DNA from: Allochromatium vinosum DSM 180
GTDB taxonomy: Bacteria; Pseudomonadota; Gammaproteobacteria; Chromatiales; Chromatiaceae
Direction: 5' to 3'
DNA: 64,000 bases
Assembly: GCF_000025485.1 (NCBI RefSeq)
Contig: NC_013851.1
Coordinates: 2,399,501 to 2,463,500, forward strand
Shown here: one piece after another, positions 1-64,000 of the stretch
Layout of the letters: each line of letters begins with the position of its first letter
Position numbering within the stretch: the first letter of the stretch is position 1
Notes under the pieces: generated by a model
The model's input: only the letters and a program-made list of their open reading frames with translations
The model's database searches: none
What the model was told of the DNA's origin: nothing
Made by a program: the position numbers and the translations under genes

Positions 1-640
1 GGAGCACCCGGAATTCGGCCAGCTCGTGCGTGAGCCAGTCGAGGGCGATGTCGGCGGCCAGGATGCCGATCAGGCGCTCGCCATCCGAAGTCGCCTGCGT
101 CACGGGCAGAGAGAAGGTCGCAATCAGCTGCGTGTTGCCGGCCCCCAGCTCGTAGTAAGGCTCACTCCATTCGGCGCGCCCCAGTTCACGCGGGATCTGA
201 TACCAGTCCGAGAACAGATAGTCCTGCTCTTCCAGGGCAAAACTCAACTCGATCCGGCCATCGCGCCGGAAGACATAGGGCGCGCGACGTCGATCGGGGT
301 GGTCCAGTACCGCAGGCTCGAATCCCATGGCCATCCCGAACAGTTCGGGATTCATCTCCAGGGCACGCCGCAGCAGGGGCACGATGTCGTCTTCGCCAAT
401 ACGCACCGAGTCGAGCGTGCTGGCCAGGGTCTCGGTCGCACGCCGCACCGAGATCAGGACACGCTCCACGCGCTGCACCAGGGCCAGCGAACGGTTGTGG
501 GCGTTGTCCTGCAAACGCTGCAACAGCAACTCACGCGCCTGATAGTGATACAGCCCCAGGCTGGCACCGAGGACAGTGGCCACGCACAGCATCACCGAGA
601 GGACCAGCCGTGCACCGATTCCAGAGAAACGCGCCATCAT
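1..640 (-). CDS. Cache-type membrane sensor, N-terminal part; likely the phosphatase of the partner switch (partial)
   Basis: The gene runs off the left edge; 213 codons are visible, starting MMARFSGIGARLVLSVML. The start ATG (640-638) overlaps the TGA of the upstream gene as ATGA, so the two are translationally coupled. Residues about 8-28 are one membrane helix. They are followed by an extracytoplasmic region resembling a double-Cache sensor: a helical stretch, then FGMAMGFEPAVL, then a WYQIPRELGRAEWSEPYY segment typical of dCache_1 domains. The output domain lies outside the window. Because the same operon carries an RsbV-like STAS protein and an RsbW-like kinase but no phosphatase, I infer a C-terminal PP2C/SpoIIE phosphatase. 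A histidine kinase, GGDEF or chemoreceptor output remains possible. Confidence 0.7.
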   Translation of the reverse strand, partial: MMARFSGIGARLVLSVMLCVATVLGASLGLYHYQARELLLQRLQDNAHNRSLALVQRVERVLISVRRATETLASTLDSVRIGEDDIVPLLRRALEMNPELFGMAMGFEPAVLDHPDRRRAPYVFRRDGRIELSFALEEQDYLFSDWYQIPRELGRAEWSEPYYELGAGNTQLIATFSLPVTQATSDGERLIGILAADIALDWLTHELAEFRVL

Positions 641-1707
641 TGGACTCCGAGACGTTCGATATCGGTCGGCATGGCATCGATCATCTCCAGGTGCTGCAAG
701 GCTTCACCGACCCGGTCGACATCCTCGGGGTGCAGTCGCCAGTCCCAGCCGTGCTCGCCCGGATCACCCATGACCGCGTGGATCTGTTCCAGCATCCAGC
801 GCTGATGGATACGATTGGCCGGCACACGCGCCGCGCGCTGGTGCTGGAGCACGAGATCAAGCGCGCCCTCCGGGTCGGCAAAGGCCTGCTCCCAACCACG
901 CCTGGTGGCTGCCACGAAGGCCGTGATCGCAGCGGATTTTTCGCGCTGCGTCTGTTCGAGCGCATAGAGTCCGTCTTCGGGGAAATCGATCCCATACTCG
1001 GACAGCCGGAACACCGTCAGCGCTTCCGGTTCCAGGCCGGCATTGATCAGCAGATGATATTCGTTGTACAGCATCCCCGACATGGCCTCGACTCCCCCGC
1101 GCAGGAAAAGATTGACCGTCTGCGACTGCGGCACGCGCTTGACCTCCAGCCCCCGGGTGCGTAGCAGAGCCTCGATCGGCAGGGCCGGGTCGTTGCGCCA
1201 GACCCCGACACGCCGACCATTGATGTCGGACAGACGGTGCACATTCGAACTGGAGCGCGCGATCAGTACCACCGAGGAGCGTTGGAACAGTTGCGCGACA
1301 TTGACCAGGGGCACGCCCTCGGCGCGGGCCTCGATGGCGGTCGACAGCCACAGCACCGCCAGATCCACCTCGCCCGTTTCGAGGGCCGCGCGTGGTGAGC
1401 GCGCATGACCCATGCTCAGGAGGCTGGCCTCAATCCCCGCCTCGCGATAGAACCCGTGCGCCTGCGCGACATAATAGCCGGCGAACTGGGCCTGCGGCTG
1501 CCAGGCGAGCATCAGACGCAGCGGCGTGCGTGTCGCAGCGGGCGCCGAGGATTCGGACTCGTCCTCGGCCCAGATCGGCGGCGCGATCAACAGACTCAGC
1601 GCCGCCAGACCCCAGAAGCGTGCCGAGCGCCCAAGCCGATCGGACAGAACGCCCCATCCAGACCAAGACCATCGCTCAACCACGCGCCGTATCTGGAGCA
1701 CGCTCAT
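637..1707 (-). CDS. Periplasmic ABC-type substrate-binding protein, NMT1/THI5-like, orphan
   Basis: The product has 356 residues. A long basic N-terminus and a hydrophobic stretch ending near PPIWAED form a signal peptide. The mature part begins LRLMLAWQPQAQFAGYYVA and continues AQAHGFYREAGI, the opening of NMT1/THI5 and SsuA-type solute-binding proteins. Later stretches (VDLAVLWLSTAIEARAEG, GRRVGVWRND) fit that fold. No permease or ATPase gene lies nearby; the neighbours are a STAS protein, an anti-sigma-type kinase and a Cache sensor. The protein may therefore present a ligand to the sensor rather than feed a transporter (inference). The start overlaps the upstream gene by 32 bases and the stop overlaps the next start as ATGA. 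The ligand cannot be predicted. Confidence 0.82.
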   Translation of the reverse strand: MSVLQIRRVVERWSWSGWGVLSDRLGRSARFWGLAALSLLIAPPIWAEDESESSAPAATRTPLRLMLAWQPQAQFAGYYVAQAHGFYREAGIEASLLSMGHARSPRAALETGEVDLAVLWLSTAIEARAEGVPLVNVAQLFQRSSVVLIARSSSNVHRLSDINGRRVGVWRNDPALPIEALLRTRGLEVKRVPQSQTVNLFLRGGVEAMSGMLYNEYHLLINAGLEPEALTVFRLSEYGIDFPEDGLYALEQTQREKSAAITAFVAATRRGWEQAFADPEGALDLVLQHQRAARVPANRIHQRWMLEQIHAVMGDPGEHGWDWRLHPEDVDRVGEALQHLEMIDAMPTDIERLGVQ

Positions 1708-2128
1708 CCTCGTCCGTGGGTTGACACATGATCAGCGAGACCAGATTGCGCCCCTGCTCGCGCCGACAGCTCAGTTCAGTCACCATCTGGCGCACCAGGA
1801 ACCAGCCCAGACCGCCGACGGTGCGCTGCTCCAGGGTCGCGGCCAGATCCGGCTCCGGCAGATTGGCTGGATCGAACGGCTGTCCATCGTCGAGTACATC
1901 GAGCACGAACCGCTCGGCGCTCGGCGCGATGCGCAGCTCGATCTCGCCCGGCTGACCCGGCGGATAGGCATAGTGACAGACATTGACGAACACCTCTTCG
2001 AGCGCCAGGGCGAGCCGTCCGCCAAGACGCGGATCGAGTCCGGCCTGCTCGACCCAGGACTTCAGGAACGCCTGAGCCTCGGGCAGCTGGTCGACGGTTG
2101 CCGGCAGACGCCGGGTCACGGCGTTCAT
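1676..2128 (-). CDS. RsbW/SpoIIAB-like anti-sigma serine kinase (HATPase)
   Basis: The product has 150 residues. It has GHKL ATPase motifs: an N-box in ALEEVFVNVCHYAY (Asn about 49), a G1-like box VLDDGQPFDP (about 78-87) and a G2-like GGLGWFLVRQMV (about 105-116). This is the complete fold of RsbW/SpoIIAB-type kinases, which bind a target and phosphorylate a STAS antagonist. The start at 2128 forms an ATGA overlap with the STAS gene stop, so a longer upstream frame is not needed. No sigma factor gene is visible in the window, so the controlled target is unknown. Confidence 0.85.
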   Translation of the reverse strand: MNAVTRRLPATVDQLPEAQAFLKSWVEQAGLDPRLGGRLALALEEVFVNVCHYAYPPGQPGEIELRIAPSAERFVLDVLDDGQPFDPANLPEPDLAATLEQRTVGGLGWFLVRQMVTELSCRREQGRNLVSLIMCQPTDEDERAPDTARG

Positions 2129-2466
2129 GGGGTTTGCACCAGGGTTATGGCCTCGGGCAACGAGTCGCACACCTTGAACAGTGACAGCAGACCCGTCATC
2201 TCGAAGACTTCGCGCACACTGGGCTGGAGATTGACGTAGACCAGCGCCCCGCCCTGAGCCATCAGCGGCTTGCTCGTGTTCAGCAGCGCGCGCAGTCCGG
2301 CGCTGCTGATATAGACCAATGGGCCGAAATCCAGAACCAGTCGCCGTGCACCCTCGGCGACGAGACGATTGACCCCCTGCTCGTAGTCGGCACCACTGAG
2401 CGCATCGAGCTGACCGGAAACTTTCAGGACGTGGATGCCGTCCTGGAGTGTGATTTCGATCTCCAT
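2125..2466 (-). CDS. STAS-domain anti-sigma factor antagonist (RsbV-like)
   Basis: The product is a single STAS domain of 113 residues. The signature DFGPLVYISSAGLRALL is at residues 46-62, and Ser55 aligns with the phosphorylated serine of SpoIIAA/RsbV proteins. It is first in an operon with the RsbW-like kinase (ATGA overlap), a binding protein and a Cache sensor. By family knowledge, the unphosphorylated form would sequester the kinase and free its target. An AAAGGGG ribosome-binding site lies shortly upstream of the ATG on the minus strand. The 197-base gap to the divergent hydrolase gene should hold both promoters, but I see no clear sigma-70 pair. Confidence 0.9.
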   Translation of the reverse strand: MEIEITLQDGIHVLKVSGQLDALSGADYEQGVNRLVAEGARRLVLDFGPLVYISSAGLRALLNTSKPLMAQGGALVYVNLQPSVREVFEMTGLLSLFKVCDSLPEAITLVQTP

Positions 2467-2663
2467 CGTGTAAAGCCCCTTTGAGCGTCAAATGAATGAT
2501 CCGCGTCGGCGATCGGCGGACCGGATCCGCGCGTTTCGCTGCAACGGCGAGCGGCGTCTCTAGACTACCATCGACCACGCCGATCCCGGCCTCCAGGATA
2601 CAATCATCGCGTTTCAGACATATATCCACTTTTCATTCCAATCCACTGTTGGAGTCATCGAGC

Positions 2664-3632
2664 ATGTCACAACCGCACTTCCAGGAGCTCGCCGAGGGCA
2701 TCTACTGCATCGAGACCGGACTCTATCGCCACGGTCTGGCCGCCGCCTATCTGGTGCGCTCGGGTGAGCGTCTGGCCTTCGTCGACACCGGCCCCGCCAA
2801 CGCGGCCCCGGCACTGCTGGCGACCATCGCCGCGCTCGGTCTGACGCCCGAGCAGGTGGACTATGTGATGCCGACCCATGTGCATCTGGACCATGCCGGC
2901 GCCTCGGGCCATCTGATGGCCGCCTGCCCCAATGCGCGCCTGGTGGCCCACCCCAAGGGCGCACCGCATCTGATCGACCCGAGCAAGCTGATCGCCGGTT
3001 CCAGCGTCGTCTATGGCGAGGAGAACTTCGAGCGCGACTTCGGCGCCCCCCTGCCGATCCCGGCCGAGCGCGTCATCGTCGCCGCGGATGGACAGACCTT
3101 CGACCTGAACGGACGCACCCTGACGTTCATCGACACGCCAGGGCACGCCAATCATCACGGCTGCATCCTCGACAGCCTGACGCAGGGCTTCTTCACCGGC
3201 GACACCTTCGGCATCGCCTATCGCGAGTTCGACACGCCGAACGGTCCCTGGCTGTTCGCGCCGACCACGCCGGTCGCCTTCGAGCCCGACGCTTGGCTCG
3301 CCAGTCTCGACAAGCTGATGGCGCATGATCCCCAGGCCATGTATCTGACCCACTATGGCCGTGTCGACCGCCCGAGCGAACGCGTCGAAGCGCTGCGCCA
3401 GAGCATCCGCGATCTGGCCGAACTGGCACGGCGTGAGGAAGGACGGCCCGGGACCGGCCGGCAACAGCGGCTCAAGGAATCGGTCTCAGCACATCTGATG
3501 CAGCGCGCACGCGAGCATGGCGTGGATCTGCACGACCACCATATCCAGGAGCTGCTGAGCGTCGATACCGAACTCAATGCACAGGGACTGGAAGTCTGGC
3601 TCAAGCGGCGCGAGAAATACGCGGCCGGGTGA
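2664..3632 (+). CDS. MBL-fold metallo-hydrolase
   Basis: The product has 322 residues and no signal peptide. The metallo-beta-lactamase HxHxDH motif is THVHLDHAG (His72, His74, Asp76, His77). Further ligands are suggested by PGHANHH, TGDTFGIAY and THYGRV. The all-alpha C-terminal tail, about 80 residues, resembles the extension of glyoxalase-II-like hydrolases. The ATG at 2664 is preceded by GGAG at 2651-2654; an in-frame extension to about 2496 is possible but lacks support. The substrate is unknown. A perfect inverted repeat begins 11 bases after the stop codon. Confidence 0.88.
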   Translation: MSQPHFQELAEGIYCIETGLYRHGLAAAYLVRSGERLAFVDTGPANAAPALLATIAALGLTPEQVDYVMPTHVHLDHAGASGHLMAACPNARLVAHPKGAPHLIDPSKLIAGSSVVYGEENFERDFGAPLPIPAERVIVAADGQTFDLNGRTLTFIDTPGHANHHGCILDSLTQGFFTGDTFGIAYREFDTPNGPWLFAPTTPVAFEPDAWLASLDKLMAHDPQAMYLTHYGRVDRPSERVEALRQSIRDLAELARREEGRPGTGRQQRLKESVSAHLMQRAREHGVDLHDHHIQELLSVDTELNAQGLEVWLKRREKYAAG

Positions 3633-3642
3633 TCCGGGTTTT

Positions 3643-3677
3643 GAGATGTAAATAATATTAAATACTATTTACATCTC
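3643..3677. repeat. Perfect 12-bp AT-rich inverted repeat (operator or terminator)
   Basis: GAGATGTAAATA (3643-3654) is exactly mirrored by TATTTACATCTC (3666-3677) around an 11-base AT-only-but-one spacer. It stands out in a GC-rich genome. It could end the hydrolase transcript, though no T run follows. It could equally be an operator for the HMA gene that starts 69 bases downstream; the TGTAAATA...TATTTACA core looks like a dimeric repressor site. Confidence 0.6.
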
Positions 3678-3745
3678 ATCCTGAATCTCCTATAAACGTC
3701 TTTAACAACGGTTTTTCGATCCAACGATTCGAGAGTGCCCTGGTC

Positions 3746-4339
3746 ATGCCGAGCCATATCGAGACAGTGAAGTTACAGCCCGTGCGACTGGAGATCCGCC
3801 ACCAGATCCCCGGACGGATTCGGCTGCATCTGCCCGGATTGCGAGAGGATCCATTTTCGAGCGCACGGCTGATGCGGGCACTGGGGCAGGTCGAGGGCGT
3901 GCGCGGTGTGCGCTGGAATCCGGCCTGCGCCAGTCTGGTGGTCTGGCATCGGCGCGCTGGGCGGCTGACCCAGGCGGAATTGAGCGAGATCCTCGATCCC
4001 GTGCTCCAGCCGGTCGTCTCGTACTGGCCGGCACGGATCGAGGCGGCCAAGGCCGCACGGCCGGCGACCAAGACGTCCGCTCGAACGCCCTCCACCCGGA
4101 TGGTTCCGGCCCGGACTCCCGCCGCCTGGACAGCGAACTGGCGCACTTGGCTGCCCCAAATCGATGCCTGGCGATGGCGCCCCACCGTCGAGCTTCAGAG
4201 CGCGGCCACGTCCAGCCCCAGCCAGCCCAGTTGCCGGCTGTGTCAGCTCAAACTGGCCCTGGCGCGCTGGATCTTCAACGATATCTGGCGTTGCTGGACG
4301 CATGAGCTGACGACTTCGCAACGCCCCCAGGCGCGCTGA
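3746..4339 (+). CDS. HMA-like domain protein with basic linker and Cys-containing tail
   Basis: The product has 197 residues. Residues about 15-90 contain HQIPGRIRLHLPGL, the opening of HMA-like (HMA2) domains. They continue as a ferredoxin-like fold with VEGVRGVRWNPACASLVVW, but there is no CxxC metal motif. A low-complexity segment rich in Ala, Arg, Thr and Pro follows (about 100-130), then a tail with CRLCQLKLALARWIF. A second, shorter HMA-like protein lies about 100 bases downstream, so the two probably act together. Such proteins occur near metal P-type ATPases and iron transport genes, but no transporter is present here. The function is unknown; a role in metal handling at the membrane is inference. 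Confidence 0.68.
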   Translation: MPSHIETVKLQPVRLEIRHQIPGRIRLHLPGLREDPFSSARLMRALGQVEGVRGVRWNPACASLVVWHRRAGRLTQAELSEILDPVLQPVVSYWPARIEAAKAARPATKTSARTPSTRMVPARTPAAWTANWRTWLPQIDAWRWRPTVELQSAATSSPSQPSCRLCQLKLALARWIFNDIWRCWTHELTTSQRPQAR

Positions 4340-4342
4340 TCG

Positions 4343-4420
4343 ATCGCATTCGCATTTAGGGCTTGCATTCTCGCTTTTTGCATCTAAAATGAGAACGCAT
4401 CGCATTAAGAAATAATCCAG
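4343..4420 (+). promoter_or_regulatory. Possible Fur-type regulatory region upstream of the second HMA gene
   Basis: This short AT-richer stretch repeats GCATT-like words and contains AATGAGAACGCATCGCATT, which matches about 12 of 19 positions of the classical Fur-box palindrome. An inverted AATGCGAATGCG is nearby. This is by-eye matching only. It could instead be a chance AT-rich promoter. Confidence 0.3.
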
Positions 4421-4442
4421 GCACATCCCGAGCGAGGTTTCC

Positions 4443-4796
4443 ATGCATCACTCGATCCATCACATTCCCGGTCGTCTGCGTGTCCGTTCAGCCGCGTTCC
4501 GGTGTCGCCCTGGGACGGTCGATTCCATTCAGGAACAGCTGCGCTCGCTCGACGGCGTCGAACAGATCCGTTTCAACCAAGCCGCCGGCAGTCTGGTCAT
4601 CCATTACGATACGGCGCGCCTGGATCATCATCGACTGCTGGAGATGCTCAAGGAAACGGGTTGCGTCAATCTGTCGTCGGCGAGCGAAGCGGTGATTTCG
4701 AAGGCGGGCGCGCTGTTCGGCAAGGCGCTCGTCGGCGCGGTCGTCAACAAGGCCGTCGAGCGCTCGGCCTTCCGTCTGGTCAGCGTGCTGCTGTAA
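4443..4796 (+). CDS. Small HMA-like domain protein
   Basis: The product has 117 residues. It opens MHHSIHHIPGRLRVRSAAF, the HMA2-type IPGRLRxR motif. It continues with LDGVEQIRFNQAAGSLVIHYD, a ferredoxin-like beta-alpha-beta unit without metal-binding cysteines. The last 40 residues (AGALFGKALVGAVVNKAVERSAFRLVSVLL) are hydrophobic with regular small residues and look membrane-seeking. It appears to be the partner of the gene at 3746-4339. A large stem-loop that would stop transcription from both sides lies after the stop. The function is unknown. Confidence 0.75.
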   Translation: MHHSIHHIPGRLRVRSAAFRCRPGTVDSIQEQLRSLDGVEQIRFNQAAGSLVIHYDTARLDHHRLLEMLKETGCVNLSSASEAVISKAGALFGKALVGAVVNKAVERSAFRLVSVLL

Positions 4797-4860
4797 GCCG
4801 GTCGTGGTGTTTCGGCTGACGTGTTCCGAGCGTCGTCAGCCGGGGATGAGGCAATAGAGT

Positions 4861-4914
4861 AGATCCAGACACCCTGGTGCGGAAATCCGCTGCCGCCCCG
4901 GGGTGTCTGGATCT
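4861..4914. terminator. Bidirectional stem-loop terminator
   Basis: AGATCCAGACACCC (4861-4874) pairs perfectly with GGGTGTCTGGATCT (4901-4914). A nested GCGGA-AA-TCCGC hairpin sits in the loop (4879-4890). It lies between the convergent HMA gene and zinc-finger gene. A smaller stem, CGGCTGAC (4813-4820) with GTCAGCCG (4835-4842), precedes it. Confidence 0.75.
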
Positions 4915-4915
4915 T

Positions 4916-5113
4916 TCAGTTGGCGAGCCGGTATCTGGCTCCGCAATAGGGACAGGCGACCTCATGATGGGGCTCGTCCTCGATCGGCAGATAGACCCGT
5001 GGGTGCATATTCCAGACCGGAGCGTCCGGGCGGGGACAGCACAGGGGCAGATCCTGGCGGGCGACTTCGATCGGCGGCGACTCCTGGAGCATCGCCGTGG
5101 CTGTGCTCGACAT
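4916..5113 (-). CDS. Small zinc-finger protein, NDUFS6/zf-CHCC-like
   Basis: The product has 65 residues and ends HHEVACPYCGARYRLAN, the zf-CHCC pattern shared with mitochondrial NDUFS6. An upstream Cys-Cys (LCCPRPDAP) and WNMHPRVYLPI complete the expected zinc-ligand region. In proteobacteria such proteins commonly follow ilvE, as here (122 bases downstream). GAGAGGAG on the minus strand precedes the ATG at 5113. The role is not established; Zn binding is inferred from the Cys/His pattern. Confidence 0.8.
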   Translation of the reverse strand: MSSTATAMLQESPPIEVARQDLPLCCPRPDAPVWNMHPRVYLPIEDEPHHEVACPYCGARYRLAN

Positions 5114-5235
5114 CGTTGCGACTCCTCTCGTTGTGACTCGAATGCAGAGACGGTCGTGCTCCGATCTCCAGACGTTCGATGGGCATCGCCGATGCGCTGC
5201 CCATCCTACGCATCCGGGCTTGACCGACAGCGGTC

Positions 5236-6159
5236 TCAGACCAGTGCCAGCCACTCGGGGTGCTGCTCGCGCCGCCCGTGGACCTGATCGAAATAGAGCG
5301 TCTGCAAGCGCTCGGTGATGGGACCGCGCGTGCCGGAACCGATGGCGCGTCCGTCGATCTCGCGGATCGGCGTCACCTCGGCGGCGGTGCCGGTGAAGAA
5401 GGCTTCGTCGGCGATATAGACCTCGTCGCGGGTGATGCGCTTCTCGACCACCTTCAGCCCCAGTTCCTCGCACAGCGTCATCACGGTGCGGCGTGTGATG
5501 CCGTCGAGCGCCGAGGTCAGATCCGGCGTATAGAGCACGCCGTCGCGCACGATGAAGATGTTCTCGCCGCTGCCCTCCATCACGAAGCCCGCCGCATCGA
5601 GCAGCAGCGCCTCGTCGTAGCCGTCGCGCAGGGCTTCCTGGAGCGCCATCATCGAGTTCATGTAGTTGCCGTTGGCCTTGGCCCGGCACATGGTGGTGTT
5701 GACGTGATGACGGGTGAAGGACGAGACCTTGATGCGGATGCCGTTGCGCATGTTCTCTTCGCCCAGATAGGCCCCCCAGGACCAGGCGGCGACCATGCAG
5801 TGGACTTGCAGATTGTCGGCGCGCAGCCCCATGCCCTCGGCGCCATAGAAGCACATGGGACGGATGTAGGCCGATTCCAGGCCGTTCTCGCGCACCACAT
5901 CGCGCTGGGCCTGATTGATCGTCTCCTGGTCCCAGCGCATGGGCATCCCCAGGATGTGGGCCGAGTTGAACAGCCGGCGGGTGTGCTCCTCCAGACGGAA
6001 GATGGCCGTGCCCCTGGCTGTCGGATAGGCCCGGACGCCCTCGAAGACCCCCATGCCATAGTGCAGGGTGTGGGTCAGTACGTGGGTCTTGGCCTCGCGC
6101 CAAGGCACCATTTCGCCGTCCAGCCAGATCAGGCCGTCACGGTCCGCCATCGTCGCCAT
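5236..6159 (-). CDS. ilvE: Branched-chain-amino-acid aminotransferase
   Basis: The product has 307 residues and is a fold-type IV PLP aminotransferase. It catalyses the last step of leucine, isoleucine and valine synthesis with glutamate as amino donor. The N-terminal WLDGEMVPW and HYGMGVFEGVRAY are diagnostic. The PLP lysine is Lys161 in RAKANGNYMNSMM, and MEGSGENIFIV is the phosphate-binding region. The start at 6159 is preceded by a GGAG site; Met4 is an alternative start. It lies downstream of glnE in a minus-strand operon, with a 9-bp hairpin just upstream that may tune expression. Confidence 0.95.
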   Translation of the reverse strand: MATMADRDGLIWLDGEMVPWREAKTHVLTHTLHYGMGVFEGVRAYPTARGTAIFRLEEHTRRLFNSAHILGMPMRWDQETINQAQRDVVRENGLESAYIRPMCFYGAEGMGLRADNLQVHCMVAAWSWGAYLGEENMRNGIRIKVSSFTRHHVNTTMCRAKANGNYMNSMMALQEALRDGYDEALLLDAAGFVMEGSGENIFIVRDGVLYTPDLTSALDGITRRTVMTLCEELGLKVVEKRITRDEVYIADEAFFTGTAAEVTPIREIDGRAIGSGTRGPITERLQTLYFDQVHGRREQHPEWLALV

Positions 6160-6178
6160 GTGTCTTAACTCCGGTAGG

Positions 6179-6199
6179 CTCGGGACGCTGCGTCCCGAG
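6179..6199. other. Perfect 9-bp hairpin in the glnE-ilvE intergenic region
   Basis: CTCGGGACG (6179-6187) and CGTCCCGAG (6191-6199) flank a 3-base loop, 20 bases upstream of the ilvE start. No U run follows on the minus strand. An mRNA processing or stability element, or a weak terminator that separates ilvE expression from glnE, is possible. Confidence 0.5.
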
Positions 6200-6242
6200 T
6201 TCGATCTTGAGAAAGGTCCGGGACCGACCGGCGCGCTCGGCG

Positions 6243-9095
6243 TCAGTCGTCCATCAATTCCTGCCACAAGGCTCGCACGCGCTCGCGTTCGGGCCGCAGC
6301 GCATCGTCGGCCACGGTCTTGGGCTGCTCGCGCAGGGCACTGCGATGATAGGCCGCGCGCAGCGACTTGTAGGCTTCGGTGAGATCCTGGGCGCAGTGCC
6401 CCGGAAGCAGATCGAGCCGAGCCAGGGTGTCGAGCAGCCGCACGTTGTCGGTCCAGTCGGTCAGTGCCGGGTGGTCGGCCGCCCAGCGCAGGACAGTGTA
6501 TTGAACCATAAACTCGATATCGGCAATACCGCCTGCGCCCTGCTTGAGATCGAAACGCCCCTCGCCGCTCTTGTCGAGGTTCTCGCGCATCCTGGCGCGC
6601 ATCTCGCGCACCTCGCGCCTGAGCTGATCGGGATCGCGCGCGCGACACAGGATGGCGCGGCGGATCGCGCCGAAACGTGCCGCCAGCCCCGGATCGCCGG
6701 CAACCGGACGGGCGCGCACCAGCGCCTGATGCTCCCAGGTCCAGGCGTTCTCGTTCTGATAGTGTTCGAAGGACTTCAGCGAGCGCACCAGCATCCCTTT
6801 GGCGCCGTCCGGACGCAGCCGCATGTCGACCTCGTAGAGCTGACCGGAGGGGGTGCGTGTGGTCATCATATGAATGATGCGCTGGCCGAGCCGGGCATAG
6901 AACTGCTCGTTGCTGATCTCTTTGGGACCGTCGGTCATGGCATTGACCGAGTCGCTGCCGTGCAGGAACACCAGATCCAGGTCCGAGCCATAGCCCAGCT
7001 CGATGCCGCCGAGCTTGCCGTAGCCGAGGATCAGGAAGCCGCTGTCCTCGCCCTCGATGGCGGTCGGCCGGCCATGACGGGCGACCAGATGGGCGTGCGA
7101 CAGATCGAGCACGCGCCGGACCGCGACCTCGGCGATCTCGGTCAGATAGTCGCTGACGACCATCAGCGAAATGGTCGCGGTCAGGTCGGCGGCGGCCACC
7201 CGCAGCTGATTGCCCTGGGCGAACTGGTGCAACCGCTCCATCTGCTGCTCCAGATCCTCGGCGTCGACATGGGCGAGCAGCGCGTCGAGTTCGGCCTCCA
7301 GGCTCTCGCGGCGCAGGGGCGCATAGAGCCGGCGCGGGTCGAGCAGTTCGTCGAGCAGCAGCGGATGGCGTCCGATCTGATCGGCGAACCAGGGGCTGAG
7401 ACTGGAGAGCTGGATCAGATGGGTGAGGATCAGCGGATGTTCGGCGAGCATCGCCAGATAGGCACTGCGGCGCACGATGGCTTCCATCACACGCAACACG
7501 CGCTCCAGCGCCGGATCGGGATGGGCGCAGCCGGCGGCGACGCAGAGGACATGCGGCATGATCAGGCCGAGACGCTCGTGTCCGCGCGTACTCAGCCCCT
7601 TGCGCACACAGGATTCGCGGAACTGCTGGACGCGGGTGCGCACGCCCTCGGGATCGGCGAAACCGGCACGTTCGAGCAGTTCCAGTTCATGGGCGGGGTC
7701 GCGGTCGCCGTGCCAGACGGCGCTCAGCGGGGCGTCTTCGACCTCGGTCTCGGTCGCCGGCAAGGCGAAGACGGCGTCGAACTGTTCCTGGACCAGATGA
7801 CGATGGGCGTTCAGATCGACGGCGAAGGAGGCCCAGTCCGCATAGCCCATCGAGCGGGCCAGCCGGAGCTGTCCGGGGCCGTCGTCCGGCAGGCGATGGG
7901 TCTGCTGATCGCGATGAGCCTGAAGCCGGTTCTCGACCAGACGCAGAAACACATAGGCCGCGTCGAGCTGGGCGACGGCCTCGGCCGGCATCAGCTCGCG
8001 TTGGGCCAACAGCGCCAGTACGGTACGGATCGGACGCACCTGGAGTTCGGGATCACGCCCGCCGCGCACCAGCTGGAACGCCTGGCCGATGAACTCGATC
8101 TCGCGGATGCCGCCGGGACCGAGCTTGATGTTGGCGTCCATGCCGCGCCGGTAGAGCTCCTTGGCGATCAGGCGTTTGAGTTCGCGCAGCGACTCGAAGG
8201 CGCCAAAATCGAGATAACGCCGGTAGACGAAGGGGCGCAGCATGGACATCAGTTGTTCGATGTCGTCCGGATCGCCGGCGACCGGACGCGCCTTGATCAT
8301 GGCGTAGCGTTCCCACTCGCGCGCCTGGGACTGGTAGTAGTCCTCCATCGCCTGGAAGCTCATGGCCAGCGGCCCGACCTCGCCGAAGGGTCGCAGTCGG
8401 GTATCGACCCGGAACACGAAGCCGTCGACGGTCTTGTTGGCCAGCGCCTGCACCAGGCGCTGCCCGAGACGGACGAAGAACTGCTCGTGACTGAGCGGAC
8501 GCCGTCCGCCCTCGATCGTGCCCGGCTGGGCAAAAGCCAGGATCAGGTCGATGTCGGAGCTGAGATTGAGTTCACGCGCCCCGAGTTTGCCCATGGCCAG
8601 CACCAGCAGGTGCAGCGGACGGCCGGACGCATCGCGCGGCGTGCCCAGCTCGGCACAGGTCCAGGGATAGAGCCGGTCGAGCGCGCCCCGGATACAGACA
8701 TCGGCCAGTTCGGACAGGTCTTCCAGCGTTTCTTCCAGCGGGGCCAGGCCGGCGATGTCGCGCCAGATGATCCGCATCATCTCGCGGCGGCGCAACAGGC
8801 GCAGCGCCTTGTGGAGTGCGGTCTCGTCCTCGGCGCCTTCCAGTCGCGCATCGAGCCGGGCGGCCAGATCGCCAGCCCCATAGGTTCGAGCAAGATCGCC
8901 GCTCGCGATCAGCTCGGCCAGATCGGCCGGATGGCGCGCGGCCGAGATCGCAACATACTCGCTCGCCTCCCACACCCGCCGCCGTGCCGGCTCGAATTCG
9001 GGGTCGTCCGGCGGGGTCAGACCCTGTTCAACGGCCCAGTCGAGCCAGTCTTGCCAGTGGGATTCGGTCAGGGAGTCGGACGGTGCATCGGACAT
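6243..9095 (-). CDS. glnE: Bifunctional glutamine synthetase adenylyltransferase/adenylyl-removing enzyme
   Basis: The product has about 950 residues, the usual GlnE length. The two nucleotidyltransferase halves are both intact. The N-terminal adenylyl-removase half has [23 protein letters not shown] (about 164-186). The C-terminal adenylylating half has [20 protein letters not shown] near residue 705. The enzyme modifies glutamine synthetase according to nitrogen status through PII. I chose the ATG at 9095; a GTG four codons earlier is also possible. It sits between the mutarotase gene (24 bases upstream) and ilvE. Confidence 0.96.
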
Positions 9096-9118
9096 GGCTG
9101 GCTTCACAGTGCAAACGG

Positions 9119-10033
9119 TTACAGGGATTCGAGGCGATACTCGGCGCCGATCCGCACCTCCTGCTGGGGCGCGACTCGGATCACTTCGGAAGCGGCGTTG
9201 ACGGTCTCGACACAGACGAAGTGCCGGTAGTCCTCGTCGTCGAGATCCGGCATCGACCGCGCGCCGGCGATCCAGGGGTTCCAGACCACAGCGGTTCGGC
9301 TGTGCCGGCTGTCGATGCGGATACGCCGTTGCAGCGCCTCATCCTCGATCATCAGGCTCGGCGGCACGGATTCATAGATGCGGTTGACCTCAGCCTCGAA
9401 ACCCAGCAAACCGGACTGGACGCCGACTGCATCCGGCGGCGCCTCTGCCGCCTTGTCGAGATAGCGGCAGCCGTCGAGCCCGAGGACGCGGACCTGAGCC
9501 GGATCGCCGATGCTGAAATAGGCATGCAGCCCCTGGGTGATGGCAAAGGGTTCGTCACCGGCATTTCGGGTCGTGAGCGACACCGACAGGGTTGCACCGA
9601 CCGTCACCTCGACCCAGAGATTGAAGTAATGCGGCCAGAGCGCGTGCGTCTCGGCCTCGTCGGCCAGACCGAACCGCACCCAGGTCGCGCCATCGGGCCG
9701 CGTCTCGCATGCCAGCACCGACCAGTCCCTCAGGCGCGCAAAGCCGTGGATGATCCGCTCCGGTTCAGCGGGATCGCGCCCGAACCAGGGCCAGCAGATG
9801 GGCACGCCGCCCTTGATCTCCCGGTCCGGCGCGAAATAGGCGCGCTTACTGACGAACAGCAGATCATCGCGCACCCCGGCCGGGCGATAGGACAACACCT
9901 GAGCCCCATGCGTGGTCAGGGTCGCCCGCGCCAGACCGTTGTCGATCTCGATCAGCGTCAGACCGCCCCGCCCCTCAACGAAGCGCAGGACACCGGGCAA
10001 GTCGAAGGCGGCATTCAGTGCATCGAGATCCAT
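9119..10033 (-). CDS. D-hexose-6-phosphate mutarotase (YeaD/aldose-1-epimerase family)
   Basis: The product has 304 residues. Family hallmarks are [35 protein letters not shown], the histidine in [11 protein letters not shown], and [19 protein letters not shown] near the C-terminus. It interconverts alpha and beta hexose-6-phosphates, which would link glycogen or gluconeogenic carbon to central metabolism. It starts 9 bases after ppdK, so the two are almost certainly co-transcribed. That fits joint control of gluconeogenic flux. Confidence 0.9.
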
Positions 10034-10042
10034 GGGTCGCTC

Positions 10043-12826
10043 TCAAGCGTTCGGGGTTGGCGCCGACTTCAAGGCCGCATGTGCCGCCGCCAGACGCGCG
10101 ATCGGCACGCGCGGACCCGAGCAGCTCACATAGTCGAGTCCGGCCTGATGACAGAAGGCGATCGAGGCCGGATGCCCGCCATGCTCGCCGCAGATGCCGA
10201 CATGCAGATCGGGCTTGACCGCCCGCCCCCACTCCACGGCCAGCTGCATCAGCTTGCCCACGCCCTTCACATCGAGCACGTCGAAGGGGTTGTCCTGCAA
10301 CAGACCCGACTGATTGTAGAGCGGCAGGAACTTGTTCTCGGCATCCTCGCGCGAGAAGGAGAAGGTCGCCTGGGTCAGGTCGTTGGTGCCGAAGGAGAAG
10401 AATTCGGCCTCCTCGGCCAGCGAGTCGGCGCGCATACAAGCGCGGACCACCTCGATCATGGTACCGAACTGGAATCTGACCGGCTTGCCGTAACGCGCAG
10501 CGACCTCGGTATGGATGCTGTCGACATACTCCTTGACCTTGCGCAGCTCCTGCACGGTACAGACCTGCGGCACCTTGATCTGCGGATGGACCTCGATGCC
10601 CGACTTGGCGCATTCGGCGGCGGCCTCCAGGATGGCGCGCACCTGCATCCGGTAGATCTCGGGAAAGGTCATGCCGAGGCGCACGCCGCGATGACCGAGC
10701 ATGGGATTGGTCTCGTAGAGGGCGCGCACCTTCTTGAGCATCGCCTCCTTCTTGGCGATCGCCTCCTCGACCACGGTCGGATCGACCATGTGACGCGCGG
10801 TCTCGACCTCGCGGCGCAGGCTCTCGGAGGCATGCAGCAGCCCCATCGCCCCGGCCAGCACCGTCACGCCGCGCGCGCTCTGCGCCAGTGCCCGCAGTTC
10901 CGACAACTCACGTTCGAGCACATGCTCATCGGGCAGGAACTCGTGGATCGGCGGATCGAGCAGGCGGATGGTGACGGGATGAGGCGACATCACCTCGAAC
11001 AGGTCATGGAAGTCCTGACGCTGCAAGGGCAGCAGTCGGTCGAGCGCCTCCTGGCGCGCTTCCGGCGTCTCGGCGACGATCATCTCGATGACGATCGGCA
11101 GGCGCTCGACGTCGTTGAACATGCGCTCGGTGCGCGCCAGACCGATGCCGACCGCGCCATAGCGGCGCGCGCGCCGTGCGTCGTCCGGGGTGTCGGCATT
11201 GGCCAGTACCTTGAGCTTGGACATTTCGTCAGCCCAGCCGAGCAGGGTGTGGAGCTCGGGCGTGAAGTCCGGTTCCACGGTCGGGATCGCGCCCAGGTAG
11301 ACCTTGCCCGAGGTGCCGTCGATGGTGATGACGTCGCCTTCCTTGAAGCTGGTCAATCCGACGCGCGCCTCGCGCCGGTCGACGTCGACGCTGATGCCCT
11401 CGGCGCCGGCGACACAGGGCTTGCCCATGCCGCGCGCGACCACGGCTGCGTGCGAGGTCTTGCCGCCGCGCGAGGTCAGGATGGCTTCGGAGGCGAAGAA
11501 GCCGTGGATGTCCTCCGGCTTGGTCTCCTCGCGCACCAGGATGACCTTCAGCCCCTGGCCCTTGCCCAGATGCTCGGCGCGGTCGGCATCGAACACCGCA
11601 ATGCCGGAAGCCGCGCCCGGCGAGGCCGGCAACCCCTGGGCGACCGCTTCGGCCTTGACGTTGGGGTCCAGACGCGGGAACAGCATCTGTTCCAGCGACT
11701 CGGGCGCGATGCGCAACAGCGCCTGTTCCTTGGTGATGAGTCCCTCACGCTCCATCTCGACCGAGGTACGCACCATGGCGACCGTGTTCATCTTGCCGTT
11801 GCGGGTCTGGAGACAGTAGAGCTGACCCTGCTCGATGGTGAACTCGAAATCCTGCACCTCGCGATAGTGGCTTTCGAGCTTGTCGCGCAGTTCGTCGAGC
11901 TGGTCGGCCAGATCGGGCATCTCGACCTTGAGCCGGTCGAGCGGCTTGGGCGTGCGGATGCCGGCGACCACGTCTTCGCCCTGGGCGTTGACCAGATATT
12001 CGCCGTAGAGCTTGTTCTCGCCGGTGGCCGGATTGCGGGTGAAGGCCACGCCGGTGGCCGAATCGTCGCCACGGTTGCCGAACACCATGGTCACGACATT
12101 GACCGCCGTGCCGTTGGCCATGTCCGGGGTGATGTGGAACTGTTTGCGATAGTCGACCGCGCGCTTGCCGGACCAGGAGTTGAAGACGGCCTTGATGGCG
12201 ATTTCGAGCTGCTGATAGGGATCTGTCGGGAAGGGGTGTCCCGTGGCGTCCTCGACCACCTTGAGGAAGCGCTCGCAGGTCTCGCGCAGATCCGTGGCCG
12301 AGAGATCGACGTCCTGTTTGGCGTGGGCGGCCTCCTTGATGGCGGCGAATTCCTTGTCGAAGGCTTCGTCGGGCACGCCGAGCGCGACCTTGCCGAAGAG
12401 CTGAATGAAGCGCCGATAGGCGTCATAACCGAAGCGCGGATCGTCGGTGGCACGGATCACGCCTTGCAGGGTCGCGCTGTTGAGGCCCAGGTTGAGGATG
12501 GTGTCCATCATGCCCGGCATCGACATCGCCGATCCCGAGCGCACCGAAACCAGCAGCGGATTGTCCGGGTCGCCGAAGCCCTTGCCGGTCTTCTGTTCCA
12601 GGGCGCGCATCTGCTCGTGGACCTGTTCGATCAGGCCGGGCGGCAGGGCGCGCTTGGGTTCGTCGAGATACTCCAGACAGGCCGCCGTGGAGATGACGAA
12701 TCCGGGCGGGACGTTCAGCCCGATCTGGGTCATCTCGCACAGGTTGGCACCCTTGCCGCCGAGCAGCTTCTTGTCCTTTCCATCGCCGTCCTCGAACGCA
12801 AAGACATACTGAGTCGTAGTGTCCAT
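10043..12826 (-). CDS. ppdK: Pyruvate, phosphate dikinase
   Basis: The product has 927 residues. The ATP-grasp N-domain begins [23 protein letters not shown]. The phosphotransfer domain carries the catalytic His in [19 protein letters not shown] (about residue 458). The PEP-binding C-terminal domain contains [22 protein letters not shown] and the loop near GICGEHGG. The enzyme makes PEP from pyruvate, ATP and Pi and is common in autotrophs and anaerobes. The start at 12826 is preceded by GAGAAGAGG; an upstream in-frame extension lacks conserved sequence. It is divergent from valS across a 258-base gap. Confidence 0.96.
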
Positions 12827-13039
12827 CGATGGGGTCCGCCTCTTCTCTTTGGTTGGTATGATGGGTCTGGCGCTCCAGGCGACATGCTGCCATATTCCGG
12901 GGCGCTGGGGGTATCTCGTATCTTGAAGTCGAACATTCGGCGAAGCCCTTTGCAACCCCTTCGAGCGCACGGGCGGCGGCCGGTTTCAGGACGCGCCTCC
13001 AGCCACCGTCACGGCCACGAGCGCCTTTCGGCCATAGGT

Positions 13040-13045
13040 TATACT
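13040..13045 (+). promoter_or_regulatory. Possible -10 element for valS
   Basis: TATACT lies 39 bases upstream of the valS ATG, within GGTTATACTGCG. No good -35 hexamer is seen at the expected spacing, so the promoter call is weak. Confidence 0.35.
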
Positions 13046-13084
13046 GCGTCATTTTCGCAGCGCCCGACCACGAGCCCGATCACC

Positions 13085-15928
<2,844 letters not shown>

Positions 15929-15952
15929 GGATCTGGAGTCTTGAATGAAACC

Positions 15953-15971
15953 GCGCCCCGCCAAGGGGCGC
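15953..15971 (+). terminator. Short GC stem-loop downstream of valS
   Basis: GCGCCCC (15953-15959) pairs with GGGGCGC (15965-15971) around GCCAA, 24 bases after the valS stop. No T run follows, so termination is only suggested. Confidence 0.4.
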
Positions 15972-16032
15972 CGCGCATATGGTCGGCGTGGCTCTGGACG
16001 CGGGAGGGTCGAACGGGAAAGCCGGACGGCAA

Positions 16033-16230
16033 TCAGGCCGTGACCCACTGCTCGAAGTTGTCGGTGGTCTTCTCTTCGCCGTCGCTGTAACCGGCTTCAT
16101 AGGCTTCGGTGAGGCGTTGCTCCTCACGCTTGGGGTTTTGCAGGAAACCACACTGCCAACCCTGGATGTACTCGTCGTCGACGCCCATCTGTTCCATCTT
16201 GGTGACGGCATCGTAGTAGAACTGATTCAT
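16033..16230 (-). CDS. Unknown 65-residue acidic protein
   Basis: The protein is small, acidic and without membrane segments. It has two similar blocks, EYIQGWQCGFLQNP and TEAYEAGYSDGEEK, each with an aromatic-x-x-Gly turn. The GYxxG-like spacing faintly recalls ribosome modulation factor, but the match is too weak to name it. A CGGAG site sits just upstream of the ATG at 16230. Codon use matches the genomic style, which supports a real gene. It stands alone between valS and the MoxR operon. I do not recognise the family. Confidence 0.65.
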   Translation of the reverse strand: MNQFYYDAVTKMEQMGVDDEYIQGWQCGFLQNPKREEQRLTEAYEAGYSDGEEKTTDNFEQWVTA

Positions 16231-16566
16231 TTCCGGTCTCCGAGCAATTTCATTGGGTGAGGGTTCAGTCGTCGGGGGGACTTCGCCAACTCGATTTCAT
16301 TATGAGGCGGGTCGATCGTCACCGGTCGTGGCCGCCTTGTCCTCTCTCGCTACAACTCTCGGACGGAACGCCGCCCGAGCACGGGGCGCGATCACGGGGA
16401 CGAGAAGGGGGATAAGAATACAGCGTTTTTCTAATAGGCGACAAGTATGCTTGGATGAATGGCGCACCACGCCCGGTTCCGCAACGCCCGGACTTGCGAA
16501 GCGCCGACAGTGCACGCATCTTGGCTGGAATCCATACCCTGCCCGACCGGAGGACTCGGCCCCATC
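16231..16566. other. 336-base divergent intergenic region
   Basis: It separates the 65-residue protein gene (minus) from the MoxR gene (plus) and must hold promoters for both. An AT-richer patch around 16410-16450 (GGGGGATAAGAATACAG, then TTTTTCTAATAGG) is the best place for the rightward promoter, but I cannot assign hexamers. I see no convincing open frame. Confidence 0.4.
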
Positions 16567-17610
16567 ATGCGCCCCGCCCAACTGCTCCGCGTTCTGGATC
16601 GCGAATTCCTCAGCACGGCCGACGGCCATCACACGCCCGTGATGCTCTGGGGACCGCCGGGCGTGGGCAAGTCACAGATGGTGGCCCAGATCGCCGCACG
16701 CCATGCCGTGCCTGTGATCGACATCCGGCTATCGCAGATGGAGCCGAGCGATCTGCGCGGCATCCCCTTCCGCCAGGGCGAGCGGGTCGAATGGGCCGTG
16801 CCCGCCATGCTGCCGGACGTCGAGCGTCACGGACCGAGCGGCGTGCTCTTTCTCGACGAGATCACCTCGGCCCCGCCCGTGGTCTCAGCCGCCGCCTATC
16901 AATTGATCCTCGACCGACGCCTCGGCGAGTACCGCGTCCCGGACGGCTGGGCGATCTTCGCCGCCGGCAACCGCCAGGGCGATCGCGGCGTGACCTACAG
17001 TATGCCCGCACCGCTCGCCAATCGCTTCTCGCACTTCGAGGTCGAGACCCATCTCGACGACTGGGCGGCTTGGGCCTATGCCGGGGGCATCGACGAGCGG
17101 GTCATCGCCTTCCTGCGCTTTCGGCCCGAACTCCTGTTCGACTTCGATCCGGCGCACAATCCGGTGGCTTTCCCCTCGCCGCGCTCCTGGGAGTTCGCCC
17201 ATCGCGCGCTCAGAAAGTTCGCCGATGCGCCCGATCTCCTGCCGGGCGCGCTGCAAGCCTGCGTGGGACCGGCGGCCGGGATCGAGCTGAGCGCCTTCGT
17301 CGCCAACCTCGACCAGATGCCGGATCTCGACGCCATCACGCGCGGCGAGCCGGTCTCCGTCCCGCGTGAGATCGATCTCCAGTATGCCGTCGCCGCCGCG
17401 CTGGTCGGACGGGCGATCCGCGCGCTCGACACGCCGGACGGACAGACGGTCATCGGCCATATCCTCGATTACGCCGGACGCTTCCCCGAGCGCGAGATGG
17501 GCGTGATGCTGGTCTCGGACCTGCACCGGGCGATCGGCGGACGGCTGTTCGAGGTGCCGGCCTTCGCCGGCTGGGCGCAGTCGGTCGCGGACGTGATGCT
17601 CCATGCCTGA
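16567..17610 (+). CDS. MoxR-family AAA+ ATPase
   Basis: The product has 347 residues. Walker A is GPPGVGKS (29-36) and Walker B GVLFLDEIT (92-100). FAAGNRQGDRG carries sensor-1, and PAPLANRFSHFEVE is the arginine-finger region typical of MoxR proteins. These ATPases work with von Willebrand A partners to remodel or activate protein complexes. The next gene, overlapping by 8 bases, encodes just such a VWA-type partner. GGAGG (16549-16553) precedes the ATG. The client complex is unknown; the downstream M48-soxYZ genes make a periplasmic sulfur-oxidation link conceivable but unproven. Confidence 0.88.
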   Translation: MRPAQLLRVLDREFLSTADGHHTPVMLWGPPGVGKSQMVAQIAARHAVPVIDIRLSQMEPSDLRGIPFRQGERVEWAVPAMLPDVERHGPSGVLFLDEITSAPPVVSAAAYQLILDRRLGEYRVPDGWAIFAAGNRQGDRGVTYSMPAPLANRFSHFEVETHLDDWAAWAYAGGIDERVIAFLRFRPELLFDFDPAHNPVAFPSPRSWEFAHRALRKFADAPDLLPGALQACVGPAAGIELSAFVANLDQMPDLDAITRGEPVSVPREIDLQYAVAAALVGRAIRALDTPDGQTVIGHILDYAGRFPEREMGVMLVSDLHRAIGGRLFEVPAFAGWAQSVADVMLHA

Positions 17611-18769
17611 GACCACGCCCGACCTCAGCGCCATCGAGACCAAGCTCACGGCGGCGCGCACCCGGCTGATCCTGGACAAACCCTTTCTCGGCGCCCTGGT
17701 GCTGCGTCTGCCGCTGCGCGCGGCGACGGGCGACTGGTGTCGCACCACGGCCACGGACGCGCGCGCCTTCTATTACGATCCGGCCTACATCGATGCACTG
17801 AGCCTGGAGCAGACCCAGTTCATGCTCGCCCACGAGGCGTTGCACTGCGCCCTGTCGCATTTCGCGCGGCGCGGCCATCGTCAGCGTCATCGCTGGGATC
17901 TGGCCTGTGACTATGCGATCAACCCGCTGCTGATCGAGGACGGCCTGACGCCGCCGCCGAACACCCTGGTGATGCCGCTCTACAGGGGCCTGACCGCCGA
18001 GGAGATCTATCCGCTCATCGACGAACGGGACGACTCGGAGACGCTAGACACCCATGCCTATGACCGCGACGAGCGCCGGGGCGGCAGCCGGCAGCATCCG
18101 GACGAGACGCCCCAGCGGCCCGAATCACTCAGCGCCGACGAACGCGAACGACTGGCCGTACAATGGCGCCAGCGGCTGGCCGGCGCGGCTCAGCAGGCCT
18201 TGCAGGCCGGCAAGCTCGCCGGTGAACTGGCGCGTCAGATCGACCATCTGCTCCAGCCCAGCCTGCCCTGGCGGATGCTGCTGGCGCGTCATCTGACGGC
18301 GATCGCGCGCGAGGACTACAGCTATCAGCGTCCCTCGCGCCGCGAGGGCGAGTTCATCCTGCCGGGACTGCGCGGCCAGCAGGCCGAGCTGGTGGTGGCG
18401 ATCGACACCTCGGGTTCGATCCAGGACGGCGAGCTGAGCGCGTTCATCGGCGAGATCGACGCGCTCAAGGGCCAGATCCGGGCGCGCATCACCCTGTTGC
18501 CCTGTGATCGCGTTCTCGCGCCCGAAGCGCCCTTCCAGTTCGAACCCTGGGAAACCTTCACGCGCCCTGAACGTCTACAGGGAGGCGGCGGAACCAGCTT
18601 CAGCCCCGTGTTCGACTGGATCGACCGCCAGGACAGACAGCCCGATCTGCTGGTCTATTTCACCGATGCCCAGGGCGAATTCCCCGAGCGCGAGCCGTCC
18701 TATCCGGTGATCTGGCTGGTCAAGGGCCGCGCCACAGTGCCTTGGGGACAACGCATCCAGCTCAACTGA
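17603..18769 (+). CDS. VWA/metallopeptidase-like partner of the MoxR ATPase (DUF2201 type)
   Basis: The product has 388 residues. The N-terminal half contains a zinc-metallopeptidase-like motif, MLAHEALHCALSH (HExxH at 77-81), followed by WDLACDYAINPLL. The C-terminal half is VWA-like, with a MIDAS motif VVAIDTSGS (265-272) and GGGTSFSPVFDW later. A charged linker (about 145-185) joins them. This is the architecture of putative metallopeptidase plus VWA proteins paired with MoxR ATPases. Its start lies inside the ATPase gene, so the pair is coupled. Whether the HExxH site is active is unknown. Confidence 0.85.
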   Translation: MPETTPDLSAIETKLTAARTRLILDKPFLGALVLRLPLRAATGDWCRTTATDARAFYYDPAYIDALSLEQTQFMLAHEALHCALSHFARRGHRQRHRWDLACDYAINPLLIEDGLTPPPNTLVMPLYRGLTAEEIYPLIDERDDSETLDTHAYDRDERRGGSRQHPDETPQRPESLSADERERLAVQWRQRLAGAAQQALQAGKLAGELARQIDHLLQPSLPWRMLLARHLTAIAREDYSYQRPSRREGEFILPGLRGQQAELVVAIDTSGSIQDGELSAFIGEIDALKGQIRARITLLPCDRVLAPEAPFQFEPWETFTRPERLQGGGGTSFSPVFDWIDRQDRQPDLLVYFTDAQGEFPEREPSYPVIWLVKGRATVPWGQRIQLN

Positions 18770-18775
18770 ACATCC

Positions 18776-20269
18776 ATGACGAAACGGACAGCCCCCCGAC
18801 TCCGCTCGATACGGCCACTGATCGCCTTCGGCGCCCTGCTGCTGGCCAGCCTGCCCCAGCTCCAGGCCCAGGACTACCGTCTCCCCGACATGGGCAGTTC
18901 GGCCGACACGCTCATGACCACGGGCGCCGAGGCGCGTCTGGGCCAGGCTTTCATGCGCCGCGTGCGTGAGTCGTTGCCGGTCCTCGACGACCCGCTCCTG
19001 ACCGACTACATCGAATCGCTCGGCAACACCCTGGTCGCCGCCGACCGCGACGCCACGGGACGCTTCAACTTCTTCGTCATCGACCAGTCGGTGATCAATG
19101 CCTTCGCTGGACCGGGCGGCAACATCGGCGTCTATGCCGGACTCATCCTCGCCGCCGAGACCGAGAGCGAGCTGGCCGCCGTCATGGCCCACGAGATCGC
19201 GCACGTCACTCAGCGCCATCTGCTGCGCGGACTGGAAGATCAGAGCAAGATGACCGTCCCGACCATGGCCCTGATGGTCGCCGCCGCCATCCTCGGCGCC
19301 CAGGTCTCGGCCGACGCCGGAGCCGCCGCGATGCTCGGCGTCCAGGCCGCCGCCCTGCAACGCCAGATCAACTTCACGCGCGAGAACGAACACGAGGCCG
19401 ACCGGCTGGGCATCACGACCCTGGACAAGGCCGGCTTCGATCCCTATGCCATGGCCGGATTCTTCGAGCGGTTGTCCAAATCCAGCCGCGTCTACGAGAA
19501 CAACGCCCCCGAATTCCTGCGCACCCATCCGGTCAACGCCAACCGCATCGCCGAGGCGCTCGGCCGGGCCGACGACTTCGGCGCCCAGCAGCGCCCTGAC
19601 AGTCTGCGCTTCCAGCTCGCACGCGCGGCCCTGCGCGAACGCTCCTACAAACGCCCGGAACAGGCCGTCGCCCATTTCCGTGACACATTGCGCGAGGGCC
19701 GGCATCGCAATGCCGTCGCCGAACACTATGGCTATGCGCTGGCCCTGACGCGCGCGGGTCAGTTCGACGCCGCCCGCGCCGCCCTGGCCACGGCCATGAA
19801 ATCGCACTCCAGCTTGCCCGAGTTCATCGTCCTGGAGGCCCGGCTCGATCTCGAACAGGGGCAGGTCGAGCGCGCCGTGCGTAACCTGGGACAGGCCGTG
19901 GGTCTGTCGCCGAGCCACTGGCCGCTGCGCGTGGCCTATGCCGAGGCGTTGATGAAAGCCGGCCGTCCGGCTCAGGCCATCGACGAGCTGACCGCCGTGG
20001 CGCGACTGCGCCCCGGCAATCCCATGTTGTACGATAAGCTGGAGCAGGCGGCCTTTCGCGCGGGCAACAAATCGGCGACCCACCGTTTCCGCGCCGAGAA
20101 GCTCTATGCCGAGGGCGACCGCGAGCCGGCGATCCGTCAGCTCGAGATCGCACTGCGTCAGCGCGACCTCCCCTACCATGAGGCGGCGCGCATCCAGGCG
20201 CGGCTCGAAACCTGGAAAGAAGAAGAACGCGAAGCCAAACGCAAAGACAAGAGAGGAGATAAATCATGA
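18776..20269 (+). CDS. Periplasmic M48 metalloprotease/chaperone with TPRs, BepA-like
   Basis: The product has 497 residues. A signal peptide ends near LQAQD (about 31). The M48 motif is MAHEIAHVTQRH (HExxH 139-143), with the third zinc ligand in NEHEADRLG. TPR-like helices fill residues about 270-470. This is the architecture of BepA (YfgC), which degrades or assists stalled outer-membrane proteins. The basic tail (EEEREAKRKDKRGDKS) is not typical. Its stop overlaps the soxY start as ATGA, so it is translationally tied to sulfur-oxidation genes. That is an unusual context for BepA and raises the possibility of a SoxYZ-specific quality-control role. Confidence 0.88.
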   Translation: MTKRTAPRLRSIRPLIAFGALLLASLPQLQAQDYRLPDMGSSADTLMTTGAEARLGQAFMRRVRESLPVLDDPLLTDYIESLGNTLVAADRDATGRFNFFVIDQSVINAFAGPGGNIGVYAGLILAAETESELAAVMAHEIAHVTQRHLLRGLEDQSKMTVPTMALMVAAAILGAQVSADAGAAAMLGVQAAALQRQINFTRENEHEADRLGITTLDKAGFDPYAMAGFFERLSKSSRVYENNAPEFLRTHPVNANRIAEALGRADDFGAQQRPDSLRFQLARAALRERSYKRPEQAVAHFRDTLREGRHRNAVAEHYGYALALTRAGQFDAARAALATAMKSHSSLPEFIVLEARLDLEQGQVERAVRNLGQAVGLSPSHWPLRVAYAEALMKAGRPAQAIDELTAVARLRPGNPMLYDKLEQAAFRAGNKSATHRFRAEKLYAEGDREPAIRQLEIALRQRDLPYHEAARIQARLETWKEEEREAKRKDKRGDKS

Positions 20270-20730
20270 TCGATGCCAAACGCCGGACACTCGTCAAGGG
20301 CTCGCTGGCCGCTGGGGCGGTCGTCGGCGCCGGACTGATCACGCCACGCGCCTTCGCCGACTGGAACGCAGCGGCCTTCCAGGCCAAGGACATCCCCACG
20401 GCCATGACCGGTCTGCTCGGCAGCGACGCCGCCGAGGTCAGCGACCGGATCAAGATCAAGGCCCCGGACATCGCCGAGAACGGTGCCGTGGTTCCGGTCA
20501 CGGTCGAGACCGATCTGGAGGGCGTCACTTCCATCAGTCTCATCGCGGCCAAGAATCAGTCGCCGCTGATCGCCTCCTTCGAGTTCGTCGACCCGTCCGT
20601 GATCCCCTTCGTCGCCACCCGCATCAAGATGGCTGAGACCGCCGACGTCATCGCCGTGGTCAAGGCGGGTGACAAGCTCTATAAGAACGCCAAGAGCGTC
20701 AAGGTCACCATCGGCGGCTGCGGCGGCTGA
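20266..20730 (+). CDS. soxY: Thiosulfate-oxidation carrier protein SoxY
   Basis: The product has 154 residues. A Tat signal peptide (KRRTLVKGSLAAGA) is probably cleaved after AFA (31). The C-terminus GGCGG carries the sulfur-binding Cys152 on its swinging arm. In the Sox pathway, SoxYZ holds the substrate as a cysteine adduct while SoxXA and SoxB act on it. The gene is coupled to the M48 gene by an ATGA overlap and followed by soxZ after 63 bases. No soxB or soxAX is seen in the window, as expected where soxYZ forms a separate locus, as in some purple sulfur bacteria. Confidence 0.97.
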   Translation: MIDAKRRTLVKGSLAAGAVVGAGLITPRAFADWNAAAFQAKDIPTAMTGLLGSDAAEVSDRIKIKAPDIAENGAVVPVTVETDLEGVTSISLIAAKNQSPLIASFEFVDPSVIPFVATRIKMAETADVIAVVKAGDKLYKNAKSVKVTIGGCGG

Positions 20731-20793
20731 TCAGCCTCTCACGCCCGTACCCAAGTATCCAAGGCTGAATACCGAACACGAGGAGTCGAGACG

Positions 20794-21108
20794 ATGTCCG
20801 ATATCAAGATCCGCGCCAAGCTCGAGGGTGACGAGACGACCGTCAAGTGTCTGATGAGCCACCCGATGGAGACCGGTCTGCGCAAGGACAGCAAGACCAA
20901 CGAAGTCATCCCGGCGCACTTCATCCGGGAAGTGGTGTGCAAGGTCAAGGGAGCCGTGGTGATGAAGACGTCCTGGAGCGGCGGCGTCTCCAAGAATCCC
21001 TATCTGTCGTTCAAGTTCAAGGGCGGCGCCGTCGGCGATCCGATCGAGATCGCCTGGACCGACAACACGGGCGAGAGCCAGAGTGCCACGGCCGAGATCA
21101 GCGGCTGA
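20794..21108 (+). CDS. soxZ: Sulfur-compound chelating protein SoxZ
   Basis: The product has 104 residues with no signal peptide, as expected because SoxZ is exported with SoxY through its Tat signal. It has the SoxZ fold signature MSHPMETGLRKDS and PAHFIREVVCKVKG, with SWSGGVSKNPYLSFKF as the strand-rich core. GAGGAG at 20780-20785 is its ribosome-binding site. It forms the heterodimeric carrier with SoxY. A strong terminator follows at once. Confidence 0.97.
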   Translation: MSDIKIRAKLEGDETTVKCLMSHPMETGLRKDSKTNEVIPAHFIREVVCKVKGAVVMKTSWSGGVSKNPYLSFKFKGGAVGDPIEIAWTDNTGESQSATAEISG

Positions 21109-21115
21109 CGGAACG

Positions 21116-21143
21116 CCGAGGCCCCGGAGATCCGGGGCCTCGG
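21116..21143. terminator. Strong bidirectional terminator between soxZ and pcm
   Basis: CCGAGGCCCCGG (21116-21127) and CCGGGGCCTCGG (21132-21143) form a perfect 12-bp stem with an AGAT loop. It starts 7 bases after soxZ and ends 7 bases before the pcm stop. It lacks a T run. Confidence 0.85.
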
Positions 21144-21150
21144 ACCACGA

Positions 21151-21816
21151 CTAGAATTCGAAACCAGCCGGCTCGGGCGCATTGCGCAGCGGCGCCACCT
21201 CGACCTCGAACAGCGACTCGCGCCGATAGTCGTGGCGCCCGACGCGGGTCACGCACACACACTCCATCGCGGGTGCCGTGCCCAGGATGCAGAACAGCCG
21301 TCCGCCGATGGTCAGCTGCTCGCGCAGCATCGGCAGCGCGTCCTCGGTCGGCATCGAGCCCTTGACGGCGATCGCGTCGAATGGCGCCCCGCTCACGGGT
21401 CCGGCCAGACCATCACCCTCGCGAACCTCGACCCAGTCGAACTTGAGCGCTTCGAGCCGCTCGACCGCCTCGGCCGCCTGCATCGGGTCGATCTCCAGAC
21501 TGATCACGCGCGCCCCGAGCCGGCTCAGACAGGCGGCGACATAGCCCGACCCCGTGCCGATCTCCAGCGCCCGATCGCCCGGCTGGACGGCGAGCGCCTG
21601 CAACAGATGACCGACCACCTTGGGCGCAAGCATGAGGGTGCCGTTGCCGTTGGGGATCTCGATGTCGGCATAGGCCAGCGCCCGATAGGCATCCGGCACG
21701 AAGCGCTCGCGCTCGACCGTGCCCATCACCTCCAGCACCCGGTCGTCGAGCACGCCCCAGGGCCGGATCTGCTGCTGGATCATGTTGAAGCGGGCCAACT
21801 CACTGCTGTTGTCCAT
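21151..21816 (-). CDS. pcm: Protein-L-isoaspartate O-methyltransferase
   Basis: The product has 221 residues. It has SAM-binding motif I (ALEIGTGSGYVAACL), the preceding conserved IEIPNGNGTLMLAPKVVGHLLQAL, and the N-terminal NMIQQQIRPWGV of the family. These enzymes repair isoaspartyl residues. The usual PCMT start motif AYxDxPLPI is replaced by AYADIEIPNGNGTLMLAPK, placing it in the divergent subgroup common in proteobacteria, so isoaspartate activity is likely rather than certain. It is convergent with soxZ. Confidence 0.85.
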   Translation of the reverse strand: MDNSSELARFNMIQQQIRPWGVLDDRVLEVMGTVERERFVPDAYRALAYADIEIPNGNGTLMLAPKVVGHLLQALAVQPGDRALEIGTGSGYVAACLSRLGARVISLEIDPMQAAEAVERLEALKFDWVEVREGDGLAGPVSGAPFDAIAVKGSMPTEDALPMLREQLTIGGRLFCILGTAPAMECVCVTRVGRHDYRRESLFEVEVAPLRNAPEPAGFEF

Positions 21817-21892
21817 GAAATGGAAGTACCCCGTCTGAACTCATGTTTTTGGAAAAGCGACCGCGTCCGGCGAGACGCAGGACGAAAGATTA

Positions 21893-21898
21893 TATAAT
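21893..21898 (+). promoter_or_regulatory. Consensus -10 element for queF
   Basis: TATAAT lies 68 bases upstream of the queF ATG within GATTATATAATAG. No matching -35 hexamer is evident at 16-18 bases. Confidence 0.45.
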
Positions 21899-21965
21899 AG
21901 GTGCCCAACCAGCCGACCGAGTCGACGGTCGGCCTATTCCTGTCAGTTCAGTGGAGAGTCTCTTC

Positions 21966-22355
21966 ATGCCCAGCGCCCCGAGCAAGTCGCTCGAAACCTT
22001 CCCCAATCCCCAGCCCGAGCGCGACTATACGATCCGCATCCGGGTGCCCGAGTTCACCTGTCTCTGCCCCAAGACCGGCCAGCCGGACTTCGCCGAGCTG
22101 ATGCTCGAATACGTCCCCGAGCAGAAGTGCGTCGAGCTGAAGGCGCTCAAGACCTATGTCTGGTCCTATCGTGACGAGGGCGCCTTCCACGAGGCCGTCA
22201 CCAACCGCATCCTCGGTGATCTGGTCGAGGCCACGGCACCGCGCTTCATGCGCCTGACCGCCGAGTTCAACGTGCGCGGCGGTATCTATACCACGGTCGT
22301 CGCCGAGCATCGCGCCGCTGACTGGCAGCCGCCGGTGCCGGTCACGCTGCCGTGA
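21966..22355 (+). CDS. queF: NADPH-dependent 7-cyano-7-deazaguanine reductase
   Basis: The product has 129 residues, the short unimodular QueF type. The catalytic cysteine is in [13 protein letters not shown], with [23 protein letters not shown] as the QueF fingerprint and TNRILGDLV following. It reduces preQ0 to preQ1 for queuosine in tRNA. No preQ1 riboswitch is apparent upstream. The ATG at 21966 is the first good start after a TATAAT box. Confidence 0.96.
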
Positions 22356-22403
22356 GCGGTCTGAACCCTCGGCCCTGCGCCGCCGGCCGGGTCGGCTGAC
22401 CCC

Positions 22404-23405
22404 GTGGCCAAGCGACGACTCTCCGCGCGCCAGATCGAGCGCATTCAAGCGATCCAGGAACGCCGCCGCGAACGGCTCGCCGCGCGGCCCGAACGGGCGC
22501 TGGCCGAACTCGACGACGAGCTGGAGCCGGAAGAAGGACGAGTCGTCGTCCGACACGGCGCCAATCTGGCGGTCGAGGACGCGCACGGTCACTTGATCCA
22601 CTGCCTGGCGCGCCAGAACATCGGGCATGTGGTGTGCGGGGACCGCGTCGTCTGGCAGCGTCTGCCCGATGGCCAGGGTGTGGTGACAGCCACCCTGCCG
22701 CGCATCAGCACCCTGAGCCGACCCGACTACAGCGGGCGCGACAAGCCGCTCGCGGCCAATCTGACACGGCTCGCCATCCTCATCGCCCCGGAACCGGAGC
22801 CGAGCGGTTATCTGATCGATCAGTATCTGGTCGCCGCTGAACTCATCGGTGTCGAGGCGATTTTGGTCGGCAACAAGATGGATCTATTGGCTGGCGCCGA
22901 GGAGCGCGCGGCCTTCCAGACGCGCTTTGCCCATTACGGCGCCATCGGCTACCGGACCTTCTGGATCAGTCTGCTCGAACCCGAGTCGATCGGCGGACTC
23001 GTCGCCGAGCTTTCCGGGCAGACCAGTGTGCTGGTCGGTCAGTCGGGTGTGGGCAAGTCGTCGCTGGTCAAGCTGTTGCTGCCCGATCAGGAGATCCAGA
23101 TCGGGCGCCTGTCGCAGGCGACCGGACTCGGACGTCACACGACCTCGGCGGCGACCTGCTATCGTCTGAGCGGCGATGGGTTTCTGATCGACTCACCCGG
23201 CGTGCGCAGTTTTCGGCTCGGGGACATCGACCGTCATGGACTCCAGCAGGGATTTCGCGAGTTCCGGCCACATCTGGGGCGCTGCCGCTTCGGCGATTGC
23301 CGGCACGATCAGGAGCCGGATTGCGCGATTCGTCAGGCGGTCGAGGATGGGTTGATCGCGCCCGAGCGGCTGGCCAACTTCCATCATCTGCTCGGCGACA
23401 CATAG
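22404..23405 (+). CDS. rsgA: Small ribosomal subunit biogenesis GTPase RsgA
   Basis: The product has 333 residues and a GTG start. It has an N-terminal OB fold (GRVVVRHGANLAVED, CGDRVVWQ), then a circularly permuted GTPase in the order G4 (VGNKMD), G1 (GQSGVGKSSLVKLLLP) and G3 (DSPGVRSF). The C-terminal zinc cluster is CRFGDCRHDQEPDCAI. It checks late 30S maturation. It starts 48 bases after queF, and its stop is one base from the convergent gene. Confidence 0.96.
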   Translation: MAKRRLSARQIERIQAIQERRRERLAARPERALAELDDELEPEEGRVVVRHGANLAVEDAHGHLIHCLARQNIGHVVCGDRVVWQRLPDGQGVVTATLPRISTLSRPDYSGRDKPLAANLTRLAILIAPEPEPSGYLIDQYLVAAELIGVEAILVGNKMDLLAGAEERAAFQTRFAHYGAIGYRTFWISLLEPESIGGLVAELSGQTSVLVGQSGVGKSSLVKLLLPDQEIQIGRLSQATGLGRHTTSAATCYRLSGDGFLIDSPGVRSFRLGDIDRHGLQQGFREFRPHLGRCRFGDCRHDQEPDCAIRQAVEDGLIAPERLANFHHLLGDT

Positions 23406-23406
23406 A

Positions 23407-23799
23407 TCAAAGCAGCCGCACGATACCGGACTCGGGCAGCCCCAGCATCTGGACGCCGACCCTGAGCGCCTGCTCGGCGAAGCGGTCGAGGTCACCCCAA
23501 CCGTCGTCGGTGTCGAGCGTCTCGGTCAGGGTTTCGCTCACGACCCGCAGCCGATAGGCGCCAGCGGCCTGTTCGGCCGGTGGTGTCGGCTCGGAGCAGA
23601 CATAGAGCACGGGTTCGGCCTGACCCTGGACCACGAAGGCGAGGATGTAGCGATAGCGGCGACCGTCGCCGCTCTCGATCTCGCCGAGCAGCGAGGCAGC
23701 ATAGCGCCCTGCTTGATAGCGACGCTTGGGGATGGCGGTCTTGATGACGGGACGTTCCTGCATGTCAGCGACCTCGGTGTTATCGGCTGCACGACTCAT
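23407..23799 (-). CDS. Conserved-looking hypothetical protein, 130 residues
   Basis: The protein is soluble with no signal peptide. It has a beta-rich centre (YRYILAFVVQGQAEPVLYVCSE, YRLRVVSETLTETL) and a helical C-terminus. It is coupled to the SET-domain gene by an ATGA overlap, so the two probably share a task. Candidate roles are substrate or accessory factor for the methyltransferase. I do not recognise the family. Confidence 0.75.
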   Translation of the reverse strand: MSRAADNTEVADMQERPVIKTAIPKRRYQAGRYAASLLGEIESGDGRRYRYILAFVVQGQAEPVLYVCSEPTPPAEQAAGAYRLRVVSETLTETLDTDDGWGDLDRFAEQALRVGVQMLGLPESGIVRLL

Positions 23800-24134
23800 G
23801 ACGAGCCGGCGCCATAGTCGATGGTGATCTCACTCCCGACTGCGATCGTCCGCCGCGCATAGAGTTCGAACCCGTCGAACTCGGCGTTCGGATCATCGCT
23901 GTGGTTGAGCCAGCGCAGCACATTGGTTCCGCGTCGGCCGGTCAGGCGACCGCGCTCGGGATCATAGACCCAGAGTACATGGGGACCGTCCTCCACGACC
24001 TCCAGCCCCTCGAAGGTTCCGATATAGTCACCAGACTCGAAACCGATTCGGGCGAAACAGCCTTGGCCGTGGATGGACGAAGGTGCCGCCAGCAGCCAAC
24101 GATCCAGCCGATCACACACCGGCTTGCGACTCAT
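23796..24134 (-). CDS. SET-domain protein
   Basis: The product has 112 residues and is almost only a SET core: SIHGQGCFARIGFESGDYIGTFEG at the N-terminus, then VLRWLNHSDDPNAEF (the pseudoknot NHS motif), and EITIDYGAGSS (the ELTxDY motif) at the end. SET proteins methylate lysines on proteins; in bacteria the targets are mostly unknown. There is no post-SET cysteine cluster. I take the ATG at 24134; a GTG one codon earlier is possible. It is first in a two-gene unit with the hypothetical protein downstream. Confidence 0.85.
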   Translation of the reverse strand: MSRKPVCDRLDRWLLAAPSSIHGQGCFARIGFESGDYIGTFEGLEVVEDGPHVLWVYDPERGRLTGRRGTNVLRWLNHSDDPNAEFDGFELYARRTIAVGSEITIDYGAGSS

Positions 24135-24245
24135 CACCCATTCCTCGCGATCTCATGCAGCGAACGACATTGGCCACTGGCCGGCGAAGCGGCACAATAG
24201 CGAGACTTGTCCAATCGACTCGTACTCCAAGGGTGGCATCAGTTC

Positions 24246-25040
24246 ATGGATCTCCAAACAGACAGGAACCCGTTGCGTGAAGGAACTTTGGTTCGCTGGG
24301 ACGACGCCAAGGGCTTCGGTTTCATCCGACCCAACGACGGCGGCAAAGATGTCTTTGTGCATATCAGCGCCTTGCCGATGCGCCCGGTTCCGGATATTGG
24401 CACCCGATTGATCTTCAGTGCGACCGATGACCCACAGGGACGCGGGCCGCGTGTGCTCAAGGCGGTCCTGGCCAATGCAGTACCTGGAATCGACCGCCCC
24501 CAACCGGCGGGTGAAATCAGTCGCCGTCGACCGGCACGGGAGGACAACAGACAGCCATTTTCCACGCATGAATCCCGCGCGCGCGATCGACAGCGGGAAG
24601 GTGCACGGCGCGACAGGCGGCAGGACGAGACCTTGAGACCCCTGAAGCTCGACGCCAAAACGCTGTTCGTCTCACTGCTGGCGCTTGGCTGTATCGCCGG
24701 CGCTATCACGCTGTTTCCCATCAGTCCAATTCCATTGATCGCTTATCCAGCCGCCAGTCTGGCGGCCTTTCTGCTGTACGCCCGCGACAAATTGAGCGCC
24801 ATTCGTGGACAATGGCGTGTCCCCGAATCCACGCTCCATCTAGCCGAAGCCCTGGGCGGCTGGCCAGGTGCCTATATCGCCCAGCAAACCATGCGTCACA
24901 AGACTGTCAAGACCAGATATCAGGCGGTCTACTGGACCATCGTCTTTATGCATGTCGCCTTCTGGAGCGTCTGGTTCATATCACCGCAGACATTGCTGGA
25001 TCAGTGGCCGCTGGCGCTGGATCTGCTCGGGATACGCTGA
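24246..25040 (+). CDS. Cold-shock domain fused to DUF1294 membrane domain
   Basis: The product has about 264 residues. Residues about 10-75 form a cold-shock nucleic-acid-binding domain with the RNP motifs KGFGFIRP and DVFVHIS. A long Arg-rich linker (about 85-140) follows. The DUF1294 part has membrane helices (LLALGCIAGAITLFPI, PAASLAAFLLYA, TIVFMHVAFWSVWF) and the signature YARDKLSAIRGQWRVPESTLHLAEALGGWPGA. The fusion would tether an RNA- or DNA-binding domain to the inner membrane. The ATG at 24246 was chosen over an upstream TTG. The function is unknown. Confidence 0.88.
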   Translation: MDLQTDRNPLREGTLVRWDDAKGFGFIRPNDGGKDVFVHISALPMRPVPDIGTRLIFSATDDPQGRGPRVLKAVLANAVPGIDRPQPAGEISRRRPAREDNRQPFSTHESRARDRQREGARRDRRQDETLRPLKLDAKTLFVSLLALGCIAGAITLFPISPIPLIAYPAASLAAFLLYARDKLSAIRGQWRVPESTLHLAEALGGWPGAYIAQQTMRHKTVKTRYQAVYWTIVFMHVAFWSVWFISPQTLLDQWPLALDLLGIR

Positions 25041-25079
25041 TTGCGTCCAAAACGGGGCGCGCTCGTTGACGGTCAGGAC

Positions 25080-27425
25080 TCAAGACTTACGCGCCTTGGC
25101 AAAAGCATCGGCCAGGGCGCCGCCCATCCCGGACGCCGGCGCGCTGCTCGGACGATTACGCTCCTTGCCGCCGCGTGCCTTTTCCGGAGCGGTGTTTTTG
25201 GGCTGGGACTGACGAGCGCCCCGCTCTGCCGTCTCCGACCGCCCCGAGCGCGTGCGTTCAGCCGGCTCGTCCAAACGCCGGCTCAAGGCGATCCGCTTGC
25301 GCTCCAGATCGACTTCCAGCACCTTGACCTTGACCAGGTCGCCGGATTTGACGACCTCGTGCGGATCTTTCACGAAGCGGTCGGACAGCACCGAGATGTG
25401 CACCAGCCCGTCCTGATGCACACCGATGTCGACGAAGGCGCCGAAGTTGGTGACATTGGTCACAGTGCCTTCCAGGATCATGCCCGGCTCCAGATCCTTC
25501 AGGGTCTCGACGCCCTCCTTGAACTGCGCGGTCTTGAACTCGGGACGCGGATCGCGGCCGGGTTTCTCCAGCTCGGCCAGAATGTCTTTCACGGTCGGCA
25601 GACCGAAGCGCTCATCGGTGAAGGCGGCCGGATCGAGCCGGCGCAGGGTCGCGGTGTCGCCGATCAGACCGCGCACATCCTTGCCGGTGAACTCGGCGAT
25701 GCGCCGCACCACCGGATAGGCCTCCGGATGCACCGCCGAGGCATCGAGCGGCTCCTCGCCATCGGGAACGCGCAGAAAGCCCGCGCTCTGCTGGAACGCC
25801 TTGTCGCCGAAACGCGGCACCGCCATCAGTTTCTTGCGGCTGGAGAAGGCGCCATTGGCCTCGCGGAAGGCGACGATGTTCTCGGCCAGACTGCGGTTGA
25901 GTCCCGAGACCTGAGTGAGCAGCGGCACCGAGGCGGTATTGAGATCCACGCCGACCGCGTTCACGCAGTCCTCGACCACGGCGTCCAGGGTGCGCGCCAG
26001 CCGCGTCTGGTTGACGTCGTGCTGATACTGGCCGACACCGATCGCTTTTGGCTCGATCTTGACCAGTTCGGCGAGCGGATCCTGCAACCGGCGCGCGATC
26101 GAGACCGCGCCGCGCAGCGAGACGTCCAGCTCGGGCAGTTCCTTGGACGCGAACTCTGAGGCCGAATAGACCGAGGCGCCCGCCTCGTTGACGACGAGCG
26201 ATTTCAGCCCCAGCTCGGGATGGCGCGCGATCAGGTCGCGAGCGAGCTTATCGGTCTCGCGCGAGGCGGTGCCGTTGCCGATGCTGATGAGCTTGACGCC
26301 ATGCGCACGAGCCAGTTGCGCCAGCCGCGCGATTGAGGCGTCCCACTGGTTCTTGGGCACATGCGGATAGATCGTGTCGGTCGCGGCGACCTTGCCGGTG
26401 GCATCGACCACCGCGACCTTGACCCCGGTACGAAGCCCTGGGTCCAACCCCAGGGTCGGCAGTCGTCCGGCCGGCGCGGCCAGCAGCAGCGCCTTGAGAT
26501 TGAGTCCGAACACGCGGATCGCCTCGTCCTCCGCCGACTCCAGTAGCCGCCCCTTGAGTTCGAGATCGAGCCGGGTGAACAGCTTCACGCGCCACGCCTT
26601 GCGCACCGTCTCCAGCAACCAGCCATCGCCCGGACGCCCCTGATCGCGGACACCGAAGCGCGCGGCGACCAGCCCGCGACAGACCGCCTCGGGATCTTCG
26701 CCCTCCCCCGCCAGCAGCTCCAGGTTGAGCACGCCCTGATTGCGCCCGCGAAACAGCGCCAGTGCCCGATGCGAGGGCACCCTGGCGATCGGCTCGCGAT
26801 AGTCGAAGTAATCTGAGAACTTGTTGCCCTCCTGCTCCTTGCCCGCGACCACGGTCGAGACCAGGATGCCCTGCTCCCAGAGATGATCGCGCAGGCGTCC
26901 GGCCAGCTCGGCGTCCTCGGCGAAGCGCTCCATCAGGATCTGACGCGCCCCCTCCAGCGCGGCGGCGACATCCGCCACGCCCTTGCCTGCATCGACGAAA
27001 CCGGCGGCCAGCGCCTCGGGCGACTGCGACGGATCGGCGAGCATGGCATCGGCCAGCGGCTCCAGTCCGGCCTCGCGCGCGATCTGCGCCTTGGTGCGCC
27101 GCTTGGGCTTGAACGGCAGATAGAGGTCTTCGAGCCGCTGCTTGGTGTCGGCGGCCTCGATGGCGGTCTGGAGTTCAGCGGTCAGCTTGCCCTGCTCCTC
27201 GATGCTCTTGAGCACCGCCGTCCGGCGCTCGGAGAGTTCGCGCAGATAGCCGAGCCGCTCTTCGAGATGACGCAACTGGATATCGTCGAGACCGCCGGTG
27301 GCCTCCTTGCGATAGCGCGCGATGAAGGGCACGGTGGCGCCCTCGTCGAGCAGCCTCACGGCCGCTTCGACCTGGGCCGGACGCGCGGCGAGTTCCTGAC
27401 TGATGGTCTCGATGATCGGGGTCAT
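25080..27425 (-). CDS. tex: Tex-family RNA-binding transcription accessory protein
   Basis: The product has 781 residues. The order is a helical N-terminal domain ([19 protein letters not shown]), a YqgF-like domain ([18 protein letters not shown]), a helix-hairpin-helix region ([22 protein letters not shown]), and a C-terminal S1 domain ([18 protein letters not shown]). A basic low-complexity tail ends the protein. This is the complete Tex architecture. Tex binds nucleic acids and influences transcription and stress tolerance. It is convergent with the cold-shock fusion gene. Confidence 0.96.
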
Positions 27426-27502
27426 GATGGATGAGCGGACTCTGTCTGAAGGATCGGAAGCGGGGGTTGGGGACGGATGGGCGACGCAGGACGGTCACTG
27501 GA

Positions 27503-27715
27503 TCACAGGCGGCAGGTATCGCCATAGACGGCCATGATCTGTTTCAGCTCGGCGAGCAACCAGACGCGCTCGTCGGCGGTCAGTCCCTGGGTCTCGGGCA
27601 GCTCGGCGCCGGATTCGAGCGCGGCGATATCGCGCCGGACCTGACGACAGCCCTTGGCGCACAGCGCCTCCAGACGCGCTTCGAGCGATGAGTCATCCGG
27701 GTTTCGCACGTCCAT
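27503..27715 (-). CDS. Small hypothetical protein, 70 residues
   Basis: The product has two predicted helices, a Cys pair (LCAKGCRQV) and a final Cys (YGDTCRL). The pattern CAKGCRQVRRDIAALESG resembles small uncharacterised proteobacterial proteins found upstream of tex. It starts 288 bases before tex on the same strand. I do not recognise a function. Confidence 0.62.
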   Translation of the reverse strand: MDVRNPDDSSLEARLEALCAKGCRQVRRDIAALESGAELPETQGLTADERVWLLAELKQIMAVYGDTCRL

Positions 27716-27831
27716 CCCCTATCATGGCTGGATGCGCGATTATACGGCGACACGCGCCGCGCTTCATCCGCGCGCGGATGGATACGGCCGCCGCACGAAC
27801 GGCGGACACACTCGATCGACCGACTGGACAC

Positions 27832-28542
27832 ATGAATCGTCACATCACTCCCTGGCGCCCGGCGCCCAATCGACCGAATCCGGATTTCGACGCGCGACTC
27901 GAACCGGGTGAGCTGCATCTGTGGCGCATCGACACAGGTGAAGGCGGGGCAGATCCGGACAGGTGCGGGACACTGCTGAACGAGGCGCAGCGCGCGCGTG
28001 TCGACGCCCTGCGTCATGACATACACCGGGCGCGCTATGTCCGGGCTCTGGCCGGTCTCAACCGTATCCTCGCTACCTACCTGGACCGGCCGCCGACACA
28101 GATCCGGATCGAACGCCACCCGACCGGCAAGCCCTATCTGGATGGTGCCGATCGCTGGCTGTCCTTCAGCTTCAGCCATAGCGGCGATCTGGCGCTGGTG
28201 GCGTTGAGTGTCGGACCGGACGCCGCGCTCGGCGTCGATTGCGAGTGGGTCCGGCCGCGCGCCAATCTGCCGGCCATCGCCCGGCGCCTGTTCGATCCGG
28301 CGACGGTCGCCGAACTGGAAGCGCTCTCCGAGCCTGAGCGCCTGGAGTGTTTCCACCTCGCCTGGACGGCTCTGGAAGCCGACGTCAAATGCGATGGGCG
28401 CGGACTCTTCCGCCCGCGCCCGCCCGGAAGCGCCGCACCCGAGATCGCTCACCTCGTCCCGGCCCCCGGCTATATCGCCGCCGTGGCGCGCGCCCGATTG
28501 CCGCCCGTCGAGACCTGGCGAATGCTGGAACTTTGCGACTGA
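27832..28542 (+). CDS. 4'-phosphopantetheinyl transferase (Sfp type), variant active site
   Basis: The product has 236 residues. It has RARYVRALAGLNRILATYL, SFSFSHSGDLALVAL and LGVDCEW, the Mg-binding motif of Sfp-type enzymes that add phosphopantetheine to carrier proteins. The third motif reads LAWTALEADVKCDGRGL. The metal-binding Glu and the Lys four residues later are kept, but the Lys of the usual WxxKE is Leu. Activity is likely but untested. The start at 27832 was chosen because sequence before it lacks family similarity. No PKS or NRPS gene is nearby. Confidence 0.8.
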   Translation: MNRHITPWRPAPNRPNPDFDARLEPGELHLWRIDTGEGGADPDRCGTLLNEAQRARVDALRHDIHRARYVRALAGLNRILATYLDRPPTQIRIERHPTGKPYLDGADRWLSFSFSHSGDLALVALSVGPDAALGVDCEWVRPRANLPAIARRLFDPATVAELEALSEPERLECFHLAWTALEADVKCDGRGLFRPRPPGSAAPEIAHLVPAPGYIAAVARARLPPVETWRMLELCD

Positions 28543-28586
28543 TCCGGCGCTATACTACGCGCCCTGTCTCCGAGAGCGCTGCGTCA

Positions 28587-29402
28587 GTGGAAACCATCCA
28601 AATCCTCGTCCTGGCCTTCGTCCAGGGCCTCACCGAATTCCTGCCGATCTCCAGCTCGGGCCATCTGGTGCTCACGCCGCTACTGTTCGGTTACGAGCTT
28701 CAGAGTCTGGCCTTCGATGTCGCCGTCCATCTGGGCACGCTCGCCGCCGTGATCGTCTACTTCAGGCGCGAGATCGCACGCATGCTGGTCGCGGTGCTGG
28801 ATTCGCTGCGCACGCGACGCTTCGACGACCCGGACGCGCGGCTCGGCTGGATGATCGTGCTGGCCACGCTGCCGGTGGTGGTGCTGGGACTGCCGCTGAA
28901 GTCGGTGCTGGAATGGCTGCGCGAAGACGATCAGCTCATCGCCCTGGTGATCGCGGGCACGACCATCGGTTTCGGTCTGCTGCTGTGGTGGGCCGACTGG
29001 CGCGGACGGCGCGAGCGCGACGAATACGGACTCGGCTGGGGCGATGCGCTCGTCATCGGTCTGCTGCAAGCCGTCGCCATCATCCCCGGCACCTCGCGCT
29101 CGGGCATCACCATCACGGCCGGCCTTCTGCTCGGACTCACGCGCCAGGCCGCCTCGCGCTTCTCGTTCCTGCTCGCCATCCCGACCATTCTCATGGCCGG
29201 CGGGCTGGAGACGCTGGAGCTGGTTCAGACCGCCGAGCCGGTCGACTGGAGCGGACTGGTGCTCGGTGCCATGGTGTCCTATCTGGTCGCCTATCTCACC
29301 ATCCGCTTCTTCCTGAGCTTCATCGAGCGCATCAGCATGTTGCCTTTCGCGCTCTATCGCTTCCTGCTCGGCGGGGTCATCCTGGGGCTGCTGTATCTCT
29401 GA
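28587..29402 (+). CDS. uppP: Undecaprenyl-diphosphatase
   Basis: The product has 271 residues and is an integral membrane protein. It carries the BacA/UppP motifs GLTEFLPISSSGHL (residues about 12-25) and GLLQAVAIIPGTSRSGITI, which hold the catalytic residues. It recycles undecaprenyl pyrophosphate for peptidoglycan and surface polysaccharide synthesis. I chose a GTG start at 28587, which gives the family length. TATACT at 28551-28556 may be its -10 box. Its stop is one base from the convergent hom gene. Confidence 0.94.
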   Translation: METIQILVLAFVQGLTEFLPISSSGHLVLTPLLFGYELQSLAFDVAVHLGTLAAVIVYFRREIARMLVAVLDSLRTRRFDDPDARLGWMIVLATLPVVVLGLPLKSVLEWLREDDQLIALVIAGTTIGFGLLLWWADWRGRRERDEYGLGWGDALVIGLLQAVAIIPGTSRSGITITAGLLLGLTRQAASRFSFLLAIPTILMAGGLETLELVQTAEPVDWSGLVLGAMVSYLVAYLTIRFFLSFIERISMLPFALYRFLLGGVILGLLYL

Positions 29403-29403
29403 T

Positions 29404-30720
29404 TCAGCCTGACAGTGATTCCATACGGATGCGCACCACTGCCCCCTGCACCGAATCCAGCGCCTCGATACGGGCGATGGCGGTGTTCATCCGGCCCTCG
29501 ATCACCCGATGGGTGAGCATGACCAGCGTCACCTGAGTCTCGCCGGTAGCGGGGGCTTTCTGCTTGATGGCCTCGATGCTGATGCCCTCCTCGCCCAGGA
29601 TGCTGGCGATGCGCGCCATGACACCGGGTCGGTCGAGCGCCGTGAGCCGCAGATAGTAGGAGGTCTCGATCGACTCCATCGCCAGCACCGGCGTGTCGGC
29701 CAGCTCGTCGGGCTGGAAGGCCAGATGCGGCACCCGGTTGTTGGGATCGGTGGTCAGGGCGCGCGTCACGTCGACCAGATCTGCGACCACCGCCGAGGCG
29801 GTCGGCAGCGCACCGGCTCCAGCCCCGTAGTAGAGCGTCGGACCGACCGCATCGCCCTTGACCAGCACCCCGTTCATGACCCCATCGACATTGGCCAGCA
29901 GCCGCCGCTCGGGGATCAGGGTCGGATGCACACGCAGCTCGATCCCGCCGGGCGAACGGCGCGCGATGCCCAGATGCTTGATGCGATAGCCGAGTTCAGC
30001 GGCATTGGCCACGTCCTGGGCGTCGATGCGCGAGATGCCCTCGGTGAAGCAGCGCTCGAATTGCAGCGGGATACCAAAAGCGAGCGAGCCGAGGATGGTG
30101 AGCTTGTGCGCCGCGTCGATGCCCTCGACGTCGAAAGTCGGATCGGCCTCGGCATAGCCGAGCGCCTGAGCCTCGGCGAGCACGTCGGCAAACGCCCGCC
30201 CCTTGTCGCGCATCTCGCTGAGGATGAAGTTGCCGGTGCCGTTGATGATGCCGGCGATCCATTCGATGTGGTTGGCGGCCAAGCCTTCGCGCAGCGCCTT
30301 GATGATGGGGATGCCGCCCGCGACCGCCGCCTCGAAGCCGACCATGACGCCCTTCTCACGCGCGGCGGCGAAGATCTCGTTGCCGTGCTTGGCGATCAGG
30401 GCCTTGTTGGCGGTGACGACGTGTTTGCCGTTCTCGATGGCCCGCATCACCAGCTCCAGCGCCGGCGAGTAGCCGCCGATCAGCTCGACGACGATCTGGA
30501 TGTCCGGATCCTCGACCAGATCGAAGGCGTCGTCGCCGATGTGACCGATCTGGTCCAGGCCCTCGATCAGCTCGGGGCGATACTCGCGCGCGGCCGCGCG
30601 GGCGATCTCGATGCCGCGACCGGCGCGGCGGGCGATCTCGCGCGCATTGCGCGTCAGCACCGTCGCCGTGCCGCCGCCGACGGTTCCCAAGCCCAGTAGA
30701 CCGATCTTCACCGGTTCCAT
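29404..30720 (-). CDS. hom: Homoserine dehydrogenase
   Basis: The product has 438 residues. It has a Rossmann NAD(P) motif (IGLLGLGTVGGGTATVL), catalytic-core elements (GIINGTGNFILSEM, ADPTFDVEGIDAAHKLTIL), and a C-terminal ACT domain (RLTALDRPGVMARIASILGEEGISIEAI) for feedback control, classically by threonine. It lies downstream of alaC, the usual order in gammaproteobacteria. A REP-like element fills the gap between them. Confidence 0.96.
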   Translation of the reverse strand: MEPVKIGLLGLGTVGGGTATVLTRNAREIARRAGRGIEIARAAAREYRPELIEGLDQIGHIGDDAFDLVEDPDIQIVVELIGGYSPALELVMRAIENGKHVVTANKALIAKHGNEIFAAAREKGVMVGFEAAVAGGIPIIKALREGLAANHIEWIAGIINGTGNFILSEMRDKGRAFADVLAEAQALGYAEADPTFDVEGIDAAHKLTILGSLAFGIPLQFERCFTEGISRIDAQDVANAAELGYRIKHLGIARRSPGGIELRVHPTLIPERRLLANVDGVMNGVLVKGDAVGPTLYYGAGAGALPTASAVVADLVDVTRALTTDPNNRVPHLAFQPDELADTPVLAMESIETSYYLRLTALDRPGVMARIASILGEEGISIEAIKQKAPATGETQVTLVMLTHRVIEGRMNTAIARIEALDSVQGAVVRIRMESLSG

Positions 30721-30759
30721 GCAGTTACCTCAAAGCTGTGTCTAGTCCAGGATGTCCGC

Positions 30760-30808
30760 GCGTTCCCAGGCTCCAGCATGGGAACGCCGGCCGACCGCTC
30801 CAGCGGTC
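30760..30808. repeat. REP-like palindromic element between alaC and hom
   Basis: Two adjacent palindromes are present. GCGTTCCCA (30760-30768) pairs with TGGGAACGC (30779-30787) around GGCTCCAGCA. GACCGCT (30793-30799) pairs with AGCGGTC (30802-30808). Such GTTCCCA...TGGGAAC units recur in many gammaproteobacterial genomes as REP/BIME-type repeats. Copy number here cannot be judged from one window. Confidence 0.65.
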
Positions 30809-30827
30809 TGCGGCTGGCCAGAAAAAA

Positions 30828-32030
30828 TCAGGCGCCCGCGCGCGCGTCGCGCCGGAACATCTCCTTGATGCCGCGGATGGCCTGGCGCGTGCGGTGTTCG
30901 TTCTCGATCAGGCCGAAGCGCACATGGGTGTCGCCGTATTCGCCGAAGCCGATGCCTGGAGCCACCGCGACCTTGGCATCACGCAAGAGCTTCTTGGAGA
31001 ACTCCAGCGATCCCATCGCCCGATAGGGCTCGGGGATCGGCGCCCAGACGAACATGGTCGCCTTCGGCGGCTCGACCGGCCAGCCGGCGGCGTTCAGACC
31101 CGCGCACAGCACGTCGCGCCGGCTCTGGTACATGTCGCTGATCTCGCGCACGCACTCCTGCGGCCCCTCCAGCGCGGCGATGGCCGCGACCTGGATCGGG
31201 GTGAAGGTGCCATAGTCGAGATAGGACTTGATACGCGCCAGCGCCGAGACCAGGGTCTTGTTGCCGCACATGAAGCCGACGCGCCAGCCGGGCATGTTGT
31301 AGCTCTTCGAGAGGGTGAAGAACTCGACGGCGATGTCCTTGGCCTCCGGGATCTGGAGGATCGAGGGCGGCTTGTAGCCGTCGAAGGCGATGTCGACATA
31401 GGCCAGATCGTGCACGACCCAGATCCCATGCTCCCGGGCGATGTCGATGACCTTCTGGAAGAAGTCCAGTTCGACGCACTGCGTGGTCGGATTGCCGGGG
31501 AAGTTGAGCACCAGCATCTTGGGCTTGGGCCAGGAATCCTGGATCGCCTTCTGCAGCTCATCGAAGAAATCCACGTCCGGCGTCAGCCGCACATGACGCA
31601 CGTCGGCCCCGGCGATGATGAAGCCGTAGGGATGGATCGGATAAGCCGGATTGGGCACCAGCACGGTGTCGCCCGCGCCCATGGTGGCGAGCGCCAGATG
31701 GGCCAGACCCTCCTTGGAACCGATGGTCAGGATGGCCTCGCTCTCCGGGTCGAGATGCACGTCGAAGCGATCGCGATACCAGTTGCAGACGGCGCGGCGC
31801 AGACGCGGGATGCCGCGCGACATCGAATAGCGATGCGTGTCGGGACGCTGCGCGGACTCGACGAGCTTGTCGACGATGTGCTGGGGCGTGCCCTGGTCCG
31901 GGTTGCCCATGCCGAAGTCGATGATGTCCTCGCCCCGGGCTCGCGCCTCGGCCTTCAACTCATTGACGATGTTGAAGACATAGGGCGGCAACCGCTTGAT
32001 GCGGTGAAAGTCTGACTCGGGGGCGACCAC
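30828..32030 (-). CDS. alaC: Alanine transaminase-type PLP aminotransferase
   Basis: The product has 400 residues and is a fold-type I aminotransferase. The PLP lysine is Lys242 in [17 protein letters not shown], with [12 protein letters not shown] and [13 protein letters not shown] lining the cofactor site. The alaC-hom order supports assignment to the AlaC group, which makes alanine from pyruvate and glutamate. The start appears to be GTG (32030); no in-frame ATG lies upstream nearby. Confidence 0.9.
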
Positions 32031-32100
32031 GGCGGAACCTCATGGAGTGATGTGGGTGAAAGCCGTCAAGTCTACCGCCGCGCTCGGGATAAATCATCAC

Positions 32101-34572
32101 TCAGAAGAGATCATCCATGACGCGCGGCGCCGGGGGCCGGCCCGAACCCCGGTCGGTGCGCTCGCCAGCCGTGGCCGGGCCGGCGACCCTGATCGGTTCG
32201 GGACCGAGCAGGGCGTCGCGATACTCCTCCTGAACCAGTTCCACGACACCGCTCTTGGCCTTGGTCTCGACCCCGCGATCCGGGTCGACCCGAACTTCGA
32301 CGAGTCCGGACGGCGGGTCCAGGGTGGCGACGGGGCGCCCGTCGAGCGCCTGTTCCATGAAGTCGACCCACATCCCGAGCGCCGCCTTGCCGCCCTCCTC
32401 GCCCCGGCCGAGTTTGCCGAAATCGTCGAAGCCCATCCAGGCGATGGTCACGAACTCGGCCTGATAGCCGGCGAACCAGGAGTCGCGGATGTCGTTGGTG
32501 GTGCCGGTCTTGCCGACGATGTCGGGGCGCTCGAGCTTCTTGGCGCGGGTGCCGGTGCCGCGCTCGATGACCTCGCGCAGGAGCGAGGTCATCTGGTAGG
32601 CGGTGCGCGGATCGATCACGCGCTCGGCCAGCCCCTGTCCCTGAGCGGCCAGTCCGCGCGTGGTGGCGGACGTGCCGCCGGTCTTGTACCAGCAATCCGG
32701 GCAGGCGCGCGCCGGACGGGCCTCGAAGACGATCTGACCGTCACCGTCCTCGATGCGCTGGATGAAATAGGGTGTGACGTGATAACCGCCATTGGCGAAG
32801 ACCGCATAGCCCTCGGCGAGCTTGACCGGCGCGAGTTCGCCGGTGCCGAGCACCATGGACAGTCCGAGCGGCAGGGCCTGGGTATCGAAGCCGAAGCGAC
32901 GGATGTAGGTCTGCGCCTCCTCCAGCCCGACGCTCTGCAACAGATTGATGCTCGCCAGATTGCGTGAGAGCGCCAGCGCCTTGCGCATCGAAATGGGACC
33001 GAGTTCCCGGTGGTCGGCGTTCTTGGGATTCCAGCGCTGATTGCCCGTGAGTTTGACGGCCTGATCACGCAGCAGGCTGACCGGTGTCCAGCCGCGTTCG
33101 AGCGCAGTGGCATAGACGAAGGGCTTGAAGCTGGAGCCGGGCTGGCGGCGCATGTCGACGGCGCGGTTGAACTTGGAGTCGCTGAAGGCATAGCCGCCGA
33201 CCAGCGCCCGGACCGCGCCGTCATGCGGATCGAGGCTGACCAGGGCGCCGGAGACGGCCGGGATCGGCGTCAACACCCAGTCGCCTTTGGATGAGCGTCT
33301 GAGCCGCACCAGATCGCCGACCGCGACCGCATGTGGGCCACGGCGTCGCTCGCCCTGCCAGCGTGCCAGGTTGCGCTGGGTGCGCGCCCAACTGAGCGCC
33401 TTGCGCGACAGCTCGACCTGCTCACCGCCGCCGATGTAGATCTCGGCACCGACCGACGAGACGCGGGTCACGAGTCCTGGAACCAGATCGGGGACGCGCG
33501 TGACCTCGTCCAGATAGGCGTCGAGTTCGACCTCGCTCAGTCCGGCAAGGTCAAGGGTCGCCTCCGGGCCGCGATAGCCGTGACGGCGGTCGTACTGACG
33601 CAGCGCGCGGCGCACGGCCTCCTGCGCGGCGACCTGCAAACGCGGTTCGAGCGTGGTGGTGACACGATAGCCGCGATTGATGGCCTCCTCGCCGTAGAAG
33701 CGCACGATCTCGGCGCGGACCATCTCGGCGATATAGCCGGCCTCCAGGTCCGGGCCGGGCCGATGGGCCTGGGCCGTGTCGGGCGTGGCGATGGCGGCGG
33801 CGTGCTGTCCGGCGTCGATGTAGCCGAGTTCGAGCATGCGTCCAAGGATGTAGTCGCGCCGCTCCAGGGCACGCTCGGGATTGGTGACGGGATTGTTGGT
33901 CGAGGGTGCCTTGGGGATGCCGGCGAGCATGGCCGCCTCGGCGATCGTGAGCCGGTCGAGCGGCTTGTCGTAGTAGAAGGCCGCCGCTGCCGAGACGCCG
34001 TAGGCGCGATGCCCGAAGAAGATCTGATTCAGATAGAGCTCCAGGATCTCTTCCTTGGTCAGGGTCTGCTCGACGTGCAGGGTCAGCAGTACTTCGGCGA
34101 GCTTGCGCTGGAAGGTCTTCTCGGGCGAGAGGAAGACGTTGCGCGTGAGCTGCATGCTGATGGTGCTGCCGCCCTGGGCCTTCTCGCCGGTGCTCAGGTA
34201 GCTCAGGACGGCGCGCCCGAGACCCTGGGTGTCGATGCCGCGATGTTCGAAGAAGCGGCTGTCCTCGGTGGCGAGGAAGGCGTCGATGACCAGCGGCGGG
34301 ATCTGGCGGATCGACACCGGACGCCGGCGCTCGATGCCGAACTCACCGATGAGGCGTCCATCGGTGCTGTAGACACGCAGCGGCTCCTGGAGCTGGACGT
34401 CACGCAGGGTCTGGACGTCCGGCAGCTCGGGCAGGGTGACGGCGACGAAGATGCCCGCCCCCACCAGTCCCAGGGTCAGTATCTGCAAGGGGGCGCCGAG
34501 TCCTGAGCCGACGAGCTGCAAGAACCAGTGGCTCGCCGAACGCGACTGAACGCCGTTGTTGGTCTTGTTCAA
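32101..34572 (-). CDS. mrcA: Penicillin-binding protein 1A
   Basis: The product has 823 residues. It has an N-terminal anchor (ILTLGLVGAGIFVAVTL), a glycosyltransferase domain with catalytic Glu103 in ATEDSRFFEHRG, an OB-like insert, and a transpeptidase domain. In the latter, SxxK is GSSFKPF (about residue 480), SxN is in LSRNLASIN, and KTG is in VGKTGTTND (about 685). It makes and cross-links peptidoglycan. The start is TTG with AGGTGAG just upstream, 3 bases after the folP stop. Confidence 0.95.
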   Translation of the reverse strand: MNKTNNGVQSRSASHWFLQLVGSGLGAPLQILTLGLVGAGIFVAVTLPELPDVQTLRDVQLQEPLRVYSTDGRLIGEFGIERRRPVSIRQIPPLVIDAFLATEDSRFFEHRGIDTQGLGRAVLSYLSTGEKAQGGSTISMQLTRNVFLSPEKTFQRKLAEVLLTLHVEQTLTKEEILELYLNQIFFGHRAYGVSAAAAFYYDKPLDRLTIAEAAMLAGIPKAPSTNNPVTNPERALERRDYILGRMLELGYIDAGQHAAAIATPDTAQAHRPGPDLEAGYIAEMVRAEIVRFYGEEAINRGYRVTTTLEPRLQVAAQEAVRRALRQYDRRHGYRGPEATLDLAGLSEVELDAYLDEVTRVPDLVPGLVTRVSSVGAEIYIGGGEQVELSRKALSWARTQRNLARWQGERRRGPHAVAVGDLVRLRRSSKGDWVLTPIPAVSGALVSLDPHDGAVRALVGGYAFSDSKFNRAVDMRRQPGSSFKPFVYATALERGWTPVSLLRDQAVKLTGNQRWNPKNADHRELGPISMRKALALSRNLASINLLQSVGLEEAQTYIRRFGFDTQALPLGLSMVLGTGELAPVKLAEGYAVFANGGYHVTPYFIQRIEDGDGQIVFEARPARACPDCWYKTGGTSATTRGLAAQGQGLAERVIDPRTAYQMTSLLREVIERGTGTRAKKLERPDIVGKTGTTNDIRDSWFAGYQAEFVTIAWMGFDDFGKLGRGEEGGKAALGMWVDFMEQALDGRPVATLDPPSGLVEVRVDPDRGVETKAKSGVVELVQEEYRDALLGPEPIRVAGPATAGERTDRGSGRPPAPRVMDDLF

Positions 34573-34575
34573 GGT

Positions 34576-35412
34576 TCACTCACCTGTCGAGCGGCATGCG
34601 ATGGCCCAGGCGACGTCGGCGGCCTGCCGGTTGGCGGCCACATCGTGCACGCGAAAGGTGTCCACGCCCTGCATGACAGCCAGCGCCGTGGTGGCACAGG
34701 TGGCTGCCACCCGCTCGTCCGGCGCCACATCGCCACAGAGCGCGCCGAGGAAGCGCTTGCGGCTCGTCCCGAGCAGGACCGGAAAACCCAGCTCGACCAG
34801 GCGGCCCAATCCGGCCAGCAGTTTCAGATTGTGCTCCTGATCCTTGCCGAAGCCGATGCCCGGATCGAGCAGGATATCGCACTCGCGCACACCGGCGGCG
34901 AGGGCGGCCTCGGCGCGTGCGGCCAGATGATCGCGGACCTCGACGACCACGTCCCGGTATTCGGGCGCACGCTGCATGGTCCGGGGCGTGCCGCGACGGT
35001 GCATGAGCACGATGGGCGCCTGGAGTTCAGCGGCCAGGGGCAGCATGTCGGGGTCGTCGAGTCCGGCCGAGGTGTCGTTGATCCAGTCGGCGCCGGCGGC
35101 GAGCGCAGCGCGTGCCACACTCGCCCAAGTGGTATCGATGCTCAGCGGAATCCTGGCGGGGATACAGTCGCGCAGCTGACGGATCACGTCCAGGATGCGC
35201 CGTTCCTGCTCCTCGGGCGGCACCGGAGCCGAACCGGGGCGGGTCGATTCACCGCCGATGTCGAGGATGTCGGCGCCCTCCTCCAGCATCCTGAGCGCGC
35301 GCGCGACGGCAGCTTCGCGCTCCAGGTATCGGCCGCCGTCGGAAAAGCTGTCCGGCGTGATGTTGAGGATACCCATGAGGCGTGGCGGACGTGGTGATTG
35401 AGAGCTGGACAT
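34576..35412 (-). CDS. folP: Dihydropteroate synthase
   Basis: The product has 278 residues. Signature 1 is LMGILNITPDSFSDGGRY and signature 2 DILDIGGESTRPGS; GTSRKRFLG and the final strand motif VHDVA are present. It makes dihydropteroate for folate. The ATG at 35412 gives 12 residues before the conserved MGILN, close to characterised enzymes; a GTG at 35463 would be nearer the -10 box. It is co-transcribed with mrcA. Confidence 0.95.
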   Translation of the reverse strand: MSSSQSPRPPRLMGILNITPDSFSDGGRYLEREAAVARALRMLEEGADILDIGGESTRPGSAPVPPEEQERRILDVIRQLRDCIPARIPLSIDTTWASVARAALAAGADWINDTSAGLDDPDMLPLAAELQAPIVLMHRRGTPRTMQRAPEYRDVVVEVRDHLAARAEAALAAGVRECDILLDPGIGFGKDQEHNLKLLAGLGRLVELGFPVLLGTSRKRFLGALCGDVAPDERVAATCATTALAVMQGVDTFRVHDVAANRQAADVAWAIACRSTGE

Positions 35413-35471
35413 GATGTGTGGCGGAGGCGATGACTGGAGACGGGTTCGGTCTTCGAACGGCACGATGGATC

Positions 35472-35485
35472 TATACTAAAGTATA
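35472..35485. promoter_or_regulatory. Divergent overlapping -10 elements between folP and the PilZ gene
   Basis: TATACT (35472-35477), AA and AGTATA (35480-35485) form a palindrome that reads as a TATACT box on each strand. It sits between divergent genes. No strong -35 hexamer is seen on either side. A regulator-binding palindrome is the alternative. Confidence 0.45.
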
Positions 35486-35569
35486 TCGATTGAGGTGGAG
35501 GAGGCGTTTGTCGTGCCTGGTGATGGCCAGAGCACAGTGTTCTTTATTCGAGCAATGAGGGCCGAGATC

Positions 35570-35947
35570 ATGATCCCAGACAAGACGGTCGATGAGCGGC
35601 GGTGTCACCGGCGGGTGAACTGGACGGGACAGGCCCGGATCTTTCCACTCAGTCTGGAGGCGCTCAGCGCCGTGCCTGGCATCCAGGAAGTGACCTCGCG
35701 CGACATCAGCGAGGGCGGCATGCAGGTGCGCAGCGCTCAGATGGTGCCGATCCACTCGCGGTTGCTGGTGGAACTGGAGTCGAGCGAGACCTCCGCCTGG
35801 ATCCAGGCCGTCGGCTCGGTGGCCTGGATCTCGCTGTCGACGAGCGACGAACCCTGGCGTCTGGGGATCGAATTCTCGGACGTCGGCGATCTGGCACTGG
35901 CAGGTATCCGTCATCTCCTGGACGAGGCCGATGCGCGTGAGCACTGA
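35570..35947 (+). CDS. PilZ-domain c-di-GMP effector
   Basis: The product has about 125 residues. PilZ motifs are intact: the arginine cluster DERRCHRR (Arg10-Arg15) and DISEGG (45-50), followed by AVGSVAWISL. This predicts c-di-GMP binding by a stand-alone PilZ protein. The ATG at 35570 has GAGG 9 bases upstream. A GTG at 35513, behind GGAGGAGG and a suitable -10 box, is a serious alternative that adds 19 residues. Its last 37 bases overlap the convergent glgA gene. Confidence 0.85.
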   Translation: MIPDKTVDERRCHRRVNWTGQARIFPLSLEALSAVPGIQEVTSRDISEGGMQVRSAQMVPIHSRLLVELESSETSAWIQAVGSVAWISLSTSDEPWRLGIEFSDVGDLALAGIRHLLDEADAREH

Positions 35948-37410
35948 GCCTGCCGCGCGTAGGCGTAGAGATCGCGATACTCCCGCGCCGGCCGGCGCCA
36001 GGAATAGTCACCCTGCATCCCATTGAGGCGCAACCGGCTGAAATAGTCGGGGTGGTCGCGCCAGAGTGCGATGGCCCGATCCATGGCCCCCTCCAGCGCT
36101 TCGGTGGTCGGTTCGTCGAAGAGATACCCATTGCGCGACTCGAAGGGGGCGCTGGAATAGTTGGCGTCCTGGATGGTGTCGGTCAATCCGCCGACCCGGC
36201 GCGCGATCGGCACGGTGCCATAGCGCATGGCGATCAACTGGGTCAGACCGCAGGGCTCGTAGAGACTGGGGATGAGGACCAGATCGGCCCCGGCATAGAT
36301 CAGGTGGGCCAGCGACTCGTCGTAGCCGAGTTCGAGACGGGCGTGCGGGCTGGCCTCCAGCCGCGATTTGAGCTGTGCGAAGCGCTCGGCGATGGCCGGT
36401 TCGATCGCGCTGCCCAGGAGCGCGATCTGAGCGCCGGACGCCAGTCCATACTGGAGACCGTGCGCGATCAGATCCACACCCTTCTGCCGATCCAGACGGC
36501 TGACGACGGCGATGATCGGTCGGTCGCTCGCCTCCTCCAGACCGAGACGCGCACGCAGCGCCTGGCGGTCGAGCGCCTTGCGCGGCAGGGTCTCGGGTCC
36601 GAAATTGACCGGGATGAGCGGATCGGTCAGCGGATTCCAGACCGTCTCGTCGATGCCGTTGAGGATGCCGCCGAACTTGTAGTCATGACGCTGGAACCAG
36701 GCTTGCAGCCCCATCCCCTGCTCGGTGTTCTGGATCTCCCAGGCGTAGCGCGGCGAGACGGTGTTGACGACATCGGCCGCCGCGATGCCGCCCTTCATGA
36801 GATTGGCACGGCGCGGATCGCCGGGGTCGGCCAGCCGCTCGGGTGTGAGCAGGCGCGCCGGGTCCAGCCCGACAGCCGTCAGCAGATCGGCCTCGACCCA
36901 ACCCTGATAGCCGACATTGTGCAGGCTGTAGCAGACCGGAATCCGCTCGTCTGCGGCCTGGCGCTCGGCGAGCAGCACCGGAATCAGGCCGGTCTGCCAG
37001 TCGTTGCAGTGCAGCACGTCCGGACGCGACTCGGAGCGCGAGACATAGTCCGCGACGGCGCGCGAGAAGAAGGCGAAGCGCTCGGCGTCGTCCGGCTCCC
37101 CATAGAGGCGACCGCGCTCGAAGAAGCGCTGTGCCGAACGCGGGGCGATCAGGCGGCATTCATAGCCATCCAGGCTCAGACCGAGAATCCGGCAGTCGAT
37201 CGGCACGCCCCGGAAGGGAACCTGGAACTCAATGCCGAGCGGGCGCGGTTGATCCGAGGACGCGAGCCGCAGACTGTCGTAGGCCGGCAGGATGACCTCC
37301 ACGCGCTCGCCGCAGCGGGCCAGCTCGCGCGCCAGACCCTGAACGAAATCCCCGAGACCGCCGGCCTTGGCGATGGGTGCGCACTCGGCGCTGACCATGG
37401 CGATATGCAT
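35911..37410 (-). CDS. glgA: Glycogen synthase
   Basis: The product has 499 residues and is a GT5 enzyme using ADP-glucose. The N-terminal KxGGLGD motif is KAGGLGDFV (Lys15). DVLHCNDWQTGLIPVLL, SPRYAWEIQ, and the C-terminal nucleotide-sugar region LIPSLYEPCGLTQLIAMRYG with RRVGGLTDT are all present. It extends alpha-1,4-glucan. It is last in the glgX-GH57-DUF4912-glgA operon, 19 bases after the DUF4912 gene. Confidence 0.95.
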   Translation of the reverse strand: MHIAMVSAECAPIAKAGGLGDFVQGLARELARCGERVEVILPAYDSLRLASSDQPRPLGIEFQVPFRGVPIDCRILGLSLDGYECRLIAPRSAQRFFERGRLYGEPDDAERFAFFSRAVADYVSRSESRPDVLHCNDWQTGLIPVLLAERQAADERIPVCYSLHNVGYQGWVEADLLTAVGLDPARLLTPERLADPGDPRRANLMKGGIAAADVVNTVSPRYAWEIQNTEQGMGLQAWFQRHDYKFGGILNGIDETVWNPLTDPLIPVNFGPETLPRKALDRQALRARLGLEEASDRPIIAVVSRLDRQKGVDLIAHGLQYGLASGAQIALLGSAIEPAIAERFAQLKSRLEASPHARLELGYDESLAHLIYAGADLVLIPSLYEPCGLTQLIAMRYGTVPIARRVGGLTDTIQDANYSSAPFESRNGYLFDEPTTEALEGAMDRAIALWRDHPDYFSRLRLNGMQGDYSWRRPAREYRDLYAYARQAQCSRASASSRR

Positions 37411-37429
37411 CGTTTCGATCCGGCTGGAG

Positions 37430-38293
37430 TCAGGAGGACGATTCGCGTGGATCGACCGACTCGGGCGGCGGATGCCGCTCCAGGGCGCGCCGGATGAGCT
37501 CGGGATCCTCGACTTTGACGTTGAGCTGAAAGCGCCCGCCCGGACCCACGCGATATCGTTGCCCGAAGAGATCGATCTCGGTGTTGGGCGCACTCCAGCC
37601 GTGGATACGGAGTTCGGCCTCGATGACCACGCGGGTCGTCGCGGGGGCCGGGTCGGCGTAGTTCAGTACCGGGATCGCGGTCGGGACGCGAACGCCGGCG
37701 GCGTCCGGCCGGCCGACCAGGGTGGGCGGCGTTTCGGACCTCTCGGCGGTTCCGGCTGTCGCGGCATCGGTGGGCCAGACTGGACTCGCCGACGGTTCCG
37801 AGTCGATCGTCTGGCTCGGCGCCTCCGGACGATCCCACGAATCCGGATGGTTCCAGGAATCCGGATGACGCAGTGACTCCAGACCCAGTCCGCGCGCCGA
37901 CTGGAGCCGGTTGGAGCGTGCCAGCAGCAGCCAGCCGCCCCCGGAGTTCATCAGCCCCAGCTCGGCCTCGAACAGACCGAAGTCGTCGCCGATCCGGAAG
38001 GCGACCTCCCCGCTCCCGCTCAGTCCGGACAGACGCAGACGCCGCTCGTGAACCGGCTCGGAGCCGCCCCCGGCGCGCAGACGCCCGAGCCGCAGTACGG
38101 CCTCCGGAGCGCCATCCGCGCTCGGAAAGCGCGCCCCCTGCCCCACGACCTCGTCGGCACTCAGCCGCCAGTGCACCCGGACCTCGCCGGCCGTGCCTGG
38201 ATAGAGCGCCAGCGCGCGCGCCGCGCCGCCGAGCGGGAAGACTGGAACGAGCGGCGCCTCAGGCGGCATCAGATCGGGCGTGACACTCGGCAT
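37430..38293 (-). CDS. DUF4912-like protein of the glycogen operon
   Basis: The product has about 287 residues, Pro- and Ala-rich. Residues about 30-120 include LYPGTAGEVRVHWRLS and an FRIGDDFGLFEAELG segment, like the carbohydrate-binding-type DUF4912 fold; a second related strand pattern (TRVVIEAELRIHGWSA, IDLFGQRYRVGPGGRFQLNV) occupies the C-terminus. The linker has a short tandem repeat, HPDSWNHPDSWDRPE. The ATG at 38293 was chosen; a TTG at 38311 overlapping the GH57 stop is possible. Its place between GH57 and glgA points to glycogen granule or glucan handling, which is inference. Confidence 0.65.
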   Translation of the reverse strand: MPSVTPDLMPPEAPLVPVFPLGGAARALALYPGTAGEVRVHWRLSADEVVGQGARFPSADGAPEAVLRLGRLRAGGGSEPVHERRLRLSGLSGSGEVAFRIGDDFGLFEAELGLMNSGGGWLLLARSNRLQSARGLGLESLRHPDSWNHPDSWDRPEAPSQTIDSEPSASPVWPTDAATAGTAERSETPPTLVGRPDAAGVRVPTAIPVLNYADPAPATTRVVIEAELRIHGWSAPNTEIDLFGQRYRVGPGGRFQLNVKVEDPELIRRALERHPPPESVDPRESSS

Positions 38294-38307
38294 CGGATCA
38301 GTGCTGT

Positions 38308-39510
38308 TCAAACCGGGTCGACTGGTGGCTGGGCGTTCAGGATGGCCGCGGCCTCATCGAGCGCGGCGGCGGCGGGTCGGGTGCGGGCCTGGAGGTGCGG
38401 CAGCCAGGCCTCGCCCCAATACAGAAAGCAGCTCGTCTCGGCTTCGAGGATCTGATGGCGCGCGCGGGCCAGCGCCTCGCCCGCGAACCGCTCGGCGTCC
38501 GGGCGGCTGCGGCAGAGCGACCAGTAGCGCTCGCTCAGACGGCGCACCTGATCGATGGCCTGGCGCTGGCTCTCCGAGCCGATCCAGGGCGCGAGATCCG
38601 CGTCCGTCGATGAACCGACGCTCCAGGAGCCGGTCTGCACCCGGGCATGGGCGATCGGACGCTGCCGGTCGAGATAGTCACTGAGTTTCACGGGGATGAT
38701 CGAGGTGTCGCCACCACGATACTGTTCCATGTAGGGCGCGAAGAAATGGCCGAAGAAGCCGGATGGCTCGTGGGTCTGTCTGAACCAGCCGCCGTTCTCG
38801 CCATCCGACCAGGTGGTGACGAGCCGCGCCGCGTCCGGACGCGGCGAGAGGGTGGCGCGCCAGGACAGCTCGTCGCGGAACCAGCGCGGATTCAGACCGC
38901 GCGCCTGGGCATTGGAGACGTCACGATCGCGCGGAACGATGGTCAGACAGGCCCCTTGGTGACAGGCGACATAGGGCCTGAAGATGTCGTTGATACCATC
39001 CTCGGGGCGCACGTGCACGCCGTCGACGATGGCATAGTCATAGCCGGCCTGGACCAGGGCCGGGATCATCTCCATCGAGAACGCCAGCTCGGGCGGCCAG
39101 AAGCCGCGTGGCGCACGCCCGAAGACCTCGCCGATGATGGCGCGGCCGCGTTGGAGCTGTTCGGTCCAGTCGGCGTGCGGGATCAGCGGAAAGATCGGGT
39201 GATAGTAGCCCAGACCGAGCAGCTCGATATTGTCGGCAGCACGGTAGCGTTCGAGCATCTCGGGGATGTCGACGATGTGACGGTAGCGCGCGACGACCTC
39301 GGGATCGAGCAACTGTTCCAGCAGCACGCCCGAAAAGCTCACATGCAGCCGCGCCACATCCGCGTACTGTTCGGCATAGCGCAGGGCACGCTCGTAACAG
39401 CGCAGGATCTGCTCGGCCTCCCAGGGATTGGCCTCGAACAGCAGGCGCAGATTGCCGGGGGGCTGATGCATATGCAGCCCGAGCGCGTGAAAGATCTGTG
39501 TTCGAGCCAT
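38308..39510 (-). CDS. Glycoside hydrolase family 57 protein
   Basis: The product has 400 residues, a bare catalytic barrel. It opens FHALGLHMHQPPGN, the GH57 motif 1. The likely nucleophile is Glu141 in GFWPPELAFSMEM, and TTWSDGENGGWF corresponds to the acid/base region. GH57 enzymes include amylases, 4-alpha-glucanotransferases and branching enzymes. With no glgB visible and glgX and glgA adjacent, a branching or glucan-remodelling role is plausible, but its length is below that of characterised GH57 branching enzymes. GGAGG just upstream supports the ATG at 39510. Confidence 0.85.
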   Translation of the reverse strand: MARTQIFHALGLHMHQPPGNLRLLFEANPWEAEQILRCYERALRYAEQYADVARLHVSFSGVLLEQLLDPEVVARYRHIVDIPEMLERYRAADNIELLGLGYYHPIFPLIPHADWTEQLQRGRAIIGEVFGRAPRGFWPPELAFSMEMIPALVQAGYDYAIVDGVHVRPEDGINDIFRPYVACHQGACLTIVPRDRDVSNAQARGLNPRWFRDELSWRATLSPRPDAARLVTTWSDGENGGWFRQTHEPSGFFGHFFAPYMEQYRGGDTSIIPVKLSDYLDRQRPIAHARVQTGSWSVGSSTDADLAPWIGSESQRQAIDQVRRLSERYWSLCRSRPDAERFAGEALARARHQILEAETSCFLYWGEAWLPHLQARTRPAAAALDEAAAILNAQPPVDPV

Positions 39511-39541
39511 GGATGCCTCCATCGCCTGACCGGCCTTCTCC

Positions 39542-41665
39542 TTAGTTGGGATTCGCGGCGGAACGACCCGGCTCCGGCCACCCTTCGAGCACCAGGATAC
39601 TCCTGGAGCGCACCAGTTGGCGCGCCTCGTCGACGGGGCATTGATCCGCGGGCGGCACGACATCCGTCGGCGAGGCGCGTGCCGTGTCCAGGGCCAGAGA
39701 CCAGCGCGCCGGGGCGATCTCGGGCAGCGCGAAGCGTAGCGCACGATCGCTCATGTTGATCATGACATGCAACAGCGCCTCGTCGGGACAGACCGGGGCG
39801 AGCGTGAAGGCCAGGATCTGGCTCTCGGGATCATCCCAGGGCGGAGCCTCGAGTTCCAGCCCGTGCCAGACCACGTCCGGGAGTGTGCCGCCCGGCAGCG
39901 GCTGACCGGCGAGGAAGTGACGATGGCGCAGACTGGGATGACGCTTGCGCAGCGCGATCAGTCCACGCACGAAGCGCAGCATGGCGGCGTTGCGCTCCAT
40001 CAGCGACCAGTCGAGCCAACTGGTCTCGTTGTCCTGACACCAGGCGTTGTTGTTGCCCCTCTGCGAGCGCAGCACCTCGTCGCCGGCCAGCAGCATGGGG
40101 ATGCCCTGACTCAGGAACAGCAGGGTGAGCAGGTTCTTGGCCTGACGGCGGCGCAGGGTCAGCACTTCGAGGTTCGGGGTCTCGCCCTCGGTGCCGCAGT
40201 TCCAGCTCAGATTGTCGTCGGTGCCGTCGCGGTTGCCCTCGTGATTGGCCAGATTGTGCTTGCGGTTGTAGGAGACCAGATCCCAGAGCGTGAAGCCGTC
40301 GTGACAGGTGACGAAGTTGATGCTGTTGATCGGTTTGCGCAGATTGGCCTCGTAGAGATCGCTGCTGCCCGAGATCCGGGTGGCGATCTCGGGCACCAGA
40401 CCGCGATCGCCGCGCACGAAGCGCCGAATCGTGTCGCGATAGCGTCCGTTCCATTCCATCCAGCGATAGCCGGGAAAGGTGCCGACCTGATAGAGCCCGG
40501 CGGCATCCCAGGCCTCGGCGATGATCTTGGTCGCCGCCAGGGTGTCGGAGAGCTCGATGCCCCAAAGTACCGGCGGGTTGGACAGGGGGCGTCCATCGCT
40601 GTCGCGTGCCATGGCGCTGGCCAGATCGAACCGGAAACCGTCGACGTGCATCTCGCGCACCCAGTATTCGAGCGCCTCGATGATGAAGTTGGTCACGAGC
40701 GGATGATTGGCGTTGACCGTGTTGCCGCAGCCGGTGAAGTCGAGATAGATCCCCTTGTCGATGGCGTCCAGACAGTAGAAGGTCTCGTTGCCGAAGCCCT
40801 TGAAGGTGAGCGTGGGGCCGCCCGCCCCGCCCTCGCTGGTGTGGTTGAAGACCACGTCGAGGATGACGCCGATCCCGGCGCGATGCAGCGCCTTGACCAT
40901 ATTGCGGAACTCGCGTCTGTGCGTGCCCCGTTCGGGGGTGACGCAGAAGCCCGGATGCGGCGAGAAGAAGCCGAAACTGCTGTAGCCCCAGAAGTTGCGC
41001 AGACCCGCCTTCCAGACCGCCTCGGGCACGTCCTGCTCGTCGAAGGCCATCACCGGCATCAGCTCGACATGCGTGATGCCGAGTTCCTTGAGATAGGGGA
41101 TCTTTCCGATCAGACCGAGAAAGGTGCCCGGATGGCGGACGCCCGAGCTGGGATGGCGGGTGAAGCCGCCGACGTGCAGCTCGTAGATGATCATCTGCTC
41201 GCTCGACAAACGGAGGGGTTCGTCGCCCTCCCAGTCGTACTCCTCGGCGAGCACGATGGCGCGCGGCGAGTCATGCGGCTTCACGCCCTGGCGCTGGCGT
41301 TGCCAGCGATCCCAACCGGCGACATTGACCGCGCGCGCCCAGGGATCGACCAGCTCGATGCTCGGATCGAAGCGCCAGCCGTGTCCGTGCGGATCGTTCG
41401 GTCCTTCCAGACGCCAGGTGTAATGGGTGCCCGGCGGCAGATCCTGGACCATCACATGCCAGGAGAAGAAGGTGTGATTGGTGCGCGAATCGAGCCGGAT
41501 GACCTGAAAGGGTTCAGGGCTGGCGGCGTCCTCGTAGAGCAGTAGTTCGGCCCCGGTGGCGTGCCGGCTGTAGACGGAGAAGTTGACGCCCGCATCCTCG
41601 ACCGTCGCGCCGGGCGGATAGCGTCGTCCCGACAGGACAGGATAGGGAGCGTTTGAGGCTGGCAT
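39542..41665 (-). CDS. glgX: Glycogen debranching enzyme
   Basis: The product has 707 residues and is a GH13 isoamylase-type enzyme. It has an N-terminal CBM48 domain (PPGATVEDAGVNFSVYS, PHGHGWRFDPSIEL). The barrel motifs are DVVFNHTSEG, DGFRFDLAS (nucleophile Asp), IAEAWD (acid/base Glu) and FVTCHDGFTLWD. It trims alpha-1,6 branches left by phosphorylase. It is the first gene of the glycogen operon. Confidence 0.95.
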   Translation of the reverse strand: MPASNAPYPVLSGRRYPPGATVEDAGVNFSVYSRHATGAELLLYEDAASPEPFQVIRLDSRTNHTFFSWHVMVQDLPPGTHYTWRLEGPNDPHGHGWRFDPSIELVDPWARAVNVAGWDRWQRQRQGVKPHDSPRAIVLAEEYDWEGDEPLRLSSEQMIIYELHVGGFTRHPSSGVRHPGTFLGLIGKIPYLKELGITHVELMPVMAFDEQDVPEAVWKAGLRNFWGYSSFGFFSPHPGFCVTPERGTHRREFRNMVKALHRAGIGVILDVVFNHTSEGGAGGPTLTFKGFGNETFYCLDAIDKGIYLDFTGCGNTVNANHPLVTNFIIEALEYWVREMHVDGFRFDLASAMARDSDGRPLSNPPVLWGIELSDTLAATKIIAEAWDAAGLYQVGTFPGYRWMEWNGRYRDTIRRFVRGDRGLVPEIATRISGSSDLYEANLRKPINSINFVTCHDGFTLWDLVSYNRKHNLANHEGNRDGTDDNLSWNCGTEGETPNLEVLTLRRRQAKNLLTLLFLSQGIPMLLAGDEVLRSQRGNNNAWCQDNETSWLDWSLMERNAAMLRFVRGLIALRKRHPSLRHRHFLAGQPLPGGTLPDVVWHGLELEAPPWDDPESQILAFTLAPVCPDEALLHVMINMSDRALRFALPEIAPARWSLALDTARASPTDVVPPADQCPVDEARQLVRSRSILVLEGWPEPGRSAANPN

Positions 41666-41906
41666 GAAGGCGGCGCTTTCCTGAGATGTCTATCCGCGCG
41701 ATCCAGAGTCGAATAGAAAAGATAAACAAAATGTTTCAGGATCGCTGGGACTCCTGAGCGGACTCGTTTTCGGCGACGACTGATGAACCGGGGGTTCGCC
41801 ACGGATGATCAACGCCAGGATGGATCGAATTCAGTCGATGAGACGCCGGGAATCATAACATGCCGGCTTTGCGTACCGTCGGTCGGATGACCGACTGCCC
41901 CGGCGA
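41666..41906. other. 241-base gap upstream of glgX
   Basis: It lies between two minus-strand genes. A 7-bp hairpin, GTCGGTC (41878-41884) with GACCGAC (41889-41895), follows the MFS stop and may end its transcript. AT-rich sequence near 41710-41735 probably holds the glycogen operon promoter, but no clear hexamers can be assigned. Confidence 0.45.
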
Positions 41907-43049
41907 TCAATGACGGTAGAGCGCGCCGCTCATCCAGCGCCAGGCAACGAACCATGCCACTGTCGACGCGATGGCGCCGATTCCGAAGGTGATGGCCGGA
42001 CCCGCATCGGCCCACAGCAGACCGCCGATCAGACTCCCGGCCGCCCCGCCGGCACCGAAGCTCAGACTGTTGTAAAGCGCCTGACCGCGCCCCTGGGTGC
42101 GCCCGGGAAACACATGATGGACCAGATGAATCGCCGAGGCATGGAAGGTGCCGAAGGTCGCGGCATGGAGCCATTGCGCGGCGAACATCACGACCGGCTG
42201 GTCGACGAAGACCCCGATCAGAATCCAGCGCACGCCACCCAGCGCCAGACTCCAGAGCAGGACACGCCGCGCGCCGAAACGCTCCAGCAGGCGATGCATG
42301 ATCAGAAAGATCAGCACCTCGGCGATGACGCCCAGCGCCCACAGCCAACCGACCGCCGTGCTCGAATAACCGGCCGCCTCCAGATGGATGGAATAGAAGG
42401 CATAGTAGATGCCGTGACTCAGCTGCATCAGGAAGCAGGCGCCGAAGAAGGCCAGCACGCTCGGTTGAAGCAACAGCGCGCGCAGCGACACGGCAGACGG
42501 CGTGGCCTGGCCGGGTGCGCTGTCCGGTACCACAAAGGTCGCCAGACAGATCCCGACCGTCAAGAGCAGCACCCACACCGGCACCTGAGCCAGCGAGCCG
42601 TGTTCCAGCGCCAGCCCCAGCGCCACCACCACCAGCACGAACCCCACCGACCCCCAGACGCGCACCAGGGCATAGCGGGTCGGGCGCTCGCGCAGATGGT
42701 TGAAGGTCAGCGCCTCCATCTGCGGCAGCGAGGCGTTCCAGAAGAAGCTGAACAGCAACAGGGTCAGGGCCATGCCCCAGAAGCCGTCCGTGACAGAGAG
42801 GGTCGCAAAGCCCAGCACGGCGAGTACTGAGCCGAGTCGCACCACCTGCATGCGTCGCCCGGTGTGATCGACGATGTGCCCCCAGACCACGGGGGCCACG
42901 ATCTTGGTTCCTGTGAGGATCGCCATCAGCACCCCGATGGCGAGCGGCTCGAATCCGGCGTCCTGGAGATAGAGCCCCCAATAGGGCACGAGCGCCCCGA
43001 GCGAGGCGAAATAGAACAGGTAATAGCTCGACAGACGCCAGTACGGCAT
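41907..43049 (-). CDS. MFS transporter, HcaT/LacY-like subgroup
   Basis: The product has 380 residues with about 12 hydrophobic helices. The first helix (YYLFYFASLGALVPYWGLYLQ) and the loop HIVDHTGRRMQ are typical of the MFS_1-like group that includes the phenylpropionate transporter HcaT. A second such loop, MHRLLERFGARRVL, marks the C-terminal half. The substrate cannot be predicted. It lies 81 bases after aroC. Confidence 0.88.
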   Translation of the reverse strand: MPYWRLSSYYLFYFASLGALVPYWGLYLQDAGFEPLAIGVLMAILTGTKIVAPVVWGHIVDHTGRRMQVVRLGSVLAVLGFATLSVTDGFWGMALTLLLFSFFWNASLPQMEALTFNHLRERPTRYALVRVWGSVGFVLVVVALGLALEHGSLAQVPVWVLLLTVGICLATFVVPDSAPGQATPSAVSLRALLLQPSVLAFFGACFLMQLSHGIYYAFYSIHLEAAGYSSTAVGWLWALGVIAEVLIFLIMHRLLERFGARRVLLWSLALGGVRWILIGVFVDQPVVMFAAQWLHAATFGTFHASAIHLVHHVFPGRTQGRGQALYNSLSFGAGGAAGSLIGGLLWADAGPAITFGIGAIASTVAWFVAWRWMSGALYRH

Positions 43050-43130
43050 GGGGCGGCTCGCTGGATGAAGCGCGACCGACCCCGCCTCCCGAACCGGATC
43101 GGTCCGAGTCGGCGGGGCCAGGAAGCCGGA

Positions 43131-44240
43131 TCAGGAGTTGGGACGCGGCTCGGCCGGAATCGCCGGGATCGGCGGCACGACCTCAGCGTTCTGTGCGCGA
43201 TGACGCAGGGTGTGATCCATGAGCACCAGCGCCAGCATGGCCTCGGCGATAGGCGTGGCGCGGATGCCGACACAGGGATCGTGACGCCCCGTGGTGACGA
43301 CCTCGACCGCCGCGCCATGCCGGTCGATGCTCCGGCCCGGTAGCCGGATGCTGGAGGTCGGCTTGAGCGCGATGCGGGCGATGATGTCCTGCCCCGTGGA
43401 GATGCCGCCGAGGATGCCGCCGGCATTGTTGGTCAGGAAACCCTCGGGGGTCATGGGGTCGCGGTGTTCCGTGCCCTTTTGCTCGATACAGGCGAAACCG
43501 GCGCCGATCTCCACGCCCTTAACGGCGTTGATGCTCATGAGCGCATGGGCGATGTCGGCGTCGAGCCGGTCGAAGATGGGTTCGCCAAGCCCGGTCGGCA
43601 CGCCCGAGGCGACCACGGTCACGGCCGCGCCGATCGAGTCGCCCGATTTGCGCAGGGCGTCCATGTAGGCTTCCAGCTCCGGCACCGTCTCGGCACAGGG
43701 CCAGAAGAAGGGATTGTGCTCGACCTGCTCCCAATCGAAACCGCGCGGACGCCAGGGACCGAGCTGGGAGAGATAACCGCGAAGACGGATGCCGAGCCGT
43801 TCGGCCAGATACTTCTTGGCGATGGCTCCGGCGGCGACCCGGATCGCGGTCTCGCGCGCCGAGGAACGCCCGCCGCCGCGATAGTCGCGCACGCCGTATT
43901 TCTGCTCGTAGCTGTAGTCAGCGTGTCCCGGACGATAGCGTTCGGCGATCTCGGAATAGTCGTGCGAGCGCTGGTCCTCGTTGTGGATCAGGAGTCCGAT
44001 CGGGGTGCCCGTGGTGCGGCCCTCGAAGATGCCGGAGAGGATCTCGACCCGATCGGACTCGCGCCGCTGGGTGGTGTGGCGCGACTGTCCCGGCTTGCGC
44101 CGGTCGAGATCGTGCTGTAGATCCGCCGCCGTCAGCTCCAGACCGGGCGGACAACCGTCGACGATGCCGCCGAGCGCCGGACCATGACTCTCACCGAAGG
44201 TGGTGACGACGAAGTTGCGACCGAAGCTGTTACCCGACAT
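43131..44240 (-). CDS. aroC: Chorismate synthase
   Basis: The product has 369 residues. Signatures are [36 protein letters not shown] and [19 protein letters not shown], the flavin and EPSP sites. The C-terminal [17 protein letters not shown] and [10 protein letters not shown] complete the fold. It makes chorismate for aromatic amino acids. It begins 2 bases after the tolC-type gene stop on the same strand. Confidence 0.97.
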
Positions 44241-44242
44241 GG

Positions 44243-45586
44243 TCAGTAGGCCGGCGGCGGAACGGTGTCATCGGGATTCAGCCAGGCGTTGCCCTTGGCC
44301 AGCACATCACGGCTCAGGGTGCTGGTGGCCTGATGGAGCTTGATGCCGTTGATGATGTAATCGTAGCGGGCGCTCATGTAGTCGAACTCGGCCTGGAACA
44401 GATTACGCTGGGCGTTGAGTACGTCGACCTGGGTGCGGGTGCCGACCTCGAGTCCGGCCTGGGTCGATTCGAGCGCCGAACGGGCCGAGACGATGGCCGC
44501 CTGGCGCGCCTTGACGTCCTCGATGCTGGAGAGGATGCCGCGGAAGGCGTCCTTGGCCTGCTGATCGACCTGACGCCGCACCTGGTCGAGCCGGTCCTGG
44601 GCGGCGCGGTACTTGTAACCGGCCTCGCGGGTCTTGGAGGTCACGGCACCGCCCTGGAAGATCGGGACGTTCAGCGACAGCCCAACGAATCCGGTCTCCG
44701 AGTCAGTGCCGTTGTACTGGGCATCCGAGCGTGAGACATCATAGCCGGCCTGCAAGTCGAGCTTGGGCAAATGGCCCGAGCGCTCGATCTCGATGGTGGC
44801 CTTGGCGGCGTTGACCGACTCGATCGACGCCAGGATGCCGTAGTTGGAGCGGATGGCCGTGCCGGCCCAGGCCTGGAGGTCGTTCGGCTCGGGTGGCGAC
44901 AGCGGCAGTTTTTCACCGAGACGCGCCAGCGGCACGCTGATCGGCCCGACGATGGTGCGCAACGCCTCCCAGGCATTGCCGAGCAGGTTCTTGGCGCTGA
45001 TGAGGTCGGCGCGCGACTTATCGTAGGCGGCCTGACTCTCGTTGACGTCGGTGATGGCCACCAGACCGACCTCGAAACGCTGCTTGGATTGCTCCAGCTG
45101 GCGTTCATCGGCACGCACCAGAGCCTCGCGCACAGTCACGGCATCGGCCGCGCGCAGCACGTCGAAATAAGCCTCGGTGGTCTTGACCATGAGCGCGATC
45201 TGGGCGTTGCGATACTCGGCCTCGGCCTGGGCGATGACGTTGTCGGCCTGCTGGAGCGTCATCCAGTTGGCCCGGTTGTAGAGGCTCTGCTTGACGACGG
45301 CCTGAATCTGCTGGGTATCGTAACGATCACTGCGATCGCCGATCGATCCGCCGCGCGAATCGAGATCGTAGAAGTTGGCATCGCCCTGGAGACTGAGGCT
45401 CGGCAGGAGCAGCGAGCGCGCCTGGGGCTTGACCTCGCGCGTGGCAAACAGCGTCTGTTCGGCCTCGCGCAGCGAGGGGTCGCTCACCACAGCCATGTCG
45501 TAGATCTGAAGCAGATCCTCCGCCAGCGATGGCAGTGGCGATCCAGCCAACGACAAGGCGATCAGGGCCGGAAGAATTCTCCTCAT
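44243..45586 (-). CDS. tolC: TolC-family outer membrane efflux protein
   Basis: The product has 447 residues with a signal peptide ending near SLAED (about 23). The two halves repeat the TolC helical hairpin: [28 protein letters not shown] and [33 protein letters not shown]. The strands [15 protein letters not shown] and [13 protein letters not shown] belong to the outer-membrane barrel. It forms the exit duct for efflux or type I secretion. No inner-membrane partner lies next to it, as for tolC in many gammaproteobacteria. Confidence 0.93.
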
Positions 45587-45684
45587 GCTGGGTTTCCTTG
45601 CGAACGGGCCGGATGGCCGAGAGATGGAGTCAAGGCGGCAGTATAGGCGACAAGCGGGCTCGGTCTCAATCGACCCGATCGCGC

Positions 45685-46635
45685 TCAGCTCCCCCACAGG
45701 ATATGGTCGACATACTGTTTGATCCTGCGATGGCCGGGCGTGTCGATGGTCGTGAACTGGAGATTGGTCCGGAACTGATCCCGGTTCGACTGCGAGCGCA
45801 GGACACGCGCATAGACCTCGACCTGGGCATCCAGACCGAACTCGGGAGCGAGCGACATCAGAACCTCGGAATACGGCGGCAGCGCCACCGGCAGATCCAC
45901 GCACAGCCCGAAGTATCCCATGTCGTGGATCTGCCCGACGAAGCGCTCGGGCAGGATGCGCTTGTCCTCGACGCGCTGGAAGACGGCCGGGAAATCGACC
46001 AGGATGCGCGGCGTCTTGCGAATCTCGATGGTCGGCACGCGCAGCAGTCGCGGCTCCTTGACGGCCTTGAGCTCGTAGAGCATCACGGGTTTGGAACGGC
46101 CCTTGACCTGGACCTCGTTGACGCTGCCGACCTGGATGGCGTTGCCGGCGGCGCGAAAGGCCGCCTCACTCAGCAGGATCTGACCACGCAGGGCATAGCC
46201 CTCGATGCGCGAGGCCAGATTGACGGGGTTGCCGATGACCGTGTATTCGTTGTAGACGTCCGATCCGAAGCATCCGGCCATGACGTCGCCCGTGCTCAGG
46301 GCGATGCCGGCATAGAGACGCGGCTCGCCGCGTGCCTCACTCTGACGGTTCAGGTCGATCATGCCCAGCTGCATCTCGACGGCACAGTTCAGCGCGCGGA
46401 CCAGATCGTCGGGACGGCGCGTCGGCACGCCGAAGACGGCCATGACCGCATCCCCCATGAACTTGTCGACCAGACCGCCATGGCGATCGACGATCCTGGC
46501 CATGAGCCCGAAGAAACGATCGAGCAGGTCGACCATCAGCGTCGGCGGCACCGAATCCATCAAGGCGGAGAAGCCGCGCAGGTCGGCGATGAGGATGGTG
46601 GCCTGGGTACCGACGACTGGATGGGATTTGCGCAT
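45685..46635 (-). CDS. Class III nucleotide cyclase fused to a PilZ domain
   Basis: The product has 316 residues. The cyclase domain (about 11-190) has both metal Asp residues (Asp18 in IADLRGFS, Asp62 in KFMGDAVMAVFG) and the adenine-specifying Lys58/Thr132 pair. Asn139 and Arg143 (VNLASR) are present, so it should make cAMP. The C-terminal part (about 205-310) looks PilZ-like, with RKTPR at 206-210 and DMGYFGL at 238-244. There the Ser of DxSxxG is Gly, so c-di-GMP binding is uncertain. The combination suggests one second messenger controlling another. It stands alone upstream of the tolC gene. Confidence 0.85.
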   Translation of the reverse strand: MRKSHPVVGTQATILIADLRGFSALMDSVPPTLMVDLLDRFFGLMARIVDRHGGLVDKFMGDAVMAVFGVPTRRPDDLVRALNCAVEMQLGMIDLNRQSEARGEPRLYAGIALSTGDVMAGCFGSDVYNEYTVIGNPVNLASRIEGYALRGQILLSEAAFRAAGNAIQVGSVNEVQVKGRSKPVMLYELKAVKEPRLLRVPTIEIRKTPRILVDFPAVFQRVEDKRILPERFVGQIHDMGYFGLCVDLPVALPPYSEVLMSLAPEFGLDAQVEVYARVLRSQSNRDQFRTNLQFTTIDTPGHRRIKQYVDHILWGS

Positions 46636-46735
46636 GGTCGAAATCCATAATTGACGATTTTCATGGGTTTTGCGGGGCGCTCGGTTCATGCTTGGCGCTC
46701 GATCCCTCGACCGCCGCCCAAGAGAATAGCCACCC

Positions 46736-47152
46736 ATGGACCGTTTTACACGTACCTATAGTTTGCTGCTCGGTGCCGTACTGATCGCCGCCCTCTTCTT
46801 CTGGGCCAAATCGACCTGGAAACCCGAGGTCTGGAACCTGGACGAGGTCTTGACCTCGGATGCCCAGCTCGCCGGCTACCCCTATCAATTCCGTCTGCGC
46901 GCGTTCCATGACGGCGTGGCCGTGATCTCGACACCGCGCTCACCCGAGTTCCCCGCCTACAGCTTCCTCCAGGTCATCCATCCCAAGCTCGCCGGCAAGG
47001 CCCAGGACGACCCGGAAATGATCGCGGCCCAGCAGGATCTCATCGATCACCAGAAACGCGCCATGGGGCTGATGCTGGCCCAGCCGGGCGTGAAGAGCGT
47101 CGACTGGGAACTCGATGTCCAGTGGCTGGCCGATCATGGCATTCATCGCTGA
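46736..47152 (+). CDS. Single-pass membrane protein of unknown function
   Basis: The product has 138 residues. Residues about 8-24 (YSLLLGAVLIAALFFWA) form a signal anchor. The rest is probably periplasmic and alternates strands and helices (AGYPYQFRLRAFHDGVAVISTPRS). No family is recognised. It lies 100 bases from the divergent cyclase gene and 93 bases before the DUF454 gene. Confidence 0.72.
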   Translation: MDRFTRTYSLLLGAVLIAALFFWAKSTWKPEVWNLDEVLTSDAQLAGYPYQFRLRAFHDGVAVISTPRSPEFPAYSFLQVIHPKLAGKAQDDPEMIAAQQDLIDHQKRAMGLMLAQPGVKSVDWELDVQWLADHGIHR

Positions 47153-47211
47153 GGCGTCGTTGCGCGCGGGAGACCGCCTGCGGGACAGGGGAATTCTTGA
47201 CCGAAACGGAC

Positions 47212-47217
47212 TATAAT
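47212..47217 (+). promoter_or_regulatory. Consensus -10 element upstream of the DUF454 gene
   Basis: TATAAT lies 28 bases before the ATG at 47246, followed by a good GGAGGG ribosome-binding site (47234-47239). The nearby TTGACC is only 9 bases upstream, too close to be its -35 element. Confidence 0.45.
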
Positions 47218-47245
47218 CGCGCCCCCGAACAGCGGAGGGCCGACC

Positions 47246-47746
47246 ATGGGAACCAGCAATCACGACCAGACGGCGAGCACCGCGCCGGGCGCAGACCGCC
47301 GTCATCATCTCTACAATGTCCTGGCCTGGATCTGCTTCGGACTCGGATTCGTCGGCATGGTGGTTCCCCTGATGCCGACGACGGTGTTCTGGATCTGTGC
47401 CACCTGGCTGTGGCTGCGTAGCCGGCCGCACCGCGTCCGCTTCCTGGTCGAGCATCCGCGCTTCGGCGAATCCATTCGCCGCTTCCTAGATCACGGCGAG
47501 ATCTGCCGCACCGGCAAGACCGCCGCCGCCGTCGGCATGGCCGGCAGTCTGGTGATCTGGATCGCGCTCGCCGCCCCGAGCTGGCCGATCATCCTGCTGG
47601 TCGGCGGTATCCTGGCCCTGGTCGCACTCTGGATCCTCACCCGCCCCGAAGGGCCGCGCCGCACATCCACACCACCCCCGATGGCCGTCACCCTGGACGC
47701 CAGCGCCTGGGCGCGCGCCAAGCCGCCCGCCAATCCACCTGGATGA
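47246..47746 (+). CDS. DUF454 (YbaN-like) membrane protein
   Basis: The product has 166 residues. Helices at about 22-52 and 95-130 enclose the family motif: LGFVGMVVPLMPTTVFWICATWLW, then LVEHPRFGESIRRFLDHGEI. This is the inner-membrane YbaN group, with no firm function. The C-terminal tail is Pro-rich and probably disordered. The stop is 7 bases before the CbiX-type gene. Confidence 0.88.
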   Translation: MGTSNHDQTASTAPGADRRHHLYNVLAWICFGLGFVGMVVPLMPTTVFWICATWLWLRSRPHRVRFLVEHPRFGESIRRFLDHGEICRTGKTAAAVGMAGSLVIWIALAAPSWPIILLVGGILALVALWILTRPEGPRRTSTPPPMAVTLDASAWARAKPPANPPG

Positions 47747-47753
47747 GCCGATC

Positions 47754-48566
47754 ATGCGCTCGGTCCTGCTGGTCGACAATGGTTCGAGCCGTCCGGATTC
47801 GACGCTGAATCTGCGCCGACTCGCCGCCCGACTCGCCGAGCAGATCGGTGAGCCGGTCCGTCCGGTCTCGCTGTTGCACGCCGATCGCGTGGCAGCCGAA
47901 CGGCTCGATGGCCAGCCGGCCGAGATCCTGGCGCCCACGCTGCGGCACCTGGTGAGCGAGGGCCGGCGCGACCTGCGGCTCCTGCCGCTCTTCTTCGGTC
48001 CAAGCCGTGCGCTGACTCAGTTCGTTCCTGAGCTGGCCGCCCAGATCACGGCTGAATTCGGTCCCTTCCGGCTCGAAGTCGCCCCCGAACTCTGTCCGCT
48101 ACCCGTGGGCGAGCCGCGCCTGATCGAGATCCTGGCCGACAATCTCCGTGTTGCCGCGACACGCGCAGCCATCGCTCCGAAACGGGTGGTGCTGGTGGAT
48201 CATGGATCGCCGATCCCGGAGGTGACTGCGGTGCGCCGCTGGCTGGCGCTTGGGCTCGCCAGGCGCCTCGGCCCGGATGTCCGGCTGGAGGAAGCGGTGA
48301 TGGAGCGCCGTCCCGGACCCGAGTACGATTTCAATGGTCCGCTGCTCGAAGATCTGCTGAGCCGCCTGGCCGAGGCGGATCGCGAGACGCCGATCCTGCT
48401 CTCGATGCTCTTTCTGTCCGCCGGCCGGCATGCGGGACCGGATGGCGACATCGCCCAGATCTGTGCCCGTATCGAAGCGCGCTTCCCGCCTCTGCACATC
48501 GAGGTTTCGCCGCTCGTCGGCAGTCATCCCGGTCTGATCGAGATCCTCGCCAGTCGTCTTCAATGA
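47754..48566 (+). CDS. CbiX-family chelatase-like protein (two-domain)
   Basis: The product has 270 residues with two homologous halves. The first opens RSVLLVDNGSSRPDS and the second RVVLVDHGSPIPEVT. The chelatase His is present in the second half (His150) but is Asn in the first (Asn9), so only one active site should work. A second His in SAGRHAGPDGDI (about 228) could be the other catalytic one. The family inserts Co, Ni or Fe into sirohydrochlorin, for cobalamin or siroheme. No corrin gene is adjacent, so the substrate is open. Confidence 0.82.
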   Translation: MRSVLLVDNGSSRPDSTLNLRRLAARLAEQIGEPVRPVSLLHADRVAAERLDGQPAEILAPTLRHLVSEGRRDLRLLPLFFGPSRALTQFVPELAAQITAEFGPFRLEVAPELCPLPVGEPRLIEILADNLRVAATRAAIAPKRVVLVDHGSPIPEVTAVRRWLALGLARRLGPDVRLEEAVMERRPGPEYDFNGPLLEDLLSRLAEADRETPILLSMLFLSAGRHAGPDGDIAQICARIEARFPPLHIEVSPLVGSHPGLIEILASRLQ

Positions 48567-48577
48567 GCGCAATCAGA

Positions 48578-49696
48578 TCAGGTGCGAACTTCGGCTGGCA
48601 ACGGACCAGCTGCATCAAAACGGGCTTCCCACGAGTTTTGCGACGCAAATAATCGATTATCGATCGAATCACGATTGAACCGCAGGGCTGCCTCAGCGAG
48701 CGAGGGCATATCGGCCAAGGATCGGCTGACAAAAACACCTGGAACATCCGAACGGAAATGCATCTCGCCAAAATCCGTTGAGATCACAGGCAAGGCCAGT
48801 GCACGGTACTCGTAATATTTTATGGGATCGACAGACGCCGTTAGTGCATTGCTCTTGAAAGGGATCAGGCCTACATCGAATTGCAACATAGACTTCAAGG
48901 CCAGCCCGTGATCACAGGCTGGCAACATGGCAACGTTTCCAGGTAACGCCGTCTTCGGCGGTTCAAAAACAGGACCGATCAGTCGAATCTCATCGCTTGG
49001 CCTGGACTCAGCCAAAGTGCGTATCCAGTCCCAGTCGAACCATGATCCTATCGTTCCAACATAGCCAAAAATACGCTTCGTGGATTTTGTCGAGACTTGC
49101 TCCATCGCAGGCATGACCGACAAATCCAGTCCGTTATGGACTAAGCGCACATCGTTATGAAATCCTTCCCAACGTATTTTTAGTTTAGAACTCGACGCCC
49201 AGATGATATCGACTCTTCGAGCAATCATTTGCTCTCTTCGAGCCAAAGCAATACGAGACAAACCCGCATAAAAAGCTGGAAAGTCATCCATCGCATCGTA
49301 TAGAGATGGGCAACGAAAAAAACGCTCCAGAAGCTCCAGCGCCAGAACTGAAGGCTTGCCGATGACTAGCAAGGTACTGGAATCATTTGCACATTCATCG
49401 AGCGCACTTAAATTAGGCCGCCAAAATTGCCTGTTGATCAAAGCCGAACCAGGCAAAGGCTCAATAGGAAATCCACCCGGCTTCAACACCTTGAGCCAGG
49501 ATGGTGCATCCTGGACCAAGCCAGTCGTCGTAGTTGATGGTGGACGCCTGAAATCACTCCACCGTGGAAACCGCGTTGGATAAGGATCAATCCAGAAAAT
49601 ATTTTTGCGGGTACGGCTATGAGCCCAGTGAACAAACTTGTGAGGCCGCTGAGCAAAACTCTCCCAGGGCACTGGCGACAGGTATACAAGGCGCAT
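48578..49696 (-). CDS. Glycosyltransferase (GT4-like) of the surface-glycan island
   Basis: The product has 372 residues. It opens MRLVYLSPVPWESFAQRPHKF. A donor-binding half contains IFGYVGTIGSWFDWDWI and the GT4-style KYYEYRALALPVIS near the C-terminus. Such proteins, with SLYDAMDDFPAFY, are common in capsule and O-antigen loci. The end of the upstream wecB gene and its start share TGATG. AT content is higher than in flanking genes. The sugar specificity is unknown. Confidence 0.85.
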   Translation of the reverse strand: MRLVYLSPVPWESFAQRPHKFVHWAHSRTRKNIFWIDPYPTRFPRWSDFRRPPSTTTTGLVQDAPSWLKVLKPGGFPIEPLPGSALINRQFWRPNLSALDECANDSSTLLVIGKPSVLALELLERFFRCPSLYDAMDDFPAFYAGLSRIALARREQMIARRVDIIWASSSKLKIRWEGFHNDVRLVHNGLDLSVMPAMEQVSTKSTKRIFGYVGTIGSWFDWDWIRTLAESRPSDEIRLIGPVFEPPKTALPGNVAMLPACDHGLALKSMLQFDVGLIPFKSNALTASVDPIKYYEYRALALPVISTDFGEMHFRSDVPGVFVSRSLADMPSLAEAALRFNRDSIDNRLFASQNSWEARFDAAGPLPAEVRT

Positions 49697-50793
49697 CAGA
49701 CGAAATATTCACGTAAAGTCTTTACAATGCGCTCTGCGGCCTGCCCGTCTCCGTAAGGAGAAACCCCGCGCGCCATTGCTCGATAGGCGGTTTCATCATC
49801 GAGCAATCGCTGCACCTCTTCTACAATTTTTTTGTAATGTGGGCCAATTAACTTAACCACGCCCTGATCGACAGCTTCTGGCCGTTCCGTTTCATCGCGC
49901 AGTACCAATACTGGTTTCCCAAGCGCGGGGGCTTCTTCCTGAACGCCGCCAGAATCAGTGATAATGATGTAAGCTTGCTTCATTGCTGCGATAAATGGCG
50001 CATAATCAAGCGGCGCACAAAGAATGAAATTAGGCAACTCCGACAAGAATTCATAAGCAACATCCTTGACGTTGGGATTTGGGTGAACCGGATATAGAAA
50101 CTGCACCGTCGGATTGTTCTCTGAAAGCGTGCGCAATGCGCGGCAAATATTGCAGAATGGTTCGCCAAAATTCTCTCTACGATGGGACGTTATCAGCACC
50201 AGACGTTTGTCAGGATCGACATCGACCCCAATGTTCAATTTTTTTGCAGCTGTCATCAGCAAGGCATCAATGACTGTATTGCCTGTAACAACGATTTCCC
50301 TATCTGGCACGCCTTCCTTAAGAAGGTTCTGTCGCGCCTTTTCTGTAGGGGCAAAATGCCAGCGCGCCAGTTTGCCCGCAATGACCCGATTGGCTTCCTC
50401 GGGGAACGGATTCTGCATGTCCCAGGTACGAAGTCCTGCCTCGACATGGCCGATAGGTATACGATGATAAAAACAGGCCAGTGCGACCGTCATGACCGTA
50501 GTAGTGTCACCTTGAACCAACACGGCATCTGGCTTTTCAGCTTCCAGCACATCATCAAGATCAAGCATCAAACGCGCCGTTAGCGTGGTCAATGCTTGAT
50601 TCTGGCGCATGATATCGAGATCAATATCAGGCTCGATACCGAAAAAATTATTGACTTGATCCAACATCTGCCGGTGTTGGGCAGTCGCCAAAACTCGAAC
50701 TTTCGCCCAGGATTGATTTTGAAGCGCCAAAATAACTGGCGCCATTTTTATGGCTTCCGGACGCGTACCAATCACGCAAAGAATTTTTTTCAT
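49696..50793 (-). CDS. wecB: UDP-N-acetylglucosamine 2-epimerase (non-hydrolysing)
   Basis: The product has 365 residues. Family motifs are GTRPEAIKMAPVI, LVQGDTTTVMT, HVEAGLRTWDMQNPFPEEANR and TDSGGVQEEAPALGKPVL. It converts UDP-GlcNAc to UDP-ManNAc, a precursor for surface polysaccharides. It is coupled to glycosyltransferase genes on both sides (ATGA before, TGATG after), forming one operon. Confidence 0.95.
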   Translation of the reverse strand: MKKILCVIGTRPEAIKMAPVILALQNQSWAKVRVLATAQHRQMLDQVNNFFGIEPDIDLDIMRQNQALTTLTARLMLDLDDVLEAEKPDAVLVQGDTTTVMTVALACFYHRIPIGHVEAGLRTWDMQNPFPEEANRVIAGKLARWHFAPTEKARQNLLKEGVPDREIVVTGNTVIDALLMTAAKKLNIGVDVDPDKRLVLITSHRRENFGEPFCNICRALRTLSENNPTVQFLYPVHPNPNVKDVAYEFLSELPNFILCAPLDYAPFIAAMKQAYIIITDSGGVQEEAPALGKPVLVLRDETERPEAVDQGVVKLIGPHYKKIVEEVQRLLDDETAYRAMARGVSPYGDGQAAERIVKTLREYFV

Positions 50794-51848
50794 TTTTTGA
50801 TCCCCATGCGATCGAGAAGAGATATCCAGTCTTCAATGAACGATTTTGCAGAGAAAGCATTTCTTGCCTGCATAGCTGCATTACGCGCATCCGCATAATG
50901 ACCGAATAAATACTCAATACGATCTGCCAGCGCCTCCCTATCACCCAAAGGGTAGGTGAAAAGTGCTTTATGGCTACCAACCAGATCCGCGTGCTCATTG
51001 ATATCTGACAGCGCCACCGGCATAACAGACGAAATTGCTTCAGCCGCAGAGAGCCCAAAAGATTCGCCTCGCGAAGGCGAAACAAAAACCCCCCCCATAC
51101 TCGCAACAGCATTCATCAAGGCTTCCGCCGATGCAAAAGGGATTGGAGGCAGAACTACCGACACTCCATCTAACTTTCTTTTGGAAATTTCTTTGTAGAT
51201 ATTTATCTCGGGCGACAGAGGACCGCAAAACAATAACATAAATTCGTTTTTTCGCCGTTTCTCCAGAAGCTCAAAAGCATCGAGAAGAGATATTGGATCT
51301 TTCAGCTTATCCATTCGAGCAAAGAATAGAATCGGCTTACGCAACCATGCCGGAAGCTCAATGTTTAAATTCGCGCGAGATAATGAAATATCCCAAGGAA
51401 CAAAATTTCTAAGCACCACCACCGAATCAACCAGCGATGGGAATTCGCTTTTAACCAACTTACCGAACGATATCGACGGAGTGACTATAAATTTACAATT
51501 TCCTGGCAAATCAGAAAGATATTTTCTGTTTTCTTTATAAGGAGTATGGCATTCAATGATATATGGAGCAGCTTTTTTGCTGCAAAAATCTATGACTTGA
51601 GGGCAATCAACAAGCGAAATCAAATCATAATCTCGAGCGAGAGAGTCAACCAAAGATGCACTGCCGCTGAGTTGATACTCTTTGAGAGCAGATGAAAAAG
51701 CGCTCAATCCGCCTGCATCTTGCATGAAATAGAAATCGACCGTTGTTTCTGGCAGGTACTGCTTGAACGCCAATGCGCGGTTTATAAAAACTCGCTCGCA
51801 CCCGCCAAAAGTTGCCCATGGATAAACAAAGCAGACCTTGGTTCGCAT
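50790..51848 (-). CDS. Glycosyltransferase family 4 protein
   Basis: The product has 352 residues. It opens KVCFVYPWATFGGCERVFINRAL, the GT4 acceptor-domain start. The donor half has ILFFARMDKLKDPISLLDAFELL and GVFVSPSRGESFGLSAAEAIS, the ExxxxxxxE region. The gene is notably AT-rich with AAA and GAA codons, unlike the genome average. It overlaps wecB by ATGA. Sugar specificity is unknown. Confidence 0.88.
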   Translation of the reverse strand: MRTKVCFVYPWATFGGCERVFINRALAFKQYLPETTVDFYFMQDAGGLSAFSSALKEYQLSGSASLVDSLARDYDLISLVDCPQVIDFCSKKAAPYIIECHTPYKENRKYLSDLPGNCKFIVTPSISFGKLVKSEFPSLVDSVVVLRNFVPWDISLSRANLNIELPAWLRKPILFFARMDKLKDPISLLDAFELLEKRRKNEFMLLFCGPLSPEINIYKEISKRKLDGVSVVLPPIPFASAEALMNAVASMGGVFVSPSRGESFGLSAAEAISSVMPVALSDINEHADLVGSHKALFTYPLGDREALADRIEYLFGHYADARNAAMQARNAFSAKSFIEDWISLLDRMGIKK

Positions 51849-52037
51849 AATAATTAAGCGCGCTCTTTATTGAGTTGGATTTTGATTGAATTCAATCCCC
51901 AGCAACACCCGAATCTCCCCAGGCTTTATCCTGGCTTGCGCGTGATTTCGCGGAGTGCATTGAGAAAACAGCCAAGCAGTCGAGGTCAATTACTGACCCA
52001 CGACCACCAGATCAAGGGAGCTTAGTGTTTTTGCGCT

Positions 52038-54344
52038 TCAAAAAGATTGATAAAGAGACCATATTCCTTGCCGGCTCGTCACTTTCGCCATCAACGTATC
52101 GAAACGAGCTTGCCATGTCGTTTGCGCAAGAAACGACTCCAAGTCACTCGGCGAACGACTCTCATTGAGCGCAAGATCAAGTGAATGGGCAATAGTTTCT
52201 TTTTCAGAGAAATATGTCATAGGAAATCTATCAAGATGGCGAATGCCCGTCACTATCACCGGCAGGCCAAAGTATAGATACTCATAAATCTTTATTGGAT
52301 CCACTGCTTCGGACAATTCCCCCTCAACAAATGGAATCATACCAGCAGACCAGGAAGAAACCTTTTTGTGCAGATCGCTCGGCAGCATTTTTCCCAACAA
52401 AGATACGTTGGGCGCGGCAGCCGCTTTTTTCCTTACCCAATCGGGTTCTCCATATCCGACAACCTCAAAAACAATATCTGCGCGCTCTTTCGCCAGAAAG
52501 AAGAGTGTAGGCCAGTCAAACCAAGCGTCAGTCAAATGACCGAAATAGCCAACTATCTTTTTTTCATTGTTTTGAGATCCAGCTATATTCCTTGCTTCAA
52601 CACCCAAAGTTTCGGCGCTATAACCATTGCCAATTACGGTAATATCAGAACGAATATCTGAAAATTTTTCTCGCAATGGCGGGGATACGGCACAAACAAA
52701 ATCGGCTTGAAGCACAAGCGATCTTTCCGTCGACTCTTCAAACCAAGGTGCCTGACCAACTCGATGAAAAGCCTCCCACTCGTCCATAATATCATAAATA
52801 ATAACAAACCCTCTTTTTCGCAGAAAATCAACAAGCCTTACGAGCTTTTGCTCTGGCATAGTGATCAAAAAGTGCGCAGATTCAAAATTCGCAGACAATT
52901 CATTGGAATTCGCCACGAATTCAAACAGCGGAACTTGAATTATATTATGAAAAACCTCGCCGCACCCCTTTGATAGCAATTCATTTGGCGACCATTGCCA
53001 GGCAACAAAAAGAACGAGGTAACCATTTTTTGAGTAATATTTTGCAGCATTAATGGGCCGCTGATTGACCAACTCCTCAAATTCGAATGCGCACGGGATG
53101 ATCACGATTTTTTTGCTTTCGTTTGCAGCATCGACCCATGCAGCCCTATCAGTTTGTGCAGCGGCGTTTATTATGCTTTTTTGACTGGAACTCAATTCCC
53201 TGCGAAGTCTTCTTGACACATAAGAATAGCGATGCCGATTCAATTTATTCCGAATTCTTTCAGGCAGGCGCCAATAAATAGATTTCAAAAATGCGTATCG
53301 CTGCTCTGAAGAAAATACCGAGCCGTAGAATTTTTTCATGAACCGAAGTGGCCGAGTGAGACGCCAAGAAGTAGAAGACAAAAATTCTTTCACCTCCGAA
53401 TCACATTCAATGACAGATCGATTGAGACTGTCTATCTCGGCCTCTCGTTCGGCGACAGCCTGATTGAGGTGAGCTATCTGAGTCTCTCGCTCGGCAGCAG
53501 TCTGATTGAGGCGAGCCACCTCGGCCTCTCGCTCAGCGACAGCCTGATTGAGGTGAGCTATCTGAGCCTCTCGCTCGGCAGCAGTCTGATTGAGGCGAGC
53601 CACCTCGGTTTCTCGCTCAGCGATGGATTGCCTAAAATCATTCAATAAAAATTTTTTGTCTTCTCGCTCAATTTCGCAATCATTTAAAGTCAGTTTGAGT
53701 GAAGCTGCCCATGCCGGATCTATATAAACAAGAAAAATTTGATGACCAACCCATTGAGTATTCGGAAGTTTAGAGCACTCAATCACTCTAGACCAAACAA
53801 GACAAAACCCATTTTCCAAGTGAATGGGTATATTGTTTGGCAAAAACGTGTAAAAATGCTCATCAATACGATCTATTTCTCGATAAGGCAGCACCAGTAC
53901 AATGGCTTTGTTGGCCCGGGCACTGAGATTTCTCAAGATCTCGCATGGGTTAAAAAAATGCTCGAGAGTATTCGACGAATAAACTACGTCATAAATTTCG
54001 TTTTTTTCATTCCGGTCCAGCCAGTTGGAATTAAAAAATTTGAGCAGTGGATAGCGTATTTTTGCTTTTTGTATGGCAGTCATGGAAAAATCAACACCAC
54101 ACAATAGCGATGGGTTTATATAGCTTGCCCAAACATCCAACCCATCGCCTTGAGCACACCCCCAATCGACGAAAGTCAGTGACTCACGACGCATGGCATC
54201 AATCAGCCATGAAGGCAGGTTGGAAATAGCGGTTTGAGCAAAAAATCTAGACTGACGAGGACCATTAAAATCTTCCCAATTCTCCACGAAGCGTTTATCC
54301 CAATATTCTTTAGAGTTAATCCCGATCTCGATACCATCTTTCAT
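52038..54344 (-). CDS. Methyltransferase / coiled-coil / glycosyltransferase fusion
   Basis: The product has about 768 residues. The first 180 form a SAM-dependent methyltransferase (FVDWGCAQGDGLDVWA as motif I, VYSSNTLEHFFNPCEIL later). Residues about 235-310 are a coiled coil of nearly identical 14-residue repeats (AEREAQIAHLNQAV type). A basic segment follows. The last 380 residues form a GT4-like glycosyltransferase with IVGYFGHLTDAWFDW and KIYEYLYFGLPVIV. It likely modifies and extends or caps a surface glycan. The ATG at 54344 directly precedes the conserved region; an upstream in-frame extension to 54461 lacks similarity. Codon use is AT-rich. Confidence 0.85.
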   Translation of the reverse strand: MKDGIEIGINSKEYWDKRFVENWEDFNGPRQSRFFAQTAISNLPSWLIDAMRRESLTFVDWGCAQGDGLDVWASYINPSLLCGVDFSMTAIQKAKIRYPLLKFFNSNWLDRNEKNEIYDVVYSSNTLEHFFNPCEILRNLSARANKAIVLVLPYREIDRIDEHFYTFLPNNIPIHLENGFCLVWSRVIECSKLPNTQWVGHQIFLVYIDPAWAASLKLTLNDCEIEREDKKFLLNDFRQSIAERETEVARLNQTAAEREAQIAHLNQAVAEREAEVARLNQTAAERETQIAHLNQAVAEREAEIDSLNRSVIECDSEVKEFLSSTSWRLTRPLRFMKKFYGSVFSSEQRYAFLKSIYWRLPERIRNKLNRHRYSYVSRRLRRELSSSQKSIINAAAQTDRAAWVDAANESKKIVIIPCAFEFEELVNQRPINAAKYYSKNGYLVLFVAWQWSPNELLSKGCGEVFHNIIQVPLFEFVANSNELSANFESAHFLITMPEQKLVRLVDFLRKRGFVIIYDIMDEWEAFHRVGQAPWFEESTERSLVLQADFVCAVSPPLREKFSDIRSDITVIGNGYSAETLGVEARNIAGSQNNEKKIVGYFGHLTDAWFDWPTLFFLAKERADIVFEVVGYGEPDWVRKKAAAAPNVSLLGKMLPSDLHKKVSSWSAGMIPFVEGELSEAVDPIKIYEYLYFGLPVIVTGIRHLDRFPMTYFSEKETIAHSLDLALNESRSPSDLESFLAQTTWQARFDTLMAKVTSRQGIWSLYQSF
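53434..53623. repeat. Tandem 42/84-bp repeats in the fusion gene
   Basis: About four and a half 42-bp units encode the 14-residue coiled-coil heptad pairs. Alternate units match best, giving an 84-bp higher-order repeat; for example, a CTCTCGCTCGGCAGCAGTCT segment recurs 84 bases later. Near-identity at the DNA level suggests recent expansion or active copy-number change. Confidence 0.85.
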
Positions 54345-54539
54345 TTTTAAATTTCTCTGCGGAATATTCGATGACTGATTGCGCAAAATAAAAAAGCGAG
54401 CAAATGCAGATCTTGCAACAGCGGAATAAGGTCGACAACATGGTCGATCACTTGAATCCAAGCAGACCTCTTCATGGCATCAGCTCAATCACCTTCGACT
54501 TAGAGTCGGCATCCATATTACCAGCGAGCATTGACTCCA

Positions 54540-54950
54540 GCTCGATCACCGGCAACGGCTCAGCATAGAGAAACAGGCCGAATCAGGCTGATAATGCAGC
54601 ACGAATCCATGGCGCTCCAGAGCCAAGCGTATCAGGATCTCAGCATCCGAGCGCCATTGTGCGGATGGAGCGCCATGCCCATGGAGAAGAAGGTGATAAG
54701 CGGCATGTCGCCCTCCACGTCGAAGAGGCGCAAGGTTCGACAGCAGCCATCGCAGACCAAAATTACCTGCGCAACAAGCGACGCAGGATCGCGCCGGGTC
54801 AACACCATCATGAACTCATCGCCCGAGAGCCGGCAGACCATGTCCGATTCGCGTCACTGTATCTTGAGCCACTGGATCGCGGACGCCATGACCATGGGTG
54901 TCGTTGACGTACTCGAACTGATCCATGTCGAATAGAGTGCGGCCAATCCG
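54540..54950 (-). pseudogene. Frameshifted GGDEF-EAL gene remnant
   Basis: Minus-strand frames carry, in the right order but in different frames, FDMDQFEYVNDTHGHG (GGDEF start), VCRLSGDEFMMVLTRR (SGDEF active-site loop), MALHPHNGARMLR (GGDEF end) and LALERHGFVLHYQPDS (EAL start). Stops and frameshifts separate them and the middle of the domain is eroded. No start or full reading frame remains. It marks a decayed c-di-GMP enzyme at the border of the glycan island. The rest of 54345-55127 shows no gene I can support. Confidence 0.78.
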
Positions 54951-55127
54951 CCGCCGTAGCGAGCAACCGGCGTCTCGACGAGACCGTCGTGGCGACTGAT
55001 AGGCTATTTTAATACAGGCGCCGGGTTCTTGGCTCCGTGCGTCTGTGTCAAGTCCGTGGGAATCATGGCATCATGCCCCCGACTTCATCCCATGGTTTCA
55101 ATGCGCAATCGAGACGGGTTCCGATCC

Positions 55128-56402
55128 ATGACCGATCCAGAGATTCAGGACATCCAGGCTTACATGACCGACCTCGGCCAGCGCGCGCGCGCAGCCTCGC
55201 GCCGGCTGGCACGTGCGAGTACGGCCGCCAAGAATTCCGCGCTGCTGGCGATCGCCGAGCGGCTCGACGCCGAGCGCGCGGCGATCGCTGCGGCCAACCG
55301 GCGCGATCTGGAGGCCGGTGCGGCCAAGGGGCTGGACGCGGCCCTGCTCGACCGGCTCGAACTGACGCCGGGGCGCATCGATGCGATGATCGAGGGCGTG
55401 CGTCAGGTCGCGGCCCTGCCCGATCCGGTCGGTGCCATCACGGACCTCGACTATCGCCCGAGCGGCATCCAGGTCGGGCGCATGCGCGTGCCGCTCGGCG
55501 TGGTCGGCATCATCTACGAATCGCGGCCCAATGTCACCGCCGACGCCGCCGCGCTCTGCCTCAAGTCGGGCAATGCCACGGTGCTGCGCGGCGGATCGGA
55601 AGCCTTCGCGTCCAACCAGGCGATCGCGCGCTGCATTCAGGCCGGTCTGGCGAGCGCCGGACTGCCCGAGGACGGCGTCCAGGTCGTGGCCACCACCGAC
55701 CGCGCGGCCGTAGGCGCCATGATCGCCATGCCCGAGTCGATCGACGTCATCATCCCGCGCGGCGGCAAGGGGCTGATCGAGCGCATCAGCCGCGAGGCAC
55801 GGGTGCCGGTCATCAAGCACCTCGACGGCATCTGTCATGTCTACATCGATGAGCACGCCGATCTCGACAAAGCGTTCGCCATTGCGATGAACGCCAAGAC
55901 CCAGCGCTACGGCACCTGCAATACGATGGAGACGCTGCTGGTCGACGCGCCCGTGGCGGAGGCCATCCTGCCCCGGCTCGCGGCGGCCTATCGCGAAAAG
56001 GGCGTGGAGCTGCGCGGCTGTCCGCGTACGCGCGAACTCATCGTCGACGCCGTCCCGGCGACCGACGAGGATTGGGACACCGAGTATCTGGCGCCCGTCC
56101 TGTCGATCCGTGTGGTCGATGGGCTGGACGCGGCCATGGACCACATCACCCGCCACGGCTCGGCCCACACCGACGCCATCGTCACCGAGGATTATTCGCG
56201 CGCGCGTCGCTTCTTGCGCGAGGTCGATTCGAGTTCGGTCATGGTCAATGCCTCGACGCGCTTTGCCGACGGCTTCGAATACGGCCTGGGCGCTGAGATC
56301 GGCATCAGTACCGACAAGTTCCATGCACGCGGGCCGGTCGGTCTGGAAGGGCTGACCTCGGTGAAGTTCGTGGTGCTGGGTGACGGCGAGGTGCGCGGCT
56401 GA
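55128..56402 (+). CDS. proA: Gamma-glutamyl phosphate reductase
   Basis: The product has 424 residues. It has [39 protein letters not shown], and the catalytic cysteine in [15 protein letters not shown]. The C-terminal [31 protein letters not shown] is diagnostic. It makes glutamate-5-semialdehyde for proline. The ATG at 55128 was chosen; upstream in-frame codons lack similarity. It lies far from proB at the window end. Confidence 0.97.
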
Positions 56403-56548
56403 GCCGTTTCGAAGCTCGACAAGGCCCGATCGGGCGGTTAAGAATGCGACTTTCAGCGACGCTCGCCGGGAACTCGATGTGGTCGAGCCTACTCGAACGC
56501 CGGTCAATGACCTGAACCGACAATAACAGCCTTAGGAGGAACCTTGCC

Positions 56549-58006
56549 ATGGCACGCATCCTGATACTCGGAGCCGGTATCTCCGGCCATACGACCGCCC
56601 GTTATCTGGGCAAGTGGGTGGGCAAGCAGCATCAGATCACCGTGGTCTCGCCCAATTCCAAATGGAACTGGATTCCATCCAACATCTGGGTGGGCGTAGG
56701 TGAAATGACCGAGCGCCAAGTCACCTTCGAGCTGGCACCCGTCTACAAGAAGATCAACGTCGGTTTCCGGCAGGCACGCGCCGTCTCGATCCATCCCGAT
56801 GGCGGCGCCGGACACGAGAGCCCCTTCGTCACCATCGAGTACACGGACCCGACTCGGGCCGGTCAGAGCGACGAGATCGAATACGACTATCTGGTCAATG
56901 CCACCGGCCCCAAGCTCAACTTCGACGCCACGCCGGGTCTGGGGCCGGAGACGGGCTACACCATGTCGGTCTGCACCCCGTCCCATGCGCTGGAGGCCAA
57001 CGAGCAGCTCCAGAAGTGCGTCCAGGAGATGAAGGCCGGCGCGCGCAAGACCTTCGTCATCGGCACCGGGCATGGCATGTGCACCTGCCAGGGCGCGGCC
57101 TTCGAGTACATCTACAACGTCGATCACGTCCTGCGTGGGGCCGGCGTGCGCCATCTGGCGCGCGTGGTCTGGATCAGCAACGAGTACGAACTCGGCGACT
57201 TCGGCATGGGAGGCGTGCACATCACCCGAGGCGGCTATCTGACCAACGGCAAGGTCTTCGCCGAGTCGCTGATGGTCGAGCGCGGCCTGGAGTGGATCAC
57301 CCGCGCGGCTGTCACCAAGGTCGAGCCGGGCAAGATCCATTACGAGCAGCTCGACGGCAGTGTCCACGAGCTGGAGTTCGATTTCTCCATGCTCATCCCG
57401 CCCTTCTCGGGCGTGGGACTCAAAGCCTATGACAAATCCGGGAGCGACATCACCGAGCAACTCTTCGCGCCCAACGGCTTCATGAAGGTCGACGCCGACT
57501 ACAATCCCAAGCCCTTCGAGGAATGGAGCAAGGCCGACTGGCCGAAGACCTATCAGACCCCGAAGTACAAGAACATCTTCGCCATCGGCATCGCCTTCGC
57601 CCCGCCGCATCCGATCAGCAAGGTGATGAAGAGTCCGAGCGGTCTGCAGATCAGCCCGACACCGCCGCGCACCGGCATGCCCTCGGCGACCATTGGGAAG
57701 GCTGTGGCCGAGAACATCCGCGATCTGCTCAATGGCGCGACCACGTTGTCGCACACCGCCTCGATGGGCGAGATGGGCGCGGCTTGCGTGGCCTCGACCG
57801 GCATGGATCTCTTCAAGGGCACGGCGGCGACCATGACCGTATTCCCGGTGGTGCCGGACTACGAGACCTATCCCGAGTACGGACGCGACATGGATCTGAC
57901 CTTCGGTGAGATCGGCCTGGCCGGACACTGGATGAAATACCTTCTGCATCATGTCTTCATCTACCAGGCCAAGCTGCGCCCGGGCTGGTCGGTGCTGCCC
58001 GACTGA
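56549..58006 (+). CDS. Sulfide:quinone oxidoreductase-like flavoprotein
   Basis: The product has 485 residues. The FAD motif is ILGAGISGHTTARYL (6-20) and the second dinucleotide motif is near VIGTGHGMCTCQGAA (170-184). Candidate redox cysteines are Cys178, Cys180 and Cys413 (GAACVAST). The C-terminal helices (GHWMKYLLHHVFIYQAKLRPGW) fit monotopic membrane attachment. Segments such as FSMLIPPFSGVG and NIFAIGIAFAPPHP are SQR-like. The long form suggests a divergent class such as SqrF (type VI), which I cannot confirm. It would pass electrons from sulfide to quinone. AGGAGG at 56534-56539 is a strong ribosome-binding site. Confidence 0.82.
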   Translation: MARILILGAGISGHTTARYLGKWVGKQHQITVVSPNSKWNWIPSNIWVGVGEMTERQVTFELAPVYKKINVGFRQARAVSIHPDGGAGHESPFVTIEYTDPTRAGQSDEIEYDYLVNATGPKLNFDATPGLGPETGYTMSVCTPSHALEANEQLQKCVQEMKAGARKTFVIGTGHGMCTCQGAAFEYIYNVDHVLRGAGVRHLARVVWISNEYELGDFGMGGVHITRGGYLTNGKVFAESLMVERGLEWITRAAVTKVEPGKIHYEQLDGSVHELEFDFSMLIPPFSGVGLKAYDKSGSDITEQLFAPNGFMKVDADYNPKPFEEWSKADWPKTYQTPKYKNIFAIGIAFAPPHPISKVMKSPSGLQISPTPPRTGMPSATIGKAVAENIRDLLNGATTLSHTASMGEMGAACVASTGMDLFKGTAATMTVFPVVPDYETYPEYGRDMDLTFGEIGLAGHWMKYLLHHVFIYQAKLRPGWSVLPD

Positions 58007-58093
58007 GTCTCTCTCCCAGTGCGCCGGGGCCTGAAGTCGGTACGATCCCGGACTCCGGCGCGTGCATCCCGAATCGAGCGAGGAATGACGACG

Positions 58094-58252
58094 ATGCCCG
58101 CCAAGAACAAAGAACCCTATCAGCAGGCCTATTACCCGCCGGTCCCGACCGGTTTCACGCGCTATATGCGCCAATCCATTCCATGGCAGTTCATTCGTTT
58201 CTGGATCATCAACTTCAAGATCTTCAAGCTATTGGTGAAGTCGCACAACTGA
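58094..58252 (+). CDS. 52-residue basic protein paired with the SQR-like gene
   Basis: The protein reads MPAKNKEPYQQAYYPPVPTG, then an aromatic and basic stretch including IPWQFIRFWIINFKIFKLL. The C-terminal half is an amphipathic or membrane-surface helix. AGGA (58081-58084) lies 9 bases before this ATG; an in-frame ATG at 58085 is less well placed. It starts 87 bases after the SQR gene on the same strand. I do not recognise it; a membrane anchor or accessory of the flavoprotein is a reasonable hypothesis. Confidence 0.7.
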   Translation: MPAKNKEPYQQAYYPPVPTGFTRYMRQSIPWQFIRFWIINFKIFKLLVKSHN

Positions 58253-58325
58253 TGGCGGATCGACGGAGCACCGAGCGCCCCGGTTCGACTGGGGCGTCGA
58301 TGCCGTCAGCGATCCGGGTGCGCGC

Positions 58326-59000
58326 ATGATCGGTCTGCTCGGCGGCACCTTCGACCCCATCCATTTCGGCCATCTGCGCGCGGCCCTGGACTGTCTCCAG
58401 GGACTCGCGCTCGATCAGGTTCGCTTCATCCCGCTGCGGATCGCCGTCCATCGTCCGCAGCCGCTGGCGAGCACGGCGCAGCGGCTGGCGATGCTGGAGG
58501 CCGCACTCGCCGACGCGCCGGAGTTTGTGCTCGATCGACGCGAGCTGCATCGGGACGGTCCTTCCTATACACTGCACACCCTGCGCTCGCTCCGTGACGA
58601 GTTCGGTCCCGAACGCCCGCTCTGTCTGCTGATCGGCGCCGATGCCTATGCGGGTTTTCTCCAGTGGTATCGCCCGTTGGAGATCCTGGAGCTGGCGCAT
58701 CTGGTGGTCATGCGTCGGCCCGGGCACGATCCGGTCGCCAGTCCCGCCCTGCGACAACTCTATCTGGAACGGGTCTGCGAGGAGCCGCGCTGTCTGGCGG
58801 CCCGAGCGGGCGGCCGCATCCTGTTCCAGACCCTGACCCAGCTCGACATCTCATCGACACGCATCCGCGAACTCATCGCCCAGGGACGCCGTCCGCGTTA
58901 TCTGCTCCCTGACGCCGTGCTCGACTACATCGAGCGTGAACGACTCTATGTGCCGACCGATCCGGCACGCTCGCCCCAACCGCCTCATCCGAACGTCTAG
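58326..59000 (+). CDS. nadD: Nicotinate-nucleotide adenylyltransferase
   Basis: The product has 224 residues. It opens MIGLLGGTFDPIHFGHLR, the nucleotidyltransferase HxGH motif. LCLLIGADAYAGFLQWYRPLEIL and ISSTRIRELIAQGR are the other family blocks. It makes NaAD for NAD synthesis. It normally follows proA directly in gammaproteobacteria; here the SQR-like pair intervenes. Confidence 0.96.
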   Translation: MIGLLGGTFDPIHFGHLRAALDCLQGLALDQVRFIPLRIAVHRPQPLASTAQRLAMLEAALADAPEFVLDRRELHRDGPSYTLHTLRSLRDEFGPERPLCLLIGADAYAGFLQWYRPLEILELAHLVVMRRPGHDPVASPALRQLYLERVCEEPRCLAARAGGRILFQTLTQLDISSTRIRELIAQGRRPRYLLPDAVLDYIERERLYVPTDPARSPQPPHPNV

Positions 59001-59042
59001 GCCGTAACCAAGACATCCCACTTCCCGAATACAGAGGGTTCC

Positions 59043-59405
59043 ATGCAGCTCGATCAACTCAAACAACTGGTTCTCGACACACTCGACGATATGAAGGCCC
59101 GCGACATCCAGGTGCTGGACGTGCGCGGCAAGACCGCCGTGACCGATTTCATGATCATCGCCTCCGGCACCTCGGACCGCCATGTCAAGGCCATCGCCGA
59201 GACCGTGGCCTTTCGCGCCAAGGACGCCGGCGAGACCCCGCTCGGCACTGAGGGTCTGACCGAGGGCGAATGGGCGCTGGTCGATCTCAATGGGGTCGTG
59301 CTCCATGTCATGCTCCCGAAGGTGCGTGACTTCTACGGCCTCGAACGCCTGTGGTCGGCGCCGGCACCTGTCGCCGCGCCGCGTCTGGCGGTCGTTTCGG
59401 CCTGA
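59043..59405 (+). CDS. rsfS: Ribosome silencing factor RsfS
   Basis: The product has 120 residues. It has the RsfS/YbeB block DVRGKTAVTDFMIIASGTSDRHVKAIAE, then EGLTEGEWALVDLNGVVLHVMLPKVRDFYGLERLW. It binds ribosomal protein uL14 and blocks subunit joining when nutrients are short. It is 42 bases after nadD, the conserved order. The large-subunit methyltransferase rlmH usually next is absent and folA follows. Confidence 0.97.
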   Translation: MQLDQLKQLVLDTLDDMKARDIQVLDVRGKTAVTDFMIIASGTSDRHVKAIAETVAFRAKDAGETPLGTEGLTEGEWALVDLNGVVLHVMLPKVRDFYGLERLWSAPAPVAAPRLAVVSA

Positions 59406-59417
59406 GAGCGAGGCGTC

Positions 59418-59936
59418 ATGCCATCGTCTGACTCAGCATCGCTCGAACGACGCCCGGTCATTGCGCTGGTGGCGGCGATGGACGAAGCGCGCGTGATCGG
59501 CCGCGACAACGCGCTACCCTGGCGCCTGCCGGCGGATCTGGCACACTTCAAGGCGCTGACGCTCGACAAGCCCATCCTCATGGGGCGCAAGACCTGGGAA
59601 TCGCTGCCGGGTCTGTTGCCGCGCCGCCGGCATCTGGTGATCTCGCGTGATCCTGACTATCGCGCTGAGGGGTGTGAGGTCTTCGGTTCGCTGGAGACGG
59701 CGATCGCCGCCGTCGACGAGCCCGAGCTGATGATTGTCGGTGGCGCCTCGATCTATGCGCAGTCGCTGCCTCTGGCCGACCGACTCCATTTGACGATCGT
59801 ACAGACGCGGGTCACGGGCGATGCCTGGTTTCCGGCCTGGAATCCGGTCGAGTGGAACGCAGTCGCGCGCGTCGAACGTCCGGCCGACGAGCGCAACGCC
59901 TTCGCCATGACCTTCGTGGATCTGGAGCGCCGCTGA
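59418..59936 (+). CDS. folA: Dihydrofolate reductase
   Basis: The product has 172 residues. Motifs are VAAMDEARVIGRDNALPWRLPADLAHF, ILMGRKTWESLP and ELMIVGGASIYAQSLPLADRLHLTIV. It regenerates tetrahydrofolate. It starts 12 bases after rsfS and ends 5 bases before the convergent apaH stop. Confidence 0.97.
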   Translation: MPSSDSASLERRPVIALVAAMDEARVIGRDNALPWRLPADLAHFKALTLDKPILMGRKTWESLPGLLPRRRHLVISRDPDYRAEGCEVFGSLETAIAAVDEPELMIVGGASIYAQSLPLADRLHLTIVQTRVTGDAWFPAWNPVEWNAVARVERPADERNAFAMTFVDLERR

Positions 59937-59941
59937 GTCTG

Positions 59942-60778
59942 TCAGTCCCGTCCAGGTTGCAGATATCCGGCGCAATCGATCTGGATCGGCTCCAGCGGCT
60001 CGCAGTCGAGCCTGAGCGCCGTGAGTGCGCCGCCCCAGAGACAGCCGCTGTCGATCGCCCAGACGTTCTCGCCGCTCCAGTAGCCCAGCGCCGACCAGTG
60101 GCCGAAGACGATGCGATCGGCGCGCGTGCGTCGACCCGGAACCTGAAACCAGGGCCATAGCCCCGGCGACTGACTGCCGATCTCGCCCTTTTCCTTGAGC
60201 GCCAGAGTGCCATCGCGTGCGCAGAAGCGCAGCCGGGTCAGGGCATTGGTAATGAAGCGCAGCCGCTCGAGGCCGCTGAGATCGGGCGACCAGCGTGCCG
60301 GCTCGTTGCCATACATGGCATGCAGGAACTCGGGATAGTCATCGGAGCGCAACACGGCCTCCAGCTCGCGCGCGCGGGCCAGCGCCTCGGCCAGATCCCA
60401 TTGCGGCGGCAGCCCGGCATGGACGAGCGTCAATCCGAGATCCGGATCGTGATGCAGCAGAGGCCGACGACGCAGCCAGTCGAGCAGCTCGTCGCGATCC
60501 GGCGCGCGCAGGATCGCACCCAGGGTGCTCTTCTTGGAATGCTTGGCGTTGCCGGCGGCCACGGCCAGCAGATGCAGGTCGTGATTGCCCAACACCACGA
60601 TGGCCGAGTCGCCGAGCGCGCGCACCCGGCGCAGCACAGCCAGCGACTCGGGACCGCGATTGACCAGATCGCCGGCGAACCAGAGCCGGTCGGCGGCCGG
60701 ATCGAAGTCGAGACGGTCGAGCAAACGCTCGAGTTCGGCGTGACACCCCTGGATGTCACCGATGGCATAGGCGGTCAT
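59942..60778 (-). CDS. apaH: Symmetrical bis(5'-nucleosyl)-tetraphosphatase
   Basis: The product has 278 residues and is a metallophosphoesterase. Metal motifs are YAIGDIQGCHAEL, WFAGDLVNRGPES and VVLGNHDLHLLAV; LVHAGLPPQW adds a further ligand. It splits Ap4A into two ADP. It is downstream of apaG on the same strand, the standard pairing. Confidence 0.97.
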   Translation of the reverse strand: MTAYAIGDIQGCHAELERLLDRLDFDPAADRLWFAGDLVNRGPESLAVLRRVRALGDSAIVVLGNHDLHLLAVAAGNAKHSKKSTLGAILRAPDRDELLDWLRRRPLLHHDPDLGLTLVHAGLPPQWDLAEALARARELEAVLRSDDYPEFLHAMYGNEPARWSPDLSGLERLRFITNALTRLRFCARDGTLALKEKGEIGSQSPGLWPWFQVPGRRTRADRIVFGHWSALGYWSGENVWAIDSGCLWGGALTALRLDCEPLEPIQIDCAGYLQPGRD

Positions 60779-60827
60779 CTGGAACGGAAATGGGTCGTCA
60801 TCTGAAGTTCAGGCGTGGCCGTGCTGT

Positions 60828-61199
60828 TCAATGCAGCCGCGTCGAGGTCAGTGAAAAGGCCGGAATGCGCGCTCCGAAATGTGTGCCATCGTCGCCGACC
60901 ATTCCATAGTGGCCGTGCATACTGCCGAGCGGTGTCGGGAGCACGGCACCACTGGTGTACCTGAAGGCTTCTCCCGGCTGCAGATGCGGCTGCTCGCCGA
61001 CCACGCCCTGACCGCGCACCTCCTGAATCTGGCCATTGGCGTCGGTGATGATCCAGTGGCGGTCGAGCAAGCGCGCCGGCCTGGTGCCACGGTTCTCGAT
61101 TGTGACGGTGTATGCAAAAACGTAACGCTCCTCTTCCGGCGAGGATTGATCCGGTTGATACTGACTCTGGGCCGAGATCGCGATGAGATAGTCGCTCAA
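60828..61199 (-). CDS. apaG: ApaG protein
   Basis: The product has 123 residues and an immunoglobulin-like fold. YVFAYTVTIENRGTRPARLLDRHWIITDANG and GEAFRYTSGAVLPTPLGSMHGHY are the ApaG hallmarks. The start is TTG (61199) with AGGAG 7 bases upstream. The family is implicated in cobalt and magnesium handling and pyrophosphate binding, without a settled function. The apaH start follows 49 bases downstream. Confidence 0.95.
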   Translation of the reverse strand: MSDYLIAISAQSQYQPDQSSPEEERYVFAYTVTIENRGTRPARLLDRHWIITDANGQIQEVRGQGVVGEQPHLQPGEAFRYTSGAVLPTPLGSMHGHYGMVGDDGTHFGARIPAFSLTSTRLH

Positions 61200-61353
61200 T
61201 TTCGTCTCCTGGATGACGTGCGCTGGATTGGCGCATGATATACCTGTCCGCCGTGTTGCGGAGTCTGCCCCGACCGCAGACGGCTATCTTGTCGCATTTT
61301 GAGATAGTTGTAGAATATTGTTGAAAATTTACTTGAATCCAGGGGTAGTTTGG

Positions 61354-61524
61354 ATGATCTACAGGAAGCGGCTTCATCGAAGGCCGGACCCGCTCATTGT
61401 GCTGATGTTTTTCGTCGTTGTGGGCCTGTGCGCCACCATCAGCTATCAGTTGATCGCCTGTGTACCAGTCGATCCCGGTGAGGTCGCGGCGCAGTCACCC
61501 GAAGCCGGTTCCATCGGCGGTTGA
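61354..61524 (+). CDS. Small membrane protein, 56 residues
   Basis: One hydrophobic helix (PLIVLMFFVVVGLCATISYQLI) follows a basic head (YRKRLHRRPD), so it should sit in the inner membrane with its short acidic tail outside. AGGGG lies just upstream of the ATG. It stands alone between apaG (divergent) and an oxidoreductase gene. I do not recognise it. Confidence 0.55.
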   Translation: MIYRKRLHRRPDPLIVLMFFVVVGLCATISYQLIACVPVDPGEVAAQSPEAGSIGG

Positions 61525-61532
61525 CCCACAAC

Positions 61533-61568
61533 AGGGAGCGCCTTCCTTCGGTCTTGCGGACGCTCCCT
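61533..61568 (+). terminator. Stem-loop after the small membrane protein gene
   Basis: AGGGAGCG (61533-61540) pairs with CGCTCCCT (61561-61568) around a 20-base loop, 8 bases after the stop. It could end this short transcript before the oxidoreductase gene. Confidence 0.5.
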
Positions 61569-61588
61569 CTGTACTCAGGATGGGTTCT

Positions 61589-62551
61589 ATGTCACTCGAT
61601 ACCCTCGACCATCGGCTGAGAGTCGCCGTGATCGGCGTTGGCTATCTGGGCCGGTTCCACGCCCTCATCTACTCGCGCCTGCCCGAGGTCGAACTCGTCG
61701 GTGTCGTCGACACCGATGCCGAACGCGCCGCTTCGGTCGCCGCCGAAGCCGGCTGTGCCGCTCATACGGATCCCCGTGCATTGCTCGATCAGGTCGATGC
61801 CGTCAGTGTCGTGGTGCCCACGACAGCGCATCTGGCCGCCGCGGCGCCCTTCCTGGAGCGCGGTATCCATGTGCTGCTCGAAAAACCGATCGCCGCCACA
61901 CGCGAGGAAGGCGCCGAGATCGTGCGTCTGGCCCGGCGCCATGGCGCCATCCTCCAGATCGGCCATGTCGAGCGCTTCAATGCCGGCGTCATGGCGCTCG
62001 CTCATCGCATCCGCGCGCCACGCTACATCGAGGCCCAGCGCATGGGCGGCTTCGTCGAGCGTGCAACCGATGTCGATGTGGTCTCGGACCTCATGATCCA
62101 CGACCTCGACATCATCCTGTCCCTGGTCGACGCCGAGATCCGGCACATCTCGGCCATCGGCGCCTCGATCCTCACCGAGCACGTCGACATTGCCAACGCC
62201 CGCTTGGAGTTCGACAACGGCACGGTCGCCAACGTAGTCGCCAGCCGGGTCTCGGATCAGACGACACGGCGGATCCGCGTCTTTCAGTCCGGGCGCTATC
62301 TGTCGCTCGATTTCGTCAAGCAGACCATCGATCTGGCCGAGCCGCGCGCAATCGAGGACGGTGCACGCCCGGAGATCGCACGCGAACGTCTCCAGATCGA
62401 TCCCATCAAGCCGCTGGATCTGGAGCTGGCCGAATTCGTGCGCGTGGTTTGTCAGGGCGGGCGACCGCTCGTCGACGGCCAGACAGGACTCAGAGCGCTC
62501 GAAGTGGCTCTGGAGGTGTGCGACCGGATCGCGGCTTCGGGATCGTATTAG
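61589..62551 (+). CDS. Gfo/Idh/MocA-family oxidoreductase
   Basis: The product has 320 residues. The Rossmann motif is VAVIGVGYLGRFHALIY and the family EKP motif is VLLEKPIAATREEG. The C-terminal domain has DLMIHDLDIILSLV, the usual catalytic-region DxxxHDxD. It oxidises or reduces a sugar or related compound using NAD(P). The substrate is unknown. The ATG at 61589 follows AGGA by 8 bases. Confidence 0.88.
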   Translation: MSLDTLDHRLRVAVIGVGYLGRFHALIYSRLPEVELVGVVDTDAERAASVAAEAGCAAHTDPRALLDQVDAVSVVVPTTAHLAAAAPFLERGIHVLLEKPIAATREEGAEIVRLARRHGAILQIGHVERFNAGVMALAHRIRAPRYIEAQRMGGFVERATDVDVVSDLMIHDLDIILSLVDAEIRHISAIGASILTEHVDIANARLEFDNGTVANVVASRVSDQTTRRIRVFQSGRYLSLDFVKQTIDLAEPRAIEDGARPEIARERLQIDPIKPLDLELAEFVRVVCQGGRPLVDGQTGLRALEVALEVCDRIAASGSY

Positions 62552-62640
62552 TGGACGTCGCGCACGGGCGATAGGAATGACAAAGAGGGGGTGGCCACAA
62601 TAGCCGCTCCATCTGTCAGGCGCTCGACACTCCGGCCCCG

Positions 62641-63615
62641 TCAAACACCCGTACTCAGGTACTCCAGGACACGGGTTTCGAGCCAGTAATGTGGCCTCCA
62701 GGGCCAGACGCCGGCGACGAACCCAACATGCCCGCCGTGCGCGGCCAGTTCGAGCGTCACGCCGGGACCGAGTTCATGCGCCCAAGGGACTGTGGTCGGG
62801 AACATGAAGGGATCATCCGCCGCCTGGAGGATGAGCGTGGGCGTGTGGATGCCGGCCAGAAAGGGTCGACAACTGGCCCGCGTGTAATAGTCGAAGACGC
62901 CGGCGAAGCCGTTGAGCGGCGCGGTGATTTGGTCGTCGAACTGGTTGAAGTCGCGGATGGCGTCCAGGTCGACATCCAACGGGAAGAGGCGCTCGGCGAA
63001 CTTGCGCCGCAGACTGGCCTTGAGCCTGCCCAGCAGATAGCGCCGGTAGAGGCGCGAGCCACCCAGATCCAGCCGCAGCATGGCATCGCGCAGCACGAAG
63101 GGCACGGACACGGCTACCGCCCGTTGCAGCCGTGGCGCGGGCGTCTCGCCCAGATACTTGAGCAGCAGATTGGCTCCGAGTGAGAAGCCGATCGCCGCCA
63201 GCGGCGCGCCCTCGGGATCGCGGCTCAAGACCTCCAGCACCTCGGCCAGATCGGCGCTTGCGCCCGAGTGGTAGGCGCGATCGAGCCGGTTCGGTTCCTC
63301 CGAGCATCCGCGCAGAAACAGGAAGATCGGCTGGAAGCCGCCGTGCGCGAGCGTCTGCATCAGGCTGCCCGCATAGTGCGACTCCAGGTTGCCTTCGAGC
63401 CCATGGATCACCAGCACCCGTGGACCGGATGACGCACCCAGAGCCAGATCGATGAAATCACCATCGGCCAGCTCGATCCGGCGCCGTGTCAGCGCCAGGC
63501 GTGGACGCCGACGCATCAGGCTGGGCCAGAGGGTCTGAAGATGAGGACCGGGCAGCCACCAGGCCGGACGGAAATGGCTTGTCGTGAGGCGGCCCGTGGT
63601 GCGCGGCGTGATCAT
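62641..63615 (-). CDS. YheT-family alpha/beta hydrolase
   Basis: The product has 324 residues. Its N-terminal WWLPGPHLQTLWPSLMRR is the YheT/EMB8 signature. VLVIHGLEGNLESHY is the oxyanion region, GFSLGANLLLKYLG holds the nucleophile Ser, and AAHGGHVGFV the catalytic His. It is probably an esterase of unknown natural substrate. Confidence 0.92.
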   Translation of the reverse strand: MITPRTTGRLTTSHFRPAWWLPGPHLQTLWPSLMRRRPRLALTRRRIELADGDFIDLALGASSGPRVLVIHGLEGNLESHYAGSLMQTLAHGGFQPIFLFLRGCSEEPNRLDRAYHSGASADLAEVLEVLSRDPEGAPLAAIGFSLGANLLLKYLGETPAPRLQRAVAVSVPFVLRDAMLRLDLGGSRLYRRYLLGRLKASLRRKFAERLFPLDVDLDAIRDFNQFDDQITAPLNGFAGVFDYYTRASCRPFLAGIHTPTLILQAADDPFMFPTTVPWAHELGPGVTLELAAHGGHVGFVAGVWPWRPHYWLETRVLEYLSTGV

Positions 63616-63747
63616 GCAAGGGCCTCGATGGTCATGGAGATCCCGGCTCGGCTGTGGGTTTGGAGCTCGATTATAAAGGGCTGGAGCCGGCGGATGACGA
63701 TGCCCGAAGACCGCCCCTGGATCCATGACACCTGCAATGATTGCAGA

Positions 63748-64000
63748 TCAGATCAGAACCAGATTGTCGCGATGGATCAACTCCTCGTCGTCGAGATAGC
63801 CGAGGATGGACTCGAAGCTCGACGACGGACGACCGCGAATCCGCTCAGCCTCATCGGCATCGTAGTTGACTAGACCGCGCGCGATCTCCTGCCCGGCCTC
63901 GTCGAGACAGATGACGACCTCACCGCGATTGAAACGCCCCTGCACCGCCTTCACGCCCACGGCCAGCAGACTGGTGCCCTTCTCGCGCAGCGCGCGCACC
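63748..64000 (-). CDS. proB: Glutamate 5-kinase, C-terminal PUA domain (partial)
   Basis: The visible 83 residues, [19 protein letters not shown] then [25 protein letters not shown], form the PUA domain of ProB; the kinase domain lies beyond the right edge. The C-terminus [14 protein letters not shown] is typical. The enzyme starts proline synthesis, upstream of ProA at 55128. Confidence 0.9.

Follow-up and report, generated by a model that had tools for sequence, protein, structure and literature searches.

Partner switches are known above all as stress circuits, and, to our knowledge, their extracellular inputs have seldom been identified. SiaA, the phosphatase of one such circuit, has a periplasmic sensor-HAMP-PP2C layout, and its switch protein SiaC falls outside the Pfam STAS family. 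A separate kind of signaling system, in which a transmembrane receptor takes its input from a periplasmic binding protein, is exemplified by LuxP-LuxQ; LuxP and its counterpart NspS belong to binding-protein families other than NMT1. In the SiaABC(D) system of Pseudomonas aeruginosa, as set out in the relevant passages of PMC7647112, the SiaA phosphatase and the SiaB kinase balance the phosphorylation of SiaC, which resembles anti-sigma factor antagonists in structure and is phosphorylated on Thr68. Chlamydia RsbU is presented, in the section of a review that deals with it, as a partner-switching phosphatase with a periplasmic sensor (PMC8256260). According to the pertinent parts of PMC5646818, the binding protein NspS feeds the transmembrane receptor MbaA, which makes this pair a clear parallel to the locus described here. 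The kinds of receptor to which binding proteins provide input have been enumerated as chemoreceptors, sensor kinases, c-di-GMP enzymes, and Ser/Thr kinases in the summary passages of one 2022 paper (PMC9602780), with a similar list in those of another (PMC11113362), and phosphatases are missing from the lists in these passages. Both halves of the arrangement that we report, binding-protein–fed receptors and partner switching, are therefore already known kinds. What would be new, judging from gene content, is the combination of a binding-protein input with a phosphatase partner switch, and the fact that it is widespread. The first-pass annotation held this form of partner switching to be little described, which agrees with our searches of the open-access literature, in which no description of a pairing between NMT1 and Cache-PP2C proteins was found, including in the corresponding parts of PMC8256260 and PMC9796306.

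The window, i.e., the whole 64,000-nucleotide stretch of Allochromatium vinosum DSM 180 DNA under analysis (NC_013851.1, positions 2,399,501 to 2,463,500), begins inside a four-gene operon on the minus strand. From its first gene onward, this operon encodes a STAS antagonist (2466-2125; PF01740, E 2.5e-19), a 150-aa HATPase_c_2 kinase (2128-1676; PF13581, E 1.3e-27), an NMT1/THI5 binding protein with an N-terminal secretion signal (1707-637; PF09084, E 1.1e-38), and a Cache phosphatase, of which the window holds the N-terminal 213 aa with TM1 and most of the dCache domain (640-1), the rest of the gene lying to the left of the window (L002:15171-17141, to about window position -1330). Coordinates and Pfam matches alike bear out the reading of these genes as four ORFs that overlap end to start: the kinase start overlaps the STAS stop by 4 nt, the Cache gene start overlaps the NMT1 stop by 4 nt, and, with its first ATG taken as the start, the NMT1 gene overlaps the end of the kinase gene by 32 nt. 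Past the phosphatase, after a gap, there is a gene for a DUF2189 membrane protein, while the other flank carries a divergent gene for a metallo-β-lactamase–fold protein. An ABC transporter just outside the window would have undermined the idea of an orphan binding protein; we looked for one, and neither flank has an ABC permease or transporter beside the operon. Within the four genes there is no sigma-factor gene, no gene for a target of the kinase/STAS pair, and no cyclase gene, and PADLOC returned no match to a defence system.

The STAS protein and the kinase have the features expected of an Rsb-type module, as far as can be told from sequence. The STAS protein, whose best solved relative is 4hyl and which also matches SpoIIAA chains, scores 71.6 bits against TIGR00377, above the cut-off of 53.45. 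Its Ser55 and Gly57 are kept in 43/43 rows (the window's own included), and Ser55 lines up with the initial Ser in the SpoIIAA DSSG stretch, which we take to be the phospho-serine of that protein. Ser55, in the motif YISSAGLR, is thus most likely the phospho-acceptor, and the protein would be an antagonist with a conserved acceptor Ser. The kinase has RsbW (6m36) as its sole match among solved structures, and the N-box residues Glu45 and Asn49 are kept in 39/39 rows and Asp80 and Gly82 in 40/40, consistent with a kinase of RsbW/SpoIIAB type, although it falls far under the RsbW equivalog cut-offs (29.8 vs 145 bits).

The third component of such a module is the phosphatase. The first-pass annotation had guessed that the Cache protein would carry a PP2C/SpoIIE output, and this is what we found on reading to the left of the window: the full-length protein has 656 aa and comprises an MCP-like PDC/dCache domain, a HAMP domain, and a SpoIIE/PP2C domain (PF07228, E 2.2e-55). 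Asp442, Asp460, and Asp580 are invariant across an alignment of 58 rows, and, in a numbering that starts from residue 331, Asp112, Asp130, Asp250, Asp302, and Asp303 are conserved in all rows spanning these positions, so that the predicted metal-binding Asp residues of a PP2C/SpoIIE phosphatase are in place. In a predicted model of a homologue from locus L053 (mean pLDDT 89.8), which displays a dCache domain, HAMP helices, and a PP2C domain, the modeled sensor part matches the fold of dCache 3lib and the modeled PP2C part matches those of SiaA (6k4e), RssB (3f79), and also Rv1364c. The operon is therefore like SiaABC(D), as described in the cited passages, in that a phosphatase and a kinase accompany a small switch protein and the PP2C domain of SiaA is among the closest folds. 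However, it has no cyclase gene and it includes a binding protein, which is not among the parts named for SiaABC(D) in those passages. An identity as a SiaA equivalog was considered for the phosphatase and rejected, as its score of 96.8 bits is well under the cut-off of 700. With RsbU/RsbV/RsbW, as covered in the relevant section of PMC8256260, it shares the trio of PP2C, STAS, and HATPase proteins, the conserved phospho-serine, and a transmembrane sensor phosphatase, but it adds a binding-protein gene, has no sigma factor and, in 7/67 loci (the 54 survey loci described below and 13 of the window's order), the kinase is fused to the PP2C protein. This fusion suggests that the kinase and the phosphatase work against each other at the membrane, with the STAS protein as the mobile output.

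The unusual member of the operon is the NMT1 protein. Its AlphaFold2 model (mean pLDDT 89.9) is closest in fold to 3ix1, a ThiY-type (formylaminopyrimidine) binding protein (TM-score 0.84 when normalised by 3ix1), followed by the thiamin-bound 4nmy, with sequence identities of 22% and 17%, respectively. While the fold is the same, 3ix1 and 4nmy are described as importer binding proteins. Export appears to be general, since a hydrophobic N-terminal segment precedes a fixed motif in 60/61 usable NMT1 relatives (5 of the 66 rows were unusable) vs 0/61 internal control windows. Windows set from the profile start, with a different window and threshold, gave 29/54 vs 7/65 controls, a low count explained by the profile start cutting into the signal. 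NspS-MbaA and LuxP-LuxQ differ from the present case in their output: c-di-GMP turnover or a histidine kinase there, a Ser/Thr phosphatase here. The window's genome also encodes an NMT1 domain fused to PAS-GGDEF, a predicted architecture that would set a precedent for a sensory role of the NMT1 fold. A single chain combining NMT1 with Cache-PP2C was sought in the 54 signaling loci, and none was found.

How widely the NMT1 protein is tied to the phosphatase was assessed in named genomes using 14 NMT1 queries, 13 of which come from Cache loci (the exception being L038), and analyzing the best 80, by likeness, of at least 584 relatives. In 54 of these 80, a Cache gene directly follows NMT1, with a gap of at most 107 nt from domain to domain (median 44), and because the pair recurs in this way, the arrangement in the operon is more than chance; since the query set leans to the signaling type, 54/80 is not a frequency in nature. 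In another 25 of the best 80, NMT1 is accompanied by TauC/SsuC-type permeases and Cache is absent, although one of these importer loci, L123, has a weak 28-bit PP2C match elsewhere in the locus. A single locus (L119) has neither Cache nor permease and none has both, so that a clean split, Cache or permease, is the result of the survey. The Cache domain and a full PP2C domain are in one frame in 50/54 signaling loci, as checked with 61 reference rows (5 of 66 being left out); in L073 and L084 the phosphatase is cut off at a contig end, and in L085 and L092 the PP2C match after Cache is weak and only partial (106 and 55 bits). The 54 loci come from 13 named phyla, plus four loci without a named phylum, and because most of them are MAGs, the phyla represented by a single MAG are unsure. 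Together with the 60/61 N-termini, these 54/80 loci give the NMT1 protein the two marks of a binding protein that serves a receptor: it is exported and genetically tied to one transmembrane protein.

This split bears on the view that NMT1 belongs to a normal importer whose ABC permease is either distant or shared. Adjacency to the phosphatase would then reflect co-regulation with uptake, and the Cache domain would sense a ligand of its own. The 25 permease-linked loci of the sister branch, plainly those of importer subunits, lend this view weight, but no TauC/SsuC-type permease was found within 6 kb in any of the 54 signaling loci. Neither a permease and ATPase adjacent to the operon nor a cognate permease elsewhere in the window's genome was found: this genome has 10 BPD_transp_1 places, the 8 loci that cover them gave no match to the sister permease profile, and a search of the whole genome with the sister permease gave a best match of just E 0.3. 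A second profile, of amino-acid type (the first being of TauC/SsuC type), did find permeases near the module in 5/66 loci (L044, L060, L063, L110, and L131), and therefore the statement that there is no permease holds for the TauC/SsuC type only. These five, which also speak for an importer, occur with or beside SBP domains of their own (four are fused to several SBP_bac_3 domains), and in these genomes the transporter close by is not of the NMT1 kind. We thus regard an importer role as unlikely.

The survey also bears on the co-occurrence that the first-pass annotation had proposed to check in other genomes, and the outcome is positive: NMT1 and Cache-PP2C are paired across phyla, and both STAS and kinase genes (>50 bits, within up to 6 kb on each side) are present as well in 26/54 loci. 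Just one of them was found within that distance in 5/54 and neither in 23/54, where some contigs end, and the STAS, kinase, NMT1, and Cache genes follow at least four different orders. These 23/54 loci indicate that NMT1 and Cache-PP2C make up the constant core. It could be argued that the operon is an ordinary sigma-factor partner switch in which NMT1 is a mere hitch-hiker, and the STAS protein and the kinase do resemble anti-sigma antagonists and RsbW. However, it is the NMT1 gene that adjoins the phosphatase in all 54 loci, while STAS and kinase genes move or are not found nearby; this wide co-occurrence already counts against a hitch-hiker, as does an operon with no sigma-factor gene, and we consider this explanation highly improbable.

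Three further lines of analysis bear on the history of NMT1 and the phosphatase. First, in an NMT1 tree of 99 rows, 67 signaling rows lie on one side of a branch with an SH-aLRT of 84 (obtained by a quick method, without bootstrap), and one label change is observed vs 25 under shuffling. Of the 28 importer rows, 25 form one group, outside which lie three from the window's order; L038, which is without PP2C, sits inside the signaling side. NMT1 residues that are conserved in the signaling branch but seldom found among the importers are L121, L200, F201, P243, N298, W304, and L306. Second, in the congener G010 (L037), the NMT1 and phosphatase frames are broken, with pieces missing, while the STAS (96%) and kinase (93%) proteins can be aligned over their full length. 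Third, distances in 63 sets correlate with r values of 0.85 for NMT1-Cache, 0.78 for NMT1-PP2C, and 0.72 for Cache-PP2C, and the partial r is 0.67 for NMT1-Cache after controlling for PP2C and 0.44 for NMT1-PP2C after controlling for Cache; as both partial values are above all 2000 shuffles, the distance test only leans towards a tie between NMT1 and Cache.

The reverse test started from the phosphatase in 119 genomes of the window's order, with no more than 10 initial candidates scored in each genome, so that match counts may be low. Among at least 16 near-full-length Cache-HAMP-PP2C matches, 12/16 adjoin NMT1. The other four are L194, with STAS, kinase, and an amino-acid-type transporter; L195, a phosphatase alone, close to a Tn5-type transposase; and L196 and L197, which have STAS and kinase and whose Cache domain is more divergent. 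It follows that a closely related phosphatase can dispense with NMT1, three of these four having STAS and kinase. In the same genomes, NMT1 matches with E <1e-41 occur in at least 16 places, all free-standing, and the phosphatase, its remnant, or its first codons adjoin 14/16 of them; one of the other two is cut by a contig end (G061) and the other has no PP2C phosphatase neighbour (G099:C15, i.e., L038). The four phosphatases that lack an NMT1 neighbour fit a scheme in which the Cache domain alone is the input, and NMT1 acts without contact with the receptor, either as a periplasmic enzyme of the Thi5 kind or by scavenging or buffering the ligand so that less of it is free. So does the fact that the dCache fold matches among solved structures are for the most part receptor domains, several of which have a small ligand bound, and the NMT1 fold does include enzymes such as Thi5. 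Nevertheless, a scavenger needs neither fixed adjacency nor joint decay, the NMT1-Cache distances are the tightest link of the three pairs, and the nearest folds to NMT1 are binding proteins, all of which makes this scheme quite unlikely in our estimation.

We conclude that the operon rather probably encodes a partner-switching circuit that works across the membrane, with a dedicated, transporter-free solute-binding protein as its input; at the level of genes, the interpretation of the circuit in the first-pass annotation is supported. In the mechanism that we infer, the kinase would phosphorylate the STAS protein on Ser55, and ligand-loaded NMT1 would dock on the periplasmic dCache domain, which may also bind ligand by itself. 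HAMP would then relay the change to PP2C, altering the dephosphorylation of STAS~P, and unphosphorylated STAS would switch partner and change an output. On a broader scale, it seems probable, if a little less so than the circuit itself, that thiamin-precursor-type binding proteins of one branch have given up transport and become the dedicated co-receptor of a Ser/Thr phosphatase, in a class of partner switches that is widespread, including in gut Bacteroidota, and that would, as part of the same reading, respond to extracellular ligands, perhaps N-heterocyclic ones. The NMT1-phosphatase pairing, present in very different bacteria, appears to be a widespread means of environmental sensing that has been little described. 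If so, Ser/Thr phosphatases would join the receptors that take input from binding proteins, and genes that bear only the annotation "ABC transporter substrate-binding protein" would gain a function. A soluble binding protein as the input would also mean that a simple thermal-shift screen could seek the ligand and that the path from ligand to STAS phosphorylation could be rebuilt in vitro.

Finally, the genomic surroundings were inspected for clues to the ligand. A riboswitch as such a clue was dropped because Rfam scans of 34 loci (L002, 10 ABC-type, and 23 signaling) found no TPP element. The sole riboswitch in these loci is a cobalamin aptamer about 2 kb past the module (L053:10993-11199); in L110, a Bacteroidete trp leader (4450-4579) precedes NMT1 by about 1.3 kb, and the remaining matches are tRNAs and one rRNA end. 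Near the sister ABC loci, amidohydrolases and M20 peptidases account for 7/54 and 6/54 of the neighbour proteins scanned, respectively, which were hand-picked from 106 listed. Deriving an N-heterocycle from such neighbours is suggestive and too weak to claim; the NMT1 ligand may, by this weak inference, be a pyrimidine- or purine-like N-heterocycle. Some signaling loci carry genes for Mo-hydroxylases that are xanthine-dehydrogenase-like.

Within the genus, two congeners form a decay series of the module formed by the NMT1 binding-protein gene and the dCache-HAMP-PP2C phosphatase gene. In the first (G010; fetched locus L037:7754-9828, in locus-internal coordinates, as for all loci below), the NMT1 and phosphatase genes are broken and the STAS and kinase genes are kept. 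In the second (G011; L204), all that is left is a HAMP-PP2C remnant, which adjoins a metallo-beta-lactamase-fold gene similar to the neighbor of the window's operon.

Elsewhere, the module is adjoined by xanthine dehydrogenase-like Mo-hydroxylase genes, a possible clue to the ligand, which were recognized by Pfam (L069:1-5129 and L081:9598-12858), by likeness (L078:1-5009 and L057:11574-12932), or by annotation (L040). In L069 and L078, these genes lie directly upstream of the module on the same strand, accompanied by an MFS-like gene and a gene for a protein of ~340 aa, which has no Pfam match and by eye looks GNAT-like. Other binding proteins are also found nearby. Of 66 loci, 7 (L058, L074, L082, L085, L087, L089, and L090) carry PF04392 (ABC_sub_bind) proteins, with one to three domains apiece, in the vicinity of the module (for example, L058:4144-6189 and L090:8788-11916). 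In L058, L074, L082, and L089, these adjoin kinase or STAS genes, and no permease was found at these seven loci with the TauC/SsuC-type and amino-acid-type profiles. At four loci, one long protein adjoining or close to the module fuses several SBP_bac_3 domains to an ABC permease (L060:3289-7047, L063:9540-12713, L110:9516-11711, and L044:173-4477).

The window's own genome encodes an NMT1 domain fused to PAS-GGDEF (L048:6815-8977; G000:C1 about 525100) and a second partner-switch cluster (L200; G000:C1:2801902-2804044), in which two STAS genes, two HATPase_c_2 genes, and one SpoIIE gene are consecutive; its layout is stressosome-like. In the window itself, a small ORF at 3746-4339 matches HMA_2 (heavy-metal-associated domain 2), and its neighbor at 4443-4796, also small, looks related to it by eye.
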